A stretch of 64,000 nt of DNA from Diaphorobacter sp. HDW4B. GTDB taxonomy: Bacteria > Pseudomonadota > Gammaproteobacteria > Burkholderiales > Burkholderiaceae_C. A program made the translations under genes and the position numbers. Positions within the stretch are counted from its first letter, which is position 1. Each line of letters starts with the position of its first letter. Where the stretch lies: NCBI RefSeq assembly GCF_011305535.1, contig NZ_CP049905.1, positions 806,001 to 870,000 on the forward strand, written 5' to 3'. Below are positions 1 to 64,000 of the stretch, one piece after another. Under the pieces are notes generated by a model, which saw only the letters and a program-made list of their open reading frames with translations, ran no database searches and was not told the DNA's origin.

Positions 1-167
1 AGATTTGACCACCGCTTGATCACCCCATGCACTCGGCTGACAGAGGGCGATGAGAGCTTGATCGTGTTGCCTGGCTCTCGGCCAAATGTGCTGAGGCCCT
101 GCTTTAACACTACCACTCGAACCTCCGAGGTTCCCCTTCTTTTGATGACTATTTCTGGTGTTTGCAT
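1..167 (-). CDS. FHA-domain protein, 3' part missing at window edge
   Basis: This is the first 55 codons of a gene running off the left edge. A strong ribosome-binding site (GAGGAG, 168-179 on the reverse strand) precedes the ATG. Residues 27-50 contain the FHA signature: FGREPGNTI, then LSSPSVSRVHG, with the Gly-Arg, Asn, Ser-Arg and His positions that bind phosphothreonine. FHA domains bind phosphorylated partners in signalling or secretion. The rest of the protein is unseen, so its role is unknown. It lies downstream of the phage early operon and separated from it by terminators, so it may be a lysogenic-conversion gene or belong to an adjacent region. Confidence 0.7.
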   Translation of the reverse strand, partial: MQTPEIVIKRRGTSEVRVVVLKQGLSTFGREPGNTIKLSSPSVSRVHGVIKRWSN

Positions 168-479
168 CTCGATCTCCTCACCACTCAACATCCAATTGAA
201 TAGGCATGTCACTGAATGGGTCGGGCCAGATTTTAGTTATTTGCAAACAATCATTCAGAAACAATAGTCAACAATCATTAACTTTTTAAATCAGATCTCA
301 CAAAACAAAAGCCCCGTCCATTTCTGAACAGGGCTTCAACTCCATTGCTACGGTCCACAAACACGAAACCCTCCGCACAGGGAGGGCTCAATCACTGAGT
401 TTTACCGACAAATCGGCCTCCGTGTGCGGAAGGTCGACCCTGTTGGTGCGTCACGCGGCGCTCAGTCGTTAGCGTAATT
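168..479. other. Intergenic region with two hairpins, no gene seen
   Basis: No convincing coding frame is present. Two GC hairpins lie at about 301-336 and 369-386 (CCCTCC paired with GGAGGG). Both are followed by T-rich tracts when read on the minus strand, so they probably stop leftward transcription after the gene at 480-938. The remaining sequence may hold the promoter of the FHA gene, but no clear -35/-10 pair was found. Confidence 0.5.
301..336 (-). terminator. Intrinsic terminator of leftward phage early operon
   Basis: Read on the minus strand, an AGCCC/GGGCT stem with a 16-nt loop is followed by TTTGTTTT. It lies downstream of the last leftward early gene. Confidence 0.55.
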
Positions 480-938
480 CTACATCAAGTCTTTTTCGAC
501 CGTCAACACACGCGCCAACTGTGCGGCTGAGTCCACCAGCGCGGCAGCCTGATCGGAATGACTGCGAGAATTGAAGCGCCTTCCATTCTTCTCAAGCGTG
601 CATACCGTTTGCCCATTTCTGGTCATGTAGCTGATGCCCCACCCCATCGCCTTCAAGCGCCACTCGACAGGCATGGAGTTCAACCTCCCATGACCTGGCC
701 GGAGTTGCGAGCGAAGCCACAATTTCCGCTCTTCCTCTCGGCCTGGACGCTGATCGGCGTAGCTCCCAAACTCGATTTCCCATCCGCATTGCCGACACCG
801 CGTCATCCAGCCAAATGAATGGGAGCGGCGCACGAAGGTATCGTGATGTCCACAGTCTCCAAGAATTCTTTCATTGACCACCAACTCGTCATCGGATGGC
901 AGCGGATAGCATTCCAAAGGCATGTCCAGCTTGTTCAT
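480..938 (-). CDS. Hypothetical phage protein with zinc-ribbon-like cysteines
   Basis: This is a 152-residue protein of unknown function and the last gene of the leftward early operon. The ATG at 938 overlaps the stop of the upstream gene by one base (TGATG), which suggests translational coupling. Cys29, His31, Cys48 and Cys51 (CGHH then CRQC) could form a small metal-binding knuckle. The second half has the pattern WGISYMTRNG, like short DNA- or protein-binding beta folds, without a clear family match. An upstream in-frame extension to 1040 is possible but would lie wholly inside the neighbouring gene. The position next to the antiterminator fits small accessory genes of lambdoid nin regions. 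Confidence 0.6.
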   Translation of the reverse strand: MNKLDMPLECYPLPSDDELVVNERILGDCGHHDTFVRRSHSFGWMTRCRQCGWEIEFGSYADQRPGREEERKLWLRSQLRPGHGRLNSMPVEWRLKAMGWGISYMTRNGQTVCTLEKNGRRFNSRSHSDQAAALVDSAAQLARVLTVEKDLM

Positions 939-1354
939 CACATCCCCCGGTTGATCAGCATCTGGCGGCCTGACACCAGAAGATCGAACAGGCCGTGAGC
1001 CGAGACGCCCAATGCCTCGCAAATCCGTCGCGGGCTGCATGGACGCACATAGAGCCAGTTCAAGGCATGTCGGTGTTTCTCAGGCAATCCCTGCACGGCA
1101 CTCGCAACCTTCGAGGCGTCCGCAATATCCACGGAGACAGCGCCGCCTCTGGAGGTCACATCACGACGCTGAGGCGGTGTGGGCGGGGTCAGCCGAAACA
1201 TAGGGCAAGAGGACGGAGCACCCCATCCACCGAGGCACCAGCGCCCCCAGTTGGCCAAGCGCTTGTCGACTGGTCGCTGCTCTGGCGACACTGCATTGAA
1301 ATCAATTGGTTGTCTGTTCAATCGCTGCTCCTTCTGTTCAATCCACTCGCTCAA
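938..1354 (-). CDS. Q-like phage antitermination protein
   Basis: The 138-residue product has a tryptophan-rich segment, LANWGRWCLGGWG (residues 33-45), then a helical C-terminal half with PEKHRHALNWLYV and a predicted helix-turn-helix (RRICEALGVSAHGLFDLLVSGR). That order is typical of the Phage_antitermQ-type proteins that load onto RNA polymerase at the late promoter. It is near the end of the early operon, where Q normally sits. The start appears to be TTG at 1354, overlapping the preceding gene by 17 bases, because no ATG or GTG is suitably placed. The family call rests on pattern and position. The protein could be another phage DNA-binding regulator. Confidence 0.6.
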   Translation of the reverse strand: MSEWIEQKEQRLNRQPIDFNAVSPEQRPVDKRLANWGRWCLGGWGAPSSCPMFRLTPPTPPQRRDVTSRGGAVSVDIADASKVASAVQGLPEKHRHALNWLYVRPCSPRRICEALGVSAHGLFDLLVSGRQMLINRGM

Positions 1355-1577
1355 TCACACCCACACGGCCAGCCGCAGCAAGCCTGTCCATGTTTGCCCG
1401 CATCCCATCAGCAGCAGCGCGACACGCGTCATCTGATCCAATGAACAGCGGCACGTAATCCATGCTTCGATTCGCAATGAATGCACGGAGATTCGAGCGG
1501 AGCATTTCGGCCAGCGGCTCAACATGAAGCGCGCGCTGCGACTGACTCCAAAGCAAGGCGTGGGATTCAAGTTGCAT
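1338..1577 (-). CDS. Small phage protein, paralog of the adjacent gene
   Basis: This is a 79-residue protein (ATG at 1577; an ATG at 1604 would give 88). It shares the pattern LLWSQSQRALHVEPLAEML, then DYVPLFIG, with the neighbour at 1588-1887, which reads LMWSQQQGMLHIETLAEML, then EYVPLVIG. The two are tandem paralogs. No known domain is recognised. Both are acidic or neutral soluble proteins without membrane segments. The gene is coupled to the Q-like gene downstream and follows its paralog after 10 bases. Confidence 0.65.
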   Translation of the reverse strand: MQLESHALLWSQSQRALHVEPLAEMLRSNLRAFIANRSMDYVPLFIGSDDACRAAADGMRANMDRLAAAGRVGVIERVD

Positions 1578-1587
1578 TTCAGGGATC

Positions 1588-1887
1588 TCACGGCAGTTGG
1601 TCATAGGGCAGATGTCCAACCTCGCCGTTGTGCTTCTCGTCATGGCGCTTGGTCATCGTGTGACGGATCGCCTCGGCGGCCTGCTCCACAACGAACTCAT
1701 CACCAATCACCAGAGGCACATACTCAGTTGCCAAATCCATGCGAAAGGCACCAAGGTGATCGCTCAGCATTTCTGCCAGCGTCTCGATGTGCAGCATCCC
1801 TTGCTGTTGGCTCCACATAAGCACCCAGACCTTTGATGGATCGAACGTTGGATGCTCAGCGAGCAAAGGCTGTTTCAAGCTTTTCAT
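1588..1887 (-). CDS. Small phage protein, first of a tandem paralog pair
   Basis: The product is 99 residues long from ATG at 1887, which lies 32 bases inside the 3' end of the primase-helicase gene. The central 45 residues match the next gene at about half of positions, including WSQ, LAEML and YVPL(F/V)IG. No family is recognised. An upstream extension to 2007 exists only as read-through into the helicase frame and is unlikely. The overlap with the replication gene suggests that expression depends on the same transcript. Confidence 0.65.
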   Translation of the reverse strand: MKSLKQPLLAEHPTFDPSKVWVLMWSQQQGMLHIETLAEMLSDHLGAFRMDLATEYVPLVIGDEFVVEQAAEAIRHTMTKRHDEKHNGEVGHLPYDQLP

Positions 1888-3718
1888 GGAATGACTCCTC
1901 ACGGGAATAGTCAACAAAGGAAAGTGGATAGCGGCGCGACTGCGTCCGGTACTGCATCGAGTCTTTGTCAAACCAGAGCAACTGCGTGTAGTCTTGAAAA
2001 TCGCCATGGCGGTACTTGGAGAGAATCAGCTTTCCGTCCGCCTCCTCTTGCTTTGCGCGCCACCTGGCCATCGCATCGACATCACCCTCTGCAGGCATCG
2101 CTTCGTCCTTCTTGTTGCGCCAGACGGCAAACACGTTGTCGGCGGCGTTGACGATGTCCAGACTCCCCGCGATATCCATCTTGCTCGGCGCTCGCGACTC
2201 ATCGCGGTCCTTGCGCGGATGGGCAACCATGTGGACATGCACGCCGTAACCTCGGGCAAATGCGCAAATCTTCTGGACAGCCTGCTTCTGCGCAGACAAC
2301 GCTCCTTGCCCGTCCACAGGCACGTCAAGCATCATCAAACTGTCGATGACGAAATGCGTGATCCCGTACCGCCGCGCTGCGTAGGCGAACACTTCAAGCA
2401 ATCGCCCCAACTTCGCATTGCCCACGATGTCAAAGACCCATAGGCGTTCACGCAGCCATTCGCCAATGGCGCGGCTGTATTGAGGCGCCGGACGGTCGAG
2501 CCCTGACGCTTGTTTGTGAATCCGCTTCAAGTGGCGCGCAGCAGTGAGCTCACCCGAGAACACCACAACACGCTGATCCTGTTTCATCAGCCCGAGTAGG
2601 ACTTGATCAAGCAGCAGACTCTTGCCGTGACCGTTCCAACCTGTCCATGCGGTGTATTCGCCCGGATGAAACTCGAACCAGTCCAATGGCTTGTCGAGAT
2701 AGAGGCAAGGATGGCGCGGCTTGTCAGCACTCGGCCAAAACTCCGCAATGACAGCTTCGGTATGGTCGTCAGCACTGACGAGTTCCTCCGGGTCCATCGC
2801 CTTGGCTTCATCCACCGCCACGCGGAAATCGTAGGCCTCAGCGCCGTACTGAAGGTACTCGTTCGGGTCCTTCTTCGGCAGCATTACCCGGCGGCAACGC
2901 TCCAGCCCCAGACGACGCATGACCTCAGGCGCACCCTTGTCGCCAGCCTCATCGTGGTCAAAGCAGATCGTGATGTCGCTGAATCGCTCCAACCTATCCC
3001 AATCCGTTTCGATCCACTGGTGATTGCCTGCTCCTTGGTTGATCGACAACGCAGGAATGCCCATCTGATGCAGCGTCATTGCATCGATCTCGCCTTCACA
3101 GATCGTCACAGCGCGCGCCTTCGGATCGATCAGGTGCCAGCCGAAGAGGCAAGGTGCGGCATCCTTTTCCTGCCGCATATCGCCCTTCTTGTCAGGATTC
3201 CGATACTTCACATTCAGCAGCTTCTGCCCTGTCTCATCCAGGTACGGAAACACTGCATACGTATTGCCGTTCAGGACCTGCTCACCGACTTTGAATGCCT
3301 TGAGCGTTTCTTCGGTAAGACAACGTCCATCCGGCGCAGCGCTTGTGAGCCACTGGTGCACCCGCCCCTTGGGCGTTGAGCAGCGCGGCCTCTCGGGCAA
3401 GCGATATTTCTTCTCCGGAGGCTTTGGCGTGATCTCGCGTATCCCGAGATAGTCTTTCGCCTCACGCATCGCTTCCGTCAGCGTCAAGCAGCGGCAGGCC
3501 ATCCAAAGATCGATGAGGTCACCACCAGCACCCGTTGCGAAGTCACTCCACACGCCCGCTTTGGCACCACCGACACATACCGACAGACTGCCACCCTCTT
3601 CACCGCCAACGCTGCCTGCCGTCCATTCACGGCCCTTGCGCTTACCGTTCGGCAACAGGTGCTGGGCAACGTCTTCTGCACGCTGGGCCAGTCGATCCTT
3701 GACCTCGGAGACATTCAT
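1856..3718 (-). CDS. Phage primase-helicase (TOPRIM plus RecA-like helicase)
   Basis: The 620-residue product resembles T7 gp4/Twinkle-type replicative enzymes. A TOPRIM primase core lies at about 203-260, with the acidic residues of ICEGEIDAM and the ICFDHDEAG aspartates. A RecA/DnaB-type helicase domain follows from about 345, with Walker A GWNGHGKS (360-367), a Walker B-like HFVIDSLMM and a MVAHPRK motif. The N-terminus lacks an obvious CHC2 zinc finger. The protein would unwind DNA and prime the lagging strand at the phage fork. Its ATG overlaps the stop of the upstream replication gene by four bases (ATGA), so the two are probably co-translated. Confidence 0.85.
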   Translation of the reverse strand: MNVSEVKDRLAQRAEDVAQHLLPNGKRKGREWTAGSVGGEEGGSLSVCVGGAKAGVWSDFATGAGGDLIDLWMACRCLTLTEAMREAKDYLGIREITPKPPEKKYRLPERPRCSTPKGRVHQWLTSAAPDGRCLTEETLKAFKVGEQVLNGNTYAVFPYLDETGQKLLNVKYRNPDKKGDMRQEKDAAPCLFGWHLIDPKARAVTICEGEIDAMTLHQMGIPALSINQGAGNHQWIETDWDRLERFSDITICFDHDEAGDKGAPEVMRRLGLERCRRVMLPKKDPNEYLQYGAEAYDFRVAVDEAKAMDPEELVSADDHTEAVIAEFWPSADKPRHPCLYLDKPLDWFEFHPGEYTAWTGWNGHGKSLLLDQVLLGLMKQDQRVVVFSGELTAARHLKRIHKQASGLDRPAPQYSRAIGEWLRERLWVFDIVGNAKLGRLLEVFAYAARRYGITHFVIDSLMMLDVPVDGQGALSAQKQAVQKICAFARGYGVHVHMVAHPRKDRDESRAPSKMDIAGSLDIVNAADNVFAVWRNKKDEAMPAEGDVDAMARWRAKQEEADGKLILSKYRHGDFQDYTQLLWFDKDSMQYRTQSRRYPLSFVDYSREESFHEKLETAFAR

Positions 3719-4641
3719 GCGGCAGCCCCTTCAGGCTGAGCCACGCGCTTGCGATCCCGGAATTCCGTGTAGTTCATCCAGTTGCACTGCGAACCCTCGG
3801 CGTCCCACTTCGACTCAAAGCCCGCGAGCTTCCACCATTCGGGCGGCAATGCTGCTGCCTTCACCATCAACGGGTCGCTTGGCGAGAGCGCTGCCGAACC
3901 TGCCACGCCGATGGCGGGTTCGTCCTTCCAGCAACCTTTGCTGAGCCAAGTCGCCGGATACGGGATGAACTGACCGCCATCCTTGCGCCATTGCTCGGAT
4001 CGCGCTTGTATACCGATTGCAGCGACCATCTCGGACACAAGCTCTGGCGTTGGGTTTCGCTTCGCAAATGCCTTGCGAGCATCGTCCTTGGCGACCTTCC
4101 GTGGATACGCCGTCCAGAATTCCGCAAACCCATCAGGATCGACTTCGGACTTGCCGCGTCGCCCCCCCTTTGGGGGTTGGGGGGTTTCTTCTTTATTCTT
4201 CTCTTTCTCTTTCTCTTTCTCTAGCTCCACAGACCGGCGGATTTCGTCCTCATCTTGTCCGCCATTTGTCCCACAATTGTCCGTATCGGGTGCGGACATC
4301 TTGCGCGTGTAGCCCTTGCGTTGAGCGTCTGTTGCACGACGCTTTGCGGACGCGCCGTTATGTTCTGTGAAGTTCAGTAGACAAACTCCGTCAGAAGTTT
4401 CCGCAAGCCATCCAATTCCGCACAGTGCTTTACCCAGCCCTTGTACGCCGGTTTTGCGGTCGATCTGACGCAACGTGAGGCCCGGCATGAATCCATCTTC
4501 AGTGTGTTGGTCTGCCGTCGCCCACAGCCAGTAGAGAGCGCCGACCACGGCGGCCTCACTGGTGTCGGTCATCTCCACCAAAGCGGCAACACGCGGGTCG
4601 TCCCACAGATTGCCGCGCATCTTGATCCAGTCGCCTGCCAT
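3715..4641 (-). CDS. Phage replication protein, O-like initiator or helicase loader
   Basis: The product has 308 residues. The N-terminal 110 residues resemble winged-helix phage replication proteins (MAGDWIKMRGNLWDDPRV). A Lys/Glu linker, KEKEKEKNKEE, follows near residue 145. The C-terminal part has FAEFWTAYPRKVAKDDARKAF and PYPATWLSKGCWKDEP, patterns common in phage proteins encoded beside DnaB-type helicases. It probably recognises the origin or recruits the adjacent primase-helicase. A GGAGG site lies 10 bases before the ATG. The linker is encoded by a hexanucleotide repeat (about 4195-4222) beside a C/G-run hairpin (4161-4186), a possible origin feature. Confidence 0.7.
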   Translation of the reverse strand: MAGDWIKMRGNLWDDPRVAALVEMTDTSEAAVVGALYWLWATADQHTEDGFMPGLTLRQIDRKTGVQGLGKALCGIGWLAETSDGVCLLNFTEHNGASAKRRATDAQRKGYTRKMSAPDTDNCGTNGGQDEDEIRRSVELEKEKEKEKNKEETPQPPKGGRRGKSEVDPDGFAEFWTAYPRKVAKDDARKAFAKRNPTPELVSEMVAAIGIQARSEQWRKDGGQFIPYPATWLSKGCWKDEPAIGVAGSAALSPSDPLMVKAAALPPEWWKLAGFESKWDAEGSQCNWMNYTEFRDRKRVAQPEGAAA

Positions 4642-4646
4642 GAGGT

Positions 4647-4994
4647 TCAGCCCTCCTGAATTTCACCGCGAGCAACTGCCGCGTCGTAGTCACGCTCGGC
4701 ATGCTCACACTTCAAGTTGAATGCGCGCTCGTCCTCTTCGGCATCTGGCAACGCCTGCTCCAATGCGTAAATCAACTTGCGCACATTGGCGCAGGGAACA
4801 ATAAGGAACTGAAGCTGCTTGTCGGCAAAGTCTTGGCTCATCACGACGACACTGCCCTCATCGCCGCCAACATAGACGGCGAGCTTGTCGTACTCGTGAT
4901 CTACGACCATGAGACCTTCGGCGCGCATCTCGTCCCAAGACGGTCCAGCGATCTCTGTGGTCTCGCTGTCAATGGGTTGATTGTTTTCAGTCAT
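4647..4994 (-). CDS. Hypothetical acidic phage protein
   Basis: The 115-residue protein is rich in Asp and Glu and has no membrane segments or known motif. The ATG at 4994 has the ribosome-binding site AAAGGTGAG directly upstream. A GTG two codons earlier is inside that site and is less likely. The gene sits between the small upstream proteins and the replication gene, in the same direction. The C-terminal third (CEHAERDYDAAVARGE) is predicted helical. No function can be assigned. Confidence 0.6.
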   Translation of the reverse strand: MTENNQPIDSETTEIAGPSWDEMRAEGLMVVDHEYDKLAVYVGGDEGSVVVMSQDFADKQLQFLIVPCANVRKLIYALEQALPDAEEDERAFNLKCEHAERDYDAAVARGEIQEG

Positions 4995-5090
4995 GCTCAC
5001 CTTTCATGCACCACTTGTGAAATAGGCGCCAACGGCCGGCAGGTGGTGTTTCTGCGTTGCGGGAGCTACCCTGGCCGTCGGCAAAACTGT

Positions 5091-5228
5091 TCAGCCCGCA
5101 GGCTGGGTCTCGTCGTATTCCTCGCGCCACTTCGCCTGCTCCAACTGCTCACGCAACGATGCGGCAATGCGCTCTGCTTCTTCCAGCTCTTGCTGGAGTT
5201 GTGCGGCGGTTTTCTCGGGCGCTGTCAC
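5091..5228 (-). CDS. Small coiled-coil phage protein (45 aa)
   Basis: A short frame begins at GTG 5228, overlapping the stop of the upstream gene as GTGA. It encodes 45 residues, mostly one amphipathic helix rich in Gln, Glu and Leu (AAQLQQELEEAER, then LREQLEQAKW). The coupling, the lack of rare codons and the coherent heptad spacing support a real gene. Function is unknown. The next 90 bases to 5001 hold no clear gene. Confidence 0.5.
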   Translation of the reverse strand: MTAPEKTAAQLQQELEEAERIAASLREQLEQAKWREEYDETQPAG

Positions 5229-5758
5229 GCAGGCACCTCATTGCGCATGGAGCGCACGGGCAACGTGACCATGTCGCGCTCGGTGCGCGGCTTCCCTGCC
5301 GCATTCACCGCCTGAGCGGCGCGGCGCAGCTTGCGAAGGGCCTCTTCGGCTTCACTGATCTCGCGCTCGATCACTGCAAGCTCGTTGTCGCTGACCACGC
5401 CGTCAGACATGGCCTCGATGACCACCGAAGTCACATCACCGGTTTCACGCACGAGCGAGGTGATGCGTCGGACTGGATCTGCGCATGCGATCAACGCCTC
5501 GTCGTGAAGAACGAAGCGCCCACCACACTCTTCTGCAATGTGAGAGGCGTAGTCGTAGCAATGAGGGGTCTGCGCCTGGCAGCAGGCAACAGCCGCCGCG
5601 AGAGCATCAACAGCCCCGAGCTTGTGATGCGCACTGCCCTGAAGCTCCTTGCGAAACACCTCGTCGGATTTGTCGACACACAGACGGGCAAGCAGCGTCT
5701 TGCGCCCACCCAAGTAGTTGGTAATGCCGCGCGTCAGCGCATCGAGCAAAGCACTCAT
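5225..5758 (-). CDS. Hypothetical phage protein with C-terminal coiled coil
   Basis: The 177-residue product starts at ATG 5758, which overlaps the upstream membrane-protein stop as ATGA and has GGAG nine bases before it. It has a helical N-terminus, a Cys- and His-containing middle (ACCQAQTPHCYDYASH) and a C-terminal coiled coil (ELAVIEREISEAEEALRKL). The pattern of small domains plus coiled coil is common in phage early operons, but no family is recognised. A longer frame reaching 5935 would overlap the neighbouring gene heavily and is rejected. Confidence 0.6.
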   Translation of the reverse strand: MSALLDALTRGITNYLGGRKTLLARLCVDKSDEVFRKELQGSAHHKLGAVDALAAAVACCQAQTPHCYDYASHIAEECGGRFVLHDEALIACADPVRRITSLVRETGDVTSVVIEAMSDGVVSDNELAVIEREISEAEEALRKLRRAAQAVNAAGKPRTERDMVTLPVRSMRNEVPA

Positions 5759-6036
5759 GTCCGGTTCTCCGAAATCTGGACGTGGACGCTGCGAGCCGCT
5801 TGCCCGAGGATTGCATCCATGAATACGAAACACAGCCCCATAGCCCGCAACACCAGCCGCGCCATCCACAGCAGCGTCAGGACCAGCGTTACCAGCAACG
5901 TCGATGCGGCAGGCGCGACACGTCGACGAATGCAAACAAGCAGCTTGGAAATGGCTTGGGTCGGGGATGGGCTTGCGATCAGGTTCCGCTCAACATCAGT
6001 TGAGCTGGGCGCGAAGGGGCGGAGATGAGCGGCCAT
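5755..6036 (-). CDS. Small phage membrane protein
   Basis: The 93-residue protein has one long hydrophobic stretch at about 42-76 (STLLVTLVLTLLWMARLVL and following), so it probably spans the inner membrane once or twice, with a basic N-terminal half inside. AGGAGG lies eight bases before the ATG at 6036, one of the best ribosome-binding sites in the operon. It directly follows the Cro-like gene, so it should be expressed early. Possible roles include superinfection exclusion, but the sequence does not show which. Confidence 0.55.
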   Translation of the reverse strand: MAAHLRPFAPSSTDVERNLIASPSPTQAISKLLVCIRRRVAPAASTLLVTLVLTLLWMARLVLRAMGLCFVFMDAILGQAARSVHVQISENRT

Positions 6037-6039
6037 TGC

Positions 6040-6294
6040 TCAGGCCTCCTGTTGTTTGGGTTGGTTGGTGGCGCGGACTTCGCGCTGGAACTGGGCGCGA
6101 TCAGTGAGCGGGATGTCATCGAGGCTCAGACGGCCATTGCTCACGGCCACCATTGCGTCAGCCAATCCAAGCTCAACGCGCTTCGAATCTGTGTATGCAA
6201 GCTGATGGCAGAGGCCGGTGGTTGTCCCCGCCTGAGCGGCGAAGTCGGCGCGGTCGGCAACAGCCAATGAGAGGTAATAGGTCTTGAACGACAT
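6040..6294 (-). CDS. Cro/YdaS-like phage repressor
   Basis: The 84-residue protein (ATG at 6294) has a helix-turn-helix pattern matching the YdaS/Cro group: DRADFAAQAGTTTGLCHQLAY, then a C-terminal SLDDIPLTDRAQF. It is the first leftward gene and is divergent from the CI-type repressor, as cro is. It should bind the operators in the gap at 6304-6370 and favour lytic growth. The predicted promoter places the transcript start at or next to the ATG, so the mRNA may be leaderless. A longer frame to 6345 would cross the operators and is rejected. Confidence 0.75.
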   Translation of the reverse strand: MSFKTYYLSLAVADRADFAAQAGTTTGLCHQLAYTDSKRVELGLADAMVAVSNGRLSLDDIPLTDRAQFQREVRATNQPKQQEA

Positions 6295-6301
6295 ACCCAA
6301 C

Positions 6302-6330
6302 ACAATACCTAAAGGTATTGAAAAATACAA
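6302..6330 (-). promoter_or_regulatory. Leftward early promoter (cro promoter)
   Basis: Read on the minus strand, TTGTAT (6325-6330) and TATTGT (6302-6307) are separated by 17 bases. Operator 1 overlaps the -10 region and spacer, and operator 2 begins at the -35. Transcription should start close to the ATG at 6294. Confidence 0.6.
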
Positions 6331-6370
6331 TACCCAAAGAACCATTTACACAAAAATACCTCAAGGTAAC
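6304..6370. promoter_or_regulatory. Triple operator between cro-like and cI-like genes
   Basis: Three related palindromes are spaced 25 and 26 bases centre to centre. Operator 1 (6304-6319) is perfect: AATACCT-AA-AGGTATT. Operator 2 (6329-6344) is degenerate: AATACCC-AA-AGAACCA. Operator 3 (6355-6370) is AATACCT-CA-AGGTAAC. The same palindrome recurs at 9112-9152. The arrangement resembles lambda OR1-3. Confidence 0.75.
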
Positions 6371-6379
6371 AATCTGCTG

Positions 6380-7099
6380 ATGGATGACTACGAACGACAG
6401 CAGGCGCTGCTTGCGAAGATCAGAACCCGCTTCTGTGGTGGTGTTGCGTCACGTCTTGCCGCAGCAATAGGCAAAGATCCGAGCTATGTGAATAGGCTGT
6501 TCTATCCGCGAGAAAAGAAGGGCGCGAAAGGAATCGGGCCGGAAATTCAGTTGGCGACCAAAAACGTCTTTGATCTACCTCGCGGCTTCTGGGATATGCA
6601 CCCAGATGAGGTATGGCCGGACGAGCCGAGTGGCGTCGTCATTCACGGAGACTTTGGAGCAAAGAAAAGTGCGCTCCCATTGAGAATTACACAATACAAG
6701 ACAGGGGGTGCGATGGGTGATGGGCTGGTGCTCAGGGAACAACCGGGCGTGATTCAAGGGTGGGATGTGTCGCCGGAGTGGGTCCAAAAGAACCTGCCCT
6801 ATCACACAAGCTTTGAAAATTTGAGCATCGTGACGGGCTTTGGGGACTCGATGCTAGGCATGTTCCATCCCGGCGATCCGCTGTTGATCGACCACGGCAT
6901 CAATATCTGCGACGTGGATGGCGTCTACTTCTTCCGCGTAGATGGAGAGGGCTTCATCAAGCGACTCCAGCGGATTCCTGGCGAAGGGATTCTGGTGATT
7001 TCCGAGAACCAGAAATACCGCGACTGGACAATCAAACCATCAATGGATTTCGCGGTTCTGGGGAAAGTCTTGCAAGTCTGGAAGAGCGAAAAACTCTAA
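6380..7099 (+). CDS. CI-type phage repressor (S24/LexA-like)
   Basis: The 239-residue repressor has an N-terminal helix-turn-helix domain (about 8-75, SRLAAAIGKDPSYVNRLF) and a C-terminal S24 autoprotease/dimerisation domain. The catalytic pair is Ser157 (GFGDSMLGMFHPGD) and Lys194 (GEGFIKRL), separated by 37 residues as in LexA. Self-cleavage would allow RecA-dependent induction. No classic Ala-Gly cleavage site is obvious, although a GGAMGDG stretch lies in the expected linker. ATG at 6380 is chosen because it begins at the domain boundary. Upstream codons cross the operators. A weak promoter (TTTACA 6345-6350, TAACAA 6367-6372) could give a leaderless or nearly leaderless message. Confidence 0.9.
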   Translation: MDDYERQQALLAKIRTRFCGGVASRLAAAIGKDPSYVNRLFYPREKKGAKGIGPEIQLATKNVFDLPRGFWDMHPDEVWPDEPSGVVIHGDFGAKKSALPLRITQYKTGGAMGDGLVLREQPGVIQGWDVSPEWVQKNLPYHTSFENLSIVTGFGDSMLGMFHPGDPLLIDHGINICDVDGVYFFRVDGEGFIKRLQRIPGEGILVISENQKYRDWTIKPSMDFAVLGKVLQVWKSEKL

Positions 7100-7118
7100 C
7101 CAACCAAAGGAGGAGAAG

Positions 7119-7157
7119 ATGACGAGACTTCTTCGCTCCATCTGGAGATGGATGTAA
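7119..7157 (+). CDS. Possible 12-residue peptide with consensus ribosome-binding site
   Basis: Directly after the repressor stop, AAAGGAGG precedes ATG 7119, which opens a frame of only 12 codons (MTRLLRSIWRWM). The peptide is cationic and tryptophan-rich. It may be a true micropeptide, or a translated leader coupled to the next gene at 7201. The ribosome-binding site is the main evidence. Confidence 0.35.
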   Translation: MTRLLRSIWRWM

Positions 7158-7200
7158 CCCCATCCGAGACACCATTTAATCGAATCGAAGGTAGGCAGAA

Positions 7201-7425
7201 ATGTACGAGTACACCTTGAGAGAACAAGCCTTGAGGCAGGTGCTTGGATGCATCTTTGAGGAGCATCCAAACAGGCCGCAGGCCCTCGCTCAGATAGATG
7301 GATTGATCTCCCAGATGATGCGCACTGATGGGGTTGTCCATGCATCTCTCCTGCATGAAATAGAAGTCCTTCGCGCCGAACTGGGATGGACCGGGGCAAC
7401 TGTTCCTGCTTCATTGCGAGAGTGA
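7201..7425 (+). CDS. Small hypothetical phage protein
   Basis: This 74-residue, mostly helical protein lies downstream of the repressor in the same direction and may be part of the lysogenic transcript. It contains REQALRQVLGCIFEEHP and LHEIEVLRAELGW, without a known domain. The start has only a weak upstream purine stretch (AAGGTAGGCAG). Downstream, a 20-codon frame near 7465 and the terminator at 7568 follow before the next candidate gene. Confidence 0.5.
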   Translation: MYEYTLREQALRQVLGCIFEEHPNRPQALAQIDGLISQMMRTDGVVHASLLHEIEVLRAELGWTGATVPASLRE

Positions 7426-7567
7426 ATTCGGCTTGCTTACTTGACTCACTGCTGTTCAGGCGTGAATGAGCAACGACGACGAAGCCACCCAAGGCCCAGC
7501 ACTCAAGAAACCGAAGCAGCACGCGTAATCCCATCTGAAGTGCTGTTTGGGGACCTGGACGCAACGA

Positions 7568-7592
7568 AGCCACCCTTAAGATGGCTTTTTTA
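7568..7592 (+). terminator. Intrinsic terminator after the repressor operon
   Basis: AGCCA pairs with TGGCT around a short interior loop and is followed by TTTTTT. It would end the cI transcript. Confidence 0.6.
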
Positions 7593-7671
7593 TTTGCGGG
7601 TCAGATCGGCAAGTGCGACCGGTAACGATGGTTGACTTTGCCGATCCATCAGTGGCGGGCACAATTTGCCC

Positions 7672-7866
7672 ATGGTTCCAGCAACACATTTCCAAGAGTA
7701 TGTGGGCACCCTCAGTGAAGATGATTTTGCGCTTTACTTGGAGTCGTTGCCCTCACCGCATCTGACCGAGCATGATGTCCTTTCGCTTGGAGAGGCCATA
7801 GTAATGATTTTTGAGCCCCCATCGCCGCGGAAGCAAGAGCGGTCAATCATGGCAATTTGCGACTGA
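7672..7866 (+). CDS. Small hypothetical protein
   Basis: A 64-residue acidic frame from ATG 7672 with no clear ribosome-binding site. It has the helical segments TLSEDDFALYLESLP and TEHDVLSLGEAIVMIF. No family is recognised, and the composition is protein-like. It sits between two terminators, so it would need its own promoter, which was not found. Confidence 0.35.
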   Translation: MVPATHFQEYVGTLSEDDFALYLESLPSPHLTEHDVLSLGEAIVMIFEPPSPRKQERSIMAICD

Positions 7867-7887
7867 AATGAGGTTCTTGTCTACCGA

Positions 7888-7930
7888 GCTGCAACATGCG
7901 CTGGTGTATAGATGAAAACACACTCTCCTG
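7888..7930 (+). repeat. 43-bp direct repeat, copy A
   Basis: This 43-base segment matches 8280-8322 at most positions. The shared core is CATGCGCT, then GTATAGATGAAAACA. A weak hairpin and T-run (7923-7947) follow directly. Confidence 0.65.
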
Positions 7931-7947
7931 CGCGGAGGGGGCTTTTT
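7923..7947 (+). terminator. Weak intrinsic terminator at end of repeat copy A
   Basis: CTCTCC can pair with GGAGGG (one T-G pair). GGCTTTTTGG follows. It is weaker than the terminator after copy B. Confidence 0.4.
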
Positions 7948-8016
7948 GGGCAAGCACGGTTTAAGGTCACTTAAAAGCCTACGGTGGGCGCAGGCGATTC
8001 ATCCTGATCCGCAGCC

Positions 8017-8036
8017 ATAGACCGGAGGCCTATATG
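8017..8036 (+). promoter_or_regulatory. Ribosome-binding-site hairpin, copy 1
   Basis: ATAGACC-GGA-GGCCTAT forms a near-perfect inverted repeat (one mismatch) that contains the GGAGG ribosome-binding site directly before ATG 8034. The same 20-base block, with one change, occurs before ATG 8875. Confidence 0.6.
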
Positions 8037-8207
8037 CCCTCTCCCCTATTCCTGCTCCGAGACTTTCCTTCTGGGAAGTCACCAAGAGCATGCTGTTCGC
8101 CACCGCTAGCAATCCACCACCGCAGAGACAAGAGAAGAAAACCCCGCCCGACAAAAGGAAGAAGAGGAGAAGCAGCAGCAAATCACTGGTCGAAACACCA
8201 GCACTAA
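8034..8207 (+). pseudogene. Small basic ORF, possibly frameshifted
   Basis: The ATG after the first ribosome-binding-site hairpin opens a 57-codon frame rich in Arg, Lys and Pro (HHRRDKRRKPRPTKGRRGE). A different frame across the same DNA, ending at 8218, reads SFWEVTKSMLFATASNPPPQ. That resembles the start of the partner protein at 8875 (LAFWRDMWATLW) much better. A one-base indel near the C-run at 8042-8046 could explain this, so the copy is probably broken. The alternative is an unrelated basic peptide. Confidence 0.35.
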
Positions 8208-8279
8208 GCATGATGTGACCTGATTTGCAACGGCAGCAGACGGGAAGCCATCGTTCGCGGTGGATTTTCTATTTGCAGT

Positions 8280-8322
8280 GCTGTAGCATGCGCTAGGGTA
8301 TAGATGAAAACATGCCCTCCTG
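8280..8322 (+). repeat. 43-bp direct repeat, copy B
   Basis: This is the second copy of the element at 7888-7930. It runs straight into the strong terminator at 8324. The pair could be the ends of duplicated small-RNA or trailer units. Confidence 0.65.
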
Positions 8323-8323
8323 T

Positions 8324-8348
8324 GCCACCCTTCGGGGTGGCTTTTTTT
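8324..8348 (+). terminator. Strong intrinsic terminator
   Basis: GCCACCC pairs with GGGTGGC around a TTCG tetraloop and is followed by seven T. It closes repeat copy B and isolates the downstream gene at 8482. Confidence 0.85.
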
Positions 8349-8481
8349 CGCCTATTCATGCAAACCCTATCCGCATTTCAGGGGATGGCGCTAGTTCGCT
8401 GGTTGGCAGACACTAACAACAATGATCAATATTTTTAACAATTCTTGATCAGAGTTTTGCCAAATAGCTTCAGGAGGGGTC

Positions 8482-8781
8482 ATGTCCAAATTGCAATCCC
8501 TTGTTGATCATCCGATCAACGCAGCACCGCCAGGACTCGCGTTTTGTTGGGCGCAAGAACTGCAATGCTCCAAGATGTTGGGTCATCCTCGCATTGACTG
8601 GAACAGCGCCCCTTCTCGCGCACATTGGTGGGCCATGGATGCAAATGGCGAAGCCCATTGGTTTGTTGATCCGCGAGTATCCGCGTTTGAGACATGTTGG
8701 CGATTCGAGGTTGCAGCAGCTCCAAATTTCGGATTTGTGGGTGACTATAGGCAGTCGTTGACTGAACGACCATCCAAGTAA
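8482..8781 (+). CDS. Hypothetical 99-aa phage accessory protein
   Basis: The ATG at 8482 has AGGAGGGG six bases upstream, an excellent ribosome-binding site. The product is a compact soluble protein rich in Trp and His, with RAHWWAMDANGEAHWFVD and FETCWRFEVAAAPNFGFVGDY. No domain is recognised. It lies in the small-gene block between the repressor and the rightward promoter and is bounded by terminators at 8324 and 9049, so it is probably a moron-type gene expressed in the lysogen. The upstream 130 bases are AT-rich and could hold its promoter. Confidence 0.65.
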   Translation: MSKLQSLVDHPINAAPPGLAFCWAQELQCSKMLGHPRIDWNSAPSRAHWWAMDANGEAHWFVDPRVSAFETCWRFEVAAAPNFGFVGDYRQSLTERPSK

Positions 8782-8857
8782 GTCTTTGTGCCATCCCCCC
8801 AGCAGGGGAACAATAGAGAGTAGTGTTATCGAAGGCGACCTATACCAGTTCGTCACA

Positions 8858-8877
8858 ATAGACCGGAGGTCTATATG
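8858..8877 (+). promoter_or_regulatory. Ribosome-binding-site hairpin, copy 2
   Basis: ATAGACC-GGA-GGTCTAT is a perfect 7-bp inverted repeat with a three-base loop. The GGAGG ribosome-binding site lies inside the stem, directly before ATG 8875. It could mask translation or bind a regulator. Confidence 0.65.
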
Positions 8878-9024
8878 TTCACACACGATTTCTATGAGCG
8901 CTACTTAGCATTTTGGCGCGACATGTGGGCGACGCTTTGGATACCACTCAATCAGCTGGCACCGCACCCTGTAGATCAAGCTGATGCCGCGAGCAAAGAG
9001 CCGCAAGACAAGCCTCAGAAATAG
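8875..9024 (+). CDS. 49-aa small protein under ribosome-binding-site hairpin
   Basis: The product starts MFTHDFYERYLAFWRDMWATLW and ends in a charged, Gln/Lys-rich tail. The amphipathic, Trp-rich N-terminal helix could associate with membranes. It has a strong ribosome-binding site inside a hairpin and ends 24 bases before a terminator. Together with 8034-8207 it appears to be one of two related small genes. Resemblance to phasin-like helices (FWRDMW) is only suggestive. Function is unknown. Confidence 0.6.
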   Translation: MFTHDFYERYLAFWRDMWATLWIPLNQLAPHPVDQADAASKEPQDKPQK

Positions 9025-9048
9025 ACCCCGCCAAGAATCAACACTCCA

Positions 9049-9069
9049 CCCGCCGCGAGCGGGTTTTTT
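9049..9069 (+). terminator. Intrinsic terminator after 8875 gene
   Basis: CCCGC and GCGGG form a stem with a five-base loop, followed by six T. Confidence 0.8.
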
Positions 9070-9111
9070 GTTGCCTGTCGAATACGAGGATACCCGAAGA
9101 ATTGTAACAAC

Positions 9112-9152
9112 ATGACCTTTAGGTATTGATAAAATAGATACCTAAAGGTATA
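9112..9152. promoter_or_regulatory. Second CI/Cro operator pair
   Basis: Two palindromes match the cro/cI operators. ATGACCT-TT-AGGTATT lies at 9112-9127 and GATACCT-AA-AGGTATA at 9137-9152, with centres 25 bases apart. They cover the -35 and -10 of the rightward promoter, so the repressor should block the rightward operon. Confidence 0.75.
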
Positions 9153-9154
9153 TT
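9126..9154 (+). promoter_or_regulatory. Rightward early promoter
   Basis: TTGATA (9126-9131) and TATATT (9149-9154) are separated by exactly 17 bases, close to the sigma-70 consensus. Both boxes lie inside the operator pair. It should drive the operon that ends in excisionase and integrase. Confidence 0.8.
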
Positions 9155-9257
9155 TCATCCATCGCAGCAAACAAAGCAAAACGACCTCAGCAAGCGATAC
9201 GAAGCCGACAGCCAACAGGATGCAAAGGCGGGTCTAGCTTCAACGGGAGCGCAGCAG

Positions 9258-9413
9258 ATGTTTGTACGCGGTGGGCATCAAGTGATCGAGCCGACTGCCC
9301 TACGGTCATTAAAAACGTACTCAGGCCGATGTTGCTCACTCCGCCCGTGGAGTGTTCGTCCGGCCAAGCATCTGCAGGCATGGCTGCAGCTCTGCGACGG
9401 TGCCCAACCGTGA
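9258..9413 (+). CDS. Possible 51-aa leader-encoded protein
   Basis: ATG 9258 follows GGGAG by eight bases and opens a 51-codon frame (MFVRGGHQVIEPTALRSLK at the start), basic and Arg/Cys/Trp-containing. It lies inside the leader before the terminator at 9507. A basic leader-encoded protein could be an N-like antiterminator, but no arginine-rich N motif can be claimed. It may also be non-coding. Confidence 0.3.
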   Translation: MFVRGGHQVIEPTALRSLKTYSGRCCSLRPWSVRPAKHLQAWLQLCDGAQP

Positions 9414-9506
9414 CCAGCAAAGTCGAATTGGTGAGGCAAACAGGGTTGCCAAGAACAAAAAATCCCAGCGTGCAAACGCCGCCAGCCCTTGGGCGAGATC
9501 AGGGGC

Positions 9507-9545
9507 AAAACAAAAGGCGCTTCACACGAGACGCCTTTTGTTTTT
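9507..9545 (+). terminator. Strong terminator inside the rightward leader
   Basis: AAAACAAAAGGCG pairs perfectly with CGCCTTTTGTTTT (13 bp, 12-base loop) and ends in a T-tract. It lies between the rightward promoter and gene 9559, only 14 bases before that ATG, so the operon needs read-through or antitermination. Confidence 0.85.
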
Positions 9546-9558
9546 CAAGGAGCAAGCA

Positions 9559-10128
9559 ATGGAGCAACTGAGGCTCAAGATCACTGGCACCGCACCACTG
9601 TTGATGCACGCTGACACGCTGGCCAATCCGCTCAGTGTCGCGGCCAAAGCGCACAAGGAGTTGACTGCCAAGCGCAAGAAAACAGACGCTGACCATCTGG
9701 ACATCGCACGGTCGGAATTCCTCGCCGGCTGCTACTGGAGCGCGGAGGATGGTATCTATGTCCCGGGTCAGAATTTCGATGCCGCCTTTTGCGCTGGCGC
9801 GAAGCTGCAAAAGCTGGGCACGCACTGGAAACGTGGGGCTTTCGTGCTCGAGGATCGCGTCAAGCTACTGCACGATGGACCTGACACTCCCGATGCGCTA
9901 TGGAACGAGCCCGCCTTTGTGGATTGTCGCGGGGTGAAGGTGGGCCAAGCCAAGGTGATGCGCTACCGACCGATCTTTTTGAACTGGGCGGCAGAGGTGA
10001 TGCTGACCATTAACCCTGAGGTGCTGAGTGTGCGAGAAGCACAGAAGGCTGTCAGTGACGCGGGTGCACTGATCGGTGTTGGGACTTACCGCCCGCGGTT
10101 CGGCCGTTTTGAGGTGAACTATGTCTGA
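9559..10128 (+). CDS. Phage protein with RAMP/Cas7-like sequence pattern
   Basis: The 189-residue product is the first gene of the rightward operon (AAGGAG, then ATG 9559). It begins EQLRLKITGTAPLLMHADTL and ends ALIGVGTYRPRFGRFEV. A beta strand plus 'PLLMH' at the start and a glycine-rich G-x-G-x-x-RP-x-FG loop at the end are seen in RAMP-fold proteins, which bind RNA or ssDNA. That likeness is my inference, not a verified match. The gene overlaps the next by eight bases. The position fits the recombination/early block of lambdoid phages, so a nucleic-acid-binding role is plausible. Confidence 0.6.
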   Translation: MEQLRLKITGTAPLLMHADTLANPLSVAAKAHKELTAKRKKTDADHLDIARSEFLAGCYWSAEDGIYVPGQNFDAAFCAGAKLQKLGTHWKRGAFVLEDRVKLLHDGPDTPDALWNEPAFVDCRGVKVGQAKVMRYRPIFLNWAAEVMLTINPEVLSVREAQKAVSDAGALIGVGTYRPRFGRFEVNYV

Positions 10129-10573
10129 TGTCGTACTGCACCCAGCATGGAGGCAAGCTGTGCACGATTTTCTTGCCGAATTTAAGTATGGCGACATCGT
10201 TCCGCATAGCTGGCTGGTAGCTCACTTTGGGCTGCCTCTGCCGGACGACACAATGTCTGCCGCTTCGTTCCAGGCCAGACAGTTTGAGTGGCTATCAAGC
10301 ATCGAAGGCTTCAAGTCCACGCTGCTGCACGACCATCAGGTGCTATTGCAGTCCGTGCGCGGCGAAGGTTATCGCTGGGTTCCTCCCCCTGAGCAAACCC
10401 AGGCAGCCACGAAGGAGTTTGAGCGCGACGCGCGCAAGGCATTTCGCACCGCAGGCAATCGGCTCAAGAACATCCGGCACTTGGAGCTGACCGAGGATCA
10501 GCGGCGCACGAATGTCGACGCGCTGGCAAGGCTTTCTCAGCTTCGTGGGACCACCCGCGCACTCCTCCGCTGA
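10121..10573 (+). CDS. Phage protein with winged-helix-like N-terminus
   Basis: The 150-residue protein overlaps the preceding gene by eight bases. The N-terminal 90 residues resemble small winged-helix modules found in many phage early genes: YGDIVPHSWLVAHFGL, QFEWLSSIEGFKSTLL and the closing wing SVRGEGYRWVPPPEQT. The C-terminal half is helical and basic. It probably binds DNA or works with the product of 9559. No exact family is claimed. Confidence 0.6.
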   Translation: MSDVVLHPAWRQAVHDFLAEFKYGDIVPHSWLVAHFGLPLPDDTMSAASFQARQFEWLSSIEGFKSTLLHDHQVLLQSVRGEGYRWVPPPEQTQAATKEFERDARKAFRTAGNRLKNIRHLELTEDQRRTNVDALARLSQLRGTTRALLR

Positions 10574-10812
10574 CGTAGCTGCAAGCTCATTGTGAAGTGA
10601 GCTTGCGGATGCGAAAGCATCTTTGGCCGGGCATGGCGCAGTTAGGCAGTGTTTGGCAGGGCAGAGCCAGCCGCGGCAGTGCGCTGCTTGGCTTGGCATG
10701 GCAAGGGCTGAAAACAGCGGCCATCGTCTTCGAAAGAGGGGGATGGTCAGTGGGGTCAGCAATCATCAACCACCGGCCCGGCTTTTGCGCGGGCCTTTTC
10801 TTTGGAGGTTTC
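10574..10812 (+). other. Non-coding stretch with short GGCATGGC-type repeats and terminator
   Basis: Positions about 10,628-10,710 contain many variants of GGCATGGC, GGCAGTG and GGCAGGGC, without a supported gene. A terminator follows at 10775. Long frames crossing this part are an effect of GC composition. Confidence 0.5.
10775..10799 (+). terminator. Intrinsic terminator inside rightward operon
   Basis: GGCCCG and CGGGCC form a stem around a nine-base loop, followed by TTTT. It is the second terminator that rightward transcription must pass. Confidence 0.65.
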
Positions 10813-10989
10813 GTGAACACCGTTCGATCATTCCTGAACTTAATTGGAATGCGCCGTCATTCCGCTGGCGGCATCAAGTCTCTGAAGTGGGCACTGCGCC
10901 TGCTCTGGCGCAACAACCAAACCAGTCGCCGTCGTTCGCATGTTGAGCGCCGCGCCGAAGTCGAACGCGCTGCACGTCAGCGTCTTTGA
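10813..10989 (+). CDS. 58-aa basic phage protein (GTG start)
   Basis: GGAGG lies four bases before GTG 10813. The product is very basic, with KSLKWALRLLWRNNQTSRRR and an Arg-rich C-terminus (HVERRAEVERAARQRL). It is probably helical and may bind nucleic acid. It sits just after a terminator, like the 9559 gene. No family is recognised. Confidence 0.5.
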   Translation: MNTVRSFLNLIGMRRHSAGGIKSLKWALRLLWRNNQTSRRRSHVERRAEVERAARQRL

Positions 10990-10997
10990 AAGATCAC

Positions 10998-11663
10998 ATG
11001 AAAAACATCCACCTCAACACAACAATGAAAAGTGAAGTCATTTTGATGATGGCGTATGCGGCATATCGCCCAGGTGCGTCCGACGCTGATGCGCAGGCAA
11101 AGCTTCGTCGAGGCTTCGAGTCCATCGTTGACGAGTTGCGCCGCATTGAAGCAATCCCCAAGGCTGACATTGACGAGTTTGTCGCGGCCTCAAAAGCTGG
11201 CGCAGAAGTCGAACAACTCATGATCCATGCAGTCTTGTTCGCCAACATGCTGCCGGACGTTGACTACTTTGCGGCTCTGGTGGGTGCAGGCTTCGGTGAC
11301 GATGAGGAAATCATGCAAGGCCCACCGATTGCGGTCAACGAGAAGTTCATGGAGGCCGGGAACGCCTTGAAGGCCTTGCGCGATCAACATGGTGACGATG
11401 CGGTTTGTTCTCCAGAAGGCGACAGGCTTTTCATGCAGTTGCTGGAGAACGCTCCTCCCGAGTTCATGGACATCGTGAGCAACGAAGCCAAGGAACGCGG
11501 TCTACTGCCTGAAACCAAGTACGTGAACGATGCAGGCGAGCCCGTCTATTCCGCTCAGCAGCTCGCCGATCAATTAGGCGTACCGCTTGAACAAGTTGAG
11601 GAGGACATCAAGCGACTCGTCGGCGACCGCCTTCCGGTAGGCAAGGTGCATCAACTGCAGTAA
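10998..11663 (+). CDS. Hypothetical phage protein
   Basis: This 221-residue acidic protein starts at ATG 10998; an ATG at 11025 is possible. It has no membrane segments. The C-terminal part (YSAQQLADQLGVPLEQVEEDIKRL) is a clear helix-turn-helix-like segment, so DNA binding is possible. The rest is helical, with NEKFMEAGNALKALRDQHGD in the middle. It lies in the rightward operon before the Rha-like gene. Function is not known. Confidence 0.6.
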   Translation: MKNIHLNTTMKSEVILMMAYAAYRPGASDADAQAKLRRGFESIVDELRRIEAIPKADIDEFVAASKAGAEVEQLMIHAVLFANMLPDVDYFAALVGAGFGDDEEIMQGPPIAVNEKFMEAGNALKALRDQHGDDAVCSPEGDRLFMQLLENAPPEFMDIVSNEAKERGLLPETKYVNDAGEPVYSAQQLADQLGVPLEQVEEDIKRLVGDRLPVGKVHQLQ

Positions 11664-11814
11664 GCCAAAGATCAGCACGGAAAACCTTCGTGGGTTGGGC
11701 AAATGTCGTCCAACACACTTTTGAGTAACTCAACAGTCCCCTACCCGTGACGGAAGTGTGCGTCGCAATTTCTTGGGAATTAACGGATATTCAGGACCAG
11801 AAAGGAAAGCAGCA

Positions 11815-12732
11815 ATGAGCAACATCGCCCCATCCACCCCCACACCGGTCACCATGACCAGCCTCGAAATCGTCGATTTCATCAACGACCTTCGCAAGGA
11901 AGATGCACACGCTGCAGGCGCGGCATTCCCATCTCAAGGATTCGCCAAGCTGGAGCACTCCGACTTCATGAAAAAGGTGCCTGAAGTACTGGAGGAACGT
12001 GCCGGAATTTTTTCCGCCACGTACCAAATCCCTGGCCCGAATAGCTCCAGCCGTACAGCGCCCTGCTACCGCTTCCCGAAGCGCGAAGCCTCGCTGATGG
12101 CGATGAGCTACAGCTACAAGATCCAGGCCAAGGTGTGGGACCACATGACGGCACTGGAGGAAAAGCTGAACTCCCGCGAGTCTGCTGCACTGGAGCAATC
12201 GACAAAGCCCGCGCGCGTTCGTGGCCGCACGCCGCTGGAGCAAGTGAAGATCATCAACTTCGTGGGGGATGCGTTGAAGGATGTCCCCGGCGTGCGCCTG
12301 GGCCGTATCGCCGCCGCCAAGCTCAAGGCCTTTGCCGAGCAAACGGGCCTCGATTTCAGCGACTTCCGCCGTGCGCTGCCACCCTTGCCGCTGGACCAGA
12401 TGGTGCACCTGAACCCCACGCAGATCGGGGCGCGCGTCGGCGAGTTGACCGGGCGCGGGAAGATCAGCGGTCAGGCCGTCAACAAGATTCTTCTCTCGCT
12501 CGGCCTGCAACGCAGGGTGGAGGATGGCTATGTGCTGACCGAGGCGGGCACCAAGTACGGTGAGATCCACGATTACAAGGCCGAGAACGATCACTCAGGC
12601 TTGCAGATTGACTGGTATGAGTCGGTGGTTTCACTGGTCCGGGACAACCTGCCAGAAGCAACCGGGAAGAGCAGCAAACGCAGCATGAAGCTGCGCCCGG
12701 GTCCCGGCGAGCCGCGGGGAGCCATGTCGTGA
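11815..12732 (+). CDS. Rha-like phage regulatory protein
   Basis: The 305-residue product has an N-terminal Rha-type domain (about 14-120). It starts LEIVDFINDLRKEDAHAAG, continues DFMKKVPEVLEE and has the conserved end YRFPKREASLMAMSYSYKIQAK. Rha proteins interfere with phage growth in hosts lacking integration host factor and are found in early operons. The C-terminal part (TPLEQVKIINFVGDALKDV, IGARVGELTGRGKISGQAVN) looks like a second DNA-binding or antirepressor-type module. AAAGGA precedes ATG 11815. The protein probably acts as a regulator or antirepressor. Confidence 0.7.
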   Translation: MSNIAPSTPTPVTMTSLEIVDFINDLRKEDAHAAGAAFPSQGFAKLEHSDFMKKVPEVLEERAGIFSATYQIPGPNSSSRTAPCYRFPKREASLMAMSYSYKIQAKVWDHMTALEEKLNSRESAALEQSTKPARVRGRTPLEQVKIINFVGDALKDVPGVRLGRIAAAKLKAFAEQTGLDFSDFRRALPPLPLDQMVHLNPTQIGARVGELTGRGKISGQAVNKILLSLGLQRRVEDGYVLTEAGTKYGEIHDYKAENDHSGLQIDWYESVVSLVRDNLPEATGKSSKRSMKLRPGPGEPRGAMS

Positions 12733-12749
12733 ACAGATCCCCAAAAGGC

Positions 12750-12785
12750 GAAGCCGGAATGCGCTTGGACCCGCAAACCGGCTTC
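12750..12785. repeat. Inverted repeat between phage genes
   Basis: GAAGCCGG (12750-12757) pairs with CCGGCTTC (12778-12785) around a 20-base loop. There is no T-run, so it is not a typical terminator. Confidence 0.45.
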
Positions 12786-12817
12786 TAGATCAAAAACCAC
12801 TCGTAGGAATTTAGATC

Positions 12818-13663
12818 ATGAGCGAGATTATCGCGCGCCCCGCTGCGGGCGCAAGGGCTACCCACGCCCAACGGAAGGCTACCAAGGCCGTCAGCCTACC
12901 GGTGGCGCAACAGGCACCCGCGCAAAGCGAGCGCGACACGCTGGCGCTGCAGGTGGCGGAGATCCTGCAGACCATGTACATGGCTGCGGCGTACTACGAT
13001 GATGGCGGGCCCCGCACGAATAACAACACGCACTTCGATGTCGTTGACCACCTGCTTGGCCTGCTGCTCGCACCAGAGCATCACGAGCGCGGCGAAGCAG
13101 ATCCGGAGTGCGGCGACATCCACGAGCATCTCACGCAGATCGCTGATGAACTGCAGGATGGCGCGAGCCTGATGGACGAACACCCGCTCGCGAACCTTGC
13201 GGCTCCAATGCAGGCGATGTACGCAGCCATGGCTCACCGCGCAGCCGAGTATGCGGATCGCCTGTTCATGGCGTACTGCGCGGACTCGCTCGATGACCTG
13301 CGCCACCTGACGACCTTCGCAGGCATGCGCCCTTTCCGCGACCGCCCGCAGCCGTCGATTCGCCGGGTTGAAGAAATCCCAGTGACCACCGCAACAGAAG
13401 CCCACAAGGCCGGAGAAAAGGGCCGTCTGCTCGCGCTTCAATGCACATGGGACATCGATGCTGTAGCAAATGCCGTGACGTCGATGGCTGATGAGATCGT
13501 TGGCGACTCCCTTACCGAGGGTCTGCTGCGCTGCTATGGCACTCGCATCATGTCGCTGAACGGAGCACTTATGTCGTATCTGGATCAAGACCCAATGACT
13601 GCCAAAGATATGCACCGCAAGGTATTCGGCGGAGCAAAGGCATTCGAAGGAGCTGCAGCATGA
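12818..13663 (+). CDS. Hypothetical phage protein
   Basis: The product has 281 residues, with a basic, disordered N-terminus (about 1-45) and a mostly helical body containing several His and Asp residues (HEHLTQIADELQDGASLMDE, AAMAHRAAEYADRLFMAYC). It overlaps the next gene by four bases. The gene and its downstream neighbour have similar size, helical content and phrases such as LLDDP/LLLAPEHHE, so they may be distant relatives. No function can be given. Confidence 0.6.
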   Translation: MSEIIARPAAGARATHAQRKATKAVSLPVAQQAPAQSERDTLALQVAEILQTMYMAAAYYDDGGPRTNNNTHFDVVDHLLGLLLAPEHHERGEADPECGDIHEHLTQIADELQDGASLMDEHPLANLAAPMQAMYAAMAHRAAEYADRLFMAYCADSLDDLRHLTTFAGMRPFRDRPQPSIRRVEEIPVTTATEAHKAGEKGRLLALQCTWDIDAVANAVTSMADEIVGDSLTEGLLRCYGTRIMSLNGALMSYLDQDPMTAKDMHRKVFGGAKAFEGAAA

Positions 13664-14451
13664 ACGCCGTCATCGAAAAGCAAAACGCCAAGTTCCTGCC
13701 CAAGAAGGCCGCGCCAGCCCCAGCGAAGAACGATCTCGGCGCATCACTGAGCGTCCTGCAGGGCTTGCTTGACAGCGCATGGCAATCATCATGCGATCCC
13801 GAGCAAGGCTCCTGCGATGGCACCCGCCTGCTGGCCACGGCCACATCTATGGTTGAAGGCCTGCAGGCTGACCACAGTAGCCCGGTCAAAGTAGAGTGCG
13901 CACTCTATGACGTAGCCGCGCAAGTGAAGGCTGCACTGCTGGTGCCAGGCGATACGCCGTCCGCTGAGCGCGTTGCGCTGGTGGGCCAGATCGGCGTCGT
14001 GCTGGGTGGGTTGCTCGACGATCCGCTGGTGCTGAAGAACTGGGGCCCAGCCCCAAGCAGTACGCCCGCCTTCGCATTCGAAGAGATCGATTTCCCTGAG
14101 GTGATCCCGAACGTACACGCACGCGTCATTGAGGCGCTGAGCGTGCTGGAAATGGCTGCTGAGCATCACGGCGACCATGCGGTCTGGGGTCTTCATCACC
14201 TCACCGATTGGCTCGACGCGCAATGCGAGATGCATGAGTCTGACCGCACGCCATGGACTGATGGGCAATTCAGTAAGTTGCTCGCAGATGTCGCCACGAC
14301 CGTTGCCGTGCTTGATGAGATCAACAACCGGCTGGACTGCCAGTTACTGCACGCAGCGCGGACGATCCTCAACGTAGCCATGGAGTCGCTGAACGCCGCA
14401 GATGCAGCTTCATCTGCCAAGCGCAAGGCAGAGCAGGAGACGCCTCAATGA
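13660..14451 (+). CDS. Hypothetical phage protein
   Basis: The product has 263 residues, coupled by ATGA overlaps to both neighbours. It has a short basic N-terminus, then helical segments such as EVIPNVHARVIEALSVLEMAAEHHGDH (split over 120-147) and FSKLLADVATTVAVLDEINN. It is part of a tight block running into excisionase and integrase, so it is transcribed with them. No known domain is recognised. Confidence 0.6.
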   Translation: MNAVIEKQNAKFLPKKAAPAPAKNDLGASLSVLQGLLDSAWQSSCDPEQGSCDGTRLLATATSMVEGLQADHSSPVKVECALYDVAAQVKAALLVPGDTPSAERVALVGQIGVVLGGLLDDPLVLKNWGPAPSSTPAFAFEEIDFPEVIPNVHARVIEALSVLEMAAEHHGDHAVWGLHHLTDWLDAQCEMHESDRTPWTDGQFSKLLADVATTVAVLDEINNRLDCQLLHAARTILNVAMESLNAADAASSAKRKAEQETPQ

Positions 14452-14675
14452 CAACCGCAACGAAAGACCCACGCCCAGTAATCACCGCTGCCCGGTTCGT
14501 GACTGTCGAGTTGGCTGCCGTGATGACAGGGCTGTCTGCAGGAGCCATTCGCAAGCGCATCGAGCGCGGCGTCTGGCTGGAAAACAAGGAATGGCGACGC
14601 GGTCCTGACGAACGCGTCTGGATTGACACCAAGGGGATTGAGGCATGGGTACTTCAAAAATCGGCGGCGGCGTAG
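14448..14675 (+). CDS. Excisionase-like DNA-binding protein
   Basis: The 75-residue protein has the pattern of small phage excisionases with a winged helix: FVTVELAAVMTGLSAGAIRKRI (helix-turn-helix), then the wing GPDERVWIDTKGIEAWV. It resembles the DUF1233-type putative excisionases. It overlaps the integrase gene by 31 bases and the upstream gene by four, so all are co-expressed. It would bend DNA at the attachment site and bias recombination toward excision. Confidence 0.75.
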   Translation: MTTATKDPRPVITAARFVTVELAAVMTGLSAGAIRKRIERGVWLENKEWRRGPDERVWIDTKGIEAWVLQKSAAA

Positions 14676-15844
14676 AGATTCGGGAAAAGAGCATCCGACT
14701 CTTTTTCGTCTGGAACGGCACGCGCTACCGCGAAACGCTGACCATCGGCGGGAAGGTGGCAATGCCCACCGCCGCCAACATCAAGCACGCCCACCGCACT
14801 GCGCTTGAGATTCGCAACAAGATCAACGTAGATGCATTCGTGCTGGCCGAATACTTTCCGGACTCGCCACGAGCGAAGCAGACCATAGCCACTGACGAGC
14901 GAAATTTTGGCCAGTGGTGCGAGCTCTGGCTTGAAACGAAGGGGCGTCTTGCCAAGAACACGCGCGACCAGTACAGGTGCGCCCTCGAAATCTGGAAGTC
15001 GCTCTACGGCGCCGAGTCGGCGATGAAAGACCTCACGCACGCGGTCATTGCCGCCAAGGTGGGCAACACGCCGTGGAAGTCACCGAAGCTCCTGAACAAC
15101 TACCTGATCAGCTTGCGCGGTGTATTCACGCTCGCCGGTCGCGAGCTGAAGATCGAAGACCCCATGGACGGGATCGAGAACAGCAAGCACCAGCCCCCGC
15201 AGCCGGATCCACTCTCGCCCGACGAGATGGAGCAGGTTCTTGCTCACCTGCGCGAGAAGCTTGATGTGCGGGCATGGGCCTATTTTGAGTTCGCCTTCAT
15301 GACCGGAATGCGCCCAGAAGAGTTGATCGAGCTCCGCTGGGGGGATGTCGACTGGAAAAGCCGCACCATCCGGGTCGAGCGCGCCCGAACGGCTGGCGAG
15401 GTAAAGCCCCTCAAGACCTACAACGCGCGTGACGTGGACATGGTCAGCCGGGCCATTGCGGCTTTGGAAGTCATGAAACCGTGGACGATGGTGGGCAGCA
15501 GCGGGCCAGAGGATGGCCCGAAAGGTCGCCAGATCTTCGAGAACCCCGGCACCGACAAGCCGTGGCACGACGAACGCAGCCAGCGCGACACCTACTGGCG
15601 CCCCGCCCTGCGAGCTGCCGGGATTCGCTGGCGCCGGGCGTACCAGACGCGGCACACCTACGCGACCAATGCACTAGGGGCCGGGGTGAATCCTGCCTAC
15701 ATCGCCAGGCAGATGGGGCACAAGAACGCGAAGATGCTTTTCACCGTCTATGCGAAGTGGATCGATGGGGCTGACCGTGGCCGGGAACTGGCAAAACTGG
15801 AGGCCGTGCTCAGAAACGAAAAAACCGCCCAGAAGGCGGTTTAA
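14645..15844 (+). CDS. int: Tyrosine recombinase (phage integrase)
   Basis: The 399-residue integrase has an N-terminal arm-binding domain of the DUF3596 type (about 8-80), a core-binding SAM-like domain (about 85-180) and the catalytic domain from 195. The catalytic residues are Arg223 (TGMRPEE), Lys257, Arg336 (YQTRHTY, with Tyr333 in place of the first His, common in this subgroup), His359 (MGHKNAKM) and nucleophile Tyr369 (FTVYAKW). It ends 76 bases before tRNA-Val, pointing to integration at the tRNA 3' end. Placing int last in the CI-repressed operon means it would also be expressed during induction. Confidence 0.93.
   Translation: MGTSKIGGGVEIREKSIRLFFVWNGTRYRETLTIGGKVAMPTAANIKHAHRTALEIRNKINVDAFVLAEYFPDSPRAKQTIATDERNFGQWCELWLETKGRLAKNTRDQYRCALEIWKSLYGAESAMKDLTHAVIAAKVGNTPWKSPKLLNNYLISLRGVFTLAGRELKIEDPMDGIENSKHQPPQPDPLSPDEMEQVLAHLREKLDVRAWAYFEFAFMTGMRPEELIELRWGDVDWKSRTIRVERARTAGEVKPLKTYNARDVDMVSRAIAALEVMKPWTMVGSSGPEDGPKGRQIFENPGTDKPWHDERSQRDTYWRPALRAAGIRWRRAYQTRHTYATNALGAGVNPAYIARQMGHKNAKMLFTVYAKWIDGADRGRELAKLEAVLRNEKTAQKAV
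15822..15843 (+). terminator. Terminator overlapping the integrase 3' end
   Basis: AACCGCC and GGCGGTT form a stem with a five-base loop, with A- and T-tracts on either side. It may work in both directions between int and the tRNA. Confidence 0.65.
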
Positions 15845-15920
15845 TCTACGAGAACTCTTTGACGAGTTCCCCAAGAGTTCCCTGAAATTCTGAAGTCTGG
15901 TCTCCTTCAGAGGGAAAACT

Positions 15921-15997
15921 TGGTAGGCGCGATTGGACTCGAACCAACGACCCCCACCATGTCAAGGTGGTGCTCTAACCAGCTGAGCTACGCGCCT
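15921..15997 (-). tRNA. tRNA-Val (GAC anticodon)
   Basis: Read on the minus strand, the sequence folds as a full cloverleaf: acceptor AGGCGCG/CGCGCCT, D-arm GCTCAGCTGGTTAGAGC, anticodon stem CCACC/GGTGG with loop TTGACAT, T-loop GGTTCGAGTCC, and an encoded CCA at 15921-15923. The anticodon GAC reads valine codons GTC/GTT. The 3' end faces the integrase, so it is the probable phage attachment site. Confidence 0.95.
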
Positions 15998-16136
15998 GTT
16001 AATCTTTTCGAGAAGCTGAAATTATAGCAGTAAAAATTCGCTGTTTTTTTTGAATCTCGAAGATTTTTTCTTCAAATCTCTCAAACCGCTTGCTTTGCCG
16101 CCTCAACCCCGCGAAGCCTTCGATTATGGCACAGTT

Positions 16137-18407
16137 TTAACGCCTTCTCGCAGAAAACACCCCTTGAACGTTCGCAACCAGTCCCAACACCTTGTTGAGG
16201 CGGCCAGAGTCGGAGACTTCCACGGTGAAGGTCATCCAGGCTGTGCCCTTGACGGACTGGGTCTGCACGCCGATGACGTTGGTCTTTTCGCGGGCGAAGA
16301 CTTCGGAGATGTCGCGCAGCAGGCCCTGACGGTCGTGGGCTTCGACGGAGACGTCGACGGGGTAGACGGCGCTTTCCTTTTGCGGCTTGGATGCGCCCCA
16401 CTCCACTTCGATCACGCGCTCGGCGTTGCGGGCGGCCATTTCGCGGAAGTTGCTGCAGTCTGCGCGGTGCACGCTCACGCCCTTGCCGCGTGTGACGAAG
16501 CCGCGAATCTCGTCCGGTGGCGCGGGGCGGCAGCATTTGGCGAGCTGGGTCATGAGCGAGTCGATACCCACGACCAGCACACCGCCCTTGGAGCCCGAAT
16601 CGCTTGCGCGGCTCTTGCGCACGAGGTTCATCTCGTCCGCTGTGATCTCGGTCGGCGCGGGCGCGGGGCGCAGCAGCGTTTCAATCGAGCGCAGGGACAG
16701 CTCATCCTTGCCGACCACTTCAAACAAAGCGTCGGCGGACTTGAGCCCCAGTTGCGTGGCCAGGTCATCAAGCTTGATGGCCGTTTTGCCTTCGCGCTGC
16801 AGCAGCTTTTCAACCGCTTCGCGCCCCTTGGCGACCGTGACGTGTGTGGCCTGCGCGTTGAACCAGGCGCGCACCTTGGCGCGGGCGCGATTGCTGGTGA
16901 GATAGCCGAGTTCGGGATTCAGCCAGTCGCGCGAAGGACGCCCTTCCTTGACTGTAGTGATCTCGACCGTCTGCCCGTTTTCGAGCGGCGTGTTGAGCGT
17001 CACCATGTTGCCATCCACCTTGGCACCGCGGCAGCGATGGCCGACGTTGGTGTGCACGGCGTAGGCAAAATCGACCGGCGTGGAGCCGCGCGGCAGCTCG
17101 ATCACGGCGGCGTCGGGCGTCAGCACGTAGATGCGATCGTCGAACAGCCCGCTGCGGCTGGCCGTGCCGGTCATGTCGCGTTCCCAGGCGAGCAGTTGGC
17201 GCAACACGGCAATCTTCGCGTCGTATTCGCTCGCGGCCGACACGCCCGCGTAGCCCTTGGTGCCTGCTTCCTTGTAGGCCCAGTGCGCAGCCACGCCGCT
17301 TTCGGCGTGGTCGTCCATGGCCTGCGTGCGGATCTGGATTTCGATGGCCTTGCCAGCTTCATCGCGCACCACGGTGTGCAGCGATTGATAGCCGTTGGGC
17401 TTTGGGCGCACGATGTAGTCGTCGAACTCGGCTTCCAGCGGCTCGAAATGCGAATGTACCCATGACAGCGCGGCGTAGCAGTCCTTCACCGAAGGCACGA
17501 TCACACGCAACGCGCGGATGTCGAACAACTGGTTGAAGTTGAGCGACTTGCCGCGCATCTTCTTGATGATGCTGTAGATGTGCTTGGGGCGGCCCTTGAC
17601 CGTCGCGCTGATGCTGCGAGCACGCAACTCGGATTCAAGGCGGCTGCGCAACTGCTCCATGTAGAGCTCGCGCTCGGCACGTTTTTCATCGAGCAGACGC
17701 GCGATTTCCTTGTAGGTGTCCGGCTCCAGAAAACGGAAGGACAAGTCCTCCAGTTCCCACTTGATCTGCCAGATGCCCAGGCGATTGGCGAGCGGCGCAA
17801 ACACCTGCAGCGCCTCGCGCGCCATGCCGGGTGACACCGGGCGCTTGGTGGCTGCATAAAAGCGCAACGTCTGCAGTCGCGATGCAAGGCGCAGCAGCAC
17901 CACGCGCAAGTCCTTGGAGAACGCGAGCAGCATCTTGCGCACGTTCTCGGTTTGCGTGGCCACGTCGTCCACCTGCATGCCCGCCACCTGCGCCGCACGC
18001 GCCTGCTCCTGCACGCGCATGAGCTTGGTGGTTTCGCAGGCCAGCTCGGCAAAGTTCTGACCGAAGGCCTTGGTGATGACTTCTTCGGGCTTGTTCAGAT
18101 GCGACGAGGCATAGACCAGATAGACAGCCGCCTGCAGCGTTTCCGAGCTGCCGATGCCTTTGAGAATGGCGGCCACCGCATCGGCGTGTGCCAGCGTGCT
18201 TTCGCCGGTTTCAAGAAATTCGCCCGTGAGCAGCGGTACGGAGAACGCACGCACTTTGTCGAGCGAACCCACATGCTCGGCACCCACATCGGCCGTGGCT
18301 GCGATCAATTGCGGAACGGCTTCAGCCGCCAATCCGGACAGGGACGCTGAACCCGATGCCGGTCCGTTTCCGACATTCAGGGATGTGCCGATTGCATTGG
18401 TTTTCAT
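16137..18407 (-). CDS. relA: RelA-type (p)ppGpp synthetase
   Basis: The 756-residue protein makes the alarmone (p)ppGpp on starved ribosomes. The N-terminal HD region is degenerate: where active hydrolases have the His-Asp pair it reads QAAVYLVYASSH, so hydrolysis is unlikely. The synthetase domain has the diagnostic IVRPKPNGYQSLHT and KIRG-type loop region (about 250-380). A TGS domain follows (DRIYVLTPDAAVIELPRG), then helical/zinc-finger regions and a C-terminal ACT domain (VDVSVEAHDRQGLLRDI). The layout matches full-length RelA. It is transcribed toward the prophage. The gene between it and bdhA is also on the minus strand. Confidence 0.93.
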   Translation of the reverse strand: MKTNAIGTSLNVGNGPASGSASLSGLAAEAVPQLIAATADVGAEHVGSLDKVRAFSVPLLTGEFLETGESTLAHADAVAAILKGIGSSETLQAAVYLVYASSHLNKPEEVITKAFGQNFAELACETTKLMRVQEQARAAQVAGMQVDDVATQTENVRKMLLAFSKDLRVVLLRLASRLQTLRFYAATKRPVSPGMAREALQVFAPLANRLGIWQIKWELEDLSFRFLEPDTYKEIARLLDEKRAERELYMEQLRSRLESELRARSISATVKGRPKHIYSIIKKMRGKSLNFNQLFDIRALRVIVPSVKDCYAALSWVHSHFEPLEAEFDDYIVRPKPNGYQSLHTVVRDEAGKAIEIQIRTQAMDDHAESGVAAHWAYKEAGTKGYAGVSAASEYDAKIAVLRQLLAWERDMTGTASRSGLFDDRIYVLTPDAAVIELPRGSTPVDFAYAVHTNVGHRCRGAKVDGNMVTLNTPLENGQTVEITTVKEGRPSRDWLNPELGYLTSNRARAKVRAWFNAQATHVTVAKGREAVEKLLQREGKTAIKLDDLATQLGLKSADALFEVVGKDELSLRSIETLLRPAPAPTEITADEMNLVRKSRASDSGSKGGVLVVGIDSLMTQLAKCCRPAPPDEIRGFVTRGKGVSVHRADCSNFREMAARNAERVIEVEWGASKPQKESAVYPVDVSVEAHDRQGLLRDISEVFAREKTNVIGVQTQSVKGTAWMTFTVEVSDSGRLNKVLGLVANVQGVFSARRR

Positions 18408-18434
18408 GGGTTCTCCGTTCAGGTCCGCTCGCTG

Positions 18435-19358
18435 CTAATTACCGCACAGGAACCGCTCGACCGCACTGCCCTGTTCTTCTGCCACCAAGGTGGGGGCATG
18501 GCCGACAAATTCAAACTCTTTTATTTGGGCGTGAGGACCCACTTGCGCCATGCGCTCGGCCGTCTCTTTGGACAGCAGATCGGAATCCGCACCACGCAAC
18601 AGCAAAGTGCGCGCAGTGATCTGCTCATAGAGCTTCCACAGATAACGCTCACCGCCTTCAGCCGCTTCCTTGGTCATCTTGCGCATGGGCGATGCGATGC
18701 CCGGATCGTAGTGAAGGCGCAGCTTGTCGTTGGCCGCGCGCACCACCATCGGGCGCGAGAGCGCGAGCCAGTCTTCAGCTGAATGCGGACCAAAACCCAT
18801 CGAAATCTTGCGCATTTCCTCCGCTGCAGATTCCACCGAATCGAACCGCAGCGGACGCCCCAGATACGAGCCGATGCGTTGCAGCGCATCCCACTGCACG
18901 GTGGGCCCTACATCGTTGAGCACCAGCGAATGCACCGGCACGGGCAGGGGCAACTCCTTCTGTCCGGCCACCACAAGACCGATCAACCCACCCATGCTGG
19001 TGCCGACCCAGTCCAGTTGCGTGATCGGTGCCTTGGCATGCAGGTGATGAAGCAGCACCAGCATGTCGCCCACATAGGAGGGGATCTGATAGCCCGCAGG
19101 ATCGGCGAGCCAATCGCTCTTGCCACGCCCGACCACATCCGGGCAGATCACGCGACCGTACTTGGCCATGCGGCGCGCAAATACATCGAAGTCGCGACCC
19201 TGACGTGAAAGACCATGCACGCACATCAGAACACGCGGATGCGCCGGATTTCCCGTATCGTTCCACTCCCAATACGCCATGCGGTGTCCGTTGGATTCCA
19301 TCGGGCTCGTCGCGTCGAGGCCGGGACAAGGTACGTAGTTCAGCGTAGGTTCAATCAT
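18435..19358 (-). CDS. Alpha/beta hydrolase
   Basis: This is a 307-residue alpha/beta-hydrolase fold protein. The oxyanion region is VHGLSRQGRDFD, the nucleophile elbow is GTSMGG (Ser near 130), the acid is in LLRGADSDLLS and the His is in VGHAPTLVAEEQ. The architecture fits esterases or depolymerase-type hydrolases. Substrate is not shown by sequence. It lies 27 bases upstream of relA on the same strand. The ATG at 19358 is preferred over a TTG three codons earlier. Confidence 0.85.
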   Translation of the reverse strand: MIEPTLNYVPCPGLDATSPMESNGHRMAYWEWNDTGNPAHPRVLMCVHGLSRQGRDFDVFARRMAKYGRVICPDVVGRGKSDWLADPAGYQIPSYVGDMLVLLHHLHAKAPITQLDWVGTSMGGLIGLVVAGQKELPLPVPVHSLVLNDVGPTVQWDALQRIGSYLGRPLRFDSVESAAEEMRKISMGFGPHSAEDWLALSRPMVVRAANDKLRLHYDPGIASPMRKMTKEAAEGGERYLWKLYEQITARTLLLRGADSDLLSKETAERMAQVGPHAQIKEFEFVGHAPTLVAEEQGSAVERFLCGN

Positions 19359-19584
19359 GGAAATCAACTTTGTCTCGTGCCCGGGATCCTCTTGTCGATC
19401 TCGACGACAAGCAGCTCACGCGGATCGGAATGGGCTGCGGTGACAAAAACCGCAGGGATAGCCATTGCTATCGCGAGGATTTTTGCCGCAGCAGAACGCC
19501 CGAGTCCGCGTTAGCATGCGTCGTGGGGATCAAGATGAGGATCCCTTGATAATGTTTGCATCGTAATTGATTTGGAGAGACTTT

Positions 19585-20367
19585 ATGCTCAATGGCAAGA
19601 CAGCACTCGTCACAGGTTCCACCAGCGGCATTGGCCTGGGTATCGCCAAGACGCTTGCGGGTCAGGGCGCGAACATCGTGCTCAACGGTTTCGGTGACGT
19701 CGACGGCTCGCGCGCCGCTGTGCTCGAAGCAGGCAAGGCCCACGGCGTGAAGGTGGCCTACCATGGCGCCGACATGAGCCGTCCCGAAGAAATCGAAGAC
19801 ATGATGAAGTACGCGGCAGGCCAGTTCGGCCGCGTCGACATTCTGGTGAACAACGCCGGCATCCAGCACGTGGCGCCAGTCGAGAGCTTCCCACCCGAGA
19901 AGTGGGATTCGATCATCGCCATCAACCTGTCGAGCGCCTTCCACACCACGCGCCTGGCACTGCCCGCCATGCAGGCCGCCAAATGGGGCCGCATCATCAA
20001 CATCGCATCGGTGCACGGCCTGGTCGGTTCGGCGCAGAAATCGGCCTACGTTGCAGCCAAGCACGGCATCGTCGGCCTGACCAAGGTGACCGCACTCGAA
20101 AACGCCGCCAACGGCATCACCTGCAACGCGATCTGCCCCGGCTGGGTGTTGACGCCGCTGGTGCAAAAGCAGATCGACGCGAAGGCCGCAGAACACGGCG
20201 TCTCTGTCGAAGAAGCCACCAAGGACCTGCTGCGCGAAAAAGAGCCGTCGCTGCGCTTCACCACCCCCGAAGAACTGGGCGAACTGGCAGCGTTCTTCTG
20301 CTCACCTGCAGGCAACAACATCTGCGGCGTGGCATGGAACATGGACGGCGGCTGGACCGCGCAATAA
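19585..20367 (+). CDS. bdhA: D-3-hydroxybutyrate dehydrogenase
   Basis: The 260-residue short-chain dehydrogenase has the NAD-binding TGSTSGIGLGIA, the NNAGIQHVAPVE motif, a catalytic Ser in INIASVHGLVGS and the SAYVAAKHG Tyr-Lys pair. The sequence pattern, especially HVAPVE and NAICPGWVLTPLV, fits 3-hydroxybutyrate dehydrogenase, which interconverts 3-hydroxybutyrate and acetoacetate in polyhydroxybutyrate turnover. GGAGAG lies before ATG 19585. A 91-bp structured repeat follows the stop at 20436. Confidence 0.88.
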   Translation: MLNGKTALVTGSTSGIGLGIAKTLAGQGANIVLNGFGDVDGSRAAVLEAGKAHGVKVAYHGADMSRPEEIEDMMKYAAGQFGRVDILVNNAGIQHVAPVESFPPEKWDSIIAINLSSAFHTTRLALPAMQAAKWGRIINIASVHGLVGSAQKSAYVAAKHGIVGLTKVTALENAANGITCNAICPGWVLTPLVQKQIDAKAAEHGVSVEEATKDLLREKEPSLRFTTPEELGELAAFFCSPAGNNICGVAWNMDGGWTAQ

Positions 20368-20435
20368 GTCCAGAAGGTTTGGATTTCAAACCGCAATGTT
20401 TGCAGCCCAACGGGCCTGCGGACACCAGCCACAAT

Positions 20436-20526
20436 GACGAGATAGCCCCTCAGGCGCGACGCAAAGCCGCAGACAGTACTCCCGTGCGGCAAGGCTTTGC
20501 AACAAAGCATGAGGGGCTATATCGTC
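20436..20526 (+). repeat. 91-bp structured intergenic repeat, copy 1
   Basis: Nested stems are GACGA/TCGTC, then ATAGCCCCTCA/TGAGGGGCTAT (with a G-A mismatch between), and inner GCAAAGCC/GGCTTTGC. The apical part contains CGCAGACAGTACTC. A second copy with compensating changes lies at 37752-37842. Confidence 0.85.
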
Positions 20527-20609
20527 ACCTCAAAACGAAGACTGCCAGCGCCAGCGCAATCCCCAAATCCGTCACAACACTGATGGATCACAGACATCCA
20601 GAACCCCAA

Positions 20610-20653
20610 AAATAGAAAGCCCCCGCATTCGCCGCAATGGCAAAGCGGGGGCT
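20610..20653 (-). terminator. Terminator of SIMPL-domain gene
   Basis: Read on the minus strand, AGCCCCCGC pairs with GCGGGGGCT around an 18-base loop. TTCTATTTTT follows. It ends transcription from the gene at 20725. Confidence 0.7.
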
Positions 20654-20724
20654 GGACCAAGAGGAATCTATCTCTTCATAGTTCTTCTCTTGATGTCACG
20701 TGCCATTCAGTCACAAACCGGCTC

Positions 20725-21459
20725 TCAGCGCAACTGGACAGAACCCGATACCGACACGACCACGCGCGTCTTTCCGGCCTCCACTGGCACGGGCGAATCC
20801 TGCATGGACGACTTCATCATCCCGCCATTCGAGCGCGCCGCAGCCGAATAGAAAACGACCTCGCTGCCGTTGTCATTGACCTGCACTTCACGCAGCGTGT
20901 AGCTCGAAAAACCAAAGCTCTTGGCGATGGACGTCGCCTTGTCCTTGAACGCCGCGATGGCCTTGGCCTGCGCTTCGCCCTCCACCTTCTCGCGGCCTTC
21001 GCGCGAGAGGCTGAACGATGTCGAGCTCACGGTCATGTTCTGGATGGCACCCGCAGTTGTCGTGATGCGCGTGAAATCCTTGCCTTCCAGAATCAGTTCC
21101 ACGCGGCCTTGCCAGCCGGCGATCTTGCCGTCCTTGTTGCTGCGCGGATAGAGCGAGAAGTCGCCACTGCGCACATCCATCTGCTGCGGCTTGGCGTCGC
21201 GCTTGGCTTGCGCCAGGGCGGCATCCAGCACTTGCTTGAGCTGCGCCTGCACGCTCGCCGCGTCGCTGCCCTCCTTGGTGGTGGACAGGTGCATCACCAG
21301 AACGTCCTGCGGCACCTCCACCGTGCCCGATGCAGAAAGCTGCAGCACGTTTTGCGGTGCAGCATTGGCACCCGTGCCGTTCGTGTTTTGAGCCAGCACA
21401 GCGCCAGCGCAGGCCAGCAAAGTCATAGCAGCTACTGTTTTTACAGCGATTCGAGCCAT
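20725..21459 (-). CDS. Periplasmic SIMPL (DUF541) domain protein
   Basis: The 244-residue product has a Sec signal peptide (residues 1-26, AVKTVAAMTLLACAGAVLAQ) and a SIMPL/DUF541 domain. The domain shows LSASGTVEVPQDVLVMHL near 45, then RSGDFSLYPRSNKDGKIAGW and VSSTSFSLSREGREKVEGEA. Such proteins are periplasmic or surface proteins of unclear role, linked to stress tolerance. AAAGGTGAT precedes ATG 21459. It is divergent from ompR, and the shared gap (21460-21675) is AT-rich and likely holds both promoters. Confidence 0.85.
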   Translation of the reverse strand: MARIAVKTVAAMTLLACAGAVLAQNTNGTGANAAPQNVLQLSASGTVEVPQDVLVMHLSTTKEGSDAASVQAQLKQVLDAALAQAKRDAKPQQMDVRSGDFSLYPRSNKDGKIAGWQGRVELILEGKDFTRITTTAGAIQNMTVSSTSFSLSREGREKVEGEAQAKAIAAFKDKATSIAKSFGFSSYTLREVQVNDNGSEVVFYSAAARSNGGMMKSSMQDSPVPVEAGKTRVVVSVSGSVQLR

Positions 21460-21675
21460 ATCACCTTTCCAATCTTGTTCGGTCAATTCCAATGCAGATG
21501 AATCATTCAATCGGCATATTGCACATAGGACATGTAGATTGTGTAAAGGATTCCCCAACAGTCCGCGTTTTGGGGCAAGATTTGTAACATTAGGTCAACC
21601 CAGCGAAAAAAACCAAACATTCCCGGCGCAAGCTGGTCAGAATCGGCTCTGTTACAAATTGGACTGAGGAAAGTT

Positions 21676-22407
21676 ATGGCCACAACAACCAACCGCACCG
21701 ACAAGGTTCTCGTAGTTGATGACGACGCCCGTATCCGCGATTTGCTGCGGCGCTACCTCACCCAGGAAGGGTTCGAGGTCATGGTTGCCGAAGATGGCAA
21801 GGCGCTCAACCGCATCCTGCTGCGCGAGACGGTGGACCTGATCGTGCTGGACCTGATGATGCCGGGCGAAGACGGCCTGTCCATTTGCCGCCGCCTGCGT
21901 GCTGCCAACGACCGCACGCCGATCATCATGCTCACCGCCAAAGGTGAGGACGTGGACCGCATCGTGGGTCTGGAAGTGGGCGCAGACGATTACCTCGGCA
22001 AGCCGTTCAACCCGCGCGAACTGCTGGCGCGCATCCACGCCGTGCTGCGTCGTCGTCCACCGCAGGAAGCGCCTGGTGCGCCATCCGGCGACAACGAAGT
22101 GGTGACCTTCGGCCCCTTCACCTTCGATCTGGGCACGCGTGCCCTGCAAAAGAACGGCGAAGAGCTGCCGCTGACCACTGGCGAATTCGCCATGCTCAAG
22201 GCACTGGTGCGTCACCCACGCCAGCCGCTGTCGCGCGAAAAGCTGGCACTGCTGGCCCGTGGCCGCGAGTTCGAACCGTTCGACCGCAGCCTCGACGTGC
22301 AGATCTCGCGCTTGCGCAAGCTGGTCGAAGTGGACGCTGCCGCGCCTCGCTACATCCAGACAGTCTGGGGTGTGGGCTACGTGTTCGTGCCGGACGGAAC
22401 GAGCTGA
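21676..22407 (+). CDS. ompR: OmpR-type response regulator
   Basis: The 243-residue regulator has a receiver domain with the acidic pocket VVDDD, phospho-acceptor Asp in VLDLMMPGEDG (about residue 58), MLTAKGE and KPFNPREL, followed by a winged-helix DNA-binding domain (DRSLDVQISRLRKLVE, then TVWGVGYVFVPDG). These patterns match OmpR, the regulator of porins and envelope genes. The sensor kinase follows after 166 bases. GAGGAAAG precedes the ATG. Confidence 0.9.
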   Translation: MATTTNRTDKVLVVDDDARIRDLLRRYLTQEGFEVMVAEDGKALNRILLRETVDLIVLDLMMPGEDGLSICRRLRAANDRTPIIMLTAKGEDVDRIVGLEVGADDYLGKPFNPRELLARIHAVLRRRPPQEAPGAPSGDNEVVTFGPFTFDLGTRALQKNGEELPLTTGEFAMLKALVRHPRQPLSREKLALLARGREFEPFDRSLDVQISRLRKLVEVDAAAPRYIQTVWGVGYVFVPDGTS

Positions 22408-22573
22408 TCGCTCCACCGCGTCACAACACCTTTGCACCGCCCTGCGGGGCGGAGGCTCATCGCGGCAACGTCGTTCAACGACGCGCCGCCGACGAGCCTT
22501 CTGACGAAAGGCAGATGGGCCCGCGCCGTCTGCCTTTCCCATTTCCTTTCTCTTCAGAAGACGGCCATCATCA

Positions 22574-24118
22574 ATGAGCGCCAAACGCCCGGAACCCATC
22601 AATGCCGAAGCCACCAGCCCTGCCCCGCTGGAATCGCCCAAGCAAAACTCGGCACAGCGCACACGCGTTGGGCTGAACCTCTTCTGGCGCACTTTTTTTC
22701 TGTTGGCTCTGCTCTTGGTCGGCTCGATTCTCGCGTGGCTGCAGACCCTTCGCGCGCTCGAGTTCGAGCCCCGCACGCTGCAGACCGCGCAGCAGATTGC
22801 ATCACTTGTCAATCTGAGCCGCGCCGCGCTTGTCCATGCCGACGCGATTGCGCGCGTCTCGCTGATCAAAACCATGGCCGATCAGGAAGGTGTGCGCATT
22901 CTCCCGCGCGAGCCCGACGACAAGTTTGAACATCTGCCGCAATCGGCTCTGGGCGCTCGCCTCACCGAAGAGCTGACACGACGCCTTGGCCCCGGCACGA
23001 TTCTGGCCACCAGCGTGAACGGCGAACAAGGCCTCTGGGTGGGCTTCAACATCAACGGCGATCCGAACTGGCTGCTCATGGATCGCTCGCGCCTGTCCAC
23101 CGCCAGCGGCAAGACCTGGCTGATCTGGCTGATCACCGCAGGCGCGCTGTCGCTGGCCGGTGCCGCCGTGATCGCGCGGCTGATCAATCAGCCGCTCAAG
23201 CAATTGAGCTACGCCGCCAACAAGGTCAAGGACGGCGACTTTGCCGCCAGCCAATTGGATGAAGGTGCGGTGACCAGCGAAATCCGCGAGGTGAACATCG
23301 GCTTCAACCGCATGGCGCAGAAACTCGCCAAGCTGGAGCAGGACCGCGCGGTCATGCTCGCCGGCATCTCGCATGACCTGCGCACACCGCTTGCGCGCCT
23401 GCGCCTCGAAACCGAAATGAGCGTGCTCGACGACGTCGCGCGCGACCACATGGTGGCCGACATCGTGCAGCTCGACGCGACCATCGACAAGTTCCTCGAC
23501 TACGCGCGCCCCGATGCCGTGACGCTGACCCCGGTGAATCTCTACGGCGTCGTGTCCTCGTGCGTCTACGCCGTGCAGGACCACCGCGAGCTGCAGATCA
23601 GCATGTCCGTGCCCGAGCATCTGAACGTGCTGGTCGACGAGATCGAACTCGCGCGCGTGATCTCCAACCTGCTGGAAAACGCGCGCCGCTACGGCAAGAA
23701 CAAGGAGACCGGCGTGACCACGGTCGACATCACCGCGAAGTCCTGGGACAAGTGGGTGCTGATCAAGCTGCGCGACCACGGCAACGGCGTGCCGCCCGAG
23801 CAGCTTGCCAACCTGACCAAGCCGTTCTTCCGCAGCGATTCGGCACGTACCGCAGCAGCCGGTGCGGGCCTTGGCCTCGCCATCGTGGACAAGACCGTGC
23901 AGCGCATGGGCGGCATTTTCGCGCTGGCCAATGCGGCCTCGGGCGGCCTCGTCGCGCATATCCAATTGCAGCGCGTGGCCGAGTTGCCCGAAGGCGCAGA
24001 CCCCAAGCAGCGCCTGCAGCGTCCGCAGGTCAAACGCCATCTGCCGCCGCGCGCGGGCGAGACCTTGCGCGGCTTCTCGCAGCCCATGGATCTCAACGAC
24101 GAACGCGTGAACGACTGA
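22574..24118 (+). CDS. envZ: EnvZ-type sensor histidine kinase
   Basis: The 514-residue kinase has two membrane segments (about 31-52 and 175-198), a periplasmic loop, a HAMP region (NQPLKQLSYAANKVKDGDF), the phospho-acceptor His in AGISHDLRTPLARLRLE, and an ATPase domain with LLENARRYG, KLRDHGNGVPPEQL and AGAGLGLAIVDK. It is the partner of OmpR. The basic C-terminal extension after about 470 is longer than usual. A strong terminator follows. Confidence 0.9.
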   Translation: MSAKRPEPINAEATSPAPLESPKQNSAQRTRVGLNLFWRTFFLLALLLVGSILAWLQTLRALEFEPRTLQTAQQIASLVNLSRAALVHADAIARVSLIKTMADQEGVRILPREPDDKFEHLPQSALGARLTEELTRRLGPGTILATSVNGEQGLWVGFNINGDPNWLLMDRSRLSTASGKTWLIWLITAGALSLAGAAVIARLINQPLKQLSYAANKVKDGDFAASQLDEGAVTSEIREVNIGFNRMAQKLAKLEQDRAVMLAGISHDLRTPLARLRLETEMSVLDDVARDHMVADIVQLDATIDKFLDYARPDAVTLTPVNLYGVVSSCVYAVQDHRELQISMSVPEHLNVLVDEIELARVISNLLENARRYGKNKETGVTTVDITAKSWDKWVLIKLRDHGNGVPPEQLANLTKPFFRSDSARTAAAGAGLGLAIVDKTVQRMGGIFALANAASGGLVAHIQLQRVAELPEGADPKQRLQRPQVKRHLPPRAGETLRGFSQPMDLNDERVND

Positions 24119-24134
24119 CGCTCATCGGCAAAAC

Positions 24135-24174
24135 AAAAGGCGCATGGCGGACTCCCTCCACCATGCGCCTTTTT
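24135..24174. terminator. Bidirectional terminator between envZ and ispF
   Basis: AAAAGGCGCATGG pairs perfectly with CCATGCGCCTTTT (13 bp, 13-base loop). A- and T-tracts on the two sides make it active in both directions between convergent genes. Confidence 0.9.
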
Positions 24175-24193
24175 CGTTTCTGCAAGCCGCTGA

Positions 24194-24697
24194 TCAGACC
24201 CGGAACAGCATCGCCGCAGCATTGGCCTCGATGGCCAGCCCCTGCCCCACCGGGCCGAGCTTTTCCGCCGTCTTGGCCTTCACATTCACCTGATCGATTT
24301 CCAATCCCAGCGTCTTCGCAATCACTGCGCACATCGCGCCGATATGCGGCGCGAGTTTCGGAGCCTGCGCGATCACGGTGCTGTCGATGTTGCCGATTTC
24401 ATATCCGGCGGCACGCACGCGGCGTGCGGCTTCGGCCAGCAGCACGTCGGACTTCGCGCCCTTGAACTGCGGATCGGTATCGGGGAAATGGCGACCAATG
24501 TCACCCAGCGCCGCAGCGCCCAGCAACGCATCGGTGATCGCATGCAGCAGCACGTCGGCGTCGGAATGGCCGAGCAGTCCGGCGGTGTGGGGGATGTCCA
24601 CGCCGCCGATGATCAGTTTGCGGCCGGGCACCAGCGCATGCACGTCCCAGCCCTCGCCAACGCGGAACGGGGGGAATTTCAGTTCTTTGGAGCTCAT
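24194..24697 (-). CDS. ispF: 2-C-methyl-D-erythritol 2,4-cyclodiphosphate synthase
   Basis: The 167-residue enzyme makes the cyclic diphosphate in the MEP isoprenoid pathway. The zinc ligands are in [12 protein letters not shown] (Asp and His) and [22 protein letters not shown] and the C-terminal [13 protein letters not shown] are diagnostic. Length is normal. The ATG overlaps the ispD stop as ATGA, giving a coupled ispD-ispF operon. Confidence 0.96.
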
Positions 24698-25455
24698 GTC
24701 TTGCTTTTCTCGATGCTTGCCGGACGGTGGGCGCGCTGCCAGAAGATGGCTTCGGCCAATGCGAAATCCTGCGGATAGGTGACCTTGAAATTCTGCGCGC
24801 TGCCAGGCACCAGCAGTGGGCGCAATCCAGCAGTCTCGATGGCGCTGGCCTCGTCGGTGATGCCGTCGAAGTTCTGCGCGGCGCGGGCTTCGAGTGCGTC
24901 ATGCAACAGCCCCGCGCGGAACATCTGCGGCGTCTGCGCAAGCCACTTGTCGGCGCGGTCGATCGTGGCAGCACTGCGACCTTCGACCGACAACTTGAGC
25001 GTATCGGGCAGCGGCAGCGCGAGCAACCCCCCCACGTCATCAGGCAGGCAGGCGTCGATCAGCGCATCGATTTCCGCGGGGGTGATCAGGCAACGCGCCG
25101 CATCGTGCACCAGCACCCAGTCGTCGCGCGTCGCCGTCTGGCTGGCGAGCAGAAAACGAAGACCGTTGAACACGCTGGACGCACGCGTCGGACCGCCGCC
25201 CTCGATCACATTCCAGGTCGTATCGGGCTTGCGCAATGTGCCATCGCCGGGCGTGACGACCACATGCACGCTGGCGATGCGCCCCACCGTCGCAAACGCC
25301 GCCAAGGTGTGCTCGACCAGCATCTTTCCGGCCAGCGGCTCATATTGTTTAGGCTGCGCCGTGCCCGCGCGCGAACCTACGCCCGCACATGGCAGCAATG
25401 CAAAGCAGCGCGCCGTCACAGCTTTGCCTTCTTGTTGTGCTTCATTCGAATTCAT
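24694..25455 (-). CDS. ispD: 2-C-methyl-D-erythritol 4-phosphate cytidylyltransferase
   Basis: The 253-residue enzyme transfers CMP to MEP. The nucleotide-binding start is [33 protein letters not shown] and the later [11 protein letters not shown] are conserved. The N-terminus has about 14 residues more than most family members, so an internal GTG start near residue 13 is possible. It is divergent from mfd. Confidence 0.95.
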
Positions 25456-25607
25456 GTTGCCGGGATTGTAGACAGCGCACTGCGGGGTCCGGGGAAGTCA
25501 CTACAGAGCGCGCGAAATCCAGCTTCTTTAAAATAGACCATCCACCCCCGTTGCACCAGCTACGGGGTTTTCGTCGTTTTTGCCTTGCCACTGCCGACTG
25601 CATTCCC

Positions 25608-28600
25608 ATGGATCTGCCCAAACTCTCGCCCGGAAAACGTTTTGCGATGCCTCGCCCCGCTGGGTCTGCCGATGCATTGCTGCTCGCGCGCCTGGCCGAG
25701 CGCGAGAAGGCGCACAAGCGTGTGACGGCCATCGTCACCGCCGACGCGACGGACGCGCGCCGCCTGATCGACGAGATGGAGTTCTTCGCGCCCGAGCTGC
25801 GTTGCGCCATGTTTCCCGATTGGGAAACCCTGCCCTACGACACGTTCTCGCCGCATCAGGACCTGATCAGCGAGCGGCTTGCCACGCTCTGGCGCATCTC
25901 GCAGGGCGAGGTCGATGTGGTGCTGGTGCCCGCAACGACGGCACTCTACCGCGTGGCCCCGCCCTCTTTCCTCGCGGGCTACACCTTCCACTTCAAGGCC
26001 AAGCAGAAACTCGACGAAGCCAAGCTGCGCGCGCAGCTCACGCTGGCGGGCTATTCCAACGTCTCGCAGGTGGTGAGCCATGGCGAATACGCCGTGCGCG
26101 GCGGGCTGATCGACCTGTTTCCGATGGGCTCGCACGTGCCTTATCGCGTGGACCTGTTCGACAACGAGATTGACTCGATCCGCACCTTCGATCCGGACAC
26201 GCAGCGCAGTCTCTACCCCGTGCCGGAAGTGCGCCTGCTGCCCGGCCGCGAGTTCCCGATGGACGACGATGCGCGCGCCAAGTTCCGCCATCGCTGGCGC
26301 GAGCTGCTGGAAGGCGATCCGACCAAGAGCCGCATCTACAAGGACATGGGCAATGGCGTGGCGACGGCCGGCATCGAGTACTACCTGCCGCTGTTCTTCG
26401 ACGACACGGCGACGATGTTCGACTACCTCGGCACCGACACCACCGTCGTGCTGCACGGCGATCTCGAAGCCGCGTTTCTGCGTTTCTGGCAGGACACCAC
26501 GGAGCGCTTTCGCCTCGTTCAAGGCGACCCCGAGCGCCCGGTGCTGCCGCCCGAAACGCTGTTCCTGAGCGCCGATCAGTTCTACACCCGCGCCAAAGAC
26601 CACGCCCAGCTCGCGTTGCGCCCCAACGTGGAAGATGTGCCGGACAACGCGCATTTCCAGAAGCTCAATGACCTCGCGGTGATTCGCGGCGCGGAAGACC
26701 CGCTCGCCAAGCTGCAGGCACATATCCTGTCGACGCAACATCGCGTCTTGCTGCTGGCCGAAAGCGATGGCCGCCGCGAAAGCCTGCTCGACTTTCTGCG
26801 TGCCTCGCATCTGAATCCGCCTGCGTTCGATTCATTGAACGAATTCCAGCAAACGCACGAGGAAAAAATCGGCATCGCCACCTCCACGCTGGCCACCGGA
26901 TTCAGCTGGATCGAAGGCGGCATCGACTTCGTCACCGAGACCGAACTGTTCTCGACCAACGGCACTGCGCGCCGCCGTCGCAAACAGGAACAGGTCAGCG
27001 ATGTCGATGCGCTGATCAAGGATTTGTCCGAACTGAAGGTCGGCGATCCGGTCGTGCACAGCGCACATGGCATCGGACGTTACCTCGGCCTGATCAACAT
27101 GGACATCGGCCAGAAGAACCCGGACGGCACGCCCGCCATGCAGGAGTTTCTGCATCTCGAATACGCCGACAAGGCCGCGCTCTATGTGCCGGTCAGCCAG
27201 TTGCAGCTCATCAGCCGCTACACCGGCGTGTCGGCCGACGAAGCACCGCTGCACAAGCTCGGCAGCGGCCAGTGGGAAAAGGCCAAGCGCAAGGCTGCCG
27301 AGCAGGTGCGTGATTCCGCCGCCGAACTGCTCAACATCTATGCGCGGCGCGCTGCGCGACAAGGTCATGCGTTCCGCTTCAACGTGCAGGATTACGAGCA
27401 GTTCTCCAACGACTTCGGCTTCGAGGAAACCGCCGACCAGAAGGCCGCGATCCACGCGGTGATTCAGGACATGATCAGCCCGCAGCCGATGGACCGCCTG
27501 GTCTGCGGCGACGTGGGTTTCGGCAAGACCGAAGTCGCGCTGCGTGCCGCATTCGTCGCGGCCATGGGCGGCAGACAGGTGGCGCTCCTCGCGCCGACCA
27601 CGCTGCTGGCCGAGCAGCACTTCCAGACGCTGATCGACCGTTTCTCCAAGTGGCCGATCAAGGTGGCCGAGGTCTCGCGCTTTCGTTCCGGCAAGGAGAT
27701 CACCGCTGCCGTCAAAGGCATTGCAGAAGGCACGGTGGACATCGTCGTCGGCACGCACAAGCTGCTGTCGGAATCGACCAAGTTCAAGAACCTCGGACTG
27801 CTCATCATCGACGAGGAACACCGCTTTGGCGTGCGCCACAAGGAGGCGATGAAGGCCATGCGCGCCGAAGTCGATGTGCTCACGCTCACCGCCACGCCGA
27901 TTCCACGCACCATGGGCATGGCGCTTGAAGGCCTGCGTGATTTGTCGGTGATCGCCACCGCGCCGCAGCGCCGTCTGGCCATCAAGACCTTTGTGCGCAA
28001 TGAAGGCACGGGCGTGATCCGCGAAGCCGTGCTGCGTGAGCTCAAACGCGGCGGTCAGTGCTACTTTCTGCACAACGAAGTCGAGACCATCGAGAACCGC
28101 AAACAGAAGCTCGAAGAGATACTGCCCGAAGCGCGCATCGCCGTCGCCCACGGCCAGATGCCCGAGCGCGAACTCGAAAAGGTGATGCGCGATTTCGTCG
28201 CGCAGCGCTACAACATCCTGCTGTGCTCGACCATCATCGAGACCGGCATCGACGTGCCCACGGCCAACACCATCATCATGAGCCGCGCGGACAAGTTCGG
28301 CCTCGCGCAGTTGCACCAGTTGCGCGGTCGCGTCGGTCGCTCGCACCACCAGGCCTATGCGTATCTGATGGTGCCCGACATCGATGGCCTGACCAAACAA
28401 GCCGCCCAGCGCCTCGAAGCCATCCAGCAGATGGAGGAACTCGGCTCGGGCTTCTATCTGGCGATGCACGACCTCGAAATTCGCGGCGCGGGCGAAGTGC
28501 TTGGCGAGAACCAGAGCGGCAACATGATGGAGATCGGTTTCCAGCTCTACAACGAGATGCTGTCCGAAGCCGTGGCCTCGCTCAAGGCCGGCAAGGAGCC

Positions 28601-29066
28601 CGATCTGCTCTCGCCACTCTCCGTCACCACCGACATCAACCTGCACTCGCCCGCCCTGCTGCCCGACGATTACTGCGGCGACGTGCACCTGCGCCTGTCG
28701 TTCTACAAGAAGCTCGCCACCGCCAAGACGCCGCAGCAGATCGACACGCTGCTCGAAGAAATCGTCGACCGCTTCGGCAAGCTGCCCGCGCAGACGCAGA
28801 CCCTCATCGACGTGCACCGCCTGCGCGTGATGAGCCAGCCGTATGGCGTGATGAAGGTCGATGCCGCGCCCGGCGTCATCAGCATCACCTTCAGGCCACA
28901 GCCGCCGATCGACCCGATGAACATCATCCACTTGGTGCAGAAAAACAAGCACATCAAACTGGCCGGCAACGACAAGCTGCGCATCGAACGCGCACTGCCC
29001 GATCCCAAGGACCGCGCGCATCTGGTGCGCGACATTCTGCGCAGCCTGGGACAACCGGTTCACTAA
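25608..29066 (+). CDS. mfd: Transcription-repair coupling factor
   Basis: The 1152-residue protein removes stalled RNA polymerase from damaged DNA and recruits UvrA. UvrB-like modules occupy the first third. The RNA-polymerase-interacting domain follows (VGDPVVHSAHGIGRYLG). The RecG-like translocase has Walker A GDVGFGKTEVALRA, DEEHRFGVRHKE, TLTATPIPRTM and QLRGRVGRSHHQAYAYL. Length and order are standard. The TAA stop coincides with one flank of the inverted-repeat element that follows. Confidence 0.96.
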   Translation: MDLPKLSPGKRFAMPRPAGSADALLLARLAEREKAHKRVTAIVTADATDARRLIDEMEFFAPELRCAMFPDWETLPYDTFSPHQDLISERLATLWRISQGEVDVVLVPATTALYRVAPPSFLAGYTFHFKAKQKLDEAKLRAQLTLAGYSNVSQVVSHGEYAVRGGLIDLFPMGSHVPYRVDLFDNEIDSIRTFDPDTQRSLYPVPEVRLLPGREFPMDDDARAKFRHRWRELLEGDPTKSRIYKDMGNGVATAGIEYYLPLFFDDTATMFDYLGTDTTVVLHGDLEAAFLRFWQDTTERFRLVQGDPERPVLPPETLFLSADQFYTRAKDHAQLALRPNVEDVPDNAHFQKLNDLAVIRGAEDPLAKLQAHILSTQHRVLLLAESDGRRESLLDFLRASHLNPPAFDSLNEFQQTHEEKIGIATSTLATGFSWIEGGIDFVTETELFSTNGTARRRRKQEQVSDVDALIKDLSELKVGDPVVHSAHGIGRYLGLINMDIGQKNPDGTPAMQEFLHLEYADKAALYVPVSQLQLISRYTGVSADEAPLHKLGSGQWEKAKRKAAEQVRDSAAELLNIYARRAARQGHAFRFNVQDYEQFSNDFGFEETADQKAAIHAVIQDMISPQPMDRLVCGDVGFGKTEVALRAAFVAAMGGRQVALLAPTTLLAEQHFQTLIDRFSKWPIKVAEVSRFRSGKEITAAVKGIAEGTVDIVVGTHKLLSESTKFKNLGLLIIDEEHRFGVRHKEAMKAMRAEVDVLTLTATPIPRTMGMALEGLRDLSVIATAPQRRLAIKTFVRNEGTGVIREAVLRELKRGGQCYFLHNEVETIENRKQKLEEILPEARIAVAHGQMPERELEKVMRDFVAQRYNILLCSTIIETGIDVPTANTIIMSRADKFGLAQLHQLRGRVGRSHHQAYAYLMVPDIDGLTKQAAQRLEAIQQMEELGSGFYLAMHDLEIRGAGEVLGENQSGNMMEIGFQLYNEMLSEAVASLKAGKEPDLLSPLSVTTDINLHSPALLPDDYCGDVHLRLSFYKKLATAKTPQQIDTLLEEIVDRFGKLPAQTQTLIDVHRLRVMSQPYGVMKVDAAPGVISITFRPQPPIDPMNIIHLVQKNKHIKLAGNDKLRIERALPDPKDRAHLVRDILRSLGQPVH

Positions 29067-29297
29067 GAGCCTGTTCACGATCTCCACGATGCCGCGTTGG
29101 GGCGCAATCGGGATGAGTTTGGAGTGATGGGTCGCCCGCATGGGCTCGTGCCCATGCAAGAGCCAGCGCGCCAAAATCGCCCGATTTCGCCCCAATCCGA
29201 AGGGCCAGTGACTTTGCGGGCGGTCTGCGGTATTGCGCCTTGCATCCCATCCCGCAAAGACATTGGCGCGGCTCTGCGGAGATCGTGAACAGGTTCT
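29067..29297. mobile_element. Non-autonomous inverted-repeat element at the mfd stop
   Basis: The ends are GAGCCTGTTCACGATCTCC (29067-29085) and GGAGATCGTGAACAGGTTC, an almost perfect terminal inverted repeat. TAA flanks both ends and looks like a 3-bp target duplication, as made by the TNA-type IS5 relatives. The 230-bp body has no transposase frame. The left TAA is the mfd stop codon. Confidence 0.7.
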
Positions 29298-29319
29298 AAG
29301 ATCAAATGAAACTATCAAA

Positions 29320-29359
29320 CCAGTTGCCGTTGAAGGCCATATAGATTTCCGGCAACTGG
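29320..29359. repeat. 10-bp inverted repeat before methyltransferase gene
   Basis: CCAGTTGCCG (29320-29329) is complementary to CGGCAACTGG (29350-29359), with a 20-base loop and no T-run. It may be an operator or a structured leader. Confidence 0.45.
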
Positions 29360-29423
29360 CGCTTGGGCTCAGAATCTAGGGCTCACGCGCAACATCCACC
29401 GCGCCCAACCCAACGGGAACCCT

Positions 29424-30116
29424 ATGGACATCGAAGAAGCCAAGCGATTGGTCGCATCCGTCAAGCACTGGCATCACCGCTTCGAAGTTCATCCGGGAGT
29501 CATCACGCCCGGCTCTTATGACCCAGGCTTCCTGCTCGATGCCGTCGGCTTTCCGGCTGATTTGACAGGCCAACGCGTGCTGGACATCGGCCCATCCGAT
29601 GGTTTCTTTTCGTTGGCTGCACGACGGCGCGGAGCCGAGGTGGTGGTCGTCGACTACCGAGCGAAGGAGGCTCACGGATTCGCCGTCATGGAGCAGATCA
29701 CCGGATGCTCCTTCGACTATCACTGCGCCAACATCTACGACCTGAGCGCTGCCCAGCTTGGCACGTTCGACCATGTGCTGTTTCTGGGTCTGCTCTATCA
29801 CCTGCCCGACATGATGAAAGCACTCGCGATCGTGCGCTCGCTGAGTCATGGGGCGATGTACCTGGAGAGCCATGCTGCCAACGACCTGCCTCAGGACATC
29901 GCACTGGCCCGCTACTACCGGCACGATGCGCTGGCCGGAGACATCACGAACTTCTGGTCCCCCAACGCCGCGTGCATTCGCGACATGGCGACGGATTGCG
30001 CGTTCGATCTCGTCACGGACAGGACTTGGGGAGACCGCTACTTTGGACGCTTCCAGGTCAACGACGACCCAGCGCGCAAACGCAAGCTGCAACTGGGTTA
30101 CGGTCTTTTCCAATAG
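29424..30116 (+). CDS. Class I SAM-dependent methyltransferase (CmoB/DUF1698-like)
   Basis: The 230-residue protein has the SAM-binding motif VLDIGPSDGFFSLAA (about 51-65), the acidic VVVVDYRAK and the motif-IV-like FDHVLFLGLLYHLPD. The HHRFEVHPGVITPG start and RVLDIG-type core resemble the CmoB (DUF1698) group, which modifies tRNA wobble uridine. The protein is shorter than CmoB and lacks its full N-terminus, so the substrate is open. It follows the inverted-repeat element and precedes a membrane-protein gene by 40 bases. Confidence 0.75.
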   Translation: MDIEEAKRLVASVKHWHHRFEVHPGVITPGSYDPGFLLDAVGFPADLTGQRVLDIGPSDGFFSLAARRRGAEVVVVDYRAKEAHGFAVMEQITGCSFDYHCANIYDLSAAQLGTFDHVLFLGLLYHLPDMMKALAIVRSLSHGAMYLESHAANDLPQDIALARYYRHDALAGDITNFWSPNAACIRDMATDCAFDLVTDRTWGDRYFGRFQVNDDPARKRKLQLGYGLFQ

Positions 30117-30156
30117 ATAGCGGCCTATCGCTCGACTGAGATAAAGTGGCAGCACC

Positions 30157-30837
30157 ATGCTCATCGTGGAAGCCGCCATCAGTCTCATCGCCCTCGCCAT
30201 CGCGCTCTGGCTGCGGCCTTGGCGCATGCTCGGCTCGAGCACGCTGCGCACGCCCGAAGGCCCGCAGCGCCGGATTTCTCCGCTGATCAGCCCGTTGCTG
30301 GCCGCGCTGGTGCTGTTGCCTTGGCTCTGGGCGCTTCCCACGCTGGTGCGCATGCCACTGCCGCTTCAACTCTCGGGTGCCTGCATGCTGGTGCTGATGC
30401 TGGGTTGGCCGCTGGCGATTCCTGTGTTCTGGATCGTGGGCACAAGCACTGCCGTGCTCTCGCCCTCCATGCAATGGGACGACGCCCTCGCCGCCATCAC
30501 CTGGCTGGGCGTGATCCCCGCGACGCTGGCGATGCTGCTGGGCGCGCTGATTCGGCGCTTCAACGGAACACGCATGTTTGTCTATGTGCTCGGCCGCGCC
30601 TTTCTGGGCACCGTGGCCTGCGTTTTCCTCACCGGCGCACTGGCGCAGTGGAGCGGCCATGTGCTGGCCGCCGAGGTCGATGACGGGCTCTCGATGGTCG
30701 CGCGCTGGCTCATGGCCTGGAGCGATGGCCTGCTCACCGGCATGCTGACCGCCGTGTTCGTGGCTTTCAAACCCGAATGGCTGGCCACCTGGTCGGACAA
30801 GCTCTATCTACCCAAACCGCATTCGGGCGGGCAGTGA
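30157..30837 (+). CDS. Integral membrane protein, ECF/CbiM-like
   Basis: The 226-residue protein has six or seven hydrophobic segments. The conserved C-terminal part, SDGLLTGMLTAVFVAFKPEWLATW, resembles the COG3235-type membrane proteins annotated as energy-coupling factor (cobalt or similar) transporter permeases. LRTPEGPQRRISPLISP is a cytoplasmic loop. No ATPase partner is adjacent. Its role in metal uptake is inferred and uncertain. Confidence 0.6.
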   Translation: MLIVEAAISLIALAIALWLRPWRMLGSSTLRTPEGPQRRISPLISPLLAALVLLPWLWALPTLVRMPLPLQLSGACMLVLMLGWPLAIPVFWIVGTSTAVLSPSMQWDDALAAITWLGVIPATLAMLLGALIRRFNGTRMFVYVLGRAFLGTVACVFLTGALAQWSGHVLAAEVDDGLSMVARWLMAWSDGLLTGMLTAVFVAFKPEWLATWSDKLYLPKPHSGGQ

Positions 30838-30933
30838 ATCAGCGCGTTTTCCTCCGGGCCTTTTCAAGCCCGGCCTCCAATCGCACTACCATTACGGCTT
30901 TCATTCAATTTGCATTGCGCATTGGTCCACAAA

Positions 30934-31647
30934 ATGCCCCAAGCCACAGAATTTGCCCCCGGCCTCGCCCTGCGCGGAATCACTGCGCCGCTCAAGCTTG
31001 CTGACTACAAGCTGATCGCGTTCGACATGGACTCGACGCTCATCAGCATCGAATGCGTGGACGAGATCGCCGATGCGGTAGGCCGCAAGGCCGAAGTGGC
31101 CGCCATCACCGAGGCCGCCATGCAGGGCGTGATTTCCGACTACAAGGAAAGCCTGCGCCAGCGCGTGGCGCTGCTCAAGGGCGTGACCGTGCAAGATCTG
31201 GACCGCGTGTTCACCGAGCGCCTGCAATTCAATCCCGGCGCGAAGGAACTGATCGACGCAGCCAAGGCCGCTGGTTTGAAGACGCTCTTGGTCTCGGGCG
31301 GTTTCACCTATTTCTCCGACCGCGTGAAGAAGCATCTGGGCATCGACTTTGCGCGCTCCAACATGCTGGAGATCGACAACGGTGTGCTCACCGGCCGCAT
31401 GGTCGATCAGCCCTGGGGCGACATCTGCGACGGCGCCGAAAAGCGCCGCACGCTGCTGGAGATGGCGTCGCTGATGGGCATCGACCCCAGCGAAACCATC
31501 GCCGTGGGCGACGGTGCCAACGACCTGCCGATGATGGGCGAGGCCGGCATTTCGGTCGCCTACCACGCCAAGCCCACCGTGCGCGCGCAGGCCAAGGTCG
31601 CCATCAACCAGGGCGGTCTGGACCGTCTGCTGGAAGTACTGCGCTGA
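30934..31647 (+). CDS. serB: Phosphoserine phosphatase
   Basis: The 237-residue HAD phosphatase performs the last step of serine synthesis. The nucleophile motif FDMDSTLISIECVDEIAD, motif II LLVSGGFTYF and motif III AVGDGANDLPMM are all intact. ATG 30934 is chosen because the frame upstream has no family similarity. Only the phosphatase domain plus a short N-terminus is present, a normal form in this group. Confidence 0.95.
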   Translation: MPQATEFAPGLALRGITAPLKLADYKLIAFDMDSTLISIECVDEIADAVGRKAEVAAITEAAMQGVISDYKESLRQRVALLKGVTVQDLDRVFTERLQFNPGAKELIDAAKAAGLKTLLVSGGFTYFSDRVKKHLGIDFARSNMLEIDNGVLTGRMVDQPWGDICDGAEKRRTLLEMASLMGIDPSETIAVGDGANDLPMMGEAGISVAYHAKPTVRAQAKVAINQGGLDRLLEVLR

Positions 31648-31657
31648 GCCAGCCGCC

Positions 31658-31686
31658 TTGACTCCCATCATCCTCGTAGTTATTAA
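31658..31686 (+). promoter_or_regulatory. Probable promoter of metQ
   Basis: TTGACT (31658-31663) and TATTAA (31681-31686) are 17 bases apart. An AT-rich palindromic stretch (ATATCC, then GGATAT, 31689-31709) follows. The leader to ATG 31846 would be about 150 bases. Confidence 0.5.
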
Positions 31687-31845
31687 ATATCCTTTTTATA
31701 TATGGATATGAATTTAAAAACGAGGCGGACGTCAACCGGAAGAATTACACTTGCGTTCTGTTGTTAGTCAAAAGCACCGGTCCAAACCGGACCTTGTGCA
31801 ACGGACGCCATCCATAAAGAACATCTTTTTGAGGATCATCTGGAC

Positions 31846-32631
31846 ATGTTGAAGAAATCTCTGACCGCACTGGCATTGGCAGCACTGGCATTCGGCGCAC
31901 AAGCCGCCGACGTTCTGAAGGTGGCCGCCACCTCCGTGCCACACGCGGAAATCCTGAACTTCGTGAAGCCACAGCTCAAGGCTGATGGCGTGGAACTGGA
32001 AGTCAAAGAATTCAGCGACTACGTGCAGCCCAACGCCGCTGTGGAAGACAAGCAGCTCGATGCCAACTTCTTCCAGCACAAGCCTTATCTCGACAGCTAC
32101 AACAAGGACCGCAAGTCCTCGCTGGTCGAAGTGCCCAACGGCAAGGTGCATGTGGAGCCCTTCGGTGCCTACTCCAGCAAGATCAAGAACATCAAGGACC
32201 TGAAGTCCGGCGCAACCATCGCGATCCCGAACGATCCATCCAACGGTGGTCGTGCGCTGATCCTGCTGGCCAAGCAAGGTCTGATCGAGCTGAAGGATGC
32301 CAAGAGCCTGACACCCACGCCGCTGGACATCGTGAAGAACCCCAAGAAGCTGAAGTTCAAGGAACTCGAAGCGCCTTTGCTGCCACGCGCTCTGGCTGAT
32401 GTGGACGTTGCCCTGATCAACACCAACTACGCCATCGAAGCCAAGCTGAACCCGACCAAGGACGCGCTGTTCATCGAAGGTGCGGATTCGCCTTACACCA
32501 ACATCATTGCAGCCCGTGCCGACCGCGCCAACGATCCGCTGATCGCCAAGCTGACCAAGGCCCTGCACTCCGCCGAAGTGAAGAAGTTCATCCAGGAAAA
32601 GTACAAGGGTGCTGTGGTTCCAGCATTCTGA
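31846..32631 (+). CDS. metQ: MetQ/NlpA-family methionine-binding protein
   Basis: The 261-residue binding protein starts with a signal peptide (LKKSLTALALAALAFGAQAAD) and has the family signature VAATSVPHAEILNFVKPQL, then FFQHKPYLD and IAIPNDPSNGGRALILL. It should deliver methionine to a MetNI transporter in the inner membrane. The signal peptide lacks a lipobox Cys, so it is a free periplasmic protein. No metN or metI gene is next to it. Two hairpins follow. Confidence 0.88.
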   Translation: MLKKSLTALALAALAFGAQAADVLKVAATSVPHAEILNFVKPQLKADGVELEVKEFSDYVQPNAAVEDKQLDANFFQHKPYLDSYNKDRKSSLVEVPNGKVHVEPFGAYSSKIKNIKDLKSGATIAIPNDPSNGGRALILLAKQGLIELKDAKSLTPTPLDIVKNPKKLKFKELEAPLLPRALADVDVALINTNYAIEAKLNPTKDALFIEGADSPYTNIIAARADRANDPLIAKLTKALHSAEVKKFIQEKYKGAVVPAF

Positions 32632-32686
32632 GCAAAGAGCACGGGGATCCGTATCGACCGATAATCCCCGTTTCTCGCAGCTACGC

Positions 32687-32714
32687 AAAAGCGCTGTTTC
32701 GACAGCGCTTTTTT
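32687..32714 (+). terminator. Strong terminator after metQ
   Basis: AAAAGCGCTGT and ACAGCGCTTTT pair around a TTCG loop, with a run of six T. A second weaker hairpin (ACGGGGAT/ATCCCCGT) lies just upstream at 32641-32671. Confidence 0.9.
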
Positions 32715-32733
32715 CATTTTTGAACTGATTTCC

Positions 32734-33501
32734 GTGGACCGCAAAGTGACCTCCGGGGAGCGCGACGACAGCCCCCAAACCACCGCTTCGACCGACCTTT
32801 TCAAGGCAGGCGTCATCGCCTGCCTGCCGACGATTCTGGGCTACTGGAGCATCGGCTTCGCATCGGGCGCGATCGGCACGGTGTCCGGTTTTTCGCCGTT
32901 CGAGATCACCCTGCTCTCGGGCCTGCTGTATGCCGGGTCGGCGCAGTTTCTCTTCTACTCGCTGTACGCGGCGGGCGCGGGCGTGCTCGGCATCGTGGCG
33001 AGCGTTCTGCTCATCAACCTGCGCCATATCCTCATGAGCTCGTACATGGCGATGTATTTCTCGCGCTCCACGGCGATGCAGAAGTTCATCGGCGGATCGC
33101 TGCTCACCGACGAGACCTTTGCCGTTGCCGCGCAGTATGGCAACCGGCATGGCAATCTGCCATTCGCATGGCTGCTGGGCTTGAATCTGACGGCGTGGCT
33201 CAACTGGATCATCGCCAACCTCTGCGGCGCCCTGCTCGCCACGGCGCTGCCCGAATCGCTGGTGCATGGGCTGGGTTTCAGTCTGGTCTCGATGTTCATC
33301 GCACTGCTGCTGATGACCTGGCTTGCCAGCCGCCAGCGCATGCTGGAACTCACGGCCGTTGCCGTGGCCGTGCTGGTGGTCGCCGTGTTCGTGAAGCGGC
33401 TGGATGCCAACGTCGTGGTGCTGCTCGCCACCCTGGGAGCAGCCACCGTTGCCACCGTTTTGCAGCGCAAGCGGTCACCCGCCCAGGAGAACGAACAATG
33501 A
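32734..33501 (+). CDS. azlC: AzlC-family branched-chain amino acid exporter subunit
   Basis: The 255-residue membrane protein starts at GTG 32734. About eight hydrophobic segments follow a short polar N-terminus. GYWSIGFASGAIGTVSGFSPFE and LINLRHILMSSYMA are typical of AzlC, the large subunit of AzlCD exporters for branched-chain amino acids. The stop overlaps the AzlD start as ATGA. Start choice is uncertain because no strong ribosome-binding site is visible. Confidence 0.88.
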   Translation: MDRKVTSGERDDSPQTTASTDLFKAGVIACLPTILGYWSIGFASGAIGTVSGFSPFEITLLSGLLYAGSAQFLFYSLYAAGAGVLGIVASVLLINLRHILMSSYMAMYFSRSTAMQKFIGGSLLTDETFAVAAQYGNRHGNLPFAWLLGLNLTAWLNWIIANLCGALLATALPESLVHGLGFSLVSMFIALLLMTWLASRQRMLELTAVAVAVLVVAVFVKRLDANVVVLLATLGAATVATVLQRKRSPAQENEQ

Positions 33502-33818
33502 GCACGTCCGGCTACATCGCGCTGCTCGTGAGCGCACTCGTCACGCTGCTGCTGCGCGTGCTTCCGATTTTGTTGATGTCACGCATCCGTCTTGGTCTGA
33601 CGGCACGCAACTGGCTGAGCTTCATTCCCGCGTCCATCATGGCGGCGATGGTTGCGGCCGAGCTGATTCTCAAGCCCGAGTGGAGCAGCTCGGGCTGGAG
33701 CATTTCCGCCCTCGCAGCAGCCTTCGCCACCCTCTGCGGACTGGTATCGCGCAGCCTGTTCGTGACCGTGCTCGCGGGCGTTGGCGCATTCATGGGACTG
33801 CAATACTGGATGGGCTGA
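33498..33818 (+). CDS. azlD: AzlD-family small exporter subunit
   Basis: The 106-residue protein has four hydrophobic segments (YIALLVSALVTLLLRVLPIL, then SFIPASIMAAMVAAELIL and others), typical of AzlD. It partners AzlC in the membrane. AGGAG lies before ATG 33498. A terminator follows the stop. Confidence 0.87.
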   Translation: MSTSGYIALLVSALVTLLLRVLPILLMSRIRLGLTARNWLSFIPASIMAAMVAAELILKPEWSSSGWSISALAAAFATLCGLVSRSLFVTVLAGVGAFMGLQYWMG

Positions 33819-33840
33819 CAAGCCATGCCACACAAAAGGC

Positions 33841-33873
33841 AAAGCCGTCGCTCCTCACGAAGCGACGGCTTTT
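33841..33873. terminator. Bidirectional terminator between azlD and exporter gene
   Basis: AAAGCCGTCGCT pairs with AGCGACGGCTTT (12 bp, eight-base loop), with T and A tracts on the two sides. It separates convergent genes. Confidence 0.85.
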
Positions 33874-33894
33874 CACATTCCATTCAGCGTGGCG

Positions 33895-34536
33895 TCAAAC
33901 GGCATCCAACCCTTGCCACACCCACCACGCCAGCACAAACATCATCGCGCCAGTCAGCGTATCGAGAACGCGCCATGCCTTGGGGTTGGCGAACACGCCG
34001 CGCAGTCTGCGACCTGCCACCGCCAGCACCACAAACCAGGTCAGGCTCGCGCTGCCCGCGCCGATCACGAAGAACCACTTGGCCCAGCCTTCCTGCTGCG
34101 CGCCGATCGAGCCCATGAGCACGACGGTGTCCAGATAGACATGCGGATTGGCCAGCGTGATGACCGCCAGGGCGCTCAGCACTGTCAGCAGACTGCGTTC
34201 GGCCTTGCTGCCGTCGGCATCGAGTTTCTGGTCAGCAGCGAAGAAGGCGCGATGCCATGCAAACAAACCGTAAGCCAGCAAAAACAGCACCCCGCCCAGC
34301 GTCAGATAGCGCGCCAGCGTGGGCGAGCCGCTCATGATCTGCGCCATGCCCGCAACGCCCACCCCCACCAGAATCGCATCGCACACCGCACACCAGATCA
34401 CGCAGGCACGCACATGCTGCCCTTGCACCGCCTGTCGCAGAACATAGAGATTCTGCGCACCGATGGAGACGATGAGCGAAAAGCAGACGGTAAAGCCTGC
34501 GAGCCACGAAGAGGATGCTGCGGTATTGAAGAACAT
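33895..34536 (-). CDS. LysE/ArgO-family amino acid exporter
   Basis: The 213-residue protein has six hydrophobic segments and the family start FTVCFSLIVSIGAQNLYVLRQ, followed by CAVCDAILVGVGVAGM and ITLANPHVYLDTVVLMGS. LysE/ArgO proteins export lysine and arginine. A LysR regulator of the ArgP/LysG type is divergent, the usual genetic pairing, which supports induction by these amino acids. Confidence 0.88.
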   Translation of the reverse strand: MFFNTAASSSWLAGFTVCFSLIVSIGAQNLYVLRQAVQGQHVRACVIWCAVCDAILVGVGVAGMAQIMSGSPTLARYLTLGGVLFLLAYGLFAWHRAFFAADQKLDADGSKAERSLLTVLSALAVITLANPHVYLDTVVLMGSIGAQQEGWAKWFFVIGAGSASLTWFVVLAVAGRRLRGVFANPKAWRVLDTLTGAMMFVLAWWVWQGLDAV

Positions 34537-34605
34537 GCCGCCGATTTTCGACTTGCATTCAATTAAAGTAAACTTAAAATATCTAACCCATCTTAAGGAA
34601 TTCTA

Positions 34606-35505
34606 ATGCTCGACTACGCCGGACTGGAAGCCCTGGCTGCCGTGGTGCGGGAAGGCAGTTTCGAACGCGCCGCGCGCAAGCTGCATGTCACCTCGTCAGC
34701 CGTCTCGCAGCGCGTCAAGCAGCTGGAAGAGCGTGTGGGTCAGGTGCTCGTTCATCGCGGCACGCCCTGCACCGGCACCGAAGCGGGACGACGCCTGTGT
34801 CTGCATGTGGAACAGGTCGCTCTGCTCGAAAACGAGCTGCGGCGCAGCAACCCCGACCTGCTGCCCCACACGCCCATCCCCACCCTCAAGCTGGCGGTGA
34901 ACGCCGATTCGCTATCCACATGGTTCATGGAGGCGATGGCAGATTTCACCGCAGGCAGCAACGAGCTGCTGGACCTGCGCATGGACGATCAGGACCACAC
35001 CGCCCAGCGCCTGCGCGAAGGCGAAGTGATCGCCGCCGTCACCGCCACGGGCACGACGATTGCGGGCTGCAACACCTGGCCTTTGGGCACCATGCGCTAC
35101 GTGGCCGCAGCCAGCCCCGGCTTTGTCGCACAGTATTTTGCTGAAGGCGTGACACCCACCACGCTCGCCCACGCGCCCATCATGACCTACGACCGCAAGG
35201 ACAAGTTGCAGGACCAGTGGATGCACAAGTACAACCTGTCCGCGCCGCGCTCTGCACCGCCGCGCCATTTCATTCCGTCCAACTACGGCTATGTGCGTGC
35301 GTGCGAGGTCGGCATGGGCTGGGGCATGCACCCCACGGTGCTGATCGAGCAGCAACTCGCGCAAGGCACGCTGGTGGAACTGGTGCCTCGCAAACCGCTG
35401 GATGTGCCGCTGTACTGGGCGCATCCACGCACCGCGCAGGCATCGCTGGAACGGCTCACGCAATGCGTGATGGCATCGGCCAAGCGCTGGCTCGAAGCGG
35501 TTTGA
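34606..35505 (+). CDS. argP: ArgP/LysG-type LysR regulator
   Basis: The 299-residue LysR protein has an N-terminal helix-turn-helix (LEALAAVVREGSFERAARKLHVTSSAVSQRVKQLE) and a ligand-binding domain. The VTSSAVSQRVKQLEERVGQVLV stretch and the pairing with LysE/ArgO mark the ArgP/LysG group, which senses lysine and arginine and activates the exporter gene. The 69-base gap between the divergent genes contains the regulator site and both promoters. Confidence 0.85.
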   Translation: MLDYAGLEALAAVVREGSFERAARKLHVTSSAVSQRVKQLEERVGQVLVHRGTPCTGTEAGRRLCLHVEQVALLENELRRSNPDLLPHTPIPTLKLAVNADSLSTWFMEAMADFTAGSNELLDLRMDDQDHTAQRLREGEVIAAVTATGTTIAGCNTWPLGTMRYVAAASPGFVAQYFAEGVTPTTLAHAPIMTYDRKDKLQDQWMHKYNLSAPRSAPPRHFIPSNYGYVRACEVGMGWGMHPTVLIEQQLAQGTLVELVPRKPLDVPLYWAHPRTAQASLERLTQCVMASAKRWLEAV

Positions 35506-35523
35506 TCAGGCAACTCTGCCTCG

Positions 35524-36396
35524 TCAATCCACGGACGCCAAGGGTCTGCACTCCTTGAGAAACGCCGCAATCAAGCGCGTGTTCTGGCGCTCCTGCAAGC
35601 AGTAGAGATATTCGTCGATCATGGGCACCTCTTCTTCAAACGGCAGCACCATCAGGTCCGGATGCGCCGAAGCCTCATGCCTTGCGAACACGCTCACGCC
35701 CATGTTGCGGATCACGGCTTCGCGTATGGCTTCGCGGCTGGTGATCTCCAGCGTGCGTTGCGGTGTGACGCCTGCGGTGGTCAGCATCTCTTCGGTTTTG
35801 GTGCGCGTCATCGAGCCCAGCTCGCGCATGATGAGCTGGCAGCCCGCGAGTTGCGACACACGCACCGATCGTTGTCGCGCCAACGGGTGCGTGCGATGCA
35901 GCACCAGCGCGAGCGGATCGGCGCCCAGATGCAGACGCAGCAGACGTGCATCCGCGTCCTTGTGTGATGTGGTTGCCAGATCCACGCGGAACTCGCGCAG
36001 CGCCTCCCCAGTCTGGCGCGAATTGCCGAGCGTGATCACCACATCCACGCGCGGATAACGGTCCTGAAATCGCTTGACGATGTCGAGGATGTAGTACGGC
36101 GCGGTGGTGCCCAGTCGCAACTGCCCCTGATTCACATCGCCCGCATTGCGCAGCGCGAATTCGACATTGCTTTCCTGCTGCAGCAGCGCCTCGACCATGG
36201 GCAGCAGACGCACGCCATCGTCGCTTACCACCAGTCGCCCACCCTGCCTGCGAAAAAGCTCGATTCCGTAGTGCTCTTCCAATGCACGGATTTGCGTGGT
36301 CACCGTGGGCTGGCTCAAGCCCAGATGCTTGGCCGCGAGCGTGATGCTGCCAAGCCTTGCGACCATGAAGAAAGATTTCAGCTGTATGACAAACAT
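35524..36396 (-). CDS. LysR regulator of the phosphonate cluster
   Basis: The 290-residue LysR protein starts at ATG 36396 (MFVIQLKSFFMVARLGSIT). Its helix-turn-helix is TLAAKHLGLSQPTVTTQIRALEE. The ligand domain has LRLGTTAPYYILDIVKRF. It is divergent from the aminoethylphosphonate binding-protein gene, so it probably controls that cluster in response to a phosphonate or degradation product. The 223-base gap holds the promoter region; a T-N11-A type site was not resolved. Confidence 0.85.
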   Translation of the reverse strand: MFVIQLKSFFMVARLGSITLAAKHLGLSQPTVTTQIRALEEHYGIELFRRQGGRLVVSDDGVRLLPMVEALLQQESNVEFALRNAGDVNQGQLRLGTTAPYYILDIVKRFQDRYPRVDVVITLGNSRQTGEALREFRVDLATTSHKDADARLLRLHLGADPLALVLHRTHPLARQRSVRVSQLAGCQLIMRELGSMTRTKTEEMLTTAGVTPQRTLEITSREAIREAVIRNMGVSVFARHEASAHPDLMVLPFEEEVPMIDEYLYCLQERQNTRLIAAFLKECRPLASVD

Positions 36397-36619
36397 ATGA
36401 ATCCGCGCAGAGCATTGCGTACTTCCGTTGCCGCGCATTTCACCACAGTGAGCCCACACAAATCCACCAATACCCGGTTTGAAAAATTTCGATTGCGTGA
36501 CACGAACATTTCACATGCGTTGCCTACAGTCGATTCCGTTCCGTACCAAGCGCCGACGAAAGCATCTGCGCAGGACACGGACCCGACATTTCAACCAACC
36601 ACCGAAATCACCACTAGCC

Positions 36620-37675
36620 ATGCGCAACTATTCCGTCACCTGGTCCCGCCGTGCCGCCATCGCTGCCGCCACTGTCGCAACCGCAGTCACGATGCTTGGC
36701 TTCGCCAACATGGCACATGCCGCCAAGACCGAGTTGCTGGTGTATTCGGCCCTGGAAGCCGACCAGATCAAGGCATACAAGGCTGGGTTTGAAAAGGCCC
36801 ATCCCGACATCGAACTCAAGTTCGTGCGCGACAGCACAGGCATCATCACCGCGCGCCTGCTGGCTGAAAAAGCCAACCCACAGGCCGACGTGATCTGGGG
36901 CGTGGCGGCGACTTCGCTGATGCTGCTGGACAAGCAAGGCATGCTCGAGGCCTACGCGCCCAAGAACCTTGCCAAGGTGCGCAGCACCATGCGCGACCCC
37001 AACGCCACACCCACCTGGGTGGGCATGGACCTGTGGTCTTCCGCCGTGTGCTTCAACACCGCCGAAGGCCAGAAGCGCAAGGTCAACGCGCCCACCAGCT
37101 GGGCCGATCTGACCAAGCCCGAGTACAAGGGCATGATCTCCATGCCGCACCCCGCATCGAGCGGCACGGGTTACCTGATGGTGGCCGCATGGCTGCAGAT
37201 GATGGGCGAGGACAAGGGCTGGGCCTACATGGACGCGCTGCACCAGAACATGGGCGTGTACACGCACAGCGGCTCCAAGCCCTGCCGTCAAGCCGGTGCG
37301 GGCGAATTCCCGGTTGGTCTGAGCTTCGAGTACCGCGCCAACAAGACCAAGAAGGAAGGCGCGCCCATCGACATCGTGTTTCCCAAGGAAGGCCTGGGCT
37401 GGGACGTGGAAGCCACGGCCATCATGAAGACCAGCAAGAAGCAGGACGCCGCCAAGCTGCTGGCCGACTGGTCTGCAACGCCCGATGCCAACAAGCTGTA
37501 CGCCGCGAACTTCGCCATCCTCGCCCTGCCCGAAGCCCAGGAAAAAATGGACTTCGTGCCCGCCAATCTGGAATCCATGCTGGCCAAGAACGACTTCAAC
37601 TGGTCCGCAGCCAACCGCGAACGCATCCTGACCGAGTGGGCGCGCCGCTACGAAGCCAAGGCAGAAAAGAAATAA
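36620..37675 (+). CDS. 2-aminoethylphosphonate-type ABC transporter binding protein
   Basis: The 351-residue periplasmic protein has a signal peptide (RRAAIAAATVATAVTMLGFANMAHA, split about 11-35) and the iron/phosphonate-type binding fold: LLVYSALEADQIKAYKAGFE, DVIWGVAATSLMLLDKQG and HPASSGTGYLMVAAW. The gene order with ATPase, two-domain permease and FAD oxidoreductase fits the 2-aminoethylphosphonate transporter (PhnS-type). Iron(III) binding proteins of the AfuA group are similar, so the ligand rests on context. The 91-bp repeat copy 2 follows. Confidence 0.8.
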   Translation: MRNYSVTWSRRAAIAAATVATAVTMLGFANMAHAAKTELLVYSALEADQIKAYKAGFEKAHPDIELKFVRDSTGIITARLLAEKANPQADVIWGVAATSLMLLDKQGMLEAYAPKNLAKVRSTMRDPNATPTWVGMDLWSSAVCFNTAEGQKRKVNAPTSWADLTKPEYKGMISMPHPASSGTGYLMVAAWLQMMGEDKGWAYMDALHQNMGVYTHSGSKPCRQAGAGEFPVGLSFEYRANKTKKEGAPIDIVFPKEGLGWDVEATAIMKTSKKQDAAKLLADWSATPDANKLYAANFAILALPEAQEKMDFVPANLESMLAKNDFNWSAANRERILTEWARRYEAKAEKK

Positions 37676-37751
37676 GAGCGAGGAAGCGGTGGTGATCCCC
37701 GGAATCAGCAAGCTACGAAGCGTGCAGAGCACCGGAATCATTCACCCCAAC

Positions 37752-37842
37752 GGCAAGACAGGCCCTCAGGCTAGGCGCGAAGCCGCAGACAGTACTCTCG
37801 TACGGCAAGGCTTCGCAACAACGCATGAGGGCCTGTATTGCC
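37752..37842 (+). repeat. 91-bp structured intergenic repeat, copy 2
   Basis: Stems are GGCAA/TTGCC, ACAGGCCCTCA/TGAGGGCCTGT (same G-A mismatch between them as in copy 1) and GCGAAGCC/GGCTTCGC. Five base pairs differ from copy 1, all by compensating changes. It lies between the binding-protein and ATPase genes. Confidence 0.85.
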
Positions 37843-37882
37843 GCCCATGCACGACCCGCGAACCCAACCAAAAACAAAAGCC

Positions 37883-38959
37883 ATGCTGCACATTGAACAC
37901 ATCGCCAAACAATACAACGACACGCCTGTGCTGCGCGGGATCGATCTGGATGTGGAGCCGGGCGAATTCGTGAGCCTGCTCGGCCCGTCGGGCTGCGGCA
38001 AGACGACCCTGCTGCGCATTCTTTGCGGCATCGAGCGCGCCGACAAAGGGCGCATTCTTTTCAACAGCGATGACATCACCAACTGGCCCGCAGCGCGACG
38101 CGGCTTCGGTGTGGTGTTTCAAAGCTATGCACTGTTTCCCAATCTGACCGCGGCACAGAACGTGGCGTTCGGGCTCAAGGGCCAATCGGCCTCTGCGGTG
38201 CGTGAACGCGTGCAGGAGATGCTGTCGCTGGTCGGTCTTTCGAGCCAGGCGCAGCGTTACCCGTCTCAACTGTCCGGTGGCCAACAACAGCGTGTCGCGC
38301 TCGCGCGCGCACTGGCGCCCAAGCCGCGCCTGTTGTTGCTCGACGAGCCACTGTCCGCACTCGATGCGCAGGTGCGCGCGGAACTGCGAAGCGAGATTCG
38401 CGAGCTGCAGCGCCAGCTCGGCATCACCTGCATCATGGTCACGCATGATCAGGAAGAAGCACTCACCATGGCAGACCGCATCGTGCTGATGCATCAGGGG
38501 CGCATCGAACAGCAAGGCTCGCCCGAGCAGCTCTATGCGCGACCGATCAGCCACTTTGCCGCAGGCTTTGTGGGGCGCATGAATCTGCTGCCCGGCGTTG
38601 CCGTCGACGAACGCCATGTGCAGATCGGCAATACGCGCGTGGTCTGCGTCAACCCCATGTATGGAGCGGGAGAGAACGTGCTGATCGGCGTGCGCCCCGA
38701 AAGCGTGGTGCTGCATCCCGCGCACCCCACGGCGCTTGCCAATCTGTTCCGTGCGCGCGTCATGGAAACATCGTTCCTCGGCCCCATGGTGATGGTGCGG
38801 CTCTTCAGCCCTTCGCTGGATTGCCAGATCGAAGCGCAATGGCCGCTGCGCCACGACTCCAAGTTGCCTGAATGGCTGCAAGGTGAAGTGCTGATCGAAC
38901 TGCCCATGCAGGCACTGCAACCGCTGGCCGCACCCGATGCGCTGCGGAGGGCGGCATGA
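37883..38959 (+). CDS. ABC transporter ATPase, phosphonate type
   Basis: The 358-residue ATPase has Walker A GPSGCGKTTLLRI, the signature QLSGGQQQRVALARAL, Walker B LLLLDEPLSALDA and the switch His in VTHDQEEALTMADR. A C-terminal TOBE-type domain follows (about 275-345). It powers the permease encoded next, whose start overlaps by four bases. ATG 37883 is chosen. Earlier codons lie in the structured repeat. Confidence 0.88.
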   Translation: MLHIEHIAKQYNDTPVLRGIDLDVEPGEFVSLLGPSGCGKTTLLRILCGIERADKGRILFNSDDITNWPAARRGFGVVFQSYALFPNLTAAQNVAFGLKGQSASAVRERVQEMLSLVGLSSQAQRYPSQLSGGQQQRVALARALAPKPRLLLLDEPLSALDAQVRAELRSEIRELQRQLGITCIMVTHDQEEALTMADRIVLMHQGRIEQQGSPEQLYARPISHFAAGFVGRMNLLPGVAVDERHVQIGNTRVVCVNPMYGAGENVLIGVRPESVVLHPAHPTALANLFRARVMETSFLGPMVMVRLFSPSLDCQIEAQWPLRHDSKLPEWLQGEVLIELPMQALQPLAAPDALRRAA

Positions 38960-40761
38960 GCACAAGCATGATGCACTCCGCCACCCTGCCCTTGCCCGGC
39001 AACGGCACGGCCGCAGCGCCCAGCAGCACACCCGCCAACACGCCCGTCAAAACCAAGCGCCAGAGCCAGCCTGCGGGTCCGGCTCAACCGAATCAGACAT
39101 CGACGGTGAACTGGGAGCGCATCTGGCTTGGCGTGCTGGTGCTTGCCATGCTGGCCGTGCTGCTGCTCACGATTGCGCTGCCTGTCGGCGCACTGCTCGG
39201 CCACAGTTTCTGGACCAACGATGGAAAGTTCAGCGGCCTGTCGCAATACATCGCCTACGCGCAGACTCCGGGCGTAGCGCGCTCGCTGTTCAACAGCATC
39301 TGGCTTTCGGCAGCCAGCGCCACCCTCTGCGTTGCGCTGGCTTATGTCTACGCTTACGGCGTCATGCGTACCTGCATGCCGCTGGCGAAATTCTTCCGCG
39401 CGATCGCGCTGGTTCCGCTGCTTGCGCCATCGCTGCTCATGGCCATCAGCCTGATCTACCTGTTCGGCACACAAGGCATTCTGAAAAGCCTGCTGATGGG
39501 CTCCACCGCCTATGGTCCGTTCGGCATCATTCTCGGCTCGGTGCTCTGGACTTTTCCGCATGCGCTGATGATTCTGTGCACCACGCTCGCATCGGGCGAT
39601 GCGCGTCTGTACGAAGCCGCAGCCACGCTGGGTGCAGATCGCTGGCGCAGTTTCTGCCAGGTCACTATGCCCAGCAGTCGCTATGGTCTGATGATTTCAT
39701 GGATCGTGGTGTTCGTTCTGGTCGTCACGGATTTCGGCGTTCCCAAGGTCATCGGTGGCAACACGCAGATGCTGGCAACCGACATCTACAAGCAGGTGAT
39801 CGGTCAGCAGAACCTGTCGATGGGTGCCGTCGTCGCCATGCTGCTGCTCGTGCCTGCAGGCATCGCGTTTGCGGCGGAGCGCCATCTGCGCTCGCGCCAA
39901 TCGGCCACCATGGCCGTGCGTGCCGTGCCACTCACGCCGCAGCCGCATGCGCCGCTCGACCGCGCGTTGTTCATCTACTGCGTCATCGTCGCAGGCGCGT
40001 TGCTCACCGTGCTGTGCACCGCCATCTTCGCGTCGTTCGTCACGTACTGGCCCTATAACCTCCACTTGAGTTTGAAGAACTACCAGTTCGACATGATGGA
40101 CGGCGGCGGTTGGGCGAGCTACAGCAATTCGCTCACCATGGCCGTAGCGACAGCGGTGATCGGTTCTCTGTTGAGTTTTCTGACGGCTTACCTCGTCGCC
40201 AAGCCCACAGGCTTTGCACGCACGCGGCAATGGCTACAGGCCATCGCGACGCTGCCCATGGCAGTTCCCGGCCTCGCGCTGGGTCTGGGCTACATCCTGT
40301 TTTTCAACTCGCCCAGCAATCCGCTGAACTTCATCTACGGATCGCTCAGCATTCTGGTGCTGTGCAGCGTGGCCCACTTTTTCTCGGTCGCGCACATCAC
40401 GCAGCTAGCCGCACTTCAGCAACTCGACAGTGAATACGAGCGCGTGGCCGACTCCATGGGCGTGCCGTTCTGGACCGTGTTGTGGCGCGTGCATTTGCCC
40501 GTCTGCCTTCCGGCCATCATGCAGGTTGCGGGCTACTTCTTCGTGAACGCGATGACCACCGTCTCCGCCGTTGTGTTCCTGTACTCGCCACAAACCACGC
40601 TCGCATCGGTCGCCGTTCTGGCAATGGATGACGCAGGCGACATCGCACCCGCTGCGGCCATGGCCACCATGATTTTCGTGACGGCCGCTGCCGGTCGATT
40701 GCTGATTGGCGCAGCCGATGCCTGGCTGCAAAAGCGCACCCAGCACTGGCGCCATCGATAA
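38956..40761 (+). CDS. Fused two-domain ABC permease, phosphonate type
   Basis: The 601-residue protein has twelve or so membrane segments. A Pro/Thr-rich cytoplasmic N-terminus precedes them. Two EAA loops are seen: EAAATLGADRWRSFCQVTMP and ERVADSMGVPFWTVLWRVHLP. Both permease subunits are therefore fused in one chain, as in iron/phosphonate-type importers. It completes the transporter with the binding protein and ATPase. Confidence 0.86.
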   Translation: MSTSMMHSATLPLPGNGTAAAPSSTPANTPVKTKRQSQPAGPAQPNQTSTVNWERIWLGVLVLAMLAVLLLTIALPVGALLGHSFWTNDGKFSGLSQYIAYAQTPGVARSLFNSIWLSAASATLCVALAYVYAYGVMRTCMPLAKFFRAIALVPLLAPSLLMAISLIYLFGTQGILKSLLMGSTAYGPFGIILGSVLWTFPHALMILCTTLASGDARLYEAAATLGADRWRSFCQVTMPSSRYGLMISWIVVFVLVVTDFGVPKVIGGNTQMLATDIYKQVIGQQNLSMGAVVAMLLLVPAGIAFAAERHLRSRQSATMAVRAVPLTPQPHAPLDRALFIYCVIVAGALLTVLCTAIFASFVTYWPYNLHLSLKNYQFDMMDGGGWASYSNSLTMAVATAVIGSLLSFLTAYLVAKPTGFARTRQWLQAIATLPMAVPGLALGLGYILFFNSPSNPLNFIYGSLSILVLCSVAHFFSVAHITQLAALQQLDSEYERVADSMGVPFWTVLWRVHLPVCLPAIMQVAGYFFVNAMTTVSAVVFLYSPQTTLASVAVLAMDDAGDIAPAAAMATMIFVTAAAGRLLIGAADAWLQKRTQHWRHR

Positions 40762-40802
40762 GCGCCACGCTTTTTTCTCTCGCAATTTTTGTTTTGGACT
40801 CC

Positions 40803-41924
40803 ATGGAAATGAAGCACTACGACGTGATCGTGGTCGGCGCAGGCATTGTCGGCCTGGCCCATGCCTACACCGCCGCCCTGCGCGGTTTGAAGACACTCGT
40901 GATCGAGCGCGATGCGGCCTGCATTGGTGCATCGATCCGCAACTTCGGCTTCGTCACCGTGACGGGGCAACAGGCAGGCGCGCACTGGTCGCGCGCCATG
41001 CGTTCGCGCGACATCTGGGCCAGCATTGCCCCGCAGGCAGGCATAGACGTGGTCCACAAAGGCCTGTGGATGACGGCCCGCCGCCCTGCTGCGCATGCGG
41101 TGCTGCAGGCGTTCATGGAAACCGACATGGCCACCGGCTGCGAGCTGCTTGCACCCGATGTGGCCCAGCGGCGCCATGCCGCATTGAACACCGAAGGTCT
41201 GCAATCCGTGCTCTACAGTCCGCACGAATTGCGCGTGGAATCACGCACCGCCATTCCACGACTCGCGGCGTGGCTGCATGAAGCCAAGGGGGTTGATTTT
41301 CGCTTTGGTGAAGCCGTGGTCGAGATCGACACACCGCGTGTTCGCACCACGCGCGGCGAGTATTTTTCCGAGCGCGTGGTCGTATGCACCAACGCCGCTC
41401 CCGGTGGATTGTTCGCACCGGTCTGGGAACAACACGGCGTGCGCCAATGCCAGTTGCAGATGCTGCGCGTGCGTCCGCAAGCGGGCTTTCAACTCAACGG
41501 TTCGGTCATGGGTGACCTGAGCCTGATTCGCTACGAAGGCTACGCGGCGCTCGCACCATCGCAGGACTTGCGAGCGCAACTGGAGCAGGAAGAATCCGCT
41601 TCGCTGCAGCATGGCATTCATCTGATCGTCGTGCAGAGCGCAGATGGGTCACTGGTCGTCGGCGACTCGCATCACTATGGCGCTGCCATGCAGCCCTTTG
41701 CCAGCGATGCAGTGGATGCCCTCATCCTGCGGCATCTGCGTGAGACGCTGCACTTGAGTGAAGCCAACGTGGTCGAGCGCTGGGTGGGAACCTATCCCTC
41801 CTCATCGGCTGTGCCCTGCATTGTTCACGCGCCGAGTGATTCGGTGCGCGCCGTCACGGTGACGGGCGGTTCGGGCGCGAGCACCGCACTCGGTCTGGCA
41901 GAAGAAGTCTTCGCTGCCTGGTAA
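40803..41924 (+). CDS. FAD-dependent oxidoreductase of phosphonate clusters (TIGR03364-like)
   Basis: The 373-residue protein has the N-terminal dinucleotide fold DVIVVGAGIVGLAHAYTAALRG and the DAO-type body with RNFGFVTVTGQ, ending TVTGGSGASTALGLAEEV. It matches the FAD oxidoreductases that accompany aminoethylphosphonate transporters (TIGR03364 type) and are thought to act on modified or N-methylated aminoethylphosphonates. The start may be ATG 40803 or 40809. It follows the permease by 41 bases. No phnW/phnX degradation gene is nearby. Confidence 0.8.
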   Translation: MEMKHYDVIVVGAGIVGLAHAYTAALRGLKTLVIERDAACIGASIRNFGFVTVTGQQAGAHWSRAMRSRDIWASIAPQAGIDVVHKGLWMTARRPAAHAVLQAFMETDMATGCELLAPDVAQRRHAALNTEGLQSVLYSPHELRVESRTAIPRLAAWLHEAKGVDFRFGEAVVEIDTPRVRTTRGEYFSERVVVCTNAAPGGLFAPVWEQHGVRQCQLQMLRVRPQAGFQLNGSVMGDLSLIRYEGYAALAPSQDLRAQLEQEESASLQHGIHLIVVQSADGSLVVGDSHHYGAAMQPFASDAVDALILRHLRETLHLSEANVVERWVGTYPSSSAVPCIVHAPSDSVRAVTVTGGSGASTALGLAEEVFAAW

Positions 41925-41954
41925 CGCTTCACGCGCGACATCGCAGACAAGAAT

Positions 41955-41990
41955 CGGGACGGGACCACCAACTTCCAAGGTCCCGCCCCG
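41955..41990. terminator. Terminator after FAD oxidoreductase
   Basis: CGGGACGGGACC pairs with GGTCCCGCCCCG (one mismatch, 12-base loop). A T-rich stretch lies downstream (TTCTCACTTTTT). Confidence 0.7.
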
Positions 41991-42160
41991 TTCTCACTTT
42001 TTCGGGCTCCTCGCGTTTTTCTCTCTACCCTGCGAGTGCCCATTTTGTGATTTGCCAATCGACGCCCTGATCTTCAAACCTTGCGAAGCAACGTTCAAAC
42101 AACCGCAGCACTCCATCAGCGCCTCACCTCCCTCTATGAAGTCTTTCGCCTCGCGCTGAA
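41991..42160. other. Intergenic, no gene seen
   Basis: No supported gene or further terminator is seen between the terminator at 41955 and the end of the pyruvate formate-lyase-like gene. The space is too short to encode the missing glycyl-radical domain of that protein. Confidence 0.6.
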
Positions 42161-44008
42161 TCAGCCCGCTTCCGCAAGTGCGGAAGAACTGTGCTCAGAA
42201 TGCTCGAACAACTCCTGCCTGCTTTTCTGGTTGCGCACCGAATCGCCGGTGCTCCACGCTCTGGCTTCGTCTGTCGACCAAGCAGGAAAGGCCGCTCCGG
42301 CAGGACGCCCGCAAGGCGTGGCGCCGGTCTTCTTTCCCGCCAGCGCATTGGCGACATCACCCGCCAGCACGAGGACGGGCTGGGCATCGCGATAGATGCA
42401 TGGCTGAGCGCGCAGCTTCTGCACAAAAGCATCGCAGGTCGCCAACGCCACCGCATCGGCCACTCCGCCGATGCGCCCGCATGCCGGATAAGGCTCGTCC
42501 GATTGGAAACCGACGGCCAGACCATCCTCATCGCGCACTATCTGCACCGCCGCATAGCGAATGGCGGACAGCGAATCGGCGAGCACGGCCAAGCCTTCCA
42601 GACTGCAGGCCATGACGTAGGCGGCGTGGCAGTCATGCAATGCCATAGCCAGACCGGACTCGCCCTGCCGCTCGTGCAGAAAGTGCGCCGCGTTGAAGGA
42701 ATCGACGCAGTTGACGGCAAGCCAGTCGAGCACCTTGTCGAGCCGCGCGACGACGTCTTCGTATTCAAGAACATCGCCCCAGAACGGCTCCAAGCCTTGA
42801 ATGACAAGCACGCCGCTTTGCTCGTCAACACCACCATTGATCGCATACAGCAAGGCCTTTGGCAGATTGATGCGGCCAGCATCGAGCAGTACCTGCTGGC
42901 CCAGACTCAACGCGGGAACATGCGAACCGATCACATAGTCGTCGCCCAGAAGACTGCGCAGCCCCATATCGTTTTCAAAACGAAGTCGCCCGGTGTCGTT
43001 GGCGACATCTGTGCTGAAATGGCGAAAGGCGCGCGGCAATTCAGGTGACCAAAGCACCGCTACCTGCGGCATGTGCTCAGCGGAGCCATGTTGCAAGGAG
43101 TGCAGCAGACGAAAGCTGGTTCGCGTGACAAGCGCGCTTCCATCGTCGCTCGCGCCTCCAAGACATTCCACGACAACTGCACCATCGGATTCCTGCGCGC
43201 AAAGTCGGTTCATGTTGCCCAGCTTGAGCAACAACTCATCGATCAAGGTCTGCGCCTGCTGCTCATTCAACACACCCTCATCCATGTCGCGCTGAATGTA
43301 GACATCGAGAAACGCCGAAACACGCCCGACAGGAAAGGCAGATGCTTCATGCGCGTCGGCGGCGGCCATGGCAGCGAGCGCCATCCACTGCACGGCTTCA
43401 TGCGCATTCGACGCCGGGCGGTTGATGTCCACCCCTTGCGCAAGCGCCACGTCGCGCAACTCCTCCAGCGCCAGCATCTGCTCGGAGAGATCACGACGCT
43501 GCTGCATCAGCGCTTGAGTGAATGGCCCTTGGTTCAGCGCCGCGAGTTGCTGCCTGCGCTCTGCGCGCAGAAAGTCCACGCCGTAGAGCGCCACACGCCT
43601 GCAATCCGCTGCAGTGGAGCTGCGGCTCATGGGCTCCGGCATGCCGTGAAGCAAGCCCGCATCGCGCGCAGCGTTGACCTGTGGTGAATGAAGCTCCGAG
43701 ACATCCAAGCGAGCTTCTGCACGTCGATTTTCAACGCGCAAGGACTTGGTGTTTGTGGATGGCAATCCGGCCGCGCGCAACGCAACACTGAGCGCAAACG
43801 ACATGGGCACATCGCGCACATCGTCTTCAACAGGCACAAGAAAATTCGCCCCACCCAGATAGGGCCGAACATTCGTCTGCAGAAAGCTGCGCATGTCCAC
43901 GCAGGCCTTCCATGCACCCGCATGAAAGCCACGCCAGGGATCGGTATTGCGGTTGTTGCTGCTGTTGCTGCTGTTGCTGTGCGCGATGGAATCCGTCATC
44001 GAGGCCAT
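42161..44008 (-). CDS. Pyruvate formate-lyase homologue lacking active-site residues
   Basis: The product is about 615 residues from ATG 44008. Its body aligns with PflB: WRGFHAGAWKACVDMRSFLQ, LLYAINGGVDEQSG, LADSLSAIRYAAVQIVRDEDG and GKKTGATPCGRPAGAAF. In PflB the catalytic cysteine pair lies in ACCVSPM, but here that point reads GSHVPAL, so both cysteines are gone. The C-terminal glycyl-radical domain (the RVSGYAVRF region) is absent, and the chain ends in an unrelated Ser/Glu tail. It cannot be a normal formate acetyltransferase. The open frame of 600 codons suggests a kept pseudoenzyme. Ser/Asn repeats mark the N-terminus. Confidence 0.8.
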   Translation of the reverse strand: MASMTDSIAHSNSSNSSNNRNTDPWRGFHAGAWKACVDMRSFLQTNVRPYLGGANFLVPVEDDVRDVPMSFALSVALRAAGLPSTNTKSLRVENRRAEARLDVSELHSPQVNAARDAGLLHGMPEPMSRSSTAADCRRVALYGVDFLRAERRQQLAALNQGPFTQALMQQRRDLSEQMLALEELRDVALAQGVDINRPASNAHEAVQWMALAAMAAADAHEASAFPVGRVSAFLDVYIQRDMDEGVLNEQQAQTLIDELLLKLGNMNRLCAQESDGAVVVECLGGASDDGSALVTRTSFRLLHSLQHGSAEHMPQVAVLWSPELPRAFRHFSTDVANDTGRLRFENDMGLRSLLGDDYVIGSHVPALSLGQQVLLDAGRINLPKALLYAINGGVDEQSGVLVIQGLEPFWGDVLEYEDVVARLDKVLDWLAVNCVDSFNAAHFLHERQGESGLAMALHDCHAAYVMACSLEGLAVLADSLSAIRYAAVQIVRDEDGLAVGFQSDEPYPACGRIGGVADAVALATCDAFVQKLRAQPCIYRDAQPVLVLAGDVANALAGKKTGATPCGRPAGAAFPAWSTDEARAWSTGDSVRNQKSRQELFEHSEHSSSALAEAG

Positions 44009-44313
44009 CCCATTTTCCGAAGTAAAGGAAAGATCAAAAATCAAACTTCGGCAAGGTTATCCAGCCAATCGCAATTCCTTAAAGGAGTAAATCAAGTGAA
44101 CCCCAACATTCACAGTGATTGACAGACGAGAAACATGAGCTTGCAAATGCCGCAGAACTCGCCGTTTTCATCGACATTTTTCTTATGCCGATTCTGTGAA
44201 CTGAGGTCAGCCAGCCCGAAGGCTTCGCACTGCTTCGCGGAACAGCTTGATTGATCAGCAACAACGCATAAATGGGAAGGCTCTGACAAGCTCACGCGCA
44301 AACAACGCGCAGC
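44009..44313. other. Divergent intergenic region before globin gene
   Basis: This 305-base gap holds the promoters for the pyruvate formate-lyase-like and globin genes. An AAAGGAG stretch occurs at 44081-44087 without a supported frame after it. A TTGATTGATCA segment near 44247 recalls half of an FNR-type site but does not fit the full consensus. No other gene is seen. Confidence 0.4.
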
Positions 44314-44793
44314 ATGGCCACAGACTACCAATTCGACATGTCCCCAAAAGCATCCACACGATCCGAAGCATCGGCACTTCCTATTCCTGTTTCGCTCCCC
44401 AGTTCGCTCCCCGCTTCACTGAACACCGACAGCCTCCGCCAACTGGTCCACGATTTCTACGCGGACGTCATCGCGCACGAACTGCTGGGTCCGGTCTTCC
44501 AAAAGGAGTTGGGTTCACGCTGGAGCGCGCATCTCGACCGCATGGTGGATTTCTGGAGCACGGTGATGCTCGGCACGCGCACCTTTCGCGGCAATCTGGT
44601 GCAGCGCCACATGCAATTGCAGGACGTGAGCCCCGCACATTTCAATGCGTGGATTCAGCTGTGGACGCACCATACCCACGAGCGCTTCGACAGTGCGACG
44701 ACCTACAAACTCAGGCGCGTGGCCCACGACATCGGCAGGCAGTTGTTCACGGGCTATTTTGAAGCGCAAGCCGCCATCAGCAACGCGCGCTGA
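44314..44793 (+). CDS. Group III truncated haemoglobin
   Basis: The 159-residue globin has the group III pattern: LVHDFYADVIAHELLGPVFQ, RMVDFWSTVMLGTRTFRGN and the proximal-His segment HFNAWIQLWTHHTHERF. A 35-residue variable tail precedes the fold. Such globins bind oxygen or NO in the cytoplasm. A later ATG at 44338 would shorten the tail. Its divergent partner is the pyruvate formate-lyase-like gene. Confidence 0.85.
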   Translation: MATDYQFDMSPKASTRSEASALPIPVSLPSSLPASLNTDSLRQLVHDFYADVIAHELLGPVFQKELGSRWSAHLDRMVDFWSTVMLGTRTFRGNLVQRHMQLQDVSPAHFNAWIQLWTHHTHERFDSATTYKLRRVAHDIGRQLFTGYFEAQAAISNAR

Positions 44794-44800
44794 CGACGCG

Positions 44801-45031
44801 CTACCTACGCGCTTGCTGCCGGGCCTTGCGCAAAGGCTCCAGCAGATCGCTCAAGCCGTTGTGATCGATCTCGAACATCAGTTGCAGCAACTGGCCGACA
44901 TGCCCCTTGGGAAAGCCCTCACGCGCAAACCAGTGCAGATAGTTGGCGGGCAGGTCGGCAATCATCGTTCCCTGATGCTTTCCGAAGGGCATGGGGGTGG
45001 TCAGCAGTTGTTCGAGATCTTCGGGTTTCAT
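44801..45031 (-). CDS. DUF3820 family protein
   Basis: The 76-residue protein contains MPFGKHQGTMIADLPANYLHWFAREGFPKG (split over 14-43), the typical DUF3820 start, found in small cytoplasmic proteins. It lies between the globin gene (convergent) and the Bug-type gene. Function is not known for the family in general. Confidence 0.85.
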   Translation of the reverse strand: MKPEDLEQLLTTPMPFGKHQGTMIADLPANYLHWFAREGFPKGHVGQLLQLMFEIDHNGLSDLLEPLRKARQQARR

Positions 45032-45056
45032 TCAATGCACTGGTTTTGGCGTTCGC

Positions 45057-46052
45057 TCAATCGGCCTTGATGCTGGCTCTTGCAGCCACCGCGCGCATCT
45101 GCGGCTGTTCCTGTTCCACGCGCGCCAGCAAGGCCTTGCCGGTGCTCCATTGTGGGGTCAAACCGACTTCCTTGAGCCGCTTCTGGACTTCCGGCTCGCT
45201 CATCGTGCTCTTGAGCGCATTCTCCAGCTTGGTCTGAATCGCAGGCGGCAATCCGGCAGGGCCGAGCAGCGCAAACCAGGCCTCGGCCTGAAAGCCGGGA
45301 TAGCCGCTCTCGGCCACCGTGGGCACATCGGGCATCAGCGGTTCACGAGCAGCGCTCAGCACGGCCAACGGCTTCAGTTTTCCAGAACGCAATTGCGGCG
45401 CTGCGGCCACCACCGAATCCACACCCACAGGCACCTGCCCGCCCATCACCGCCGTGAGGCTCTGCGAGCTGCCATTGAACGGCACATGCGTCATGTGCGT
45501 GCCCAGTGCCGATTGCAGCAGCTCCGCACCAAAGTGCGCCGACGAACCGGAACCGAACGATGCATAGCTCAGACCGCTGTTCTTGTCCTTGCCCTTGGCC
45601 ACCAGCTCGGCCAGCGTGTTCACGCCGGACTGCGGATTCACCGCCACCACCAGCCCCATGTTGGCAACCGATCCCAGCATGGTGAAGCTCTTGATCGGCT
45701 CGTAAGGCAGGCTCTGGCGAATCGCGGCATTGAGCGTGAGCGTGCTGTTCGAGCCGAGCAGCAAGGTGTAGCCATCAGGTACCGACTTGGCCACTTGCGC
45801 GGCAGCCACCATCGTGCCTGCACCGGGCTTGTTTTCCACGATGACGGACTGCCCGAGTTTCTCGCCCATGGTGGTCGCCATCAGTCGGCCAAGAATGTCG
45901 GTCGCGCCACCGGCTGCGAACGGAACGACGAGCTTGATCGGCTTTTGCGGATAGTCGCCCTGCGCGAGCGCCGACGTGCCCGCCAACGATGCGAGGGCGA
46001 GAACGCCAGCGCTTGCAACCAGCTTCAGAAAATGATGACGAGAGCAATCCAT
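45057..46052 (-). CDS. Bug/TctC-type tricarboxylate binding protein
   Basis: The 331-residue periplasmic protein has a signal peptide (about 1-31, ending TSALAQ) and the Bug fold: YPQKPIKLVVPFAAGGATDILGR, VIVENKPGAGTMVAA and DVPTVAESGYPGFQ. These proteins are abundant in Comamonadaceae and bind organic acids or related solutes. GGAG lies before ATG 46052. The gene is just downstream of an amidase gene on the same strand, so the ligand may be related to the amidase substrate or product. Confidence 0.88.
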   Translation of the reverse strand: MDCSRHHFLKLVASAGVLALASLAGTSALAQGDYPQKPIKLVVPFAAGGATDILGRLMATTMGEKLGQSVIVENKPGAGTMVAAAQVAKSVPDGYTLLLGSNSTLTLNAAIRQSLPYEPIKSFTMLGSVANMGLVVAVNPQSGVNTLAELVAKGKDKNSGLSYASFGSGSSAHFGAELLQSALGTHMTHVPFNGSSQSLTAVMGGQVPVGVDSVVAAAPQLRSGKLKPLAVLSAAREPLMPDVPTVAESGYPGFQAEAWFALLGPAGLPPAIQTKLENALKSTMSEPEVQKRLKEVGLTPQWSTGKALLARVEQEQPQMRAVAARASIKAD

Positions 46053-46123
46053 GCGTGAACTCCAGAGAACTCGAAAAGCGTTGAGGGGTGATGTTTGAAC
46101 AGTCGTTGGAACCAACAGCGGAT

Positions 46124-47581
46124 TCATGCGCCAAGCAGCGGGCTGTGCACCTTCGACGCCCCGCTCGCCAGGTCATACGCATGCCCCAGTTGCAGCACGC
46201 CGAAGTCGTCCTGCGTGCGACCGATGATCTGAAAACCTGCGGGCCGGCCTTGCGCGTTGATGCCCGCAGGAGCGGCCAGCGCAGGCAAGCCCGCCATGGT
46301 CGCGCCGATCACGGTCTGCATCCAGCGGTGGTAGGTGTCCATGGTCTGCCCGGCCACGGAGTGCGGCCAGTCGAGCTCGGCCTGGAACGGGAACACCTGT
46401 GCGCTTGGCAGCAGCAGCGCCTCATACTGCAGATGCAAGCGACGCAGACACTCATACCAAGCCGTTCGCACGCGCGACGCATCGAACACCTGCATGGCGC
46501 TGAGTGCCAAGCCGCGCTCCATTTCCCACACGGCTTCGGGCTTGAGCAGTTGGCGTTTGGCAGGGTCTTCATACAGCGCGCGATTGGTTCCTGCGAACTG
46601 AAAACTGCGCAAATCGAGCCAGGCATGCCACAGGCTTTCCATGTCGAACTCGGGCACCACAGGCTCCACGCTGCAGCCGAAGGAATCGAAGTGCTTGAGC
46701 GCATGTTCGCAAATATCGAGCACGCCCGGCTCGGTCGGCAGATGGCCGTTCAGATCACCAAGCCACGCAATGCGTGCGCCCTTGAAGTCACGATCCAGCG
46801 CCGCGCTGAAATCAACCTGCGACCTGTGCGTGAGCGGCAGTCGCGCATCGAATCCACCGATCACCGACAGCAGCAAAGCCAGATCCGGCACATTGCGCGC
46901 CATCGGACCGCCGACGCTGAACTGCTGAAAGAACGCCTCGTCGCCCGGCCCGTGCGGCACGCAGCCCACCGAGGTCCGCATGCCATAGACATGGTTGAAC
47001 GCCGCAGGCGTTCTGAGCGAGCCCATCATGTCGGAACCATCGGCCACCGGCAGCATGTGCAAGGCCACGCTCACCGCCGCGCCGCCGCTGCTGCCGCCTG
47101 CCGAGCGCGACGGATCGAACGCGTTGCGCGTGGTGCCGTAGACCTCGTTGTAGGTGTGACCGCCCAAGCCGAACTCGGGCGAATTGGTGCGACCAATGAA
47201 GATCGCACCGGCCGCGCGCATGCGTTCGAAAGCCACGCAATCGGTCTGCGAGACCTGTCCCTTGAAGATCGGCGAGCCCTTGGTCGTCACCATGCCCTTG
47301 GCCGGCATGATGTCCTTGGGTGCTTGCGGAAAGCCATGCAACACGCCCTTGCTTTCGCCACGCGCCAGTTGCTCGTCGAGTTGCACGGCTTGCGCTTTCA
47401 GTTCCTCGCGCGGCATGGGGGCGACGATGGCGTTGACCTCTGGATTGAAGCGATCAACCTGCGCGAGGTAGGCATCCAGCACCTCGGCGCTGGACACCTC
47501 GCGCGCATGGATAGCCTGCGAAAGTTGCACGGCCGTCAGCTCCACGATGTCATTCGGCCCGTTGTCCGGTTGCTTGCTCAT
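46124..47581 (-). CDS. Amidase signature family amidase
   Basis: The 485-residue enzyme belongs to the amidase signature family. The catalytic Lys lies in GFPQAPKDIMPAKG, and the Ser-cisSer-Lys centre in FDPSRSAGGSSGGAAVSVAL. It hydrolyses amide bonds, with substrate unknown. The ATG at 47581 has AAGGAG upstream at 13 bases; a GTG one codon earlier is possible. It shares its operon with the Bug-type gene, and a divergent LysR regulator gene follows. Confidence 0.87.
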   Translation of the reverse strand: MSKQPDNGPNDIVELTAVQLSQAIHAREVSSAEVLDAYLAQVDRFNPEVNAIVAPMPREELKAQAVQLDEQLARGESKGVLHGFPQAPKDIMPAKGMVTTKGSPIFKGQVSQTDCVAFERMRAAGAIFIGRTNSPEFGLGGHTYNEVYGTTRNAFDPSRSAGGSSGGAAVSVALHMLPVADGSDMMGSLRTPAAFNHVYGMRTSVGCVPHGPGDEAFFQQFSVGGPMARNVPDLALLLSVIGGFDARLPLTHRSQVDFSAALDRDFKGARIAWLGDLNGHLPTEPGVLDICEHALKHFDSFGCSVEPVVPEFDMESLWHAWLDLRSFQFAGTNRALYEDPAKRQLLKPEAVWEMERGLALSAMQVFDASRVRTAWYECLRRLHLQYEALLLPSAQVFPFQAELDWPHSVAGQTMDTYHRWMQTVIGATMAGLPALAAPAGINAQGRPAGFQIIGRTQDDFGVLQLGHAYDLASGASKVHSPLLGA

Positions 47582-47736
47582 CACGATTTCTGTCTCCTTG
47601 GATCGACTTTTCGACCACATGATTCCGCGCGCTGGAACGAGGATGCCAGCCGAAATTCATGTGCTCTGTGAGACTCACTTTAAGATGGCTTCGCTTTGCG
47701 CACAACCGACAAATACTTCAGCTTGCCTTGCGTTTC

Positions 47737-48693
47737 ATGCAAACCTCCAGACCTGCCACCATCCTCTCCGCTCAATTGCAGGACACCGCCCTGCGCTGCC
47801 TTCTCGAAGTCGTGCGCAGCGGCTCTGTCAGCGAGGCAGCGCATCGACTCAACGTGACGCCATCGGCAGTCAGTCGCCAGATTGCCGCGCTGGAGGAACT
47901 GTTGGGCGTGCCACTGTTCGAGCGCCGCCCGCGCGGCATGGTGGCGAGTCCTGCGGGTGAAGTGCTGGCCAACCATGCACGCCGCAATGCGCTCGAAGCG
48001 GATCGTGTGGTCTCCGACATTCAGGCGCTGCAAGGTCTGCGGCGCGGTGTGGTGCGGGTGTGCAGTTCATCGGGCTTTGCCATCGAGTTTCTGCCGCGCG
48101 TGATTGCACAGTTCCGCGAGCAGTATCCGGGCATGCAGTTTCAGTTGCGCGTGTGCGGACCGCAAGCCGCCACGCAGGCGCTGCTGCGCGGTGAGGCCGA
48201 CATCGCCATCACCTACAGCCGTGCTGCGGAGCGCGACATCGCAGTGGCGTATCGCGGTGCGGCGTCCATCTATGCCTTCATGCGTCCGGACCATGCACTG
48301 GCGCATCTGCCGCATGTCACGCTGCGCCAGTTGCAGCCGCATGCGCTGGCCCTGCCCGATCCCGAGAACACGGTGCGGCAATTGTTTGACATCGCCTGCA
48401 GCCAGAAGGGACTCGTGTTCGACCCGGTGCTGGTGTGCAACCAGTTCGAGGCGCTGATGTACTTTGTGCTTTACGGCGGCGGTGTTTCCATCGCGGGTGG
48501 AATCACCGTGCGAGATCACGTGCGGCGCGGCGAACTGCGCGCAGTGCCGATTCGCGAACGCGGGCTCAATGGGCGCAATGTGGAAGTGCAGACGCTTGCG
48601 GATCGCACGCTGCCCGAAGGCCCGCGCGCGTTCATGCAGTTCCTCATCCAGCAACTGGAATCACTGGCTGGCGAGAAGCTGCAGAACGCGTGA
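47737..48693 (+). CDS. LysR-type regulator
   Basis: The 318-residue LysR protein has a helix-turn-helix (CLLEVVRSGSVSEAAHRLNVTPSAVSRQIAALEE) and a ligand domain with VCSSSGFAIEFLPRVIAQFRE. It is divergent from the amidase/Bug genes and probably controls them. ATG 47737 is chosen since the first helix starts 15 residues later. The gap of 155 bases contains the shared promoter region. Confidence 0.86.
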   Translation: MQTSRPATILSAQLQDTALRCLLEVVRSGSVSEAAHRLNVTPSAVSRQIAALEELLGVPLFERRPRGMVASPAGEVLANHARRNALEADRVVSDIQALQGLRRGVVRVCSSSGFAIEFLPRVIAQFREQYPGMQFQLRVCGPQAATQALLRGEADIAITYSRAAERDIAVAYRGAASIYAFMRPDHALAHLPHVTLRQLQPHALALPDPENTVRQLFDIACSQKGLVFDPVLVCNQFEALMYFVLYGGGVSIAGGITVRDHVRRGELRAVPIRERGLNGRNVEVQTLADRTLPEGPRAFMQFLIQQLESLAGEKLQNA

Positions 48694-48711
48694 ATGGTCG
48701 AATCGGCTCGT

Positions 48712-49716
48712 TCAGGTACGACGACGCACGTGCAGCGGATAGGCAGGATCGGTGTAACCCGGCGTCGATGGATGACCGGGCGCGACGAGTTCATCGACCA
48801 GACCATCGTCCTCGGGCGTGACCACGTAGTCGAGCGCGGGGAAATAGTCCTGCCACTGCGCAAGCGTGCGCGGGCCTGCGATCACCGAACTCACCGCACG
48901 ATGCGCAAGCACCCAGGCGGTGGCGAACTGCGCAAGCGAGATGCCGCTTTGCTCGGCATGTTGCTTGAGCCGCTGCGCAATCACGAGCGACTCTTCGCGG
49001 AATTCGGTTTCCGTCATGCGTCGGTCACCACGACCTGCACGCGTGCCTTCCTGCGGTGCCTGACCCGGCAGATACTTGCCGGTCAACACGCCGCGCGCGA
49101 CCGGGCTGTACGAGGTCACGCCGATGCCGAAGTGCTCGCAGGCCGGAAGAATCTCGACCTCGGGCATGCGGTTGAGCAAGTTGTAGTACGGCTGGCAAAC
49201 CACCGGGCCGGGCATGCCGATCTGGCGCGCGCCGTGGACCATCTCACCGATGCGCCACGCGCGGAAATTCGACAGGCCCCAGTAGCGGATCTTGCCGTCA
49301 CGCATCAGCGCATCGAGCGCATACAGCGGCTCCTGCAGATCCATGTCGTTGAAGTCGCGGTGCAGGTAGAGGATGTCGATGTGATCGGTCTGCAGGCGCT
49401 TCAAGCTGGCCTCGACTTCGCGCAGCATCCACTTGCGCGAGTACTGCCCTTCGTTCGGACGATCCGACATGCGGTTGCCGAGCTTGGTGGCCAGCACCCA
49501 GTCGTCGCGCTGGCCTTGCAGGATCTGGCCGAGCATGGTTTCGGAAGCGCCCTTGGTGTAGACGTCGGCCGTATCCATGTAGTTCACGCCATGCTCGCGC
49601 GCGTGGGCGACGATGGACGAAGCTTCGGCCAGTTCGGTCTGGTCGCCGAACATCATCGTGCCCAGGCACAGCGCCGACACCTTGAGTTGGCTCTTGCCGA
49701 GATTGCGGTATTGCAT
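48712..49716 (-). CDS. Aldo/keto reductase
   Basis: The 334-residue protein has the AKR core. The active-site Asp and Tyr are in NYMDTADVYTKGASE, Lys in VLATKLGNR and His in DILYLHRDFND. The C-terminal cofactor loop is VSSVIAGPRTLAQWQDY. It reduces carbonyls with NADPH; the substrate is open. AAGGAG precedes ATG 49716. It converges with the LysR gene. Confidence 0.88.
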   Translation of the reverse strand: MQYRNLGKSQLKVSALCLGTMMFGDQTELAEASSIVAHAREHGVNYMDTADVYTKGASETMLGQILQGQRDDWVLATKLGNRMSDRPNEGQYSRKWMLREVEASLKRLQTDHIDILYLHRDFNDMDLQEPLYALDALMRDGKIRYWGLSNFRAWRIGEMVHGARQIGMPGPVVCQPYYNLLNRMPEVEILPACEHFGIGVTSYSPVARGVLTGKYLPGQAPQEGTRAGRGDRRMTETEFREESLVIAQRLKQHAEQSGISLAQFATAWVLAHRAVSSVIAGPRTLAQWQDYFPALDYVVTPEDDGLVDELVAPGHPSTPGYTDPAYPLHVRRRT

Positions 49717-49759
49717 TCCTGTTGTCTCCTTCTTTCTTGGTTCTTGTCTGTCGCGTCGA

Positions 49760-49984
49760 TCAGTAGTGCGGTGGCCGCTCGTTGAGAATCGCCTGCCCCG
49801 AACCAAGCGCACCGGCCTCAGGCAACTGTTTGCGCAGATCGGCGACGACGCGGATCAGATCGTCGATCTGTTGCTGCTGGCGGTAGATGGTGAGGTTGAG
49901 CTGATCAAGCAGGTCTTCGGTGAAGCTGGCCTTGATCTCCAGATCACTCAGACGCTGATCGGTTTGTTCGTTGAAATCGGACAT
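49760..49984 (-). CDS. slyX: SlyX family protein
   Basis: The 74-residue protein is a predicted coiled coil with the SlyX pattern: LEIKASFTEDLLDQLNLTIYRQQQQIDDLIR, split at about residues 15-45, and the C-terminal RPPHY. SlyX proteins are small cytosolic proteins of unclear function. It lies between the aldo/keto reductase and aminotransferase genes on the same strand. Confidence 0.9.
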   Translation of the reverse strand: MSDFNEQTDQRLSDLEIKASFTEDLLDQLNLTIYRQQQQIDDLIRVVADLRKQLPEAGALGSGQAILNERPPHY

Positions 49985-50080
49985 ATCTTGTCTTCTGCCT
50001 GCTGCTGGCCGAAAGCGCCCACCGTATCACTGGCGTGTGACCACGGCGTGCACATCCGGCACAGCGAATGAGGCCTTGGC

Positions 50081-51277
50081 TTACGCGGCCAGCGCCTTCT
50101 TCAGGCGCGCAATGCCTTCGCGGATCTTGTCGACATCGGCTGTCGCAAACGACAGACGCAGCGTGGACACATCCGGGTTCTGGCTGAAGAACGGAGCGCC
50201 CGGCACAAAGGCCACGCCTTCGGCGATCGCACGCTTGGCGAGTTCGTTGGCATTGCTTTCCTGACCGCGAGCGCCCGTGAGCTTGACCCACATGAACAGG
50301 CCGCCCTTGGGCTGCACGAACTCGACGGCATCACCCAGTTCGGAGCGCAGCGCATCGCCCATGGCCTTGGCGCGCTCGGCATACACGGCACGCACGCGCG
50401 CCAACGTCTCGGGCATCACGCCGGATTGGAGGTATTGCGCGGCAGTCGCCTGCGCGTAGGTGCTGGTGTGGGCATCGCTGAACTGCTTGCACATGGTGGC
50501 GCGGGCCAACAGATCGGGATGACCAATCAGCCAGCCGATGCGCAGACCGGGGCACAGCACCTTGCTGAGCGAGCCGCAATGCGCGAGCCACTCGCGGCTG
50601 CCGGGCACGCTGGGCGACAGGGCCAGCAGGCTTGGCGGTGGCGCATCGCCAAAGTACAGGTCGCCGTACGGATCGTCTTCCACCAGCAGCACCTGGTGCT
50701 TGACGGCCAGCTCCAGCACCTTCTTGCGGCGCTCCAGCGTGAGCGTGGCACCGCTGGGGTTGCCGAAGGTGGGAATCAGATAGACCAGCTTGGGTTGGTG
50801 CTCGACGATCAGCTTTTCGAGTGCATCGGGCTGCACGCCTTCGCTGTCGACCGGCGCGCTGATGACTTCCGCGCCGTAGAGACGAAAGCACTGGATCGTG
50901 GCCAGAAAGGTCGGGCCTTCGACGATCACCTTGTCGCCGGGATTGATCATGGTCTTGCCGATCAGGTCCAGCGCCTGCTGGCTGCCGGTGGTCACGATCA
51001 TCTGCTCGGGAGCCACATCCTTGGCACCCTTGGTCGCCATGAAGGCCGAGAGCTGTTCGCGCAGCGGCTGGTAGCCCTCGGTCGCGCCGTACTGCAGCGC
51101 GGCACCGGCCTGGTTGGCCAGCACTTCGTCGACGGCCGTCTGAATGCCGGAAACGTCGAACATGGCGCTGTCGGGAAAGCCGCCAGCAAAACTGATGATG
51201 CCGGGCTTGCCCAGCAACTTGAACAATTCACGAATCGCCGAGGTCTCGACGTTATTCAAACGGTCAGCAAATTTCAT
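50081..51277 (-). CDS. PLP-dependent aminotransferase (class I, LysN/MocR-like)
   Basis: The 398-residue enzyme has ISFAGGFPDSAMFDV, the GATEGYQPLREQLSAF segment, YLIPTFGNPSGATL and the Schiff-base Lys in HCGSLSKVLCPGLRIGW. These fit multi-substrate or 2-aminoadipate-type transaminases. ATG 51277 follows AAGGA. The long upstream frame to 51517 lacks family similarity and is left out. The amino donor is not shown. Confidence 0.88.
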   Translation of the reverse strand: MKFADRLNNVETSAIRELFKLLGKPGIISFAGGFPDSAMFDVSGIQTAVDEVLANQAGAALQYGATEGYQPLREQLSAFMATKGAKDVAPEQMIVTTGSQQALDLIGKTMINPGDKVIVEGPTFLATIQCFRLYGAEVISAPVDSEGVQPDALEKLIVEHQPKLVYLIPTFGNPSGATLTLERRKKVLELAVKHQVLLVEDDPYGDLYFGDAPPPSLLALSPSVPGSREWLAHCGSLSKVLCPGLRIGWLIGHPDLLARATMCKQFSDAHTSTYAQATAAQYLQSGVMPETLARVRAVYAERAKAMGDALRSELGDAVEFVQPKGGLFMWVKLTGARGQESNANELAKRAIAEGVAFVPGAPFFSQNPDVSTLRLSFATADVDKIREGIARLKKALAA

Positions 51278-51717
51278 CCCACACATCCTTGGAAATACAT
51301 CGGGCAACTGCCCCCATTGTCTTGCATTGGAGGACGCCACGACAGCGCTCGGCTTTTCGGCTCCGGCATTTCCACACCGCGATACATGCAACCAATCAAT
51401 ACAAGCATTTACACACAAGTACGCAAATGAATGCTCTTCATGCCTGAAATGAACGGAATTGCTGCAGTGCAAGCAGCGTTGTTTGCATTTCATCACTCGA
51501 AAAACACAACTCTGCACGAGGTAGGTCGATCATTTTTCGCCTTCGAGTAAGGTCGATCATTTATGATTTTATATTATGAAATCATTGATTTAACGCAAAC
51601 AAACGAATCTATTCAGACTCCTTTAATTAACAAAAAAAGCAATTGGTAACACATGATGATCACTCAGACCATAGGCCTCGGTTCAGTTCATTGGCTTGAG
51701 TTTTTCAGGAGTCTGAC
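51278..51717. other. Long AT-rich regulatory gap before repeat lipoprotein gene
   Basis: The 440-base gap has an AT-rich core (51560-51650) amid GC-rich DNA and two GGTCGATCATTT repeats (51526-51537, 51553-51564). The promoter for the lipoprotein operon probably lies here. No gene is seen. Confidence 0.5.
51526..51564 (+). repeat. Direct repeat GGTCGATCATTT (two copies)
   Basis: Two 12-base copies (51526-51537 and 51553-51564) are 27 bases apart. A shorter copy, GGTCGATCAT, overlaps the ATG of the transporter gene at 54588-54597. They may be regulator sites. Confidence 0.5.
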
Positions 51718-54435
51718 ATGCGGTCCTTCAACTTTTTCACCCAAAAACCTGTTTCGCTGGCCGTGGCTTCGGCCCTGGTGATCTTGCTGACCGGCTGCTC
51801 TTCCAGCGGCTCGTTGCGCAGCGACGCAGGAGGCACTTCCGGCGGCGGCACTGGCGCCGGCATCACCGATGGCGCCGGCACCGGTAGCGGAACAGGCGGC
51901 GAGAACAGCGGAAACATGAACACCGGCGACGGAAGCGGCACTGGTGCAGGCTCCGGCACTGGTACAGCCAACAATGGTTCCGGCACTGGTACGGGCTCCG
52001 GTACGGGCTCCGGTACGGGTACTGCTGGAAACGGTACTGGAACGGGCTCAGGGTCAGGAACAGGCTCTGCCGGCTCCGGATCCAACGGCGGCAGCGGCTC
52101 AGGTTCCGGCGGAACGATTGTCGCTGGTGGCGGTGGCGGTAACACTGGTGGCGGCAACACAGGCGGTGGCAACACAGGCGGTGGCAACACAGGCGGTGGC
52201 AACACAGGCGGTGGCAACACTGGCGGTGGCAACACTGGCGGCGGAAACACTGGCGGTGGCAACACTGGCGGCGGAAACACTGGCGGTGGCAACACTGGCG
52301 GTGGCAACACTGGCGGCGGAAACACTGGCGGTGGCAACACTGGCGGCGGCACCGTGGCTGGCGGCCCTCTCCAAGTCATTCGCGATGTCAGCACCGGCGC
52401 TGCGGGCGTAGTGTCCGGTGCAGCAGGTGCCGTCGGCGACGTGGGCTCCACGGTCACCAACGTGCTCAATGGCGCCCTGGGCAACACAGCGCTTGGTGGC
52501 GTGTCTGCGCCTGCGGGTGGTGTGGTCAAGGAAGTCGGTGAAGCCGTCGGTTCGCTGGCGACAGGTGTGGCCAGCGGTCTGGGCCAGATCGGAACCAGCA
52601 CGGACCCTATCGGCACGACACTGAGCAGCCTCAACCCTACCGTCGGTCATGTAGGACATGCAGTGTCATCCGTGGGTGACACCGTGAGCGCTCTGGACAC
52701 ACCGCAGCTTGGTGTCGTAGGTGATGTGGCAGGTCTGGCTGGCGGCGTTGTCGATCAGGTGGGCACTACGGTGACGAGCCTGGGCTCCACGGTCGGCTCC
52801 GTCGTGGACAGCACTGGCGTGCGCAATCTGACGACCACGGTCGCAGGCACTGTCACTCCGCTGCTCGGCAATACCATCGGCGCCGTTCAGAACCTTGGCA
52901 ATGCCACAGGTCTGGGCGAACCCGTGACCAACATCCTGACCATGGTGGGCGGTCTGGTGACCACCACCGGCAACGGCCTTGCCGGGACGCAGACCCCGAT
53001 CATCACGCCTGCCGGCAATCTGGTGGCAGCAACGGGTGAAACGGTTTCTGCGCTGGGCGGCGCGACCTCGACCAACAACACAGCCAACAGCGGCCTGCTG
53101 GGTGGCTTGCTCGGCAACACACTCGGCACCGTCACCAATGTGGTCAGCGGGGCAACGGGTGGTTCGACAGGCACTGGTGCGGCAACGGGCGCATTGGGCG
53201 GTGTGGTCGGAACCGTCACCAACGTGGTGGGCGGCGTGGCCGGCGGCACAGGCTCCACGACGGGTACGGCCACAGGGGCGGTCGGCGGCGTGGTGGGCGG
53301 TGTCGTGAACACCGTGGCCGGTGTGGTGGGCGGCGTCACAGGGGGAACAGGTTCCACCACCGGCACAGCAACCGGAGCGGTCGGTGGCGTGGTAGGCGGT
53401 GTGGTGAACACGGTCACCAGCGTGGTCGGCGGCGTGACCGGCGGCACAGGTTCCACTACAGGTACGGCCACTGGCGCTGTGGGCGGCGTGGTTGGCGGTG
53501 TCGTGAACACCGTGGCCGGTGTGGTCGGCGGCGTCACTGGCGGAACAGGTTCCACCACCGGTACAGCCACAGGGGCAGTCGGTGGCGTGGTGGGCGGTGT
53601 GGTGAACACGGTCACCAGCGTGGTTGGCGGCGTGACTGGCGGCACAGGCTCCACGACGGGTACAGCCACAGGCGCGGTGGGCGGTGTGGTTGGCGGTGTC
53701 GTGAACACCGTGGCCGGTGTAGTCGGCGGCGTCACTGGCGCGGTCACTGGCGGAACGGGTTCCACCACTGGCACAGCAACCGGCGCAGTCGGTGGCGTGG
53801 TCGGCGGTGTCGTGAACACCGTGGCCGGTGTGGTCGGCGGTGTCACTGGCGGCACAGGCTCCACAACCGGAACCACCACGGGTGCGCTCGGCGGTGTGGT
53901 CGGTGGCGTGGTGAACACGGTCACTGGTGTCGTGGGCGGCGTGACAGGTGCGACAACGGGCGGCACAGGCACGACAACCGGCACAACGACTGCTGGGGTC
54001 GGTAACGTGGTCGGTGGCGTCGTGAACACGGTGACCAGCGCGGTCGGCGGTGTGACGGGTGGCACCACCACGGGCACCACTACGGGCGCTGTGGGCGGAC
54101 TGGTAGGCGGTGTCGTGAACACGGTAACCGGCGTAGTGGGCGGTGTGGTGGGTGGTGTGACGGGCGCGGTCACCAACACGGTGGCCGGGACTACCGGCAC
54201 AACGACGGGAACCACCACAACCGGAACAACCACCACAGGTACGACAGGCACGACCACCGGCACCACCACCACGGCAGGCACGACCACCGCCGTCGGAGGT
54301 GTCGTGGGTGGCGTGCTCGGGGCAGTCACTGGCCTGCTGGGTGGAACCACCACAACCACTGCAACCAACACCACGACAACCACCACAACTGGCGGTGGCG
54401 GTCTGCTCGGTGGTTTGCTGGGAGGCAAGAAGTAA
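51718..54435 (+). CDS. Repeat-rich Gly/Thr/Val lipoprotein, putative exported partner
   Basis: The 905-residue product starts with a lipoprotein signal (residues 1-27, ALVILLTGC; lipid Cys27). A Gly/Ser/Thr region (28-140) leads to 14 tandem GGGNT units. Then come hydrophobic/Gly stretches and, from about 510, seven or so copies of a 33-residue unit (TATGAVGGVVGGVVNTVAG and following). The C-terminus has Thr runs and ends GGLLGGLLGGKK. There is no TPS secretion domain of the classical two-partner type. AGGAG lies before ATG 51718. The next gene is a ShlB/FhaC-type transporter, so it may be the partner. A collagen-like or adhesive surface role is inferred only. Confidence 0.75.
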   Translation: MRSFNFFTQKPVSLAVASALVILLTGCSSSGSLRSDAGGTSGGGTGAGITDGAGTGSGTGGENSGNMNTGDGSGTGAGSGTGTANNGSGTGTGSGTGSGTGTAGNGTGTGSGSGTGSAGSGSNGGSGSGSGGTIVAGGGGGNTGGGNTGGGNTGGGNTGGGNTGGGNTGGGNTGGGNTGGGNTGGGNTGGGNTGGGNTGGGNTGGGNTGGGTVAGGPLQVIRDVSTGAAGVVSGAAGAVGDVGSTVTNVLNGALGNTALGGVSAPAGGVVKEVGEAVGSLATGVASGLGQIGTSTDPIGTTLSSLNPTVGHVGHAVSSVGDTVSALDTPQLGVVGDVAGLAGGVVDQVGTTVTSLGSTVGSVVDSTGVRNLTTTVAGTVTPLLGNTIGAVQNLGNATGLGEPVTNILTMVGGLVTTTGNGLAGTQTPIITPAGNLVAATGETVSALGGATSTNNTANSGLLGGLLGNTLGTVTNVVSGATGGSTGTGAATGALGGVVGTVTNVVGGVAGGTGSTTGTATGAVGGVVGGVVNTVAGVVGGVTGGTGSTTGTATGAVGGVVGGVVNTVTSVVGGVTGGTGSTTGTATGAVGGVVGGVVNTVAGVVGGVTGGTGSTTGTATGAVGGVVGGVVNTVTSVVGGVTGGTGSTTGTATGAVGGVVGGVVNTVAGVVGGVTGAVTGGTGSTTGTATGAVGGVVGGVVNTVAGVVGGVTGGTGSTTGTTTGALGGVVGGVVNTVTGVVGGVTGATTGGTGTTTGTTTAGVGNVVGGVVNTVTSAVGGVTGGTTTGTTTGAVGGLVGGVVNTVTGVVGGVVGGVTGAVTNTVAGTTGTTTGTTTTGTTTTGTTGTTTGTTTTAGTTTAVGGVVGGVLGAVTGLLGGTTTTTATNTTTTTTTGGGGLLGGLLGGKK
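52141..52350 (+). repeat. 14 tandem 15-bp units encoding GGGNT
   Basis: Fourteen copies of a 15-base unit (GGCGGTGGCAACACN) repeat with few third-base changes. Slippage could change copy number while keeping frame. Confidence 0.9.
53244..53940 (+). repeat. About seven 99-bp tandem units in the lipoprotein gene
   Basis: Units of 99 bases encode TGTATGAVGGVVGGVVNTV plus AGVVGGVTGGTGST or TSVVGGVTGGTGST. The A-G and T-S versions alternate in the first units, which points to a 198-base duplication step. One unit carries an extra GAVTGG. Confidence 0.85.
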
Positions 54436-54484
54436 GCAGCAAGCAACATCAGGGTTTGCTCTCTCTCCAATTCTCAGCAAGCAG

Positions 54485-54531
54485 CACAACAGTAACAACG
54501 TGTTTCTTACGAAACCGCTGTTGCTGTTGTG
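54485..54531 (+). promoter_or_regulatory. Hairpin between lipoprotein and transporter genes
   Basis: CACAACAG (54485-54492) pairs with CTGTTGTG (54524-54531). An inner GTTTC/GAAAC pair continues the stem. T-rich sequence follows weakly, so it may attenuate or stabilise the mRNA. Confidence 0.5.
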
Positions 54532-54595
54532 TGTTTCGAGAGGCGCCTAGCGACATGCGGGGACCGCGCCATTACTCACGACAAGAAGGTCGATC

Positions 54596-56290
54596 ATGAT
54601 TTACCCCGCCACTTTCTCTCTCAGACTGCCCGCACTGGCAGTCTTTTTGTGCTTTTCGCCCCTGCTCAGCCACGCGCAATCCGCGACTGCTGGCGGCAAT
54701 CCATTGAACACACTGCCTTCGGTGCCCGCGCCCCAGCCGCAGGCGCAGGTGCCCCTGCAGGTCGCGCCGCCGCAAAGTCAGGTCGAGCAGGTGCTGGCCG
54801 CCAAGGTGCAGGTCACGCGCGTCGATGTGCAAGGCGTGTCGGCCATTCCGTTCGAGGAGGTCAGCGCCTTGCTCGCCCCGTTGTCCGGCGGCACGCACAC
54901 GGTGGCAGACCTGATGGCCGCCGCGCAGAAGGTGACTGCGCTGTACCAGCAACGCGGCTACGCGTTGTCCTTCGCGTTTGTTCCGGCGCAGGATTTCGCG
55001 GGCGGCGTCGTGCGCTTCAATGTGGTCGAGGGCTATCTGCAGCGGGTCGAGCTGGAAGGTGATTTCGGCAAGTCCGAAGCGCTGGTGCGCGAGATCGCCG
55101 AGCCGCTGCTCAAGGAGCGTCCGCTCACCGCCGCCACCTTCCAGAAGCAGACGCAGTTGATGACGCGCCTGCCCGGCATCGAGATCGCCGCCATCGCCAA
55201 TCTGCCCACCACGACCGATGGCGCGACGCCGCTGGTCCTCAAGGCCAAGCACAAGCCGATCATCGTCTCGGTCGGCGGCGAGTTGCGCAAGCCCACCTCG
55301 CGCTTCATGGCGAATGTGCTGGTCAACGATCCGTTCTGGCAAGGCAGCCAGTTCCAGTTCTCGACCTTGCTGCGCAATCCGAGCGACGAGCGTTTTCTGT
55401 CTGCCGGTTTCACGCAGATGCTCAACGCCGCAGGCACCATGGCGCGCGTGAGTTTTTCGGACTACCGCAGCCACAACGATCCGCTGTCCAAGCTGCCGGG
55501 CATCGACGACACCACCACCCAGCGCAAGCTCGACCTGAGCGTGACGCATCCGTGGATCGTCGCAGGCAACGAGCAGCTCAGCACCACCGCCGGTTTCTAC
55601 GGACTGAACTACCGCAAGGAATACTGGGTGCCTGCCAACCAGATCAGCATCCACGACGAGGAACGCGTGCGTGCTCTGTACGCACAGGTCGCCTGGTCCA
55701 AGTCCGCCGCTACGGTGGGCCGTTCGGCCAACGTGACTTTGACGCAAGGCGTCGATGGTCTGGGCGCAGGTTTCGATCGCGGCAACAACGTCGGTCAACC
55801 GATGGCGGAGAACCCGGCGAAGCTCAACTTCACGCGCTTGAGCGGCGACTATTCCGAGCGCCATCGCTTTGCCAGCAAGCTGGGCGCGGCCTTCGGTGTC
55901 GGCGGTCAGTATTCGGGCGACATCCTGCCCACGCCCGAGCGCGTGTCGTTCGGCAGCTCGCGCTATGGCCGAGGCTATGCGCCGGGCGAGTTCTCGGGCG
56001 ACAAGGGCATCGGTGCAAACGTCGAGCTGAACTACCTGTTCGGCATGGACAGCAAGTGGCTCAAGAGCGTCGAGCCCTATGTGCTGTACGAACACGCCAA
56101 GCTCTGGCAGAACACGGCAGGCACCGTCGCCACGACGATAAAGTCCGCCAGCCTTGGTGCGCGCTTTGCCGACAACAAGCACTACTCGCTCGATCTGTCG
56201 GTCTCCAAGCCGCTGGGCGCGCGCACGGCCAACAACCCCGAGCGTTCGCTGCGCTACGGTCTGATCCTGAGCTACAACCTCGATCTGTAG
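54596..56290 (+). CDS. ShlB/FhaC/HecB-family outer-membrane transporter (TpsB)
   Basis: The 564-residue protein has a signal peptide (about 1-28, ending SHAQ), a Pro/Gln linker and a POTRA-type domain (KVQVTRVDVQGVSAIPFEEVSALL, GGVVRFNVVEGYLQRVEL). The C-terminal barrel (from about 240) has the FGSSRYGRGYAPGEFSGDKG motif and ends in a barrel-like strand, SYNLDL. Such proteins carry TpsA partners across the outer membrane. Here the gene follows the repeat lipoprotein gene by 160 bases and no classical TpsA gene is in the window. The start site overlaps a GGTCGATCAT repeat. Confidence 0.86.
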   Translation: MIYPATFSLRLPALAVFLCFSPLLSHAQSATAGGNPLNTLPSVPAPQPQAQVPLQVAPPQSQVEQVLAAKVQVTRVDVQGVSAIPFEEVSALLAPLSGGTHTVADLMAAAQKVTALYQQRGYALSFAFVPAQDFAGGVVRFNVVEGYLQRVELEGDFGKSEALVREIAEPLLKERPLTAATFQKQTQLMTRLPGIEIAAIANLPTTTDGATPLVLKAKHKPIIVSVGGELRKPTSRFMANVLVNDPFWQGSQFQFSTLLRNPSDERFLSAGFTQMLNAAGTMARVSFSDYRSHNDPLSKLPGIDDTTTQRKLDLSVTHPWIVAGNEQLSTTAGFYGLNYRKEYWVPANQISIHDEERVRALYAQVAWSKSAATVGRSANVTLTQGVDGLGAGFDRGNNVGQPMAENPAKLNFTRLSGDYSERHRFASKLGAAFGVGGQYSGDILPTPERVSFGSSRYGRGYAPGEFSGDKGIGANVELNYLFGMDSKWLKSVEPYVLYEHAKLWQNTAGTVATTIKSASLGARFADNKHYSLDLSVSKPLGARTANNPERSLRYGLILSYNLDL

Positions 56291-56337
56291 TCTCTGCCCT
56301 TTCCTCTGCCTTCATGGTGCTGCGACAATGCGGCACC

Positions 56338-56976
56338 ATGAAACAGAGCGACATCGAGCCCTTCTTCGCCACGCTGAAAGCGGCCAACCCACAACCCAAT
56401 ACCGAGCTGGAATACACCTCCGTGTTCGAGCTGCTCACCGCCGTCCTGCTGTCCGCGCAGGCCACCGACGTGGGCGTGAACAAGGCCACGCGCAAGCTGT
56501 TCCCGGTGGCCAACACGCCGCAGGCCATCCTCGATCTGGGGCTGGAAAAGCTGGAGAGCTACATCAAGACCATCGGCCTGTACCGCAGCAAGGCCAAGCA
56601 TTTGATGGAGACCTGCCGGATCCTCGTCGAGCGCCACGACCGCAAGGTGCCGCATACGCGCGAAGAACTGCAGGCCCTGCCCGGCGTGGGTCGCAAGACC
56701 GCCAACGTGGTGCTCAACGTCGCCTTCGGCCAGCCGACCATGGCGGTGGACACACACATCTTCCGCGTGAGCAACCGCACGGGTCTCGCACCCGGCAAAG
56801 ACCCGCTCGCCGTCGAGCTGCAACTCATGAAGCGCGTGCCCGATGAGTACGCGGTCGATTCGCACCACTGGCTGATTCTGCTGGGCCGCTATGTCTGCCA
56901 GGCCCGCAAACCGCGCTGCTGGGAATGCGTGGTCTCGCAGTACTGCGATTTCAAACCTAAGACCACGTCAGCCTGA
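56338..56976 (+). CDS. nth: Endonuclease III
   Basis: The 212-residue DNA glycosylase/AP lyase removes oxidised pyrimidines. The helix-hairpin-helix and catalytic Lys are in LPGVGRKTANVVLN, the catalytic Asp in MAVDTHIFRVSNR, and the iron-sulfur cluster is C-x6-C-x2-C-x5-C (CQARKPRCWECVVSQYC). It is standard in length and motif. It lies 47 bases after the transporter gene. Confidence 0.96.
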   Translation: MKQSDIEPFFATLKAANPQPNTELEYTSVFELLTAVLLSAQATDVGVNKATRKLFPVANTPQAILDLGLEKLESYIKTIGLYRSKAKHLMETCRILVERHDRKVPHTREELQALPGVGRKTANVVLNVAFGQPTMAVDTHIFRVSNRTGLAPGKDPLAVELQLMKRVPDEYAVDSHHWLILLGRYVCQARKPRCWECVVSQYCDFKPKTTSA

Positions 56977-57099
56977 GGCGGATTGGCGCGCGCAGACAAA
57001 GTCGCCAGACGGCGCGTTGGCTGACATGAGCGATGCATATGGAAGGAGAACAATCCTTCAAAAGACTCCAACAGCACCGTTCACAAAAGGCCAACCGCC

Positions 57100-57419
57100 A
57101 TGGGAACAGCGTCCACTCCACTCCAGCCCGGTGTCTACTCGCCAGAGGAAAAACGCCACCGCATCTTCGCGCTCATGACGGCCTCGTCCGGCAATCTGGT
57201 GGAGTGGTTCGACTTCTATGTCTAAGCGTTTTCCGCGCTCTACGTTGCGGGAGCGCTCATTCCCAAGTCCGATCTCACGGTCCAGTTGCTGAACACCGCT
57301 GGCGTGTTCGCCGCCGGATTCCTGATCCGCCCCTTCGGCGGACGATGATGATGGTGATCGCCTTTCTGTTCAGCCTGCGCCTGCCCAAGCAGGCCGCATA
57401 TCTGCACCACGATCACTGA
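57100..57419 (+). pseudogene. Deleted MFS transporter (KgtP-like) remnant
   Basis: The start (RIFALMTASSGNLVEWFDFYV) is that of the alpha-ketoglutarate-permease type of MFS carriers. A TAA stop (57223-57225) replaces the expected Tyr codon in FYVYAF. The frame continues to [19 protein letters not shown], then jumps to a different frame for a short end (MVIAFLFSLRLPKQA). About 300 middle residues of a normal 430-residue carrier are lost. The gene is dead in this strain. Confidence 0.85.
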
Positions 57420-57541
57420 TTCAGGCAAAAATCAGAGCAAGAAGATTCCACACGGCGCGCATCAGCCCTTTTGTTTCAATGAGTTGCAACACTATCAATA
57501 GAACGTATGATAATGTTGTTTAAACACAATTGACTCAGGCT

Positions 57542-59737
57542 ATGCCTCCGCAACCCGACTCCTTCACGAAAGCTCTCGAGGATTGCATTCAGGAAAGCGT
57601 CAAGACCAGTTCGACACTGCTGACGCAGGTTCTCGTCATCGGACGCCGGTCCATGGTGGAGGCGCGCCTGAACGCCTCCTCGCCCAACCAGATGCTGGCC
57701 TTGCACAACGCCACGCACATGCTGGTGAAGTACGAGAACGAGCTGATCGCCACCTACCCCGCTGAACTCCAGAAGCAGTTCGACGCGATTCGGGCTGACA
57801 CGGCAGGCACCATCGTGCGCCGGACAGAAGTCCCTTTCAACAAGCTCACCATCCTGCAGGACCACGAATTCAGCGCGCAGATGGCGCTCTCGCAACTGCG
57901 CCACAACGTCATCACCGCGACCGAAGTCGATTGCGCCTTGCTGAACTCCTACACCAGCGCCGCACGAGGTCTCATGCGCGTGCGGCCCGATAGCAACCCC
58001 TTCCAGCCGGAGAGCTACATCCTCGCCCTGCAGCAGGTTTTCGAGACCGCTGGCGTCGATTTCCAGGCCCGGCAGATGTGGTTCCAGCACATGGGCACCG
58101 CGCTGGGCAACGAGCTGGTGCTGCTCTACAAGGCCTTGATCAGCCGGCTCACCGCACAAGGCGTCGAGCCCATCAACTATTCCCTAACCCGCCCCAAGGA
58201 ATACACGGTGCCGGATGCGGCCATCGAAGAGGCCGCGTATCTGATCGTGCCCACGGCAGCGCCCTTGGCCACCCCCGTGCACACCTATGCACCGGCGGTG
58301 TTCTCCGGCTTCTCGGTGCTGCACTCGTTCAAGGAAAGCGACTTCGCCTTCCCCTCGCTGCCTTCGAGCAATCCGTCGGAGCCGACGCTGTCCTTTCCTT
58401 CGTTGGAAACCGATCCGGATCCCGCAGCACCTGCCGACGCCGCCTCGCCTTTTGCACTGACCAAGGAGGTCAGCTCCGGCGGCATGAACTCGCTGATCCA
58501 AAGCGCGGAATTCGTCACGGGTTTGACGAACGCGCTGCCCACTTCCGATGAAGATCTGGCGGCGATGAGAGCGCGGCCGGAGTTCGAATTTCTCCCGCCG
58601 AAGTCTGCAGAACAGGAGTCGGAAAAAAAAGAAGCGGCCGCAGCAGTCAAGCCAGAAGAGACCACGGCTGCCAGCACCTCCGCAGCCGATCAACCCGTCT
58701 CCAGCACCACGGCAATACAGCAACTGCTCGAACAGATCCTTCGCGAACAAGCGCTGCCCGAAGCCTTCAGCCCTATCGTGCGCAGCTTTGAACCGGCGCT
58801 GGTTCGTCTGGCGCGACGCGACGACAGCTTTCTGACCGATGAAAAGCACGCGGCCCGCAGACTGCTCAGCGCCGTCGTGCAGACAGGACTGAACGCCCGC
58901 AGCGAAAGCACCCGCCAGTTCGACCGATTCATCGCACTCGCCGACGACACGGCGCGCAATCTGGTGGCCCTTCCCGTGCGAGACGCAACCGCGTTCGAAC
59001 ACATGGTGCTGACCTGGGATCGCGCGTGGAACAAGGCCGCCGCGGGCCTGATCGCGCGCTCTGCCGCAGGCCATGCGGATGCATTCCAGGCCTTGGTGCG
59101 GGCGCATTCTCTTGCGTTTGCAGCGCTTCCGACAGCGCAACAGGCACCCGACCATTGGCGTGATTTTCTGACCGGCCCATGGGCGCGCGTCACCGCCCAC
59201 ATGCAATGCGCGAGCGACAGCCAACGCGCCAACAAATATCTGACCATCGCGCCCGTGCTGCTCTGGTGCGTGCAGCCCAAGATCGATGTCGACGACGCAC
59301 TCCGCCTGCGCCCATGGATCGAGAGCATTCGCCGCCACGTTCACCATGGCCTTGCAAGCATCGGCTACTCGACCGCCGAGATCGCGCCGTTGCTGCAGCG
59401 TGTGGACCGTCTCCAGATCGCGCTGGACAGCGGCACCGCACCCGACAGTGCGCCACCCGCTGCGAATGACGAAACGAACCACGCAAAGCCGACGGAGCCA
59501 TCCCATGTCGACTCGTTCGTTCAAACGCTGGCATCGGGCCAGTGGTTCGACATGTGGATCAAACAGCGCTGCATCCGCACGCAGCTCACCTGGGTCAACG
59601 AGGGACGTACATCGTTCATGTTCGTCGCCGCAGATCGCACCTCGCAGTCACTGACTCGCCGCATGCTCGAAGGCCTGGTCGGCAAAGGCGGCCTGCGACG
59701 CGTGGATGGCCCTGGCGCGGAACGCGGCGCGTCCTAA
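57542..59737 (+). CDS. DUF1631 family protein
   Basis: The 731-residue protein matches the DUF1631 pattern: an N-terminal helical region (SSTLLTQVLVIGRRSMVEARLN), a low-complexity Ala/Ser/Pro middle (about 285-400) and a C-terminal domain ending QLTWVNEGRTSFMFVAADRTSQSL. It is soluble. These proteins occur in Beta- and Gammaproteobacteria and their role is not established. The start may be ATG 57542 or a TTG four codons earlier. It converges with cobT. Confidence 0.8.
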   Translation: MPPQPDSFTKALEDCIQESVKTSSTLLTQVLVIGRRSMVEARLNASSPNQMLALHNATHMLVKYENELIATYPAELQKQFDAIRADTAGTIVRRTEVPFNKLTILQDHEFSAQMALSQLRHNVITATEVDCALLNSYTSAARGLMRVRPDSNPFQPESYILALQQVFETAGVDFQARQMWFQHMGTALGNELVLLYKALISRLTAQGVEPINYSLTRPKEYTVPDAAIEEAAYLIVPTAAPLATPVHTYAPAVFSGFSVLHSFKESDFAFPSLPSSNPSEPTLSFPSLETDPDPAAPADAASPFALTKEVSSGGMNSLIQSAEFVTGLTNALPTSDEDLAAMRARPEFEFLPPKSAEQESEKKEAAAAVKPEETTAASTSAADQPVSSTTAIQQLLEQILREQALPEAFSPIVRSFEPALVRLARRDDSFLTDEKHAARRLLSAVVQTGLNARSESTRQFDRFIALADDTARNLVALPVRDATAFEHMVLTWDRAWNKAAAGLIARSAAGHADAFQALVRAHSLAFAALPTAQQAPDHWRDFLTGPWARVTAHMQCASDSQRANKYLTIAPVLLWCVQPKIDVDDALRLRPWIESIRRHVHHGLASIGYSTAEIAPLLQRVDRLQIALDSGTAPDSAPPAANDETNHAKPTEPSHVDSFVQTLASGQWFDMWIKQRCIRTQLTWVNEGRTSFMFVAADRTSQSLTRRMLEGLVGKGGLRRVDGPGAERGAS

Positions 59738-59753
59738 CCTGAAACTGCGTCAA

Positions 59754-60815
59754 TCAAGCAGCGTTGCTGCCGTCCACTCCGGCCGATTCGAAGCTCGCCA
59801 TCTCGCGCAAAAACACGCAGGCCGATTCCAGCAGCGGCCATGCCAGCGCCGCACCCGAACCTTCGCCCAGACGCAAACCCATGTCGAGCAGCGCATCGCC
59901 CTTGAGCAGCCGCAGCATGTGCGTGTGACCCGGTTCGCCCGAGCGGTGCGCGAACACGCAGCGCTCCAGCACCGCAGGCTGCAACTGGCTTGCGACCAGC
60001 ACCGCAGCCGTCGTGATGAAACCATCGACCACGATCACGCGACGCTCCGCCGCCGCTTGCAACACGGCACCCGTGAGCGTTGCGACTTCAAACCCGCCGA
60101 GTGCGGCGAGCGCTTGCAAAGGCTGTTTCGCGTCGGCGTTGGCTTGCAATGCGGTCTCCAGAATCTGCAACTTGCGCGCCACGCCAGCCGCGTTCAACCC
60201 TGTGCCAGCTCCCGTGCATTCGGCCAGCGACACGCCACCCAATCGCGCAAGCAGCAACGACGCCACCGAGGTGTTGCCGATGCCCATTTCGCCCAGCATC
60301 ACGGCATTGCCCGGCATGTTCTTCACCAGTTGCTTGCCGTTCTCGATGGCCTGCTCGCATTGCGCCATCGTCATCGCCGGACCGACGCTTGCGTCCTGCG
60401 TGCCCGCAGCAATGCGGCACGAAACCAGTCGCGGTGCGCCCAGCCGGTGCTCTCGCTGAGGAATCTCGCGCGCCACGCCGCAGTCCACCACGGTCAGCGC
60501 CAAACCGTTCTGGCGTGCCAGCACGCTCACCGCCGCGCCGCCCGCCAGAAAGTTCTCGACCATCTGCCAGGTCACATCGCTGGGATAAGCCGAAACGCCC
60601 TTGGCCGCCAGACCATGATCCGCCGCGCACACCAGCATCTGCGGCTCGCGCAGCACAGGTTCTTCCGTGCCCAGAATGCTGCCGATGCGATGCGCCAGCG
60701 TTTCCAGCTTGCCCAATGCGCCCAGCGGCTTGGTCTTGCTGTCGATGCGCTTTTGCAGACGCGCGCTCAAGCCTTCATCGGCAATCGAAGCAATTTCGGG
60801 AATCAACGTAGTCAT
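59754..60815 (-). CDS. cobT: Nicotinate-nucleotide:dimethylbenzimidazole phosphoribosyltransferase
   Basis: The 353-residue enzyme activates dimethylbenzimidazole for the lower loop of cobalamin. The typical segments are LVCAADHGLAAKGVSAYP, GEMGIGNTSVASLLLA, CTGAGTGLN, and the catalytic Glu in LGEGSGAALAWPLL. It is last in the cobD-cobC-cobQ-cobT set, 23 bases after cobQ. Confidence 0.95.
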   Translation of the reverse strand: MTTLIPEIASIADEGLSARLQKRIDSKTKPLGALGKLETLAHRIGSILGTEEPVLREPQMLVCAADHGLAAKGVSAYPSDVTWQMVENFLAGGAAVSVLARQNGLALTVVDCGVAREIPQREHRLGAPRLVSCRIAAGTQDASVGPAMTMAQCEQAIENGKQLVKNMPGNAVMLGEMGIGNTSVASLLLARLGGVSLAECTGAGTGLNAAGVARKLQILETALQANADAKQPLQALAALGGFEVATLTGAVLQAAAERRVIVVDGFITTAAVLVASQLQPAVLERCVFAHRSGEPGHTHMLRLLKGDALLDMGLRLGEGSGAALAWPLLESACVFLREMASFESAGVDGSNAA

Positions 60816-60838
60816 TCTTCTTCACTCTTTCAAAATCA

Positions 60839-62296
60839 TCAGTCCAGCGCCAGAAAGGCAGGGTCGAACCACTCGCCCACGCCCTGCGCCATGCGCTCGA
60901 ACACGGCATCCAGCGTGGTCGCGCGCGTGCCGAACAAGGCCTGCAGCACATGGGCATCTTCAAACATGCCATGCAGATACAGACCCAGCACATTGCCTGC
61001 ACCGTTCTGCCACGCCACATTGGGAATCACCTCCTGCACCACATCGCCCGCAGCCGCCATCGCCGGATGCTGCGCAGTCTGGCCGTGGTGGATTTCATAG
61101 CCGCGCACGGTCACACCGGACAACGCCTTCCAGCCGCCATGCAATTCACCGAACTGCGTGCTGGTCAGTTGCACCGTCTTGTTCTCTTCAAAGCTGGTGA
61201 CCAACGGCAGCAACCCAAGGCCCGGCGCATTGCCATCCACACCCACGGTATCGATCAGCGCCTCGCCCAGCATCTGCAAGCCACCACATACGCCCAGCAC
61301 CATGCCGCCCTTGGCCGCATGCGCCGCAATGGCCGCATCGAGTCCCTGTGAACGCAGCCATGCGAGATCGGCAGCCGTGGACTTGGAGCCAGGCAGAATG
61401 ATCCAATCCGCGCCTTCGACATCGGCCGGACTGCGCGCCCAATTCAAACGCACACCCGTCACGTTCTTGAGTGGCTGAAATTCATCCAGATTGCTGATGC
61501 GCGGATAAGCGATCACCGCAATGCGCGTGTGCACCGCGCCAGACGATCCTTGCGCGCGGTCGTCGAACACGCCATCTTCCTCCGGCAAGCCGTGATTCCA
61601 TTGCATCGGAATCGTCGCCACCACCGGAATGCCGGTGCGCTCGAACAGCATCTGCGGCGCAGGCGCCAGCAGCTTGGCATCGCCGCGAAACTTGTTGAGC
61701 ACAAAGCCTTTGATCAGCGCTTGCTCGTCCTGCGGCAACAGCGCCCACGTGCCGAACAGATGCGCAAACGCGCCACCGCGATCGATGTCGGAGACCAGCA
61801 GGCAGCGCGCATCGCCATGCCTGGCGACACGCATGTTCACCACATCGCTGGCATGCAGATTGATCTCGGCGGGCGAGCCTGCGCCTTCGATCACGACCAC
61901 ATCGTTCTCCGCTCGCAGCTCGTCCAGTGCAGCGGCAATCTGCGGCCAGACTTTCTGGCTGCGACCACGCCATGGCAGCGCGGTGAGTTCCTTGCTCACC
62001 TGCCCCAGCAAAACCACCTGACTATGCGTATCGGCTTCGGGCTTGAGCAGCAAGGGATTCATGCGCACATCGGGCACGGCGCGAGCGGCCAGCGCCTGAA
62101 AATACTGCGCGCTGCCGATCTCGCCAAAGCCGCCATCGGGCGCGGCAACGACGCGCGCGTTGTTGCTCATGTTCTGCGCTTTGAACGGCGCCACCTTCAA
62201 CCCCTGATTCGCATACCAACGGCACAGCGCCGTGGTGAGCCAGCTCTTGCCAGCCCCGCTCGTCGTACCCAGAACCATGATGCAGCGTGCGCTCAT
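60839..62296 (-). CDS. cobQ: Cobyric acid synthase
   Basis: The 485-residue amidotransferase amidates four side chains of adenosylcobyrinate a,c-diamide. The N-terminal ATPase fold has VLGTTSGAGKSWLTTALC. The glutaminase half has the Cys nucleophile in GGMVLGVCGGLQMLGEA and His in LGLYLHGMF. ATG 62296 overlaps the cobC stop as ATGA. Length is normal. Confidence 0.95.
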   Translation of the reverse strand: MSARCIMVLGTTSGAGKSWLTTALCRWYANQGLKVAPFKAQNMSNNARVVAAPDGGFGEIGSAQYFQALAARAVPDVRMNPLLLKPEADTHSQVVLLGQVSKELTALPWRGRSQKVWPQIAAALDELRAENDVVVIEGAGSPAEINLHASDVVNMRVARHGDARCLLVSDIDRGGAFAHLFGTWALLPQDEQALIKGFVLNKFRGDAKLLAPAPQMLFERTGIPVVATIPMQWNHGLPEEDGVFDDRAQGSSGAVHTRIAVIAYPRISNLDEFQPLKNVTGVRLNWARSPADVEGADWIILPGSKSTAADLAWLRSQGLDAAIAAHAAKGGMVLGVCGGLQMLGEALIDTVGVDGNAPGLGLLPLVTSFEENKTVQLTSTQFGELHGGWKALSGVTVRGYEIHHGQTAQHPAMAAAGDVVQEVIPNVAWQNGAGNVLGLYLHGMFEDAHVLQALFGTRATTLDAVFERMAQGVGEWFDPAFLALD

Positions 62297-63309
62297 GCGA
62301 AGACTCCCTTGTTGTTCCAATGTTCTTTCAACGCAGCCTGCGAGTGCAATGGCAGAACGCCCACACGCACATGCTGCGGCAACCCGAACGACGCGCAATC
62401 GCGCAGCTTGATGCCCTGCTTTCGCAATGCGTCCAGCGCCTCGTCCATGCGGCAATCCTGCGGCAGCGCTGCGGTGAAGTAATTCGCCAGACTGCCCGAA
62501 ACCACCTGCCAACCCAGCGATTCACACAGCGCAATTTGGGCCCTCTTCCAATTGCTCAACGTCGTCAACGATTCAAGCACCCATGCCTGCACTGCTGGCT
62601 GAACCCAGCTCTCCAGCATTTCCACACCATGCGAGCCCACGGGCCACGAGGCCGACATCGCGCGCAACAGCGCAAGATGTTCCGGCGACACATGCGCGGG
62701 CGCAATCGCATAAGCCGCGCGCACACCCGTCAACGCAAGCGCCTTGTTCGGCGTCCACAACTGCCACGCTGATGGAGGTAAACGCGGCAATGCGCCGTCC
62801 AGTATCAACGGCACGTAAGCGCAATCCAGCACGCGAATATCGCACGTTGACTCCACTCCATTTAGCCATTCATCGATGGCCGAATCGCGCGTTCCCAACG
62901 GGCTCGCCGGTTCGCAAGCCCAATGCAGAACCGGCACGTTGTCAGCAGCATCCAGCCCTAGGCCCCATACACGCGCAGCACGTGTGTAGTCGCCATAACC
63001 ATGCTCTGGCACCCGCGCATGGTGGATGCCGATGCGTGTCGCAAACGCGCTGATGCGTTGCATGAATTCACTGGCACTTGCGGCCAGAACAATGCGATCG
63101 GCAGCGACGCCATGAAACGAACCAAGCCGCTCGCGAAGCTGCGTGTAGTTCGGGTCGGGATAGTGCGCCGCGTCCACATTTTTCAACGCAGACACCGTGA
63201 TCTCGCAAGGCCCGCACGCGTTCGCATTGGTCGAAAAATCGTGCTGCGGAACGCCTTGCGAATCCGGTCCGCCATGGATCGACTCGGCAATGGTCTGCAA
63301 CGTCATCAT
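62293..63309 (-). CDS. cobC: L-threonine-O-3-phosphate decarboxylase
   Basis: The 338-residue PLP enzyme makes (R)-1-amino-2-propanol phosphate for cobinamide. It shows the histidinol-phosphate-aminotransferase-like fold: HDFSTNANACGP, HYPDPNYTQLRERLG and the PLP Lys in LWTPNKALALTGVRAAY. ATG 63309 overlaps the cobD stop as ATGA and the 3' end overlaps cobQ. Confidence 0.88.
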   Translation of the reverse strand: MMTLQTIAESIHGGPDSQGVPQHDFSTNANACGPCEITVSALKNVDAAHYPDPNYTQLRERLGSFHGVAADRIVLAASASEFMQRISAFATRIGIHHARVPEHGYGDYTRAARVWGLGLDAADNVPVLHWACEPASPLGTRDSAIDEWLNGVESTCDIRVLDCAYVPLILDGALPRLPPSAWQLWTPNKALALTGVRAAYAIAPAHVSPEHLALLRAMSASWPVGSHGVEMLESWVQPAVQAWVLESLTTLSNWKRAQIALCESLGWQVVSGSLANYFTAALPQDCRMDEALDALRKQGIKLRDCASFGLPQHVRVGVLPLHSQAALKEHWNNKGVFA

Positions 63310-64000
63310 GCGCGCACCACCACCATCGAAACCAGACTCAGCACCGCAACCGCCACCACGCAACCCACTGCACGCGATGCAATGGCCGCCGCACGTGCGA
63401 TGTCGCCCTGCTCCGCCTGACGACCTTCGGGATTGAGCACATAGACATCGGGCTTGGACAAACGCACATCGAGCGCCAGCGCCATCGCTGCCATCGGCCA
63501 GCCGCTGTTGGGCGAAGGCGTGACGCGCGCATTGCGAACCAGCGCACTCCAGCGCTCGCACCCCGTCACCAGCCACAGAGCGGCAGCGGTGATGCGCGCC
63601 GGAATCCACGACAGCACATCGTCCGCGCGCGCGGCCCACTTGCCCGCCCATTGCCAGTAGCGCCCACCGCGCATTCCTGGGTAGCCCCACATCGCATCGG
63701 CCGTGTTGGCAAAGCGGTAGAGCACGGCACCAGGAAGCCCCGCCACCACCAGCCAGAAGATGGGCGCGACGACGGAGTCATTCAGATTTTCGGCCAGCGA
63801 TTCGATGGCGCTTTCACGCACCTGCACATCGCTGAGCACATGCACATCGCGGCTGACCAATCGGCCCAGTTGTGTTTGTCCATCGGCCAATGATCGGCTC
63901 AGCGCATCCTCCACAGCCGTCACTTCGGAACTGAGCATCCGCCACGCCAGCATCGGCTTGATCAGCAAGCCCAGCAGCACGCAAGCCACCCACCACGGCG
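63306..64000 (-). CDS. cobD: Adenosylcobinamide-phosphate synthase, 5' part missing at window edge
   Basis: The C-terminal 230 residues of a CbiB/CobD membrane protein are visible, running off the right edge. RDVHVLSDVQVRESAIESLAENLNDSVVAP and FANTADAMWGY are the family's main motifs. It attaches the aminopropanol arm to adenosylcobyric acid in the membrane. It overlaps cobC, so the four cob genes form one leftward operon. Confidence 0.93.
   Translation of the reverse strand, partial: PWWVACVLLGLLIKPMLAWRMLSSEVTAVEDALSRSLADGQTQLGRLVSRDVHVLSDVQVRESAIESLAENLNDSVVAPIFWLVVAGLPGAVLYRFANTADAMWGYPGMRGGRYWQWAGKWAARADDVLSWIPARITAAALWLVTGCERWSALVRNARVTPSPNSGWPMAAMALALDVRLSKPDVYVLNPEGRQAEQGDIARAAAIASRAVGCVVAVAVLSLVSMVVVRA

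Follow-up and report, generated by a model that had tools for sequence, protein, structure and literature searches.

A Gly-rich Collagen_mid lipoprotein paired with a TpsB-type transporter: a candidate variant of two-partner secretion

The window analysed here (64,000 nucleotides of the Diaphorobacter sp. HDW4B genome) encodes a Gly/Thr/Val-rich repeat lipoprotein 160 bp upstream of a TpsB-type outer-membrane transporter, on the same strand. This adjacency is not accidental: among the 80 TpsB loci that were best by similarity out of 207, many of them from related species, 76 had a Collagen_mid gene upstream on the same strand, at most 575 bp away, and the remaining four had a contig end within 250 bp. 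A TpsA model gave no match in the flanks (up to 7 kb) of these best 80 of 207 loci (0/80), and matched 11 of 11 classical control loci. The conserved pairing and the absence of TpsA make accident very unlikely and leave an unconventional TpsB client, one of the two options in the preliminary description, as the best reading, although the transport itself is something that we infer. We put at about 0.74 the probability that the genes act as a single module: a form of type Vb secretion that needs no TPS domain and is dedicated to the export of helical lipoprotein adhesins.

The lipoprotein and the transporter

The proposed client (51718..54435, + strand) is a 905-aa ORF of the Collagen_mid family, with homologues that adjoin TpsB genes. 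It starts with a lipoprotein signal peptide (51718..51798, +), which by sequence carries the lipobox LTGC at residues 24–27 and a Ser after the Cys, followed by an N-terminal low-complexity array of 14 NTGGG units (52141..52351, +), visible in the DNA as tandem repeats of 15 bp. The Collagen_mid domain (PF15984; 52498..53064, +), about 190 aa long and predicted to be helical, precedes C-terminal Val/Gly/Thr repeats of 33-residue units with helical hydrophobic periodicity (53074..54432, +), whose 99- and 198-bp tandem arrays at the DNA level fall within 53197–53948. The tail, GLLGGLLGGKK (54400..54432, +), is hydrophobic and then basic, and by homologue count is common in the close group. The ORFs, same-strand order, lipobox and repeats of the preliminary description were all found in place (ORFs and DNA repeat arrays). 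Its picture of a protein made almost only of Gly/Thr/Val/Asn repeats needed amending: the repeats are real and G+T+V+N account for 74.8% of the 905 aa, but Asn (5.6%) is rarer than Ser (6.1%) and Ala (7.8%), and the conserved Collagen_mid domain is present as well.

PF15984 scored 134.2 bits against a curated cut-off of 31.1, although a plain hmmscan of the lipoprotein was blank; the domain assignment also draws on homologue alignment, dN/dS, periodicity and a low-confidence model. Compared with Diaphorobacter caeni (L046), dN/dS was 0.075 for the mid-domain and 0.088 for the TpsB, and both genes look protein-coding and constrained. The lipobox pattern was found in 71 of the 76 TpsB-adjacent homologues, and a basic residue lay within the last three positions in all 76 (of 80 loci) and in 16 of 19 further linked copies; this basic end is absent from the linked lipoproteins of G387, G318 and G746.

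The hydrophobic periodicity of the lipoproteins peaked at 100°, as for a helix (z 100 for the mid-domains, z 45 for the tails), and at 160° the mid-domains gave only a small rise (z 10). The structure model of the mid-domain was all-alpha, at low confidence (pLDDT 67.5); a fold search with this weak model found no match at E ≤ 0.001 and was used as a basis for nothing. A single weak PDB match of the mid-domain profile, to viral VP4 (E 0.006), was disregarded as probably compositional. By its periodicity and its low-confidence all-alpha model, the lipoprotein lacks beta-helical repeats of the TpsA type, and the TPS domain PF05860 had no match in the window's own genome, in a search that was positive in 8 of 11 genomes. 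The client is a non-TpsA protein: it has no TPS domain, as the preliminary description had noted, and its periodicity is alpha-helical rather than beta. A collagen triple helix was ruled out for the window protein by periodicity and by its GXY runs, the longest of which (4, versus a shuffled mean of 5.6) shows no excess over chance. Among the relatives, that of L139 does contain true collagen repeats (PF01391), and GXX runs of up to 24 occur in some Luteibacter copies.

The transporter (54596..56290, +; 564 aa) was identified by Pfam, by PDB profile matches to CdiB, TpsB4 and FhaC, and by its model and fold. The POTRA and barrel motifs previously claimed for it exceeded the Pfam cut-offs (POTRA_2, 69.9 bits versus 24; ShlB, 31.7 bits versus 22.7), with the first POTRA, the POTRA_2 domain, at 54809..55033 (+). 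In the structure model (pLDDT 82.5), two POTRA domains and 16 predicted strands were read manually from the DSSP output, the second POTRA likewise from the DSSP list, with 392–397 and 413–424 merged as one strand; the best folds were CdiB and FhaC, at TM-scores of 0.51–0.64. As modelled, the window TpsB is of canonical build, with POTRA domains, 16 predicted strands and the FhaC/CdiB fold. The sequence GRGY (55967..55978, +) lies, by position and by the model's strand count, between predicted barrel strands 11 and 12, which we take to be the place of the VRGY motif in loop L6 of FhaC. TpsB proteins have an N-terminal plug helix, H1; the only helix in the N-terminal region of the model was 36–39, in a low-pLDDT stretch. 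A BamA/TamA identity was ruled out, the best matches in both sequence and fold being CdiB, TpsB4 and FhaC. After the signal peptide comes the motif GNPLNTLP (54695..54718, +), which is typical of this TpsB group: the pattern was found in 43 of 50 group members versus none of 10 other TpsBs, and a terminal Phe in 4 of 50 versus 10 of 10. In a tree, the group falls on one side.

Pairing across genomes

Among the 76 paired loci, the gap between lipoprotein and TpsB, assuming the earliest TpsB start codon, was 10 bp or less in nine, including seven four-base overlaps. None of 110 Gly-rich ORFs matched in the shuffled control. The order is flipped, with TpsB first, in G402 and G431 (one family), and a small ORF lies between the two genes in G318. 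Cupriavidus metallidurans CH34 (L041) is among the non-pathogenic relatives that carry the pair. Homologues beside a classical TpsA, which would have spoken against the pairing, were limited to distant TpsBs with 22–30% identity to that of the window.

In three draws of genomes, TpsB adjoined a Collagen_mid gene in 18 of the 18 genomes with Collagen_mid over the Pfam cut-off. (PF15984 matches below the cut-off, in G016, G032, G256, G629 and G725 and a second one in G000, were dropped.) Within the family, Collagen_mid exceeded the cut-off in 8 of 200 genomes, spanning seven genera, and these eight were exactly the genomes whose TpsB match reached E ≤ 5.7e-68; the next-best TpsB match stood at 4.7e-38. 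The order draw had Collagen_mid in 10 of 399 genomes, all among the 14 whose TpsB reached E ≤ 1e-40, and the class draw in 2 of 350, both among the three with TpsB at E ≤ 1e-35; in one genome of the class draw (G746) the TpsB has just 27–28% identity and is still adjacent to a Collagen_mid gene. Four of the 14 TpsB genomes in the order draw (G224, G270, G387 and G363) had no Collagen_mid match, in searches that scored few candidates per genome, so that single absences are not proof. Divergent Gly/Val/Pro-rich lipoproteins are encoded upstream of TpsB in G224, G270 and G387, with a small ORF intervening in G387. No such lipoprotein gene was found at the TpsB of G363 (27% identity), nor downstream of that of G607 (25% identity), where the upstream sequence ends about 280 bp out. 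The window's own genome yielded one TpsB (one POTRA_2 match) and one Collagen_mid gene.

Proposed mechanism and rival explanations

The lipoprotein would cross the inner membrane, be lipidated at the Cys and move to the outer membrane, a destination suggested by the lipobox and the residue after the Cys. The TpsB barrel would then carry the mid-domain and repeats to the cell surface, where the lipid end would stay as an anchor and display a long, flexible, Gly-rich helical stalk that may mediate cell–cell or surface adhesion. In place of the TPS domain, the recognition signal would probably lie in the conserved mid-domain, in the C-terminal tail or in both, and unlinked paralogues in the same genome would probably be served in trans by that TpsB. 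More tentatively, with odds a little short of even, these TpsBs may represent a new branch within type V secretion, reserved for Gly-rich lipoproteins of alpha-helical build, with no reliance on TPS domain or beta-helix, with Collagen_mid and/or the hydrophobic-basic tail as signal and unlinked paralogues served in trans; we lowered our estimate for this branch slightly because three distant linked copies lack the basic tail.

The main rival, which we consider unlikely, is that the pair assists the Tad/Flp pilus in its anchoring, display or biogenesis, and that the lipoprotein is not TpsB cargo. Within the flanking sequence retrieved, 61 of 104 loci had Tad-type genes (Pfam seeds: leader peptidase, TadE, secretin, RcpC); at least five places were entered twice in this set, which did not include the window itself. 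RcpC was present in 15 of the 20 drawn genomes that carry the pair or a divergent version of it, which makes a pilus role conceivable. According to PMC2753556 and PMC7970998, bcal1520-1524 adjoins the flp pilus operon, and genes of each set react to quorum sensing or to membrane contact. However, G000, G147, G003, G071 and G099 have the pair with no RcpC match, the flanks of the Luteibacter loci and of L046, the window's closest relative, contain no Tad seed match, and no RcpC gene was found in the window's own genome.

It is improbable that the lipoprotein reaches the surface otherwise or stays periplasmic, as a partner, plug or chaperone of a TpsB that moves some third protein. Next to TpsB in L143, L139 and L161 there are indeed small Gly/Val-rich ORFs that encode a signal peptide and no evident lipobox, and in the lipoproteins of G224 and G270 the Cys is followed by Asp, which in E. 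coli leads to inner-membrane retention; no third gene of that kind was noted at the window, and the lipoprotein is the constant neighbour at all 76 loci having upstream sequence (best 80 of 207). Nine Collagen_mid genes in the drawn genomes lie away from TpsB, but such copies were seen only where the pair is also present. An accidental adjacency, or a neutral neighbourhood inherited by descent, could draw on the many loci from related genera, which are not independent; it is a highly implausible account of the presence/absence match across the 200 genomes of the family draw, of the reversed gene order seen in one family and of the survival of the pair in a distant class member (G746).

If the module reading is true, a TpsB barrel would be able to work with neither a TPS domain nor a beta-helix, and a whole family of Burkholderiales lipoproteins that are putative adhesins would gain a route to surface display. 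The conserved neighbourhood points to an established secretion route that additionally handles a client of unforeseen type, and a helical, lipid-anchored Gly-rich protein was the only candidate TpsB cargo found here.

Comparison with known systems

The window system resembles type Vb two-partner secretion (FhaB/FhaC, CdiB) in being a two-gene unit and in its transporter, with POTRA domains, 16 predicted strands and best PDB matches to CdiB and FhaC. It differs in that the client gene usually comes first in this group, whereas TpsB normally precedes TpsA (review PMC10778856, in the parts available), and in the N-terminal GNPLDTLP-like motif and mostly missing terminal Phe of its TpsBs. Two-partner secretion is usually explained via the TPS domain (PMC10778856, PMC12940168); the window client, in contrast, has a lipobox and neither TPS domain nor beta periodicity. 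Folding into a beta-helix at the surface is a further explanation of two-partner secretion. In the accessible portions of open-licence PMC papers (including PMC10778856, PMC12724388, PMC12940168, PMC6605025 and PMC10224339), we found none linking two-partner secretion with Collagen_mid lipoproteins. What had been called a possible new export system is thus new in its link to TpsB; the lipoprotein family was already described (PMC10224339, PMC10303873).

That family includes the Burkholderia Collagen_mid lipoproteins (Bcc-CLPs; BCAL1523, BCAL1524), which share PF15984, the lipoprotein character and low-complexity flanks. Their genes belong to a proposed operon, bcal1524-1523-1522-1520, with an outer-membrane product (PMC10224339). 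The downstream bcal1522 (1686 bp, predicted outer-membrane product) is labelled 'heme utilization-related' there, and the available text of PMC10224339 contains no mention of two-partner, ShlB, POTRA or hemolysin. In size this gene matches a TpsB gene; if the module reading is true, bcal1522-type genes would probably serve transport of the neighbouring lipoproteins, not heme utilisation. BCAL1524 was found in outer-membrane vesicles, a localisation that does not prove surface exposure, and its deletion reduced autoaggregation (PMC10303873). Genome G478 has five Collagen_mid genes, two of them then followed by TpsB (L145).

The GXY-repeat collagen-like proteins of bacteria are similar in their Gly-rich repeats and proposed role in adhesion, and differ from the window protein, which has no GXY run beyond chance. 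Slam of Neisseria is an outer-membrane barrel that serves surface lipoproteins and, to our knowledge, is not a TpsB/Omp85 protein. The pair proposed here would likewise provide an outer-membrane barrel for surface lipoproteins, unlike Slam in that its barrel is of the TpsB/Omp85 type.

The lipoprotein and transporter genes of the window

The arrangement named in the preliminary description, a repeat-rich lipoprotein gene with a lipobox lying just upstream of a ShlB/FhaC-type transporter (TpsB) gene on the same strand, was recovered at 51718–54435 and 54596–56290, both on the forward strand. The first ORF encodes 905 residues, with the lipobox LTGC at residues 24–27 followed by Ser, and contains 31.9% Gly, 21.8% Thr, 15.5% Val and 5.6% Asn (74.8% in sum); its DNA has repeats in tandem. 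A plain hmmscan of the protein against Pfam and NCBIfam gave no match. In a six-frame search of the genome, the Collagen_mid model (PF15984) matched 52498–53064 with 134.2 bits (cut-off 31.1), and the orthologue in the closest relative, Diaphorobacter caeni (L046), scored 127.5 bits.

The transporter ORF lies 160 bp downstream and encodes a 564-residue protein whose POTRA_2 and ShlB matches both exceed the Pfam cut-offs. When PDB sequences were searched with a profile built from 35 relatives, it matched CdiB, TpsB4 and FhaC. In the structure model (mean pLDDT 82.5), two POTRA domains and 16 strands of the barrel were counted by hand from the DSSP list, and the best fold matches were CdiB (6wim, 6wil) and FhaC (4ql0/4qky). 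The GRGY of the transporter stands where FhaC has VRGY in loop L6. FhaC has an N-terminal plug helix; none of this type was seen in the TpsB model, in which the region is of low confidence.

Comparison of the window with L046, whose TpsB is 92% identical, gave a dN/dS of 0.075 over 197 codons of the lipoprotein mid-domain and 0.088 over 564 codons of TpsB, indicating protein-level constraint on both genes. Two antisense ORFs on the reverse strand, 52666–54498 (610 codons) and 52887–54470 (527 codons), run across the lipoprotein gene; given this constraint, they most plausibly result from its composition, probably from its codon make-up. A DUF1631 protein (148.7 bits) is encoded at 57530–59737.

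Distribution of the pair and of classical cargo

Scanning of public genome contigs yielded 207 TpsB relatives, the best 80 of which were kept, and their surroundings were searched with a Collagen_mid model built from 12 mid-domains, which matched 0 of 110 shuffled Gly-rich ORFs. The conserved synteny without a separate TpsA that had been proposed was found: a Collagen_mid gene lay upstream on the same strand in 76 of the best 80 of these 207 loci, and in the other four (L052, L057, L078, L103) the contig ends less than 250 bp upstream. Because two loci (L049 and L050) are one strain and many come from related Paraburkholderia, Cupriavidus and Luteibacter, the 76 are not independent cases. If each TpsB is taken to begin at its first available start codon, the median distance between the two genes is 152.5 bp and the longest 575 bp; nine of the 76 distances do not exceed 10 bp, seven of these being 4-base overlaps. 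In fourteen Cupriavidus/Ralstonia loci (L058, L064, L068, L070, L072, L080, L081, L087, L107, L112, L115, L118, L122, L125), another Collagen_mid gene lies in opposite orientation ≈2.1–2.5 kb upstream of TpsB.

A model built from four N-termini of TpsA, the classical client, matched all 11 loci of distant TpsBs, seven of which had not been used in building it, and was silent at all of the best 80 (of 207) TpsB loci and at L021–L027 and L137–L158; the TpsBs of the group thus do not lie beside a TpsA in the fetched stretches. The window's own genome (G000) has one POTRA_2 match, the window TpsB, and none to the TPS domain (PF05860). Since the control genomes of this first search were silent, it was repeated on 11 genomes; eight were positive, and in the other three (G000, G147, G003), all with the pair, TPS-domain cargo is not found at all.

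Genomes were also drawn from the family, order and class. These searches score few candidates per genome, so that absence from a single genome is not proof. In the family draw, 17 of 200 genomes had a TpsB match at E ≤ 1e-20. The eight closest (G000, G147, G068, G071, G099, G132, G105, G003; E ≤ 5.7e-68, next 4.7e-38) all have a Gly-rich lipoprotein upstream, the window standing for G000, and they span seven genera. PF15984 exceeded its cut-off in exactly these eight, with weak matches below it in two more genomes; random choice of the same eight has a chance of ≈2e-14, the true figure being larger because the genomes are related. Among 399 genomes of the order draw, PF15984 was over cut-off in 10, all inside the 14 with TpsB at E ≤ 1e-40. 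Of the remaining four, three (G224, G270, G387) carry a lipoprotein rich in Gly, Val and Pro upstream of TpsB, out of the model's reach, and the fourth, G363 (27% identity), has none there. In the class draw (350 genomes), two genomes (G000, G746) had PF15984 over cut-off and three had TpsB at E ≤ 1e-35; the pair is adjacent in G746 despite a TpsB identity of only 27–28%, and G607 (25%) has no Collagen_mid-type gene downstream, its upstream contig ending after ≈280 bp.

Over the three draws, PF15984 exceeded its cut-off in 18 distinct genomes, and in every one of them TpsB adjoins at least one copy; the lipoprotein comes first in 16 and TpsB in two (G402, G431). A small ORF separates the genes in G318. 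In G003 (L027, 8203–9636 and 9919–11356) the TpsB frame is broken into three pieces in different frames, and the last residues of the upstream lipoprotein differ from the usual C-terminal tail, which may reflect joint decay or an assembly error. G018, of the window's genus, matched neither gene; the pair may therefore be gained or lost as one.

Of 104 loci, a set in which at least five places are entered twice, 61 (e.g., L094, L143, L145) have Tad/Flp pilus genes in the flanks that were fetched, as judged with four seeds (leader peptidase, TadE, secretin, RcpC). A search of 22 genomes for the Tad gene RcpC was positive in 15. All 15 are among the 20 genomes that have the pair or its divergent form; the two genomes without it (G018, G363) were negative. 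The five pair-bearing genomes that gave no RcpC match are G000, G147, G003, G071 and G099. By these counts, the pair and the pilus cluster occur together in many lineages, but the pair also persists where no such cluster was detected.

Features of the transporters and their proposed clients

A tree was built from 60 TpsBs, 50 of them from the group: 49 with a linked lipoprotein seen, and L052 with its cut contig. A weakly supported branch (81/39) separates these 50 from the rest, and a long branch (1.2; support 100/100) separates them plus G363; the program warns of long branches in this tree. A GNPLDTLP-like motif after the signal peptide was matched by pattern in 43 of the 50 and in none of the 10 others. 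Of the seven group members missed, six have close variants and one has an over-long start. A terminal Phe is present in 4 of the 50 vs. all 10 others.

A lipobox was detected by pattern in 71 of the 76 adjacent lipoproteins, the five misses including cut or mis-started frames, and was followed by Gly, Ala, Ser or, once, His. In E. coli, these four residues after the Cys direct sorting to the outer membrane; by such sequence rules, the lipoproteins would be lipidated and sorted there. The divergent lipoproteins of G224 and G270 have Asp after the Cys, which speaks against outer-membrane sorting. Lys, Arg or His stands among the last three residues of all 76 adjacent lipoproteins and of 38 of 39 further copies at the best 80 loci, the only exception (L122) running off its contig; these residues make up only ≈2% of the rest of the protein. 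A GG-and-aliphatic pattern, as in GGLLGGKK, occurs in 68 of the 76 tails. Outside the best 80 loci, the basic end is found in 16 of 19 linked copies and is absent from L139 (G387), L143 (G318) and L161 (G746). The basic tail is thus characteristic of the close group but not of all linked lipoproteins.

The hydrophobic residues of 70 mid-domains, and likewise those of 69 C-terminal parts, recurred with the 100° period of an α-helix. In the same sets, the β period of 170–180° was absent, with a small rise at 160° in the mid-domains, and the 120° collagen period was absent except for a slight signal in the tails. The mid-domain model was all-helical but weak (pLDDT 67.5), and a PDB fold search with it gave no convincing match. 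The lipoprotein at L139:3412–5127, two genes upstream of TpsB, has true collagen GXY repeats (PF01391, 46.4 bits), unlike that of the window. Next to TpsB at L143:5672–6508 (+), L139:5362–6099 (+) and L161:3442–4419 (−) are small ORFs, rich in Gly and Val, that appear to encode a signal peptide but no evident lipobox; they are possible secreted extra clients.

A proposed export route

The Collagen_mid family is already known from Burkholderia, as lipoproteins with disordered repeats (PMC10224339). The available text of PMC10224339 describes a possible operon of bcal1524, bcal1523, bcal1522 and bcal1520, in which bcal1522 (1686 bp) has an outer-membrane "heme utilization-related" product; the terms two-partner, ShlB, POTRA and hemolysin do not occur in that text. 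BCAL1524 is reported to be present in outer-membrane vesicles, and its deletion to reduce autoaggregation (PMC10303873). Some genes of the cluster are reportedly induced by membrane contact and controlled by quorum sensing (PMC7970998, PMC2753556). No link between these lipoproteins and TpsB was found in the literature searched, as far as its text was available.

The TpsB–lipoprotein pair is a real, conserved module. TpsB would move the lipoprotein body to the cell surface, with the lipid end serving as anchor, and the displayed product may be an adhesive helical stalk. We infer the transport of the lipoprotein by TpsB, its topology and its recognition signal, and likewise the use of TpsB in trans by nine unlinked Collagen_mid copies (one each in G071, G206 and G355, three each in G449 and G478). 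The data establish the pairing, the architecture of the two proteins and that no TPS-domain cargo was detected. The best reading is a new variant of two-partner (type Vb) secretion whose clients are helical lipoproteins, with putative export by TpsB. In contrast to TpsA, the proposed client is helical, not β, in its hydrophobic periodicity.
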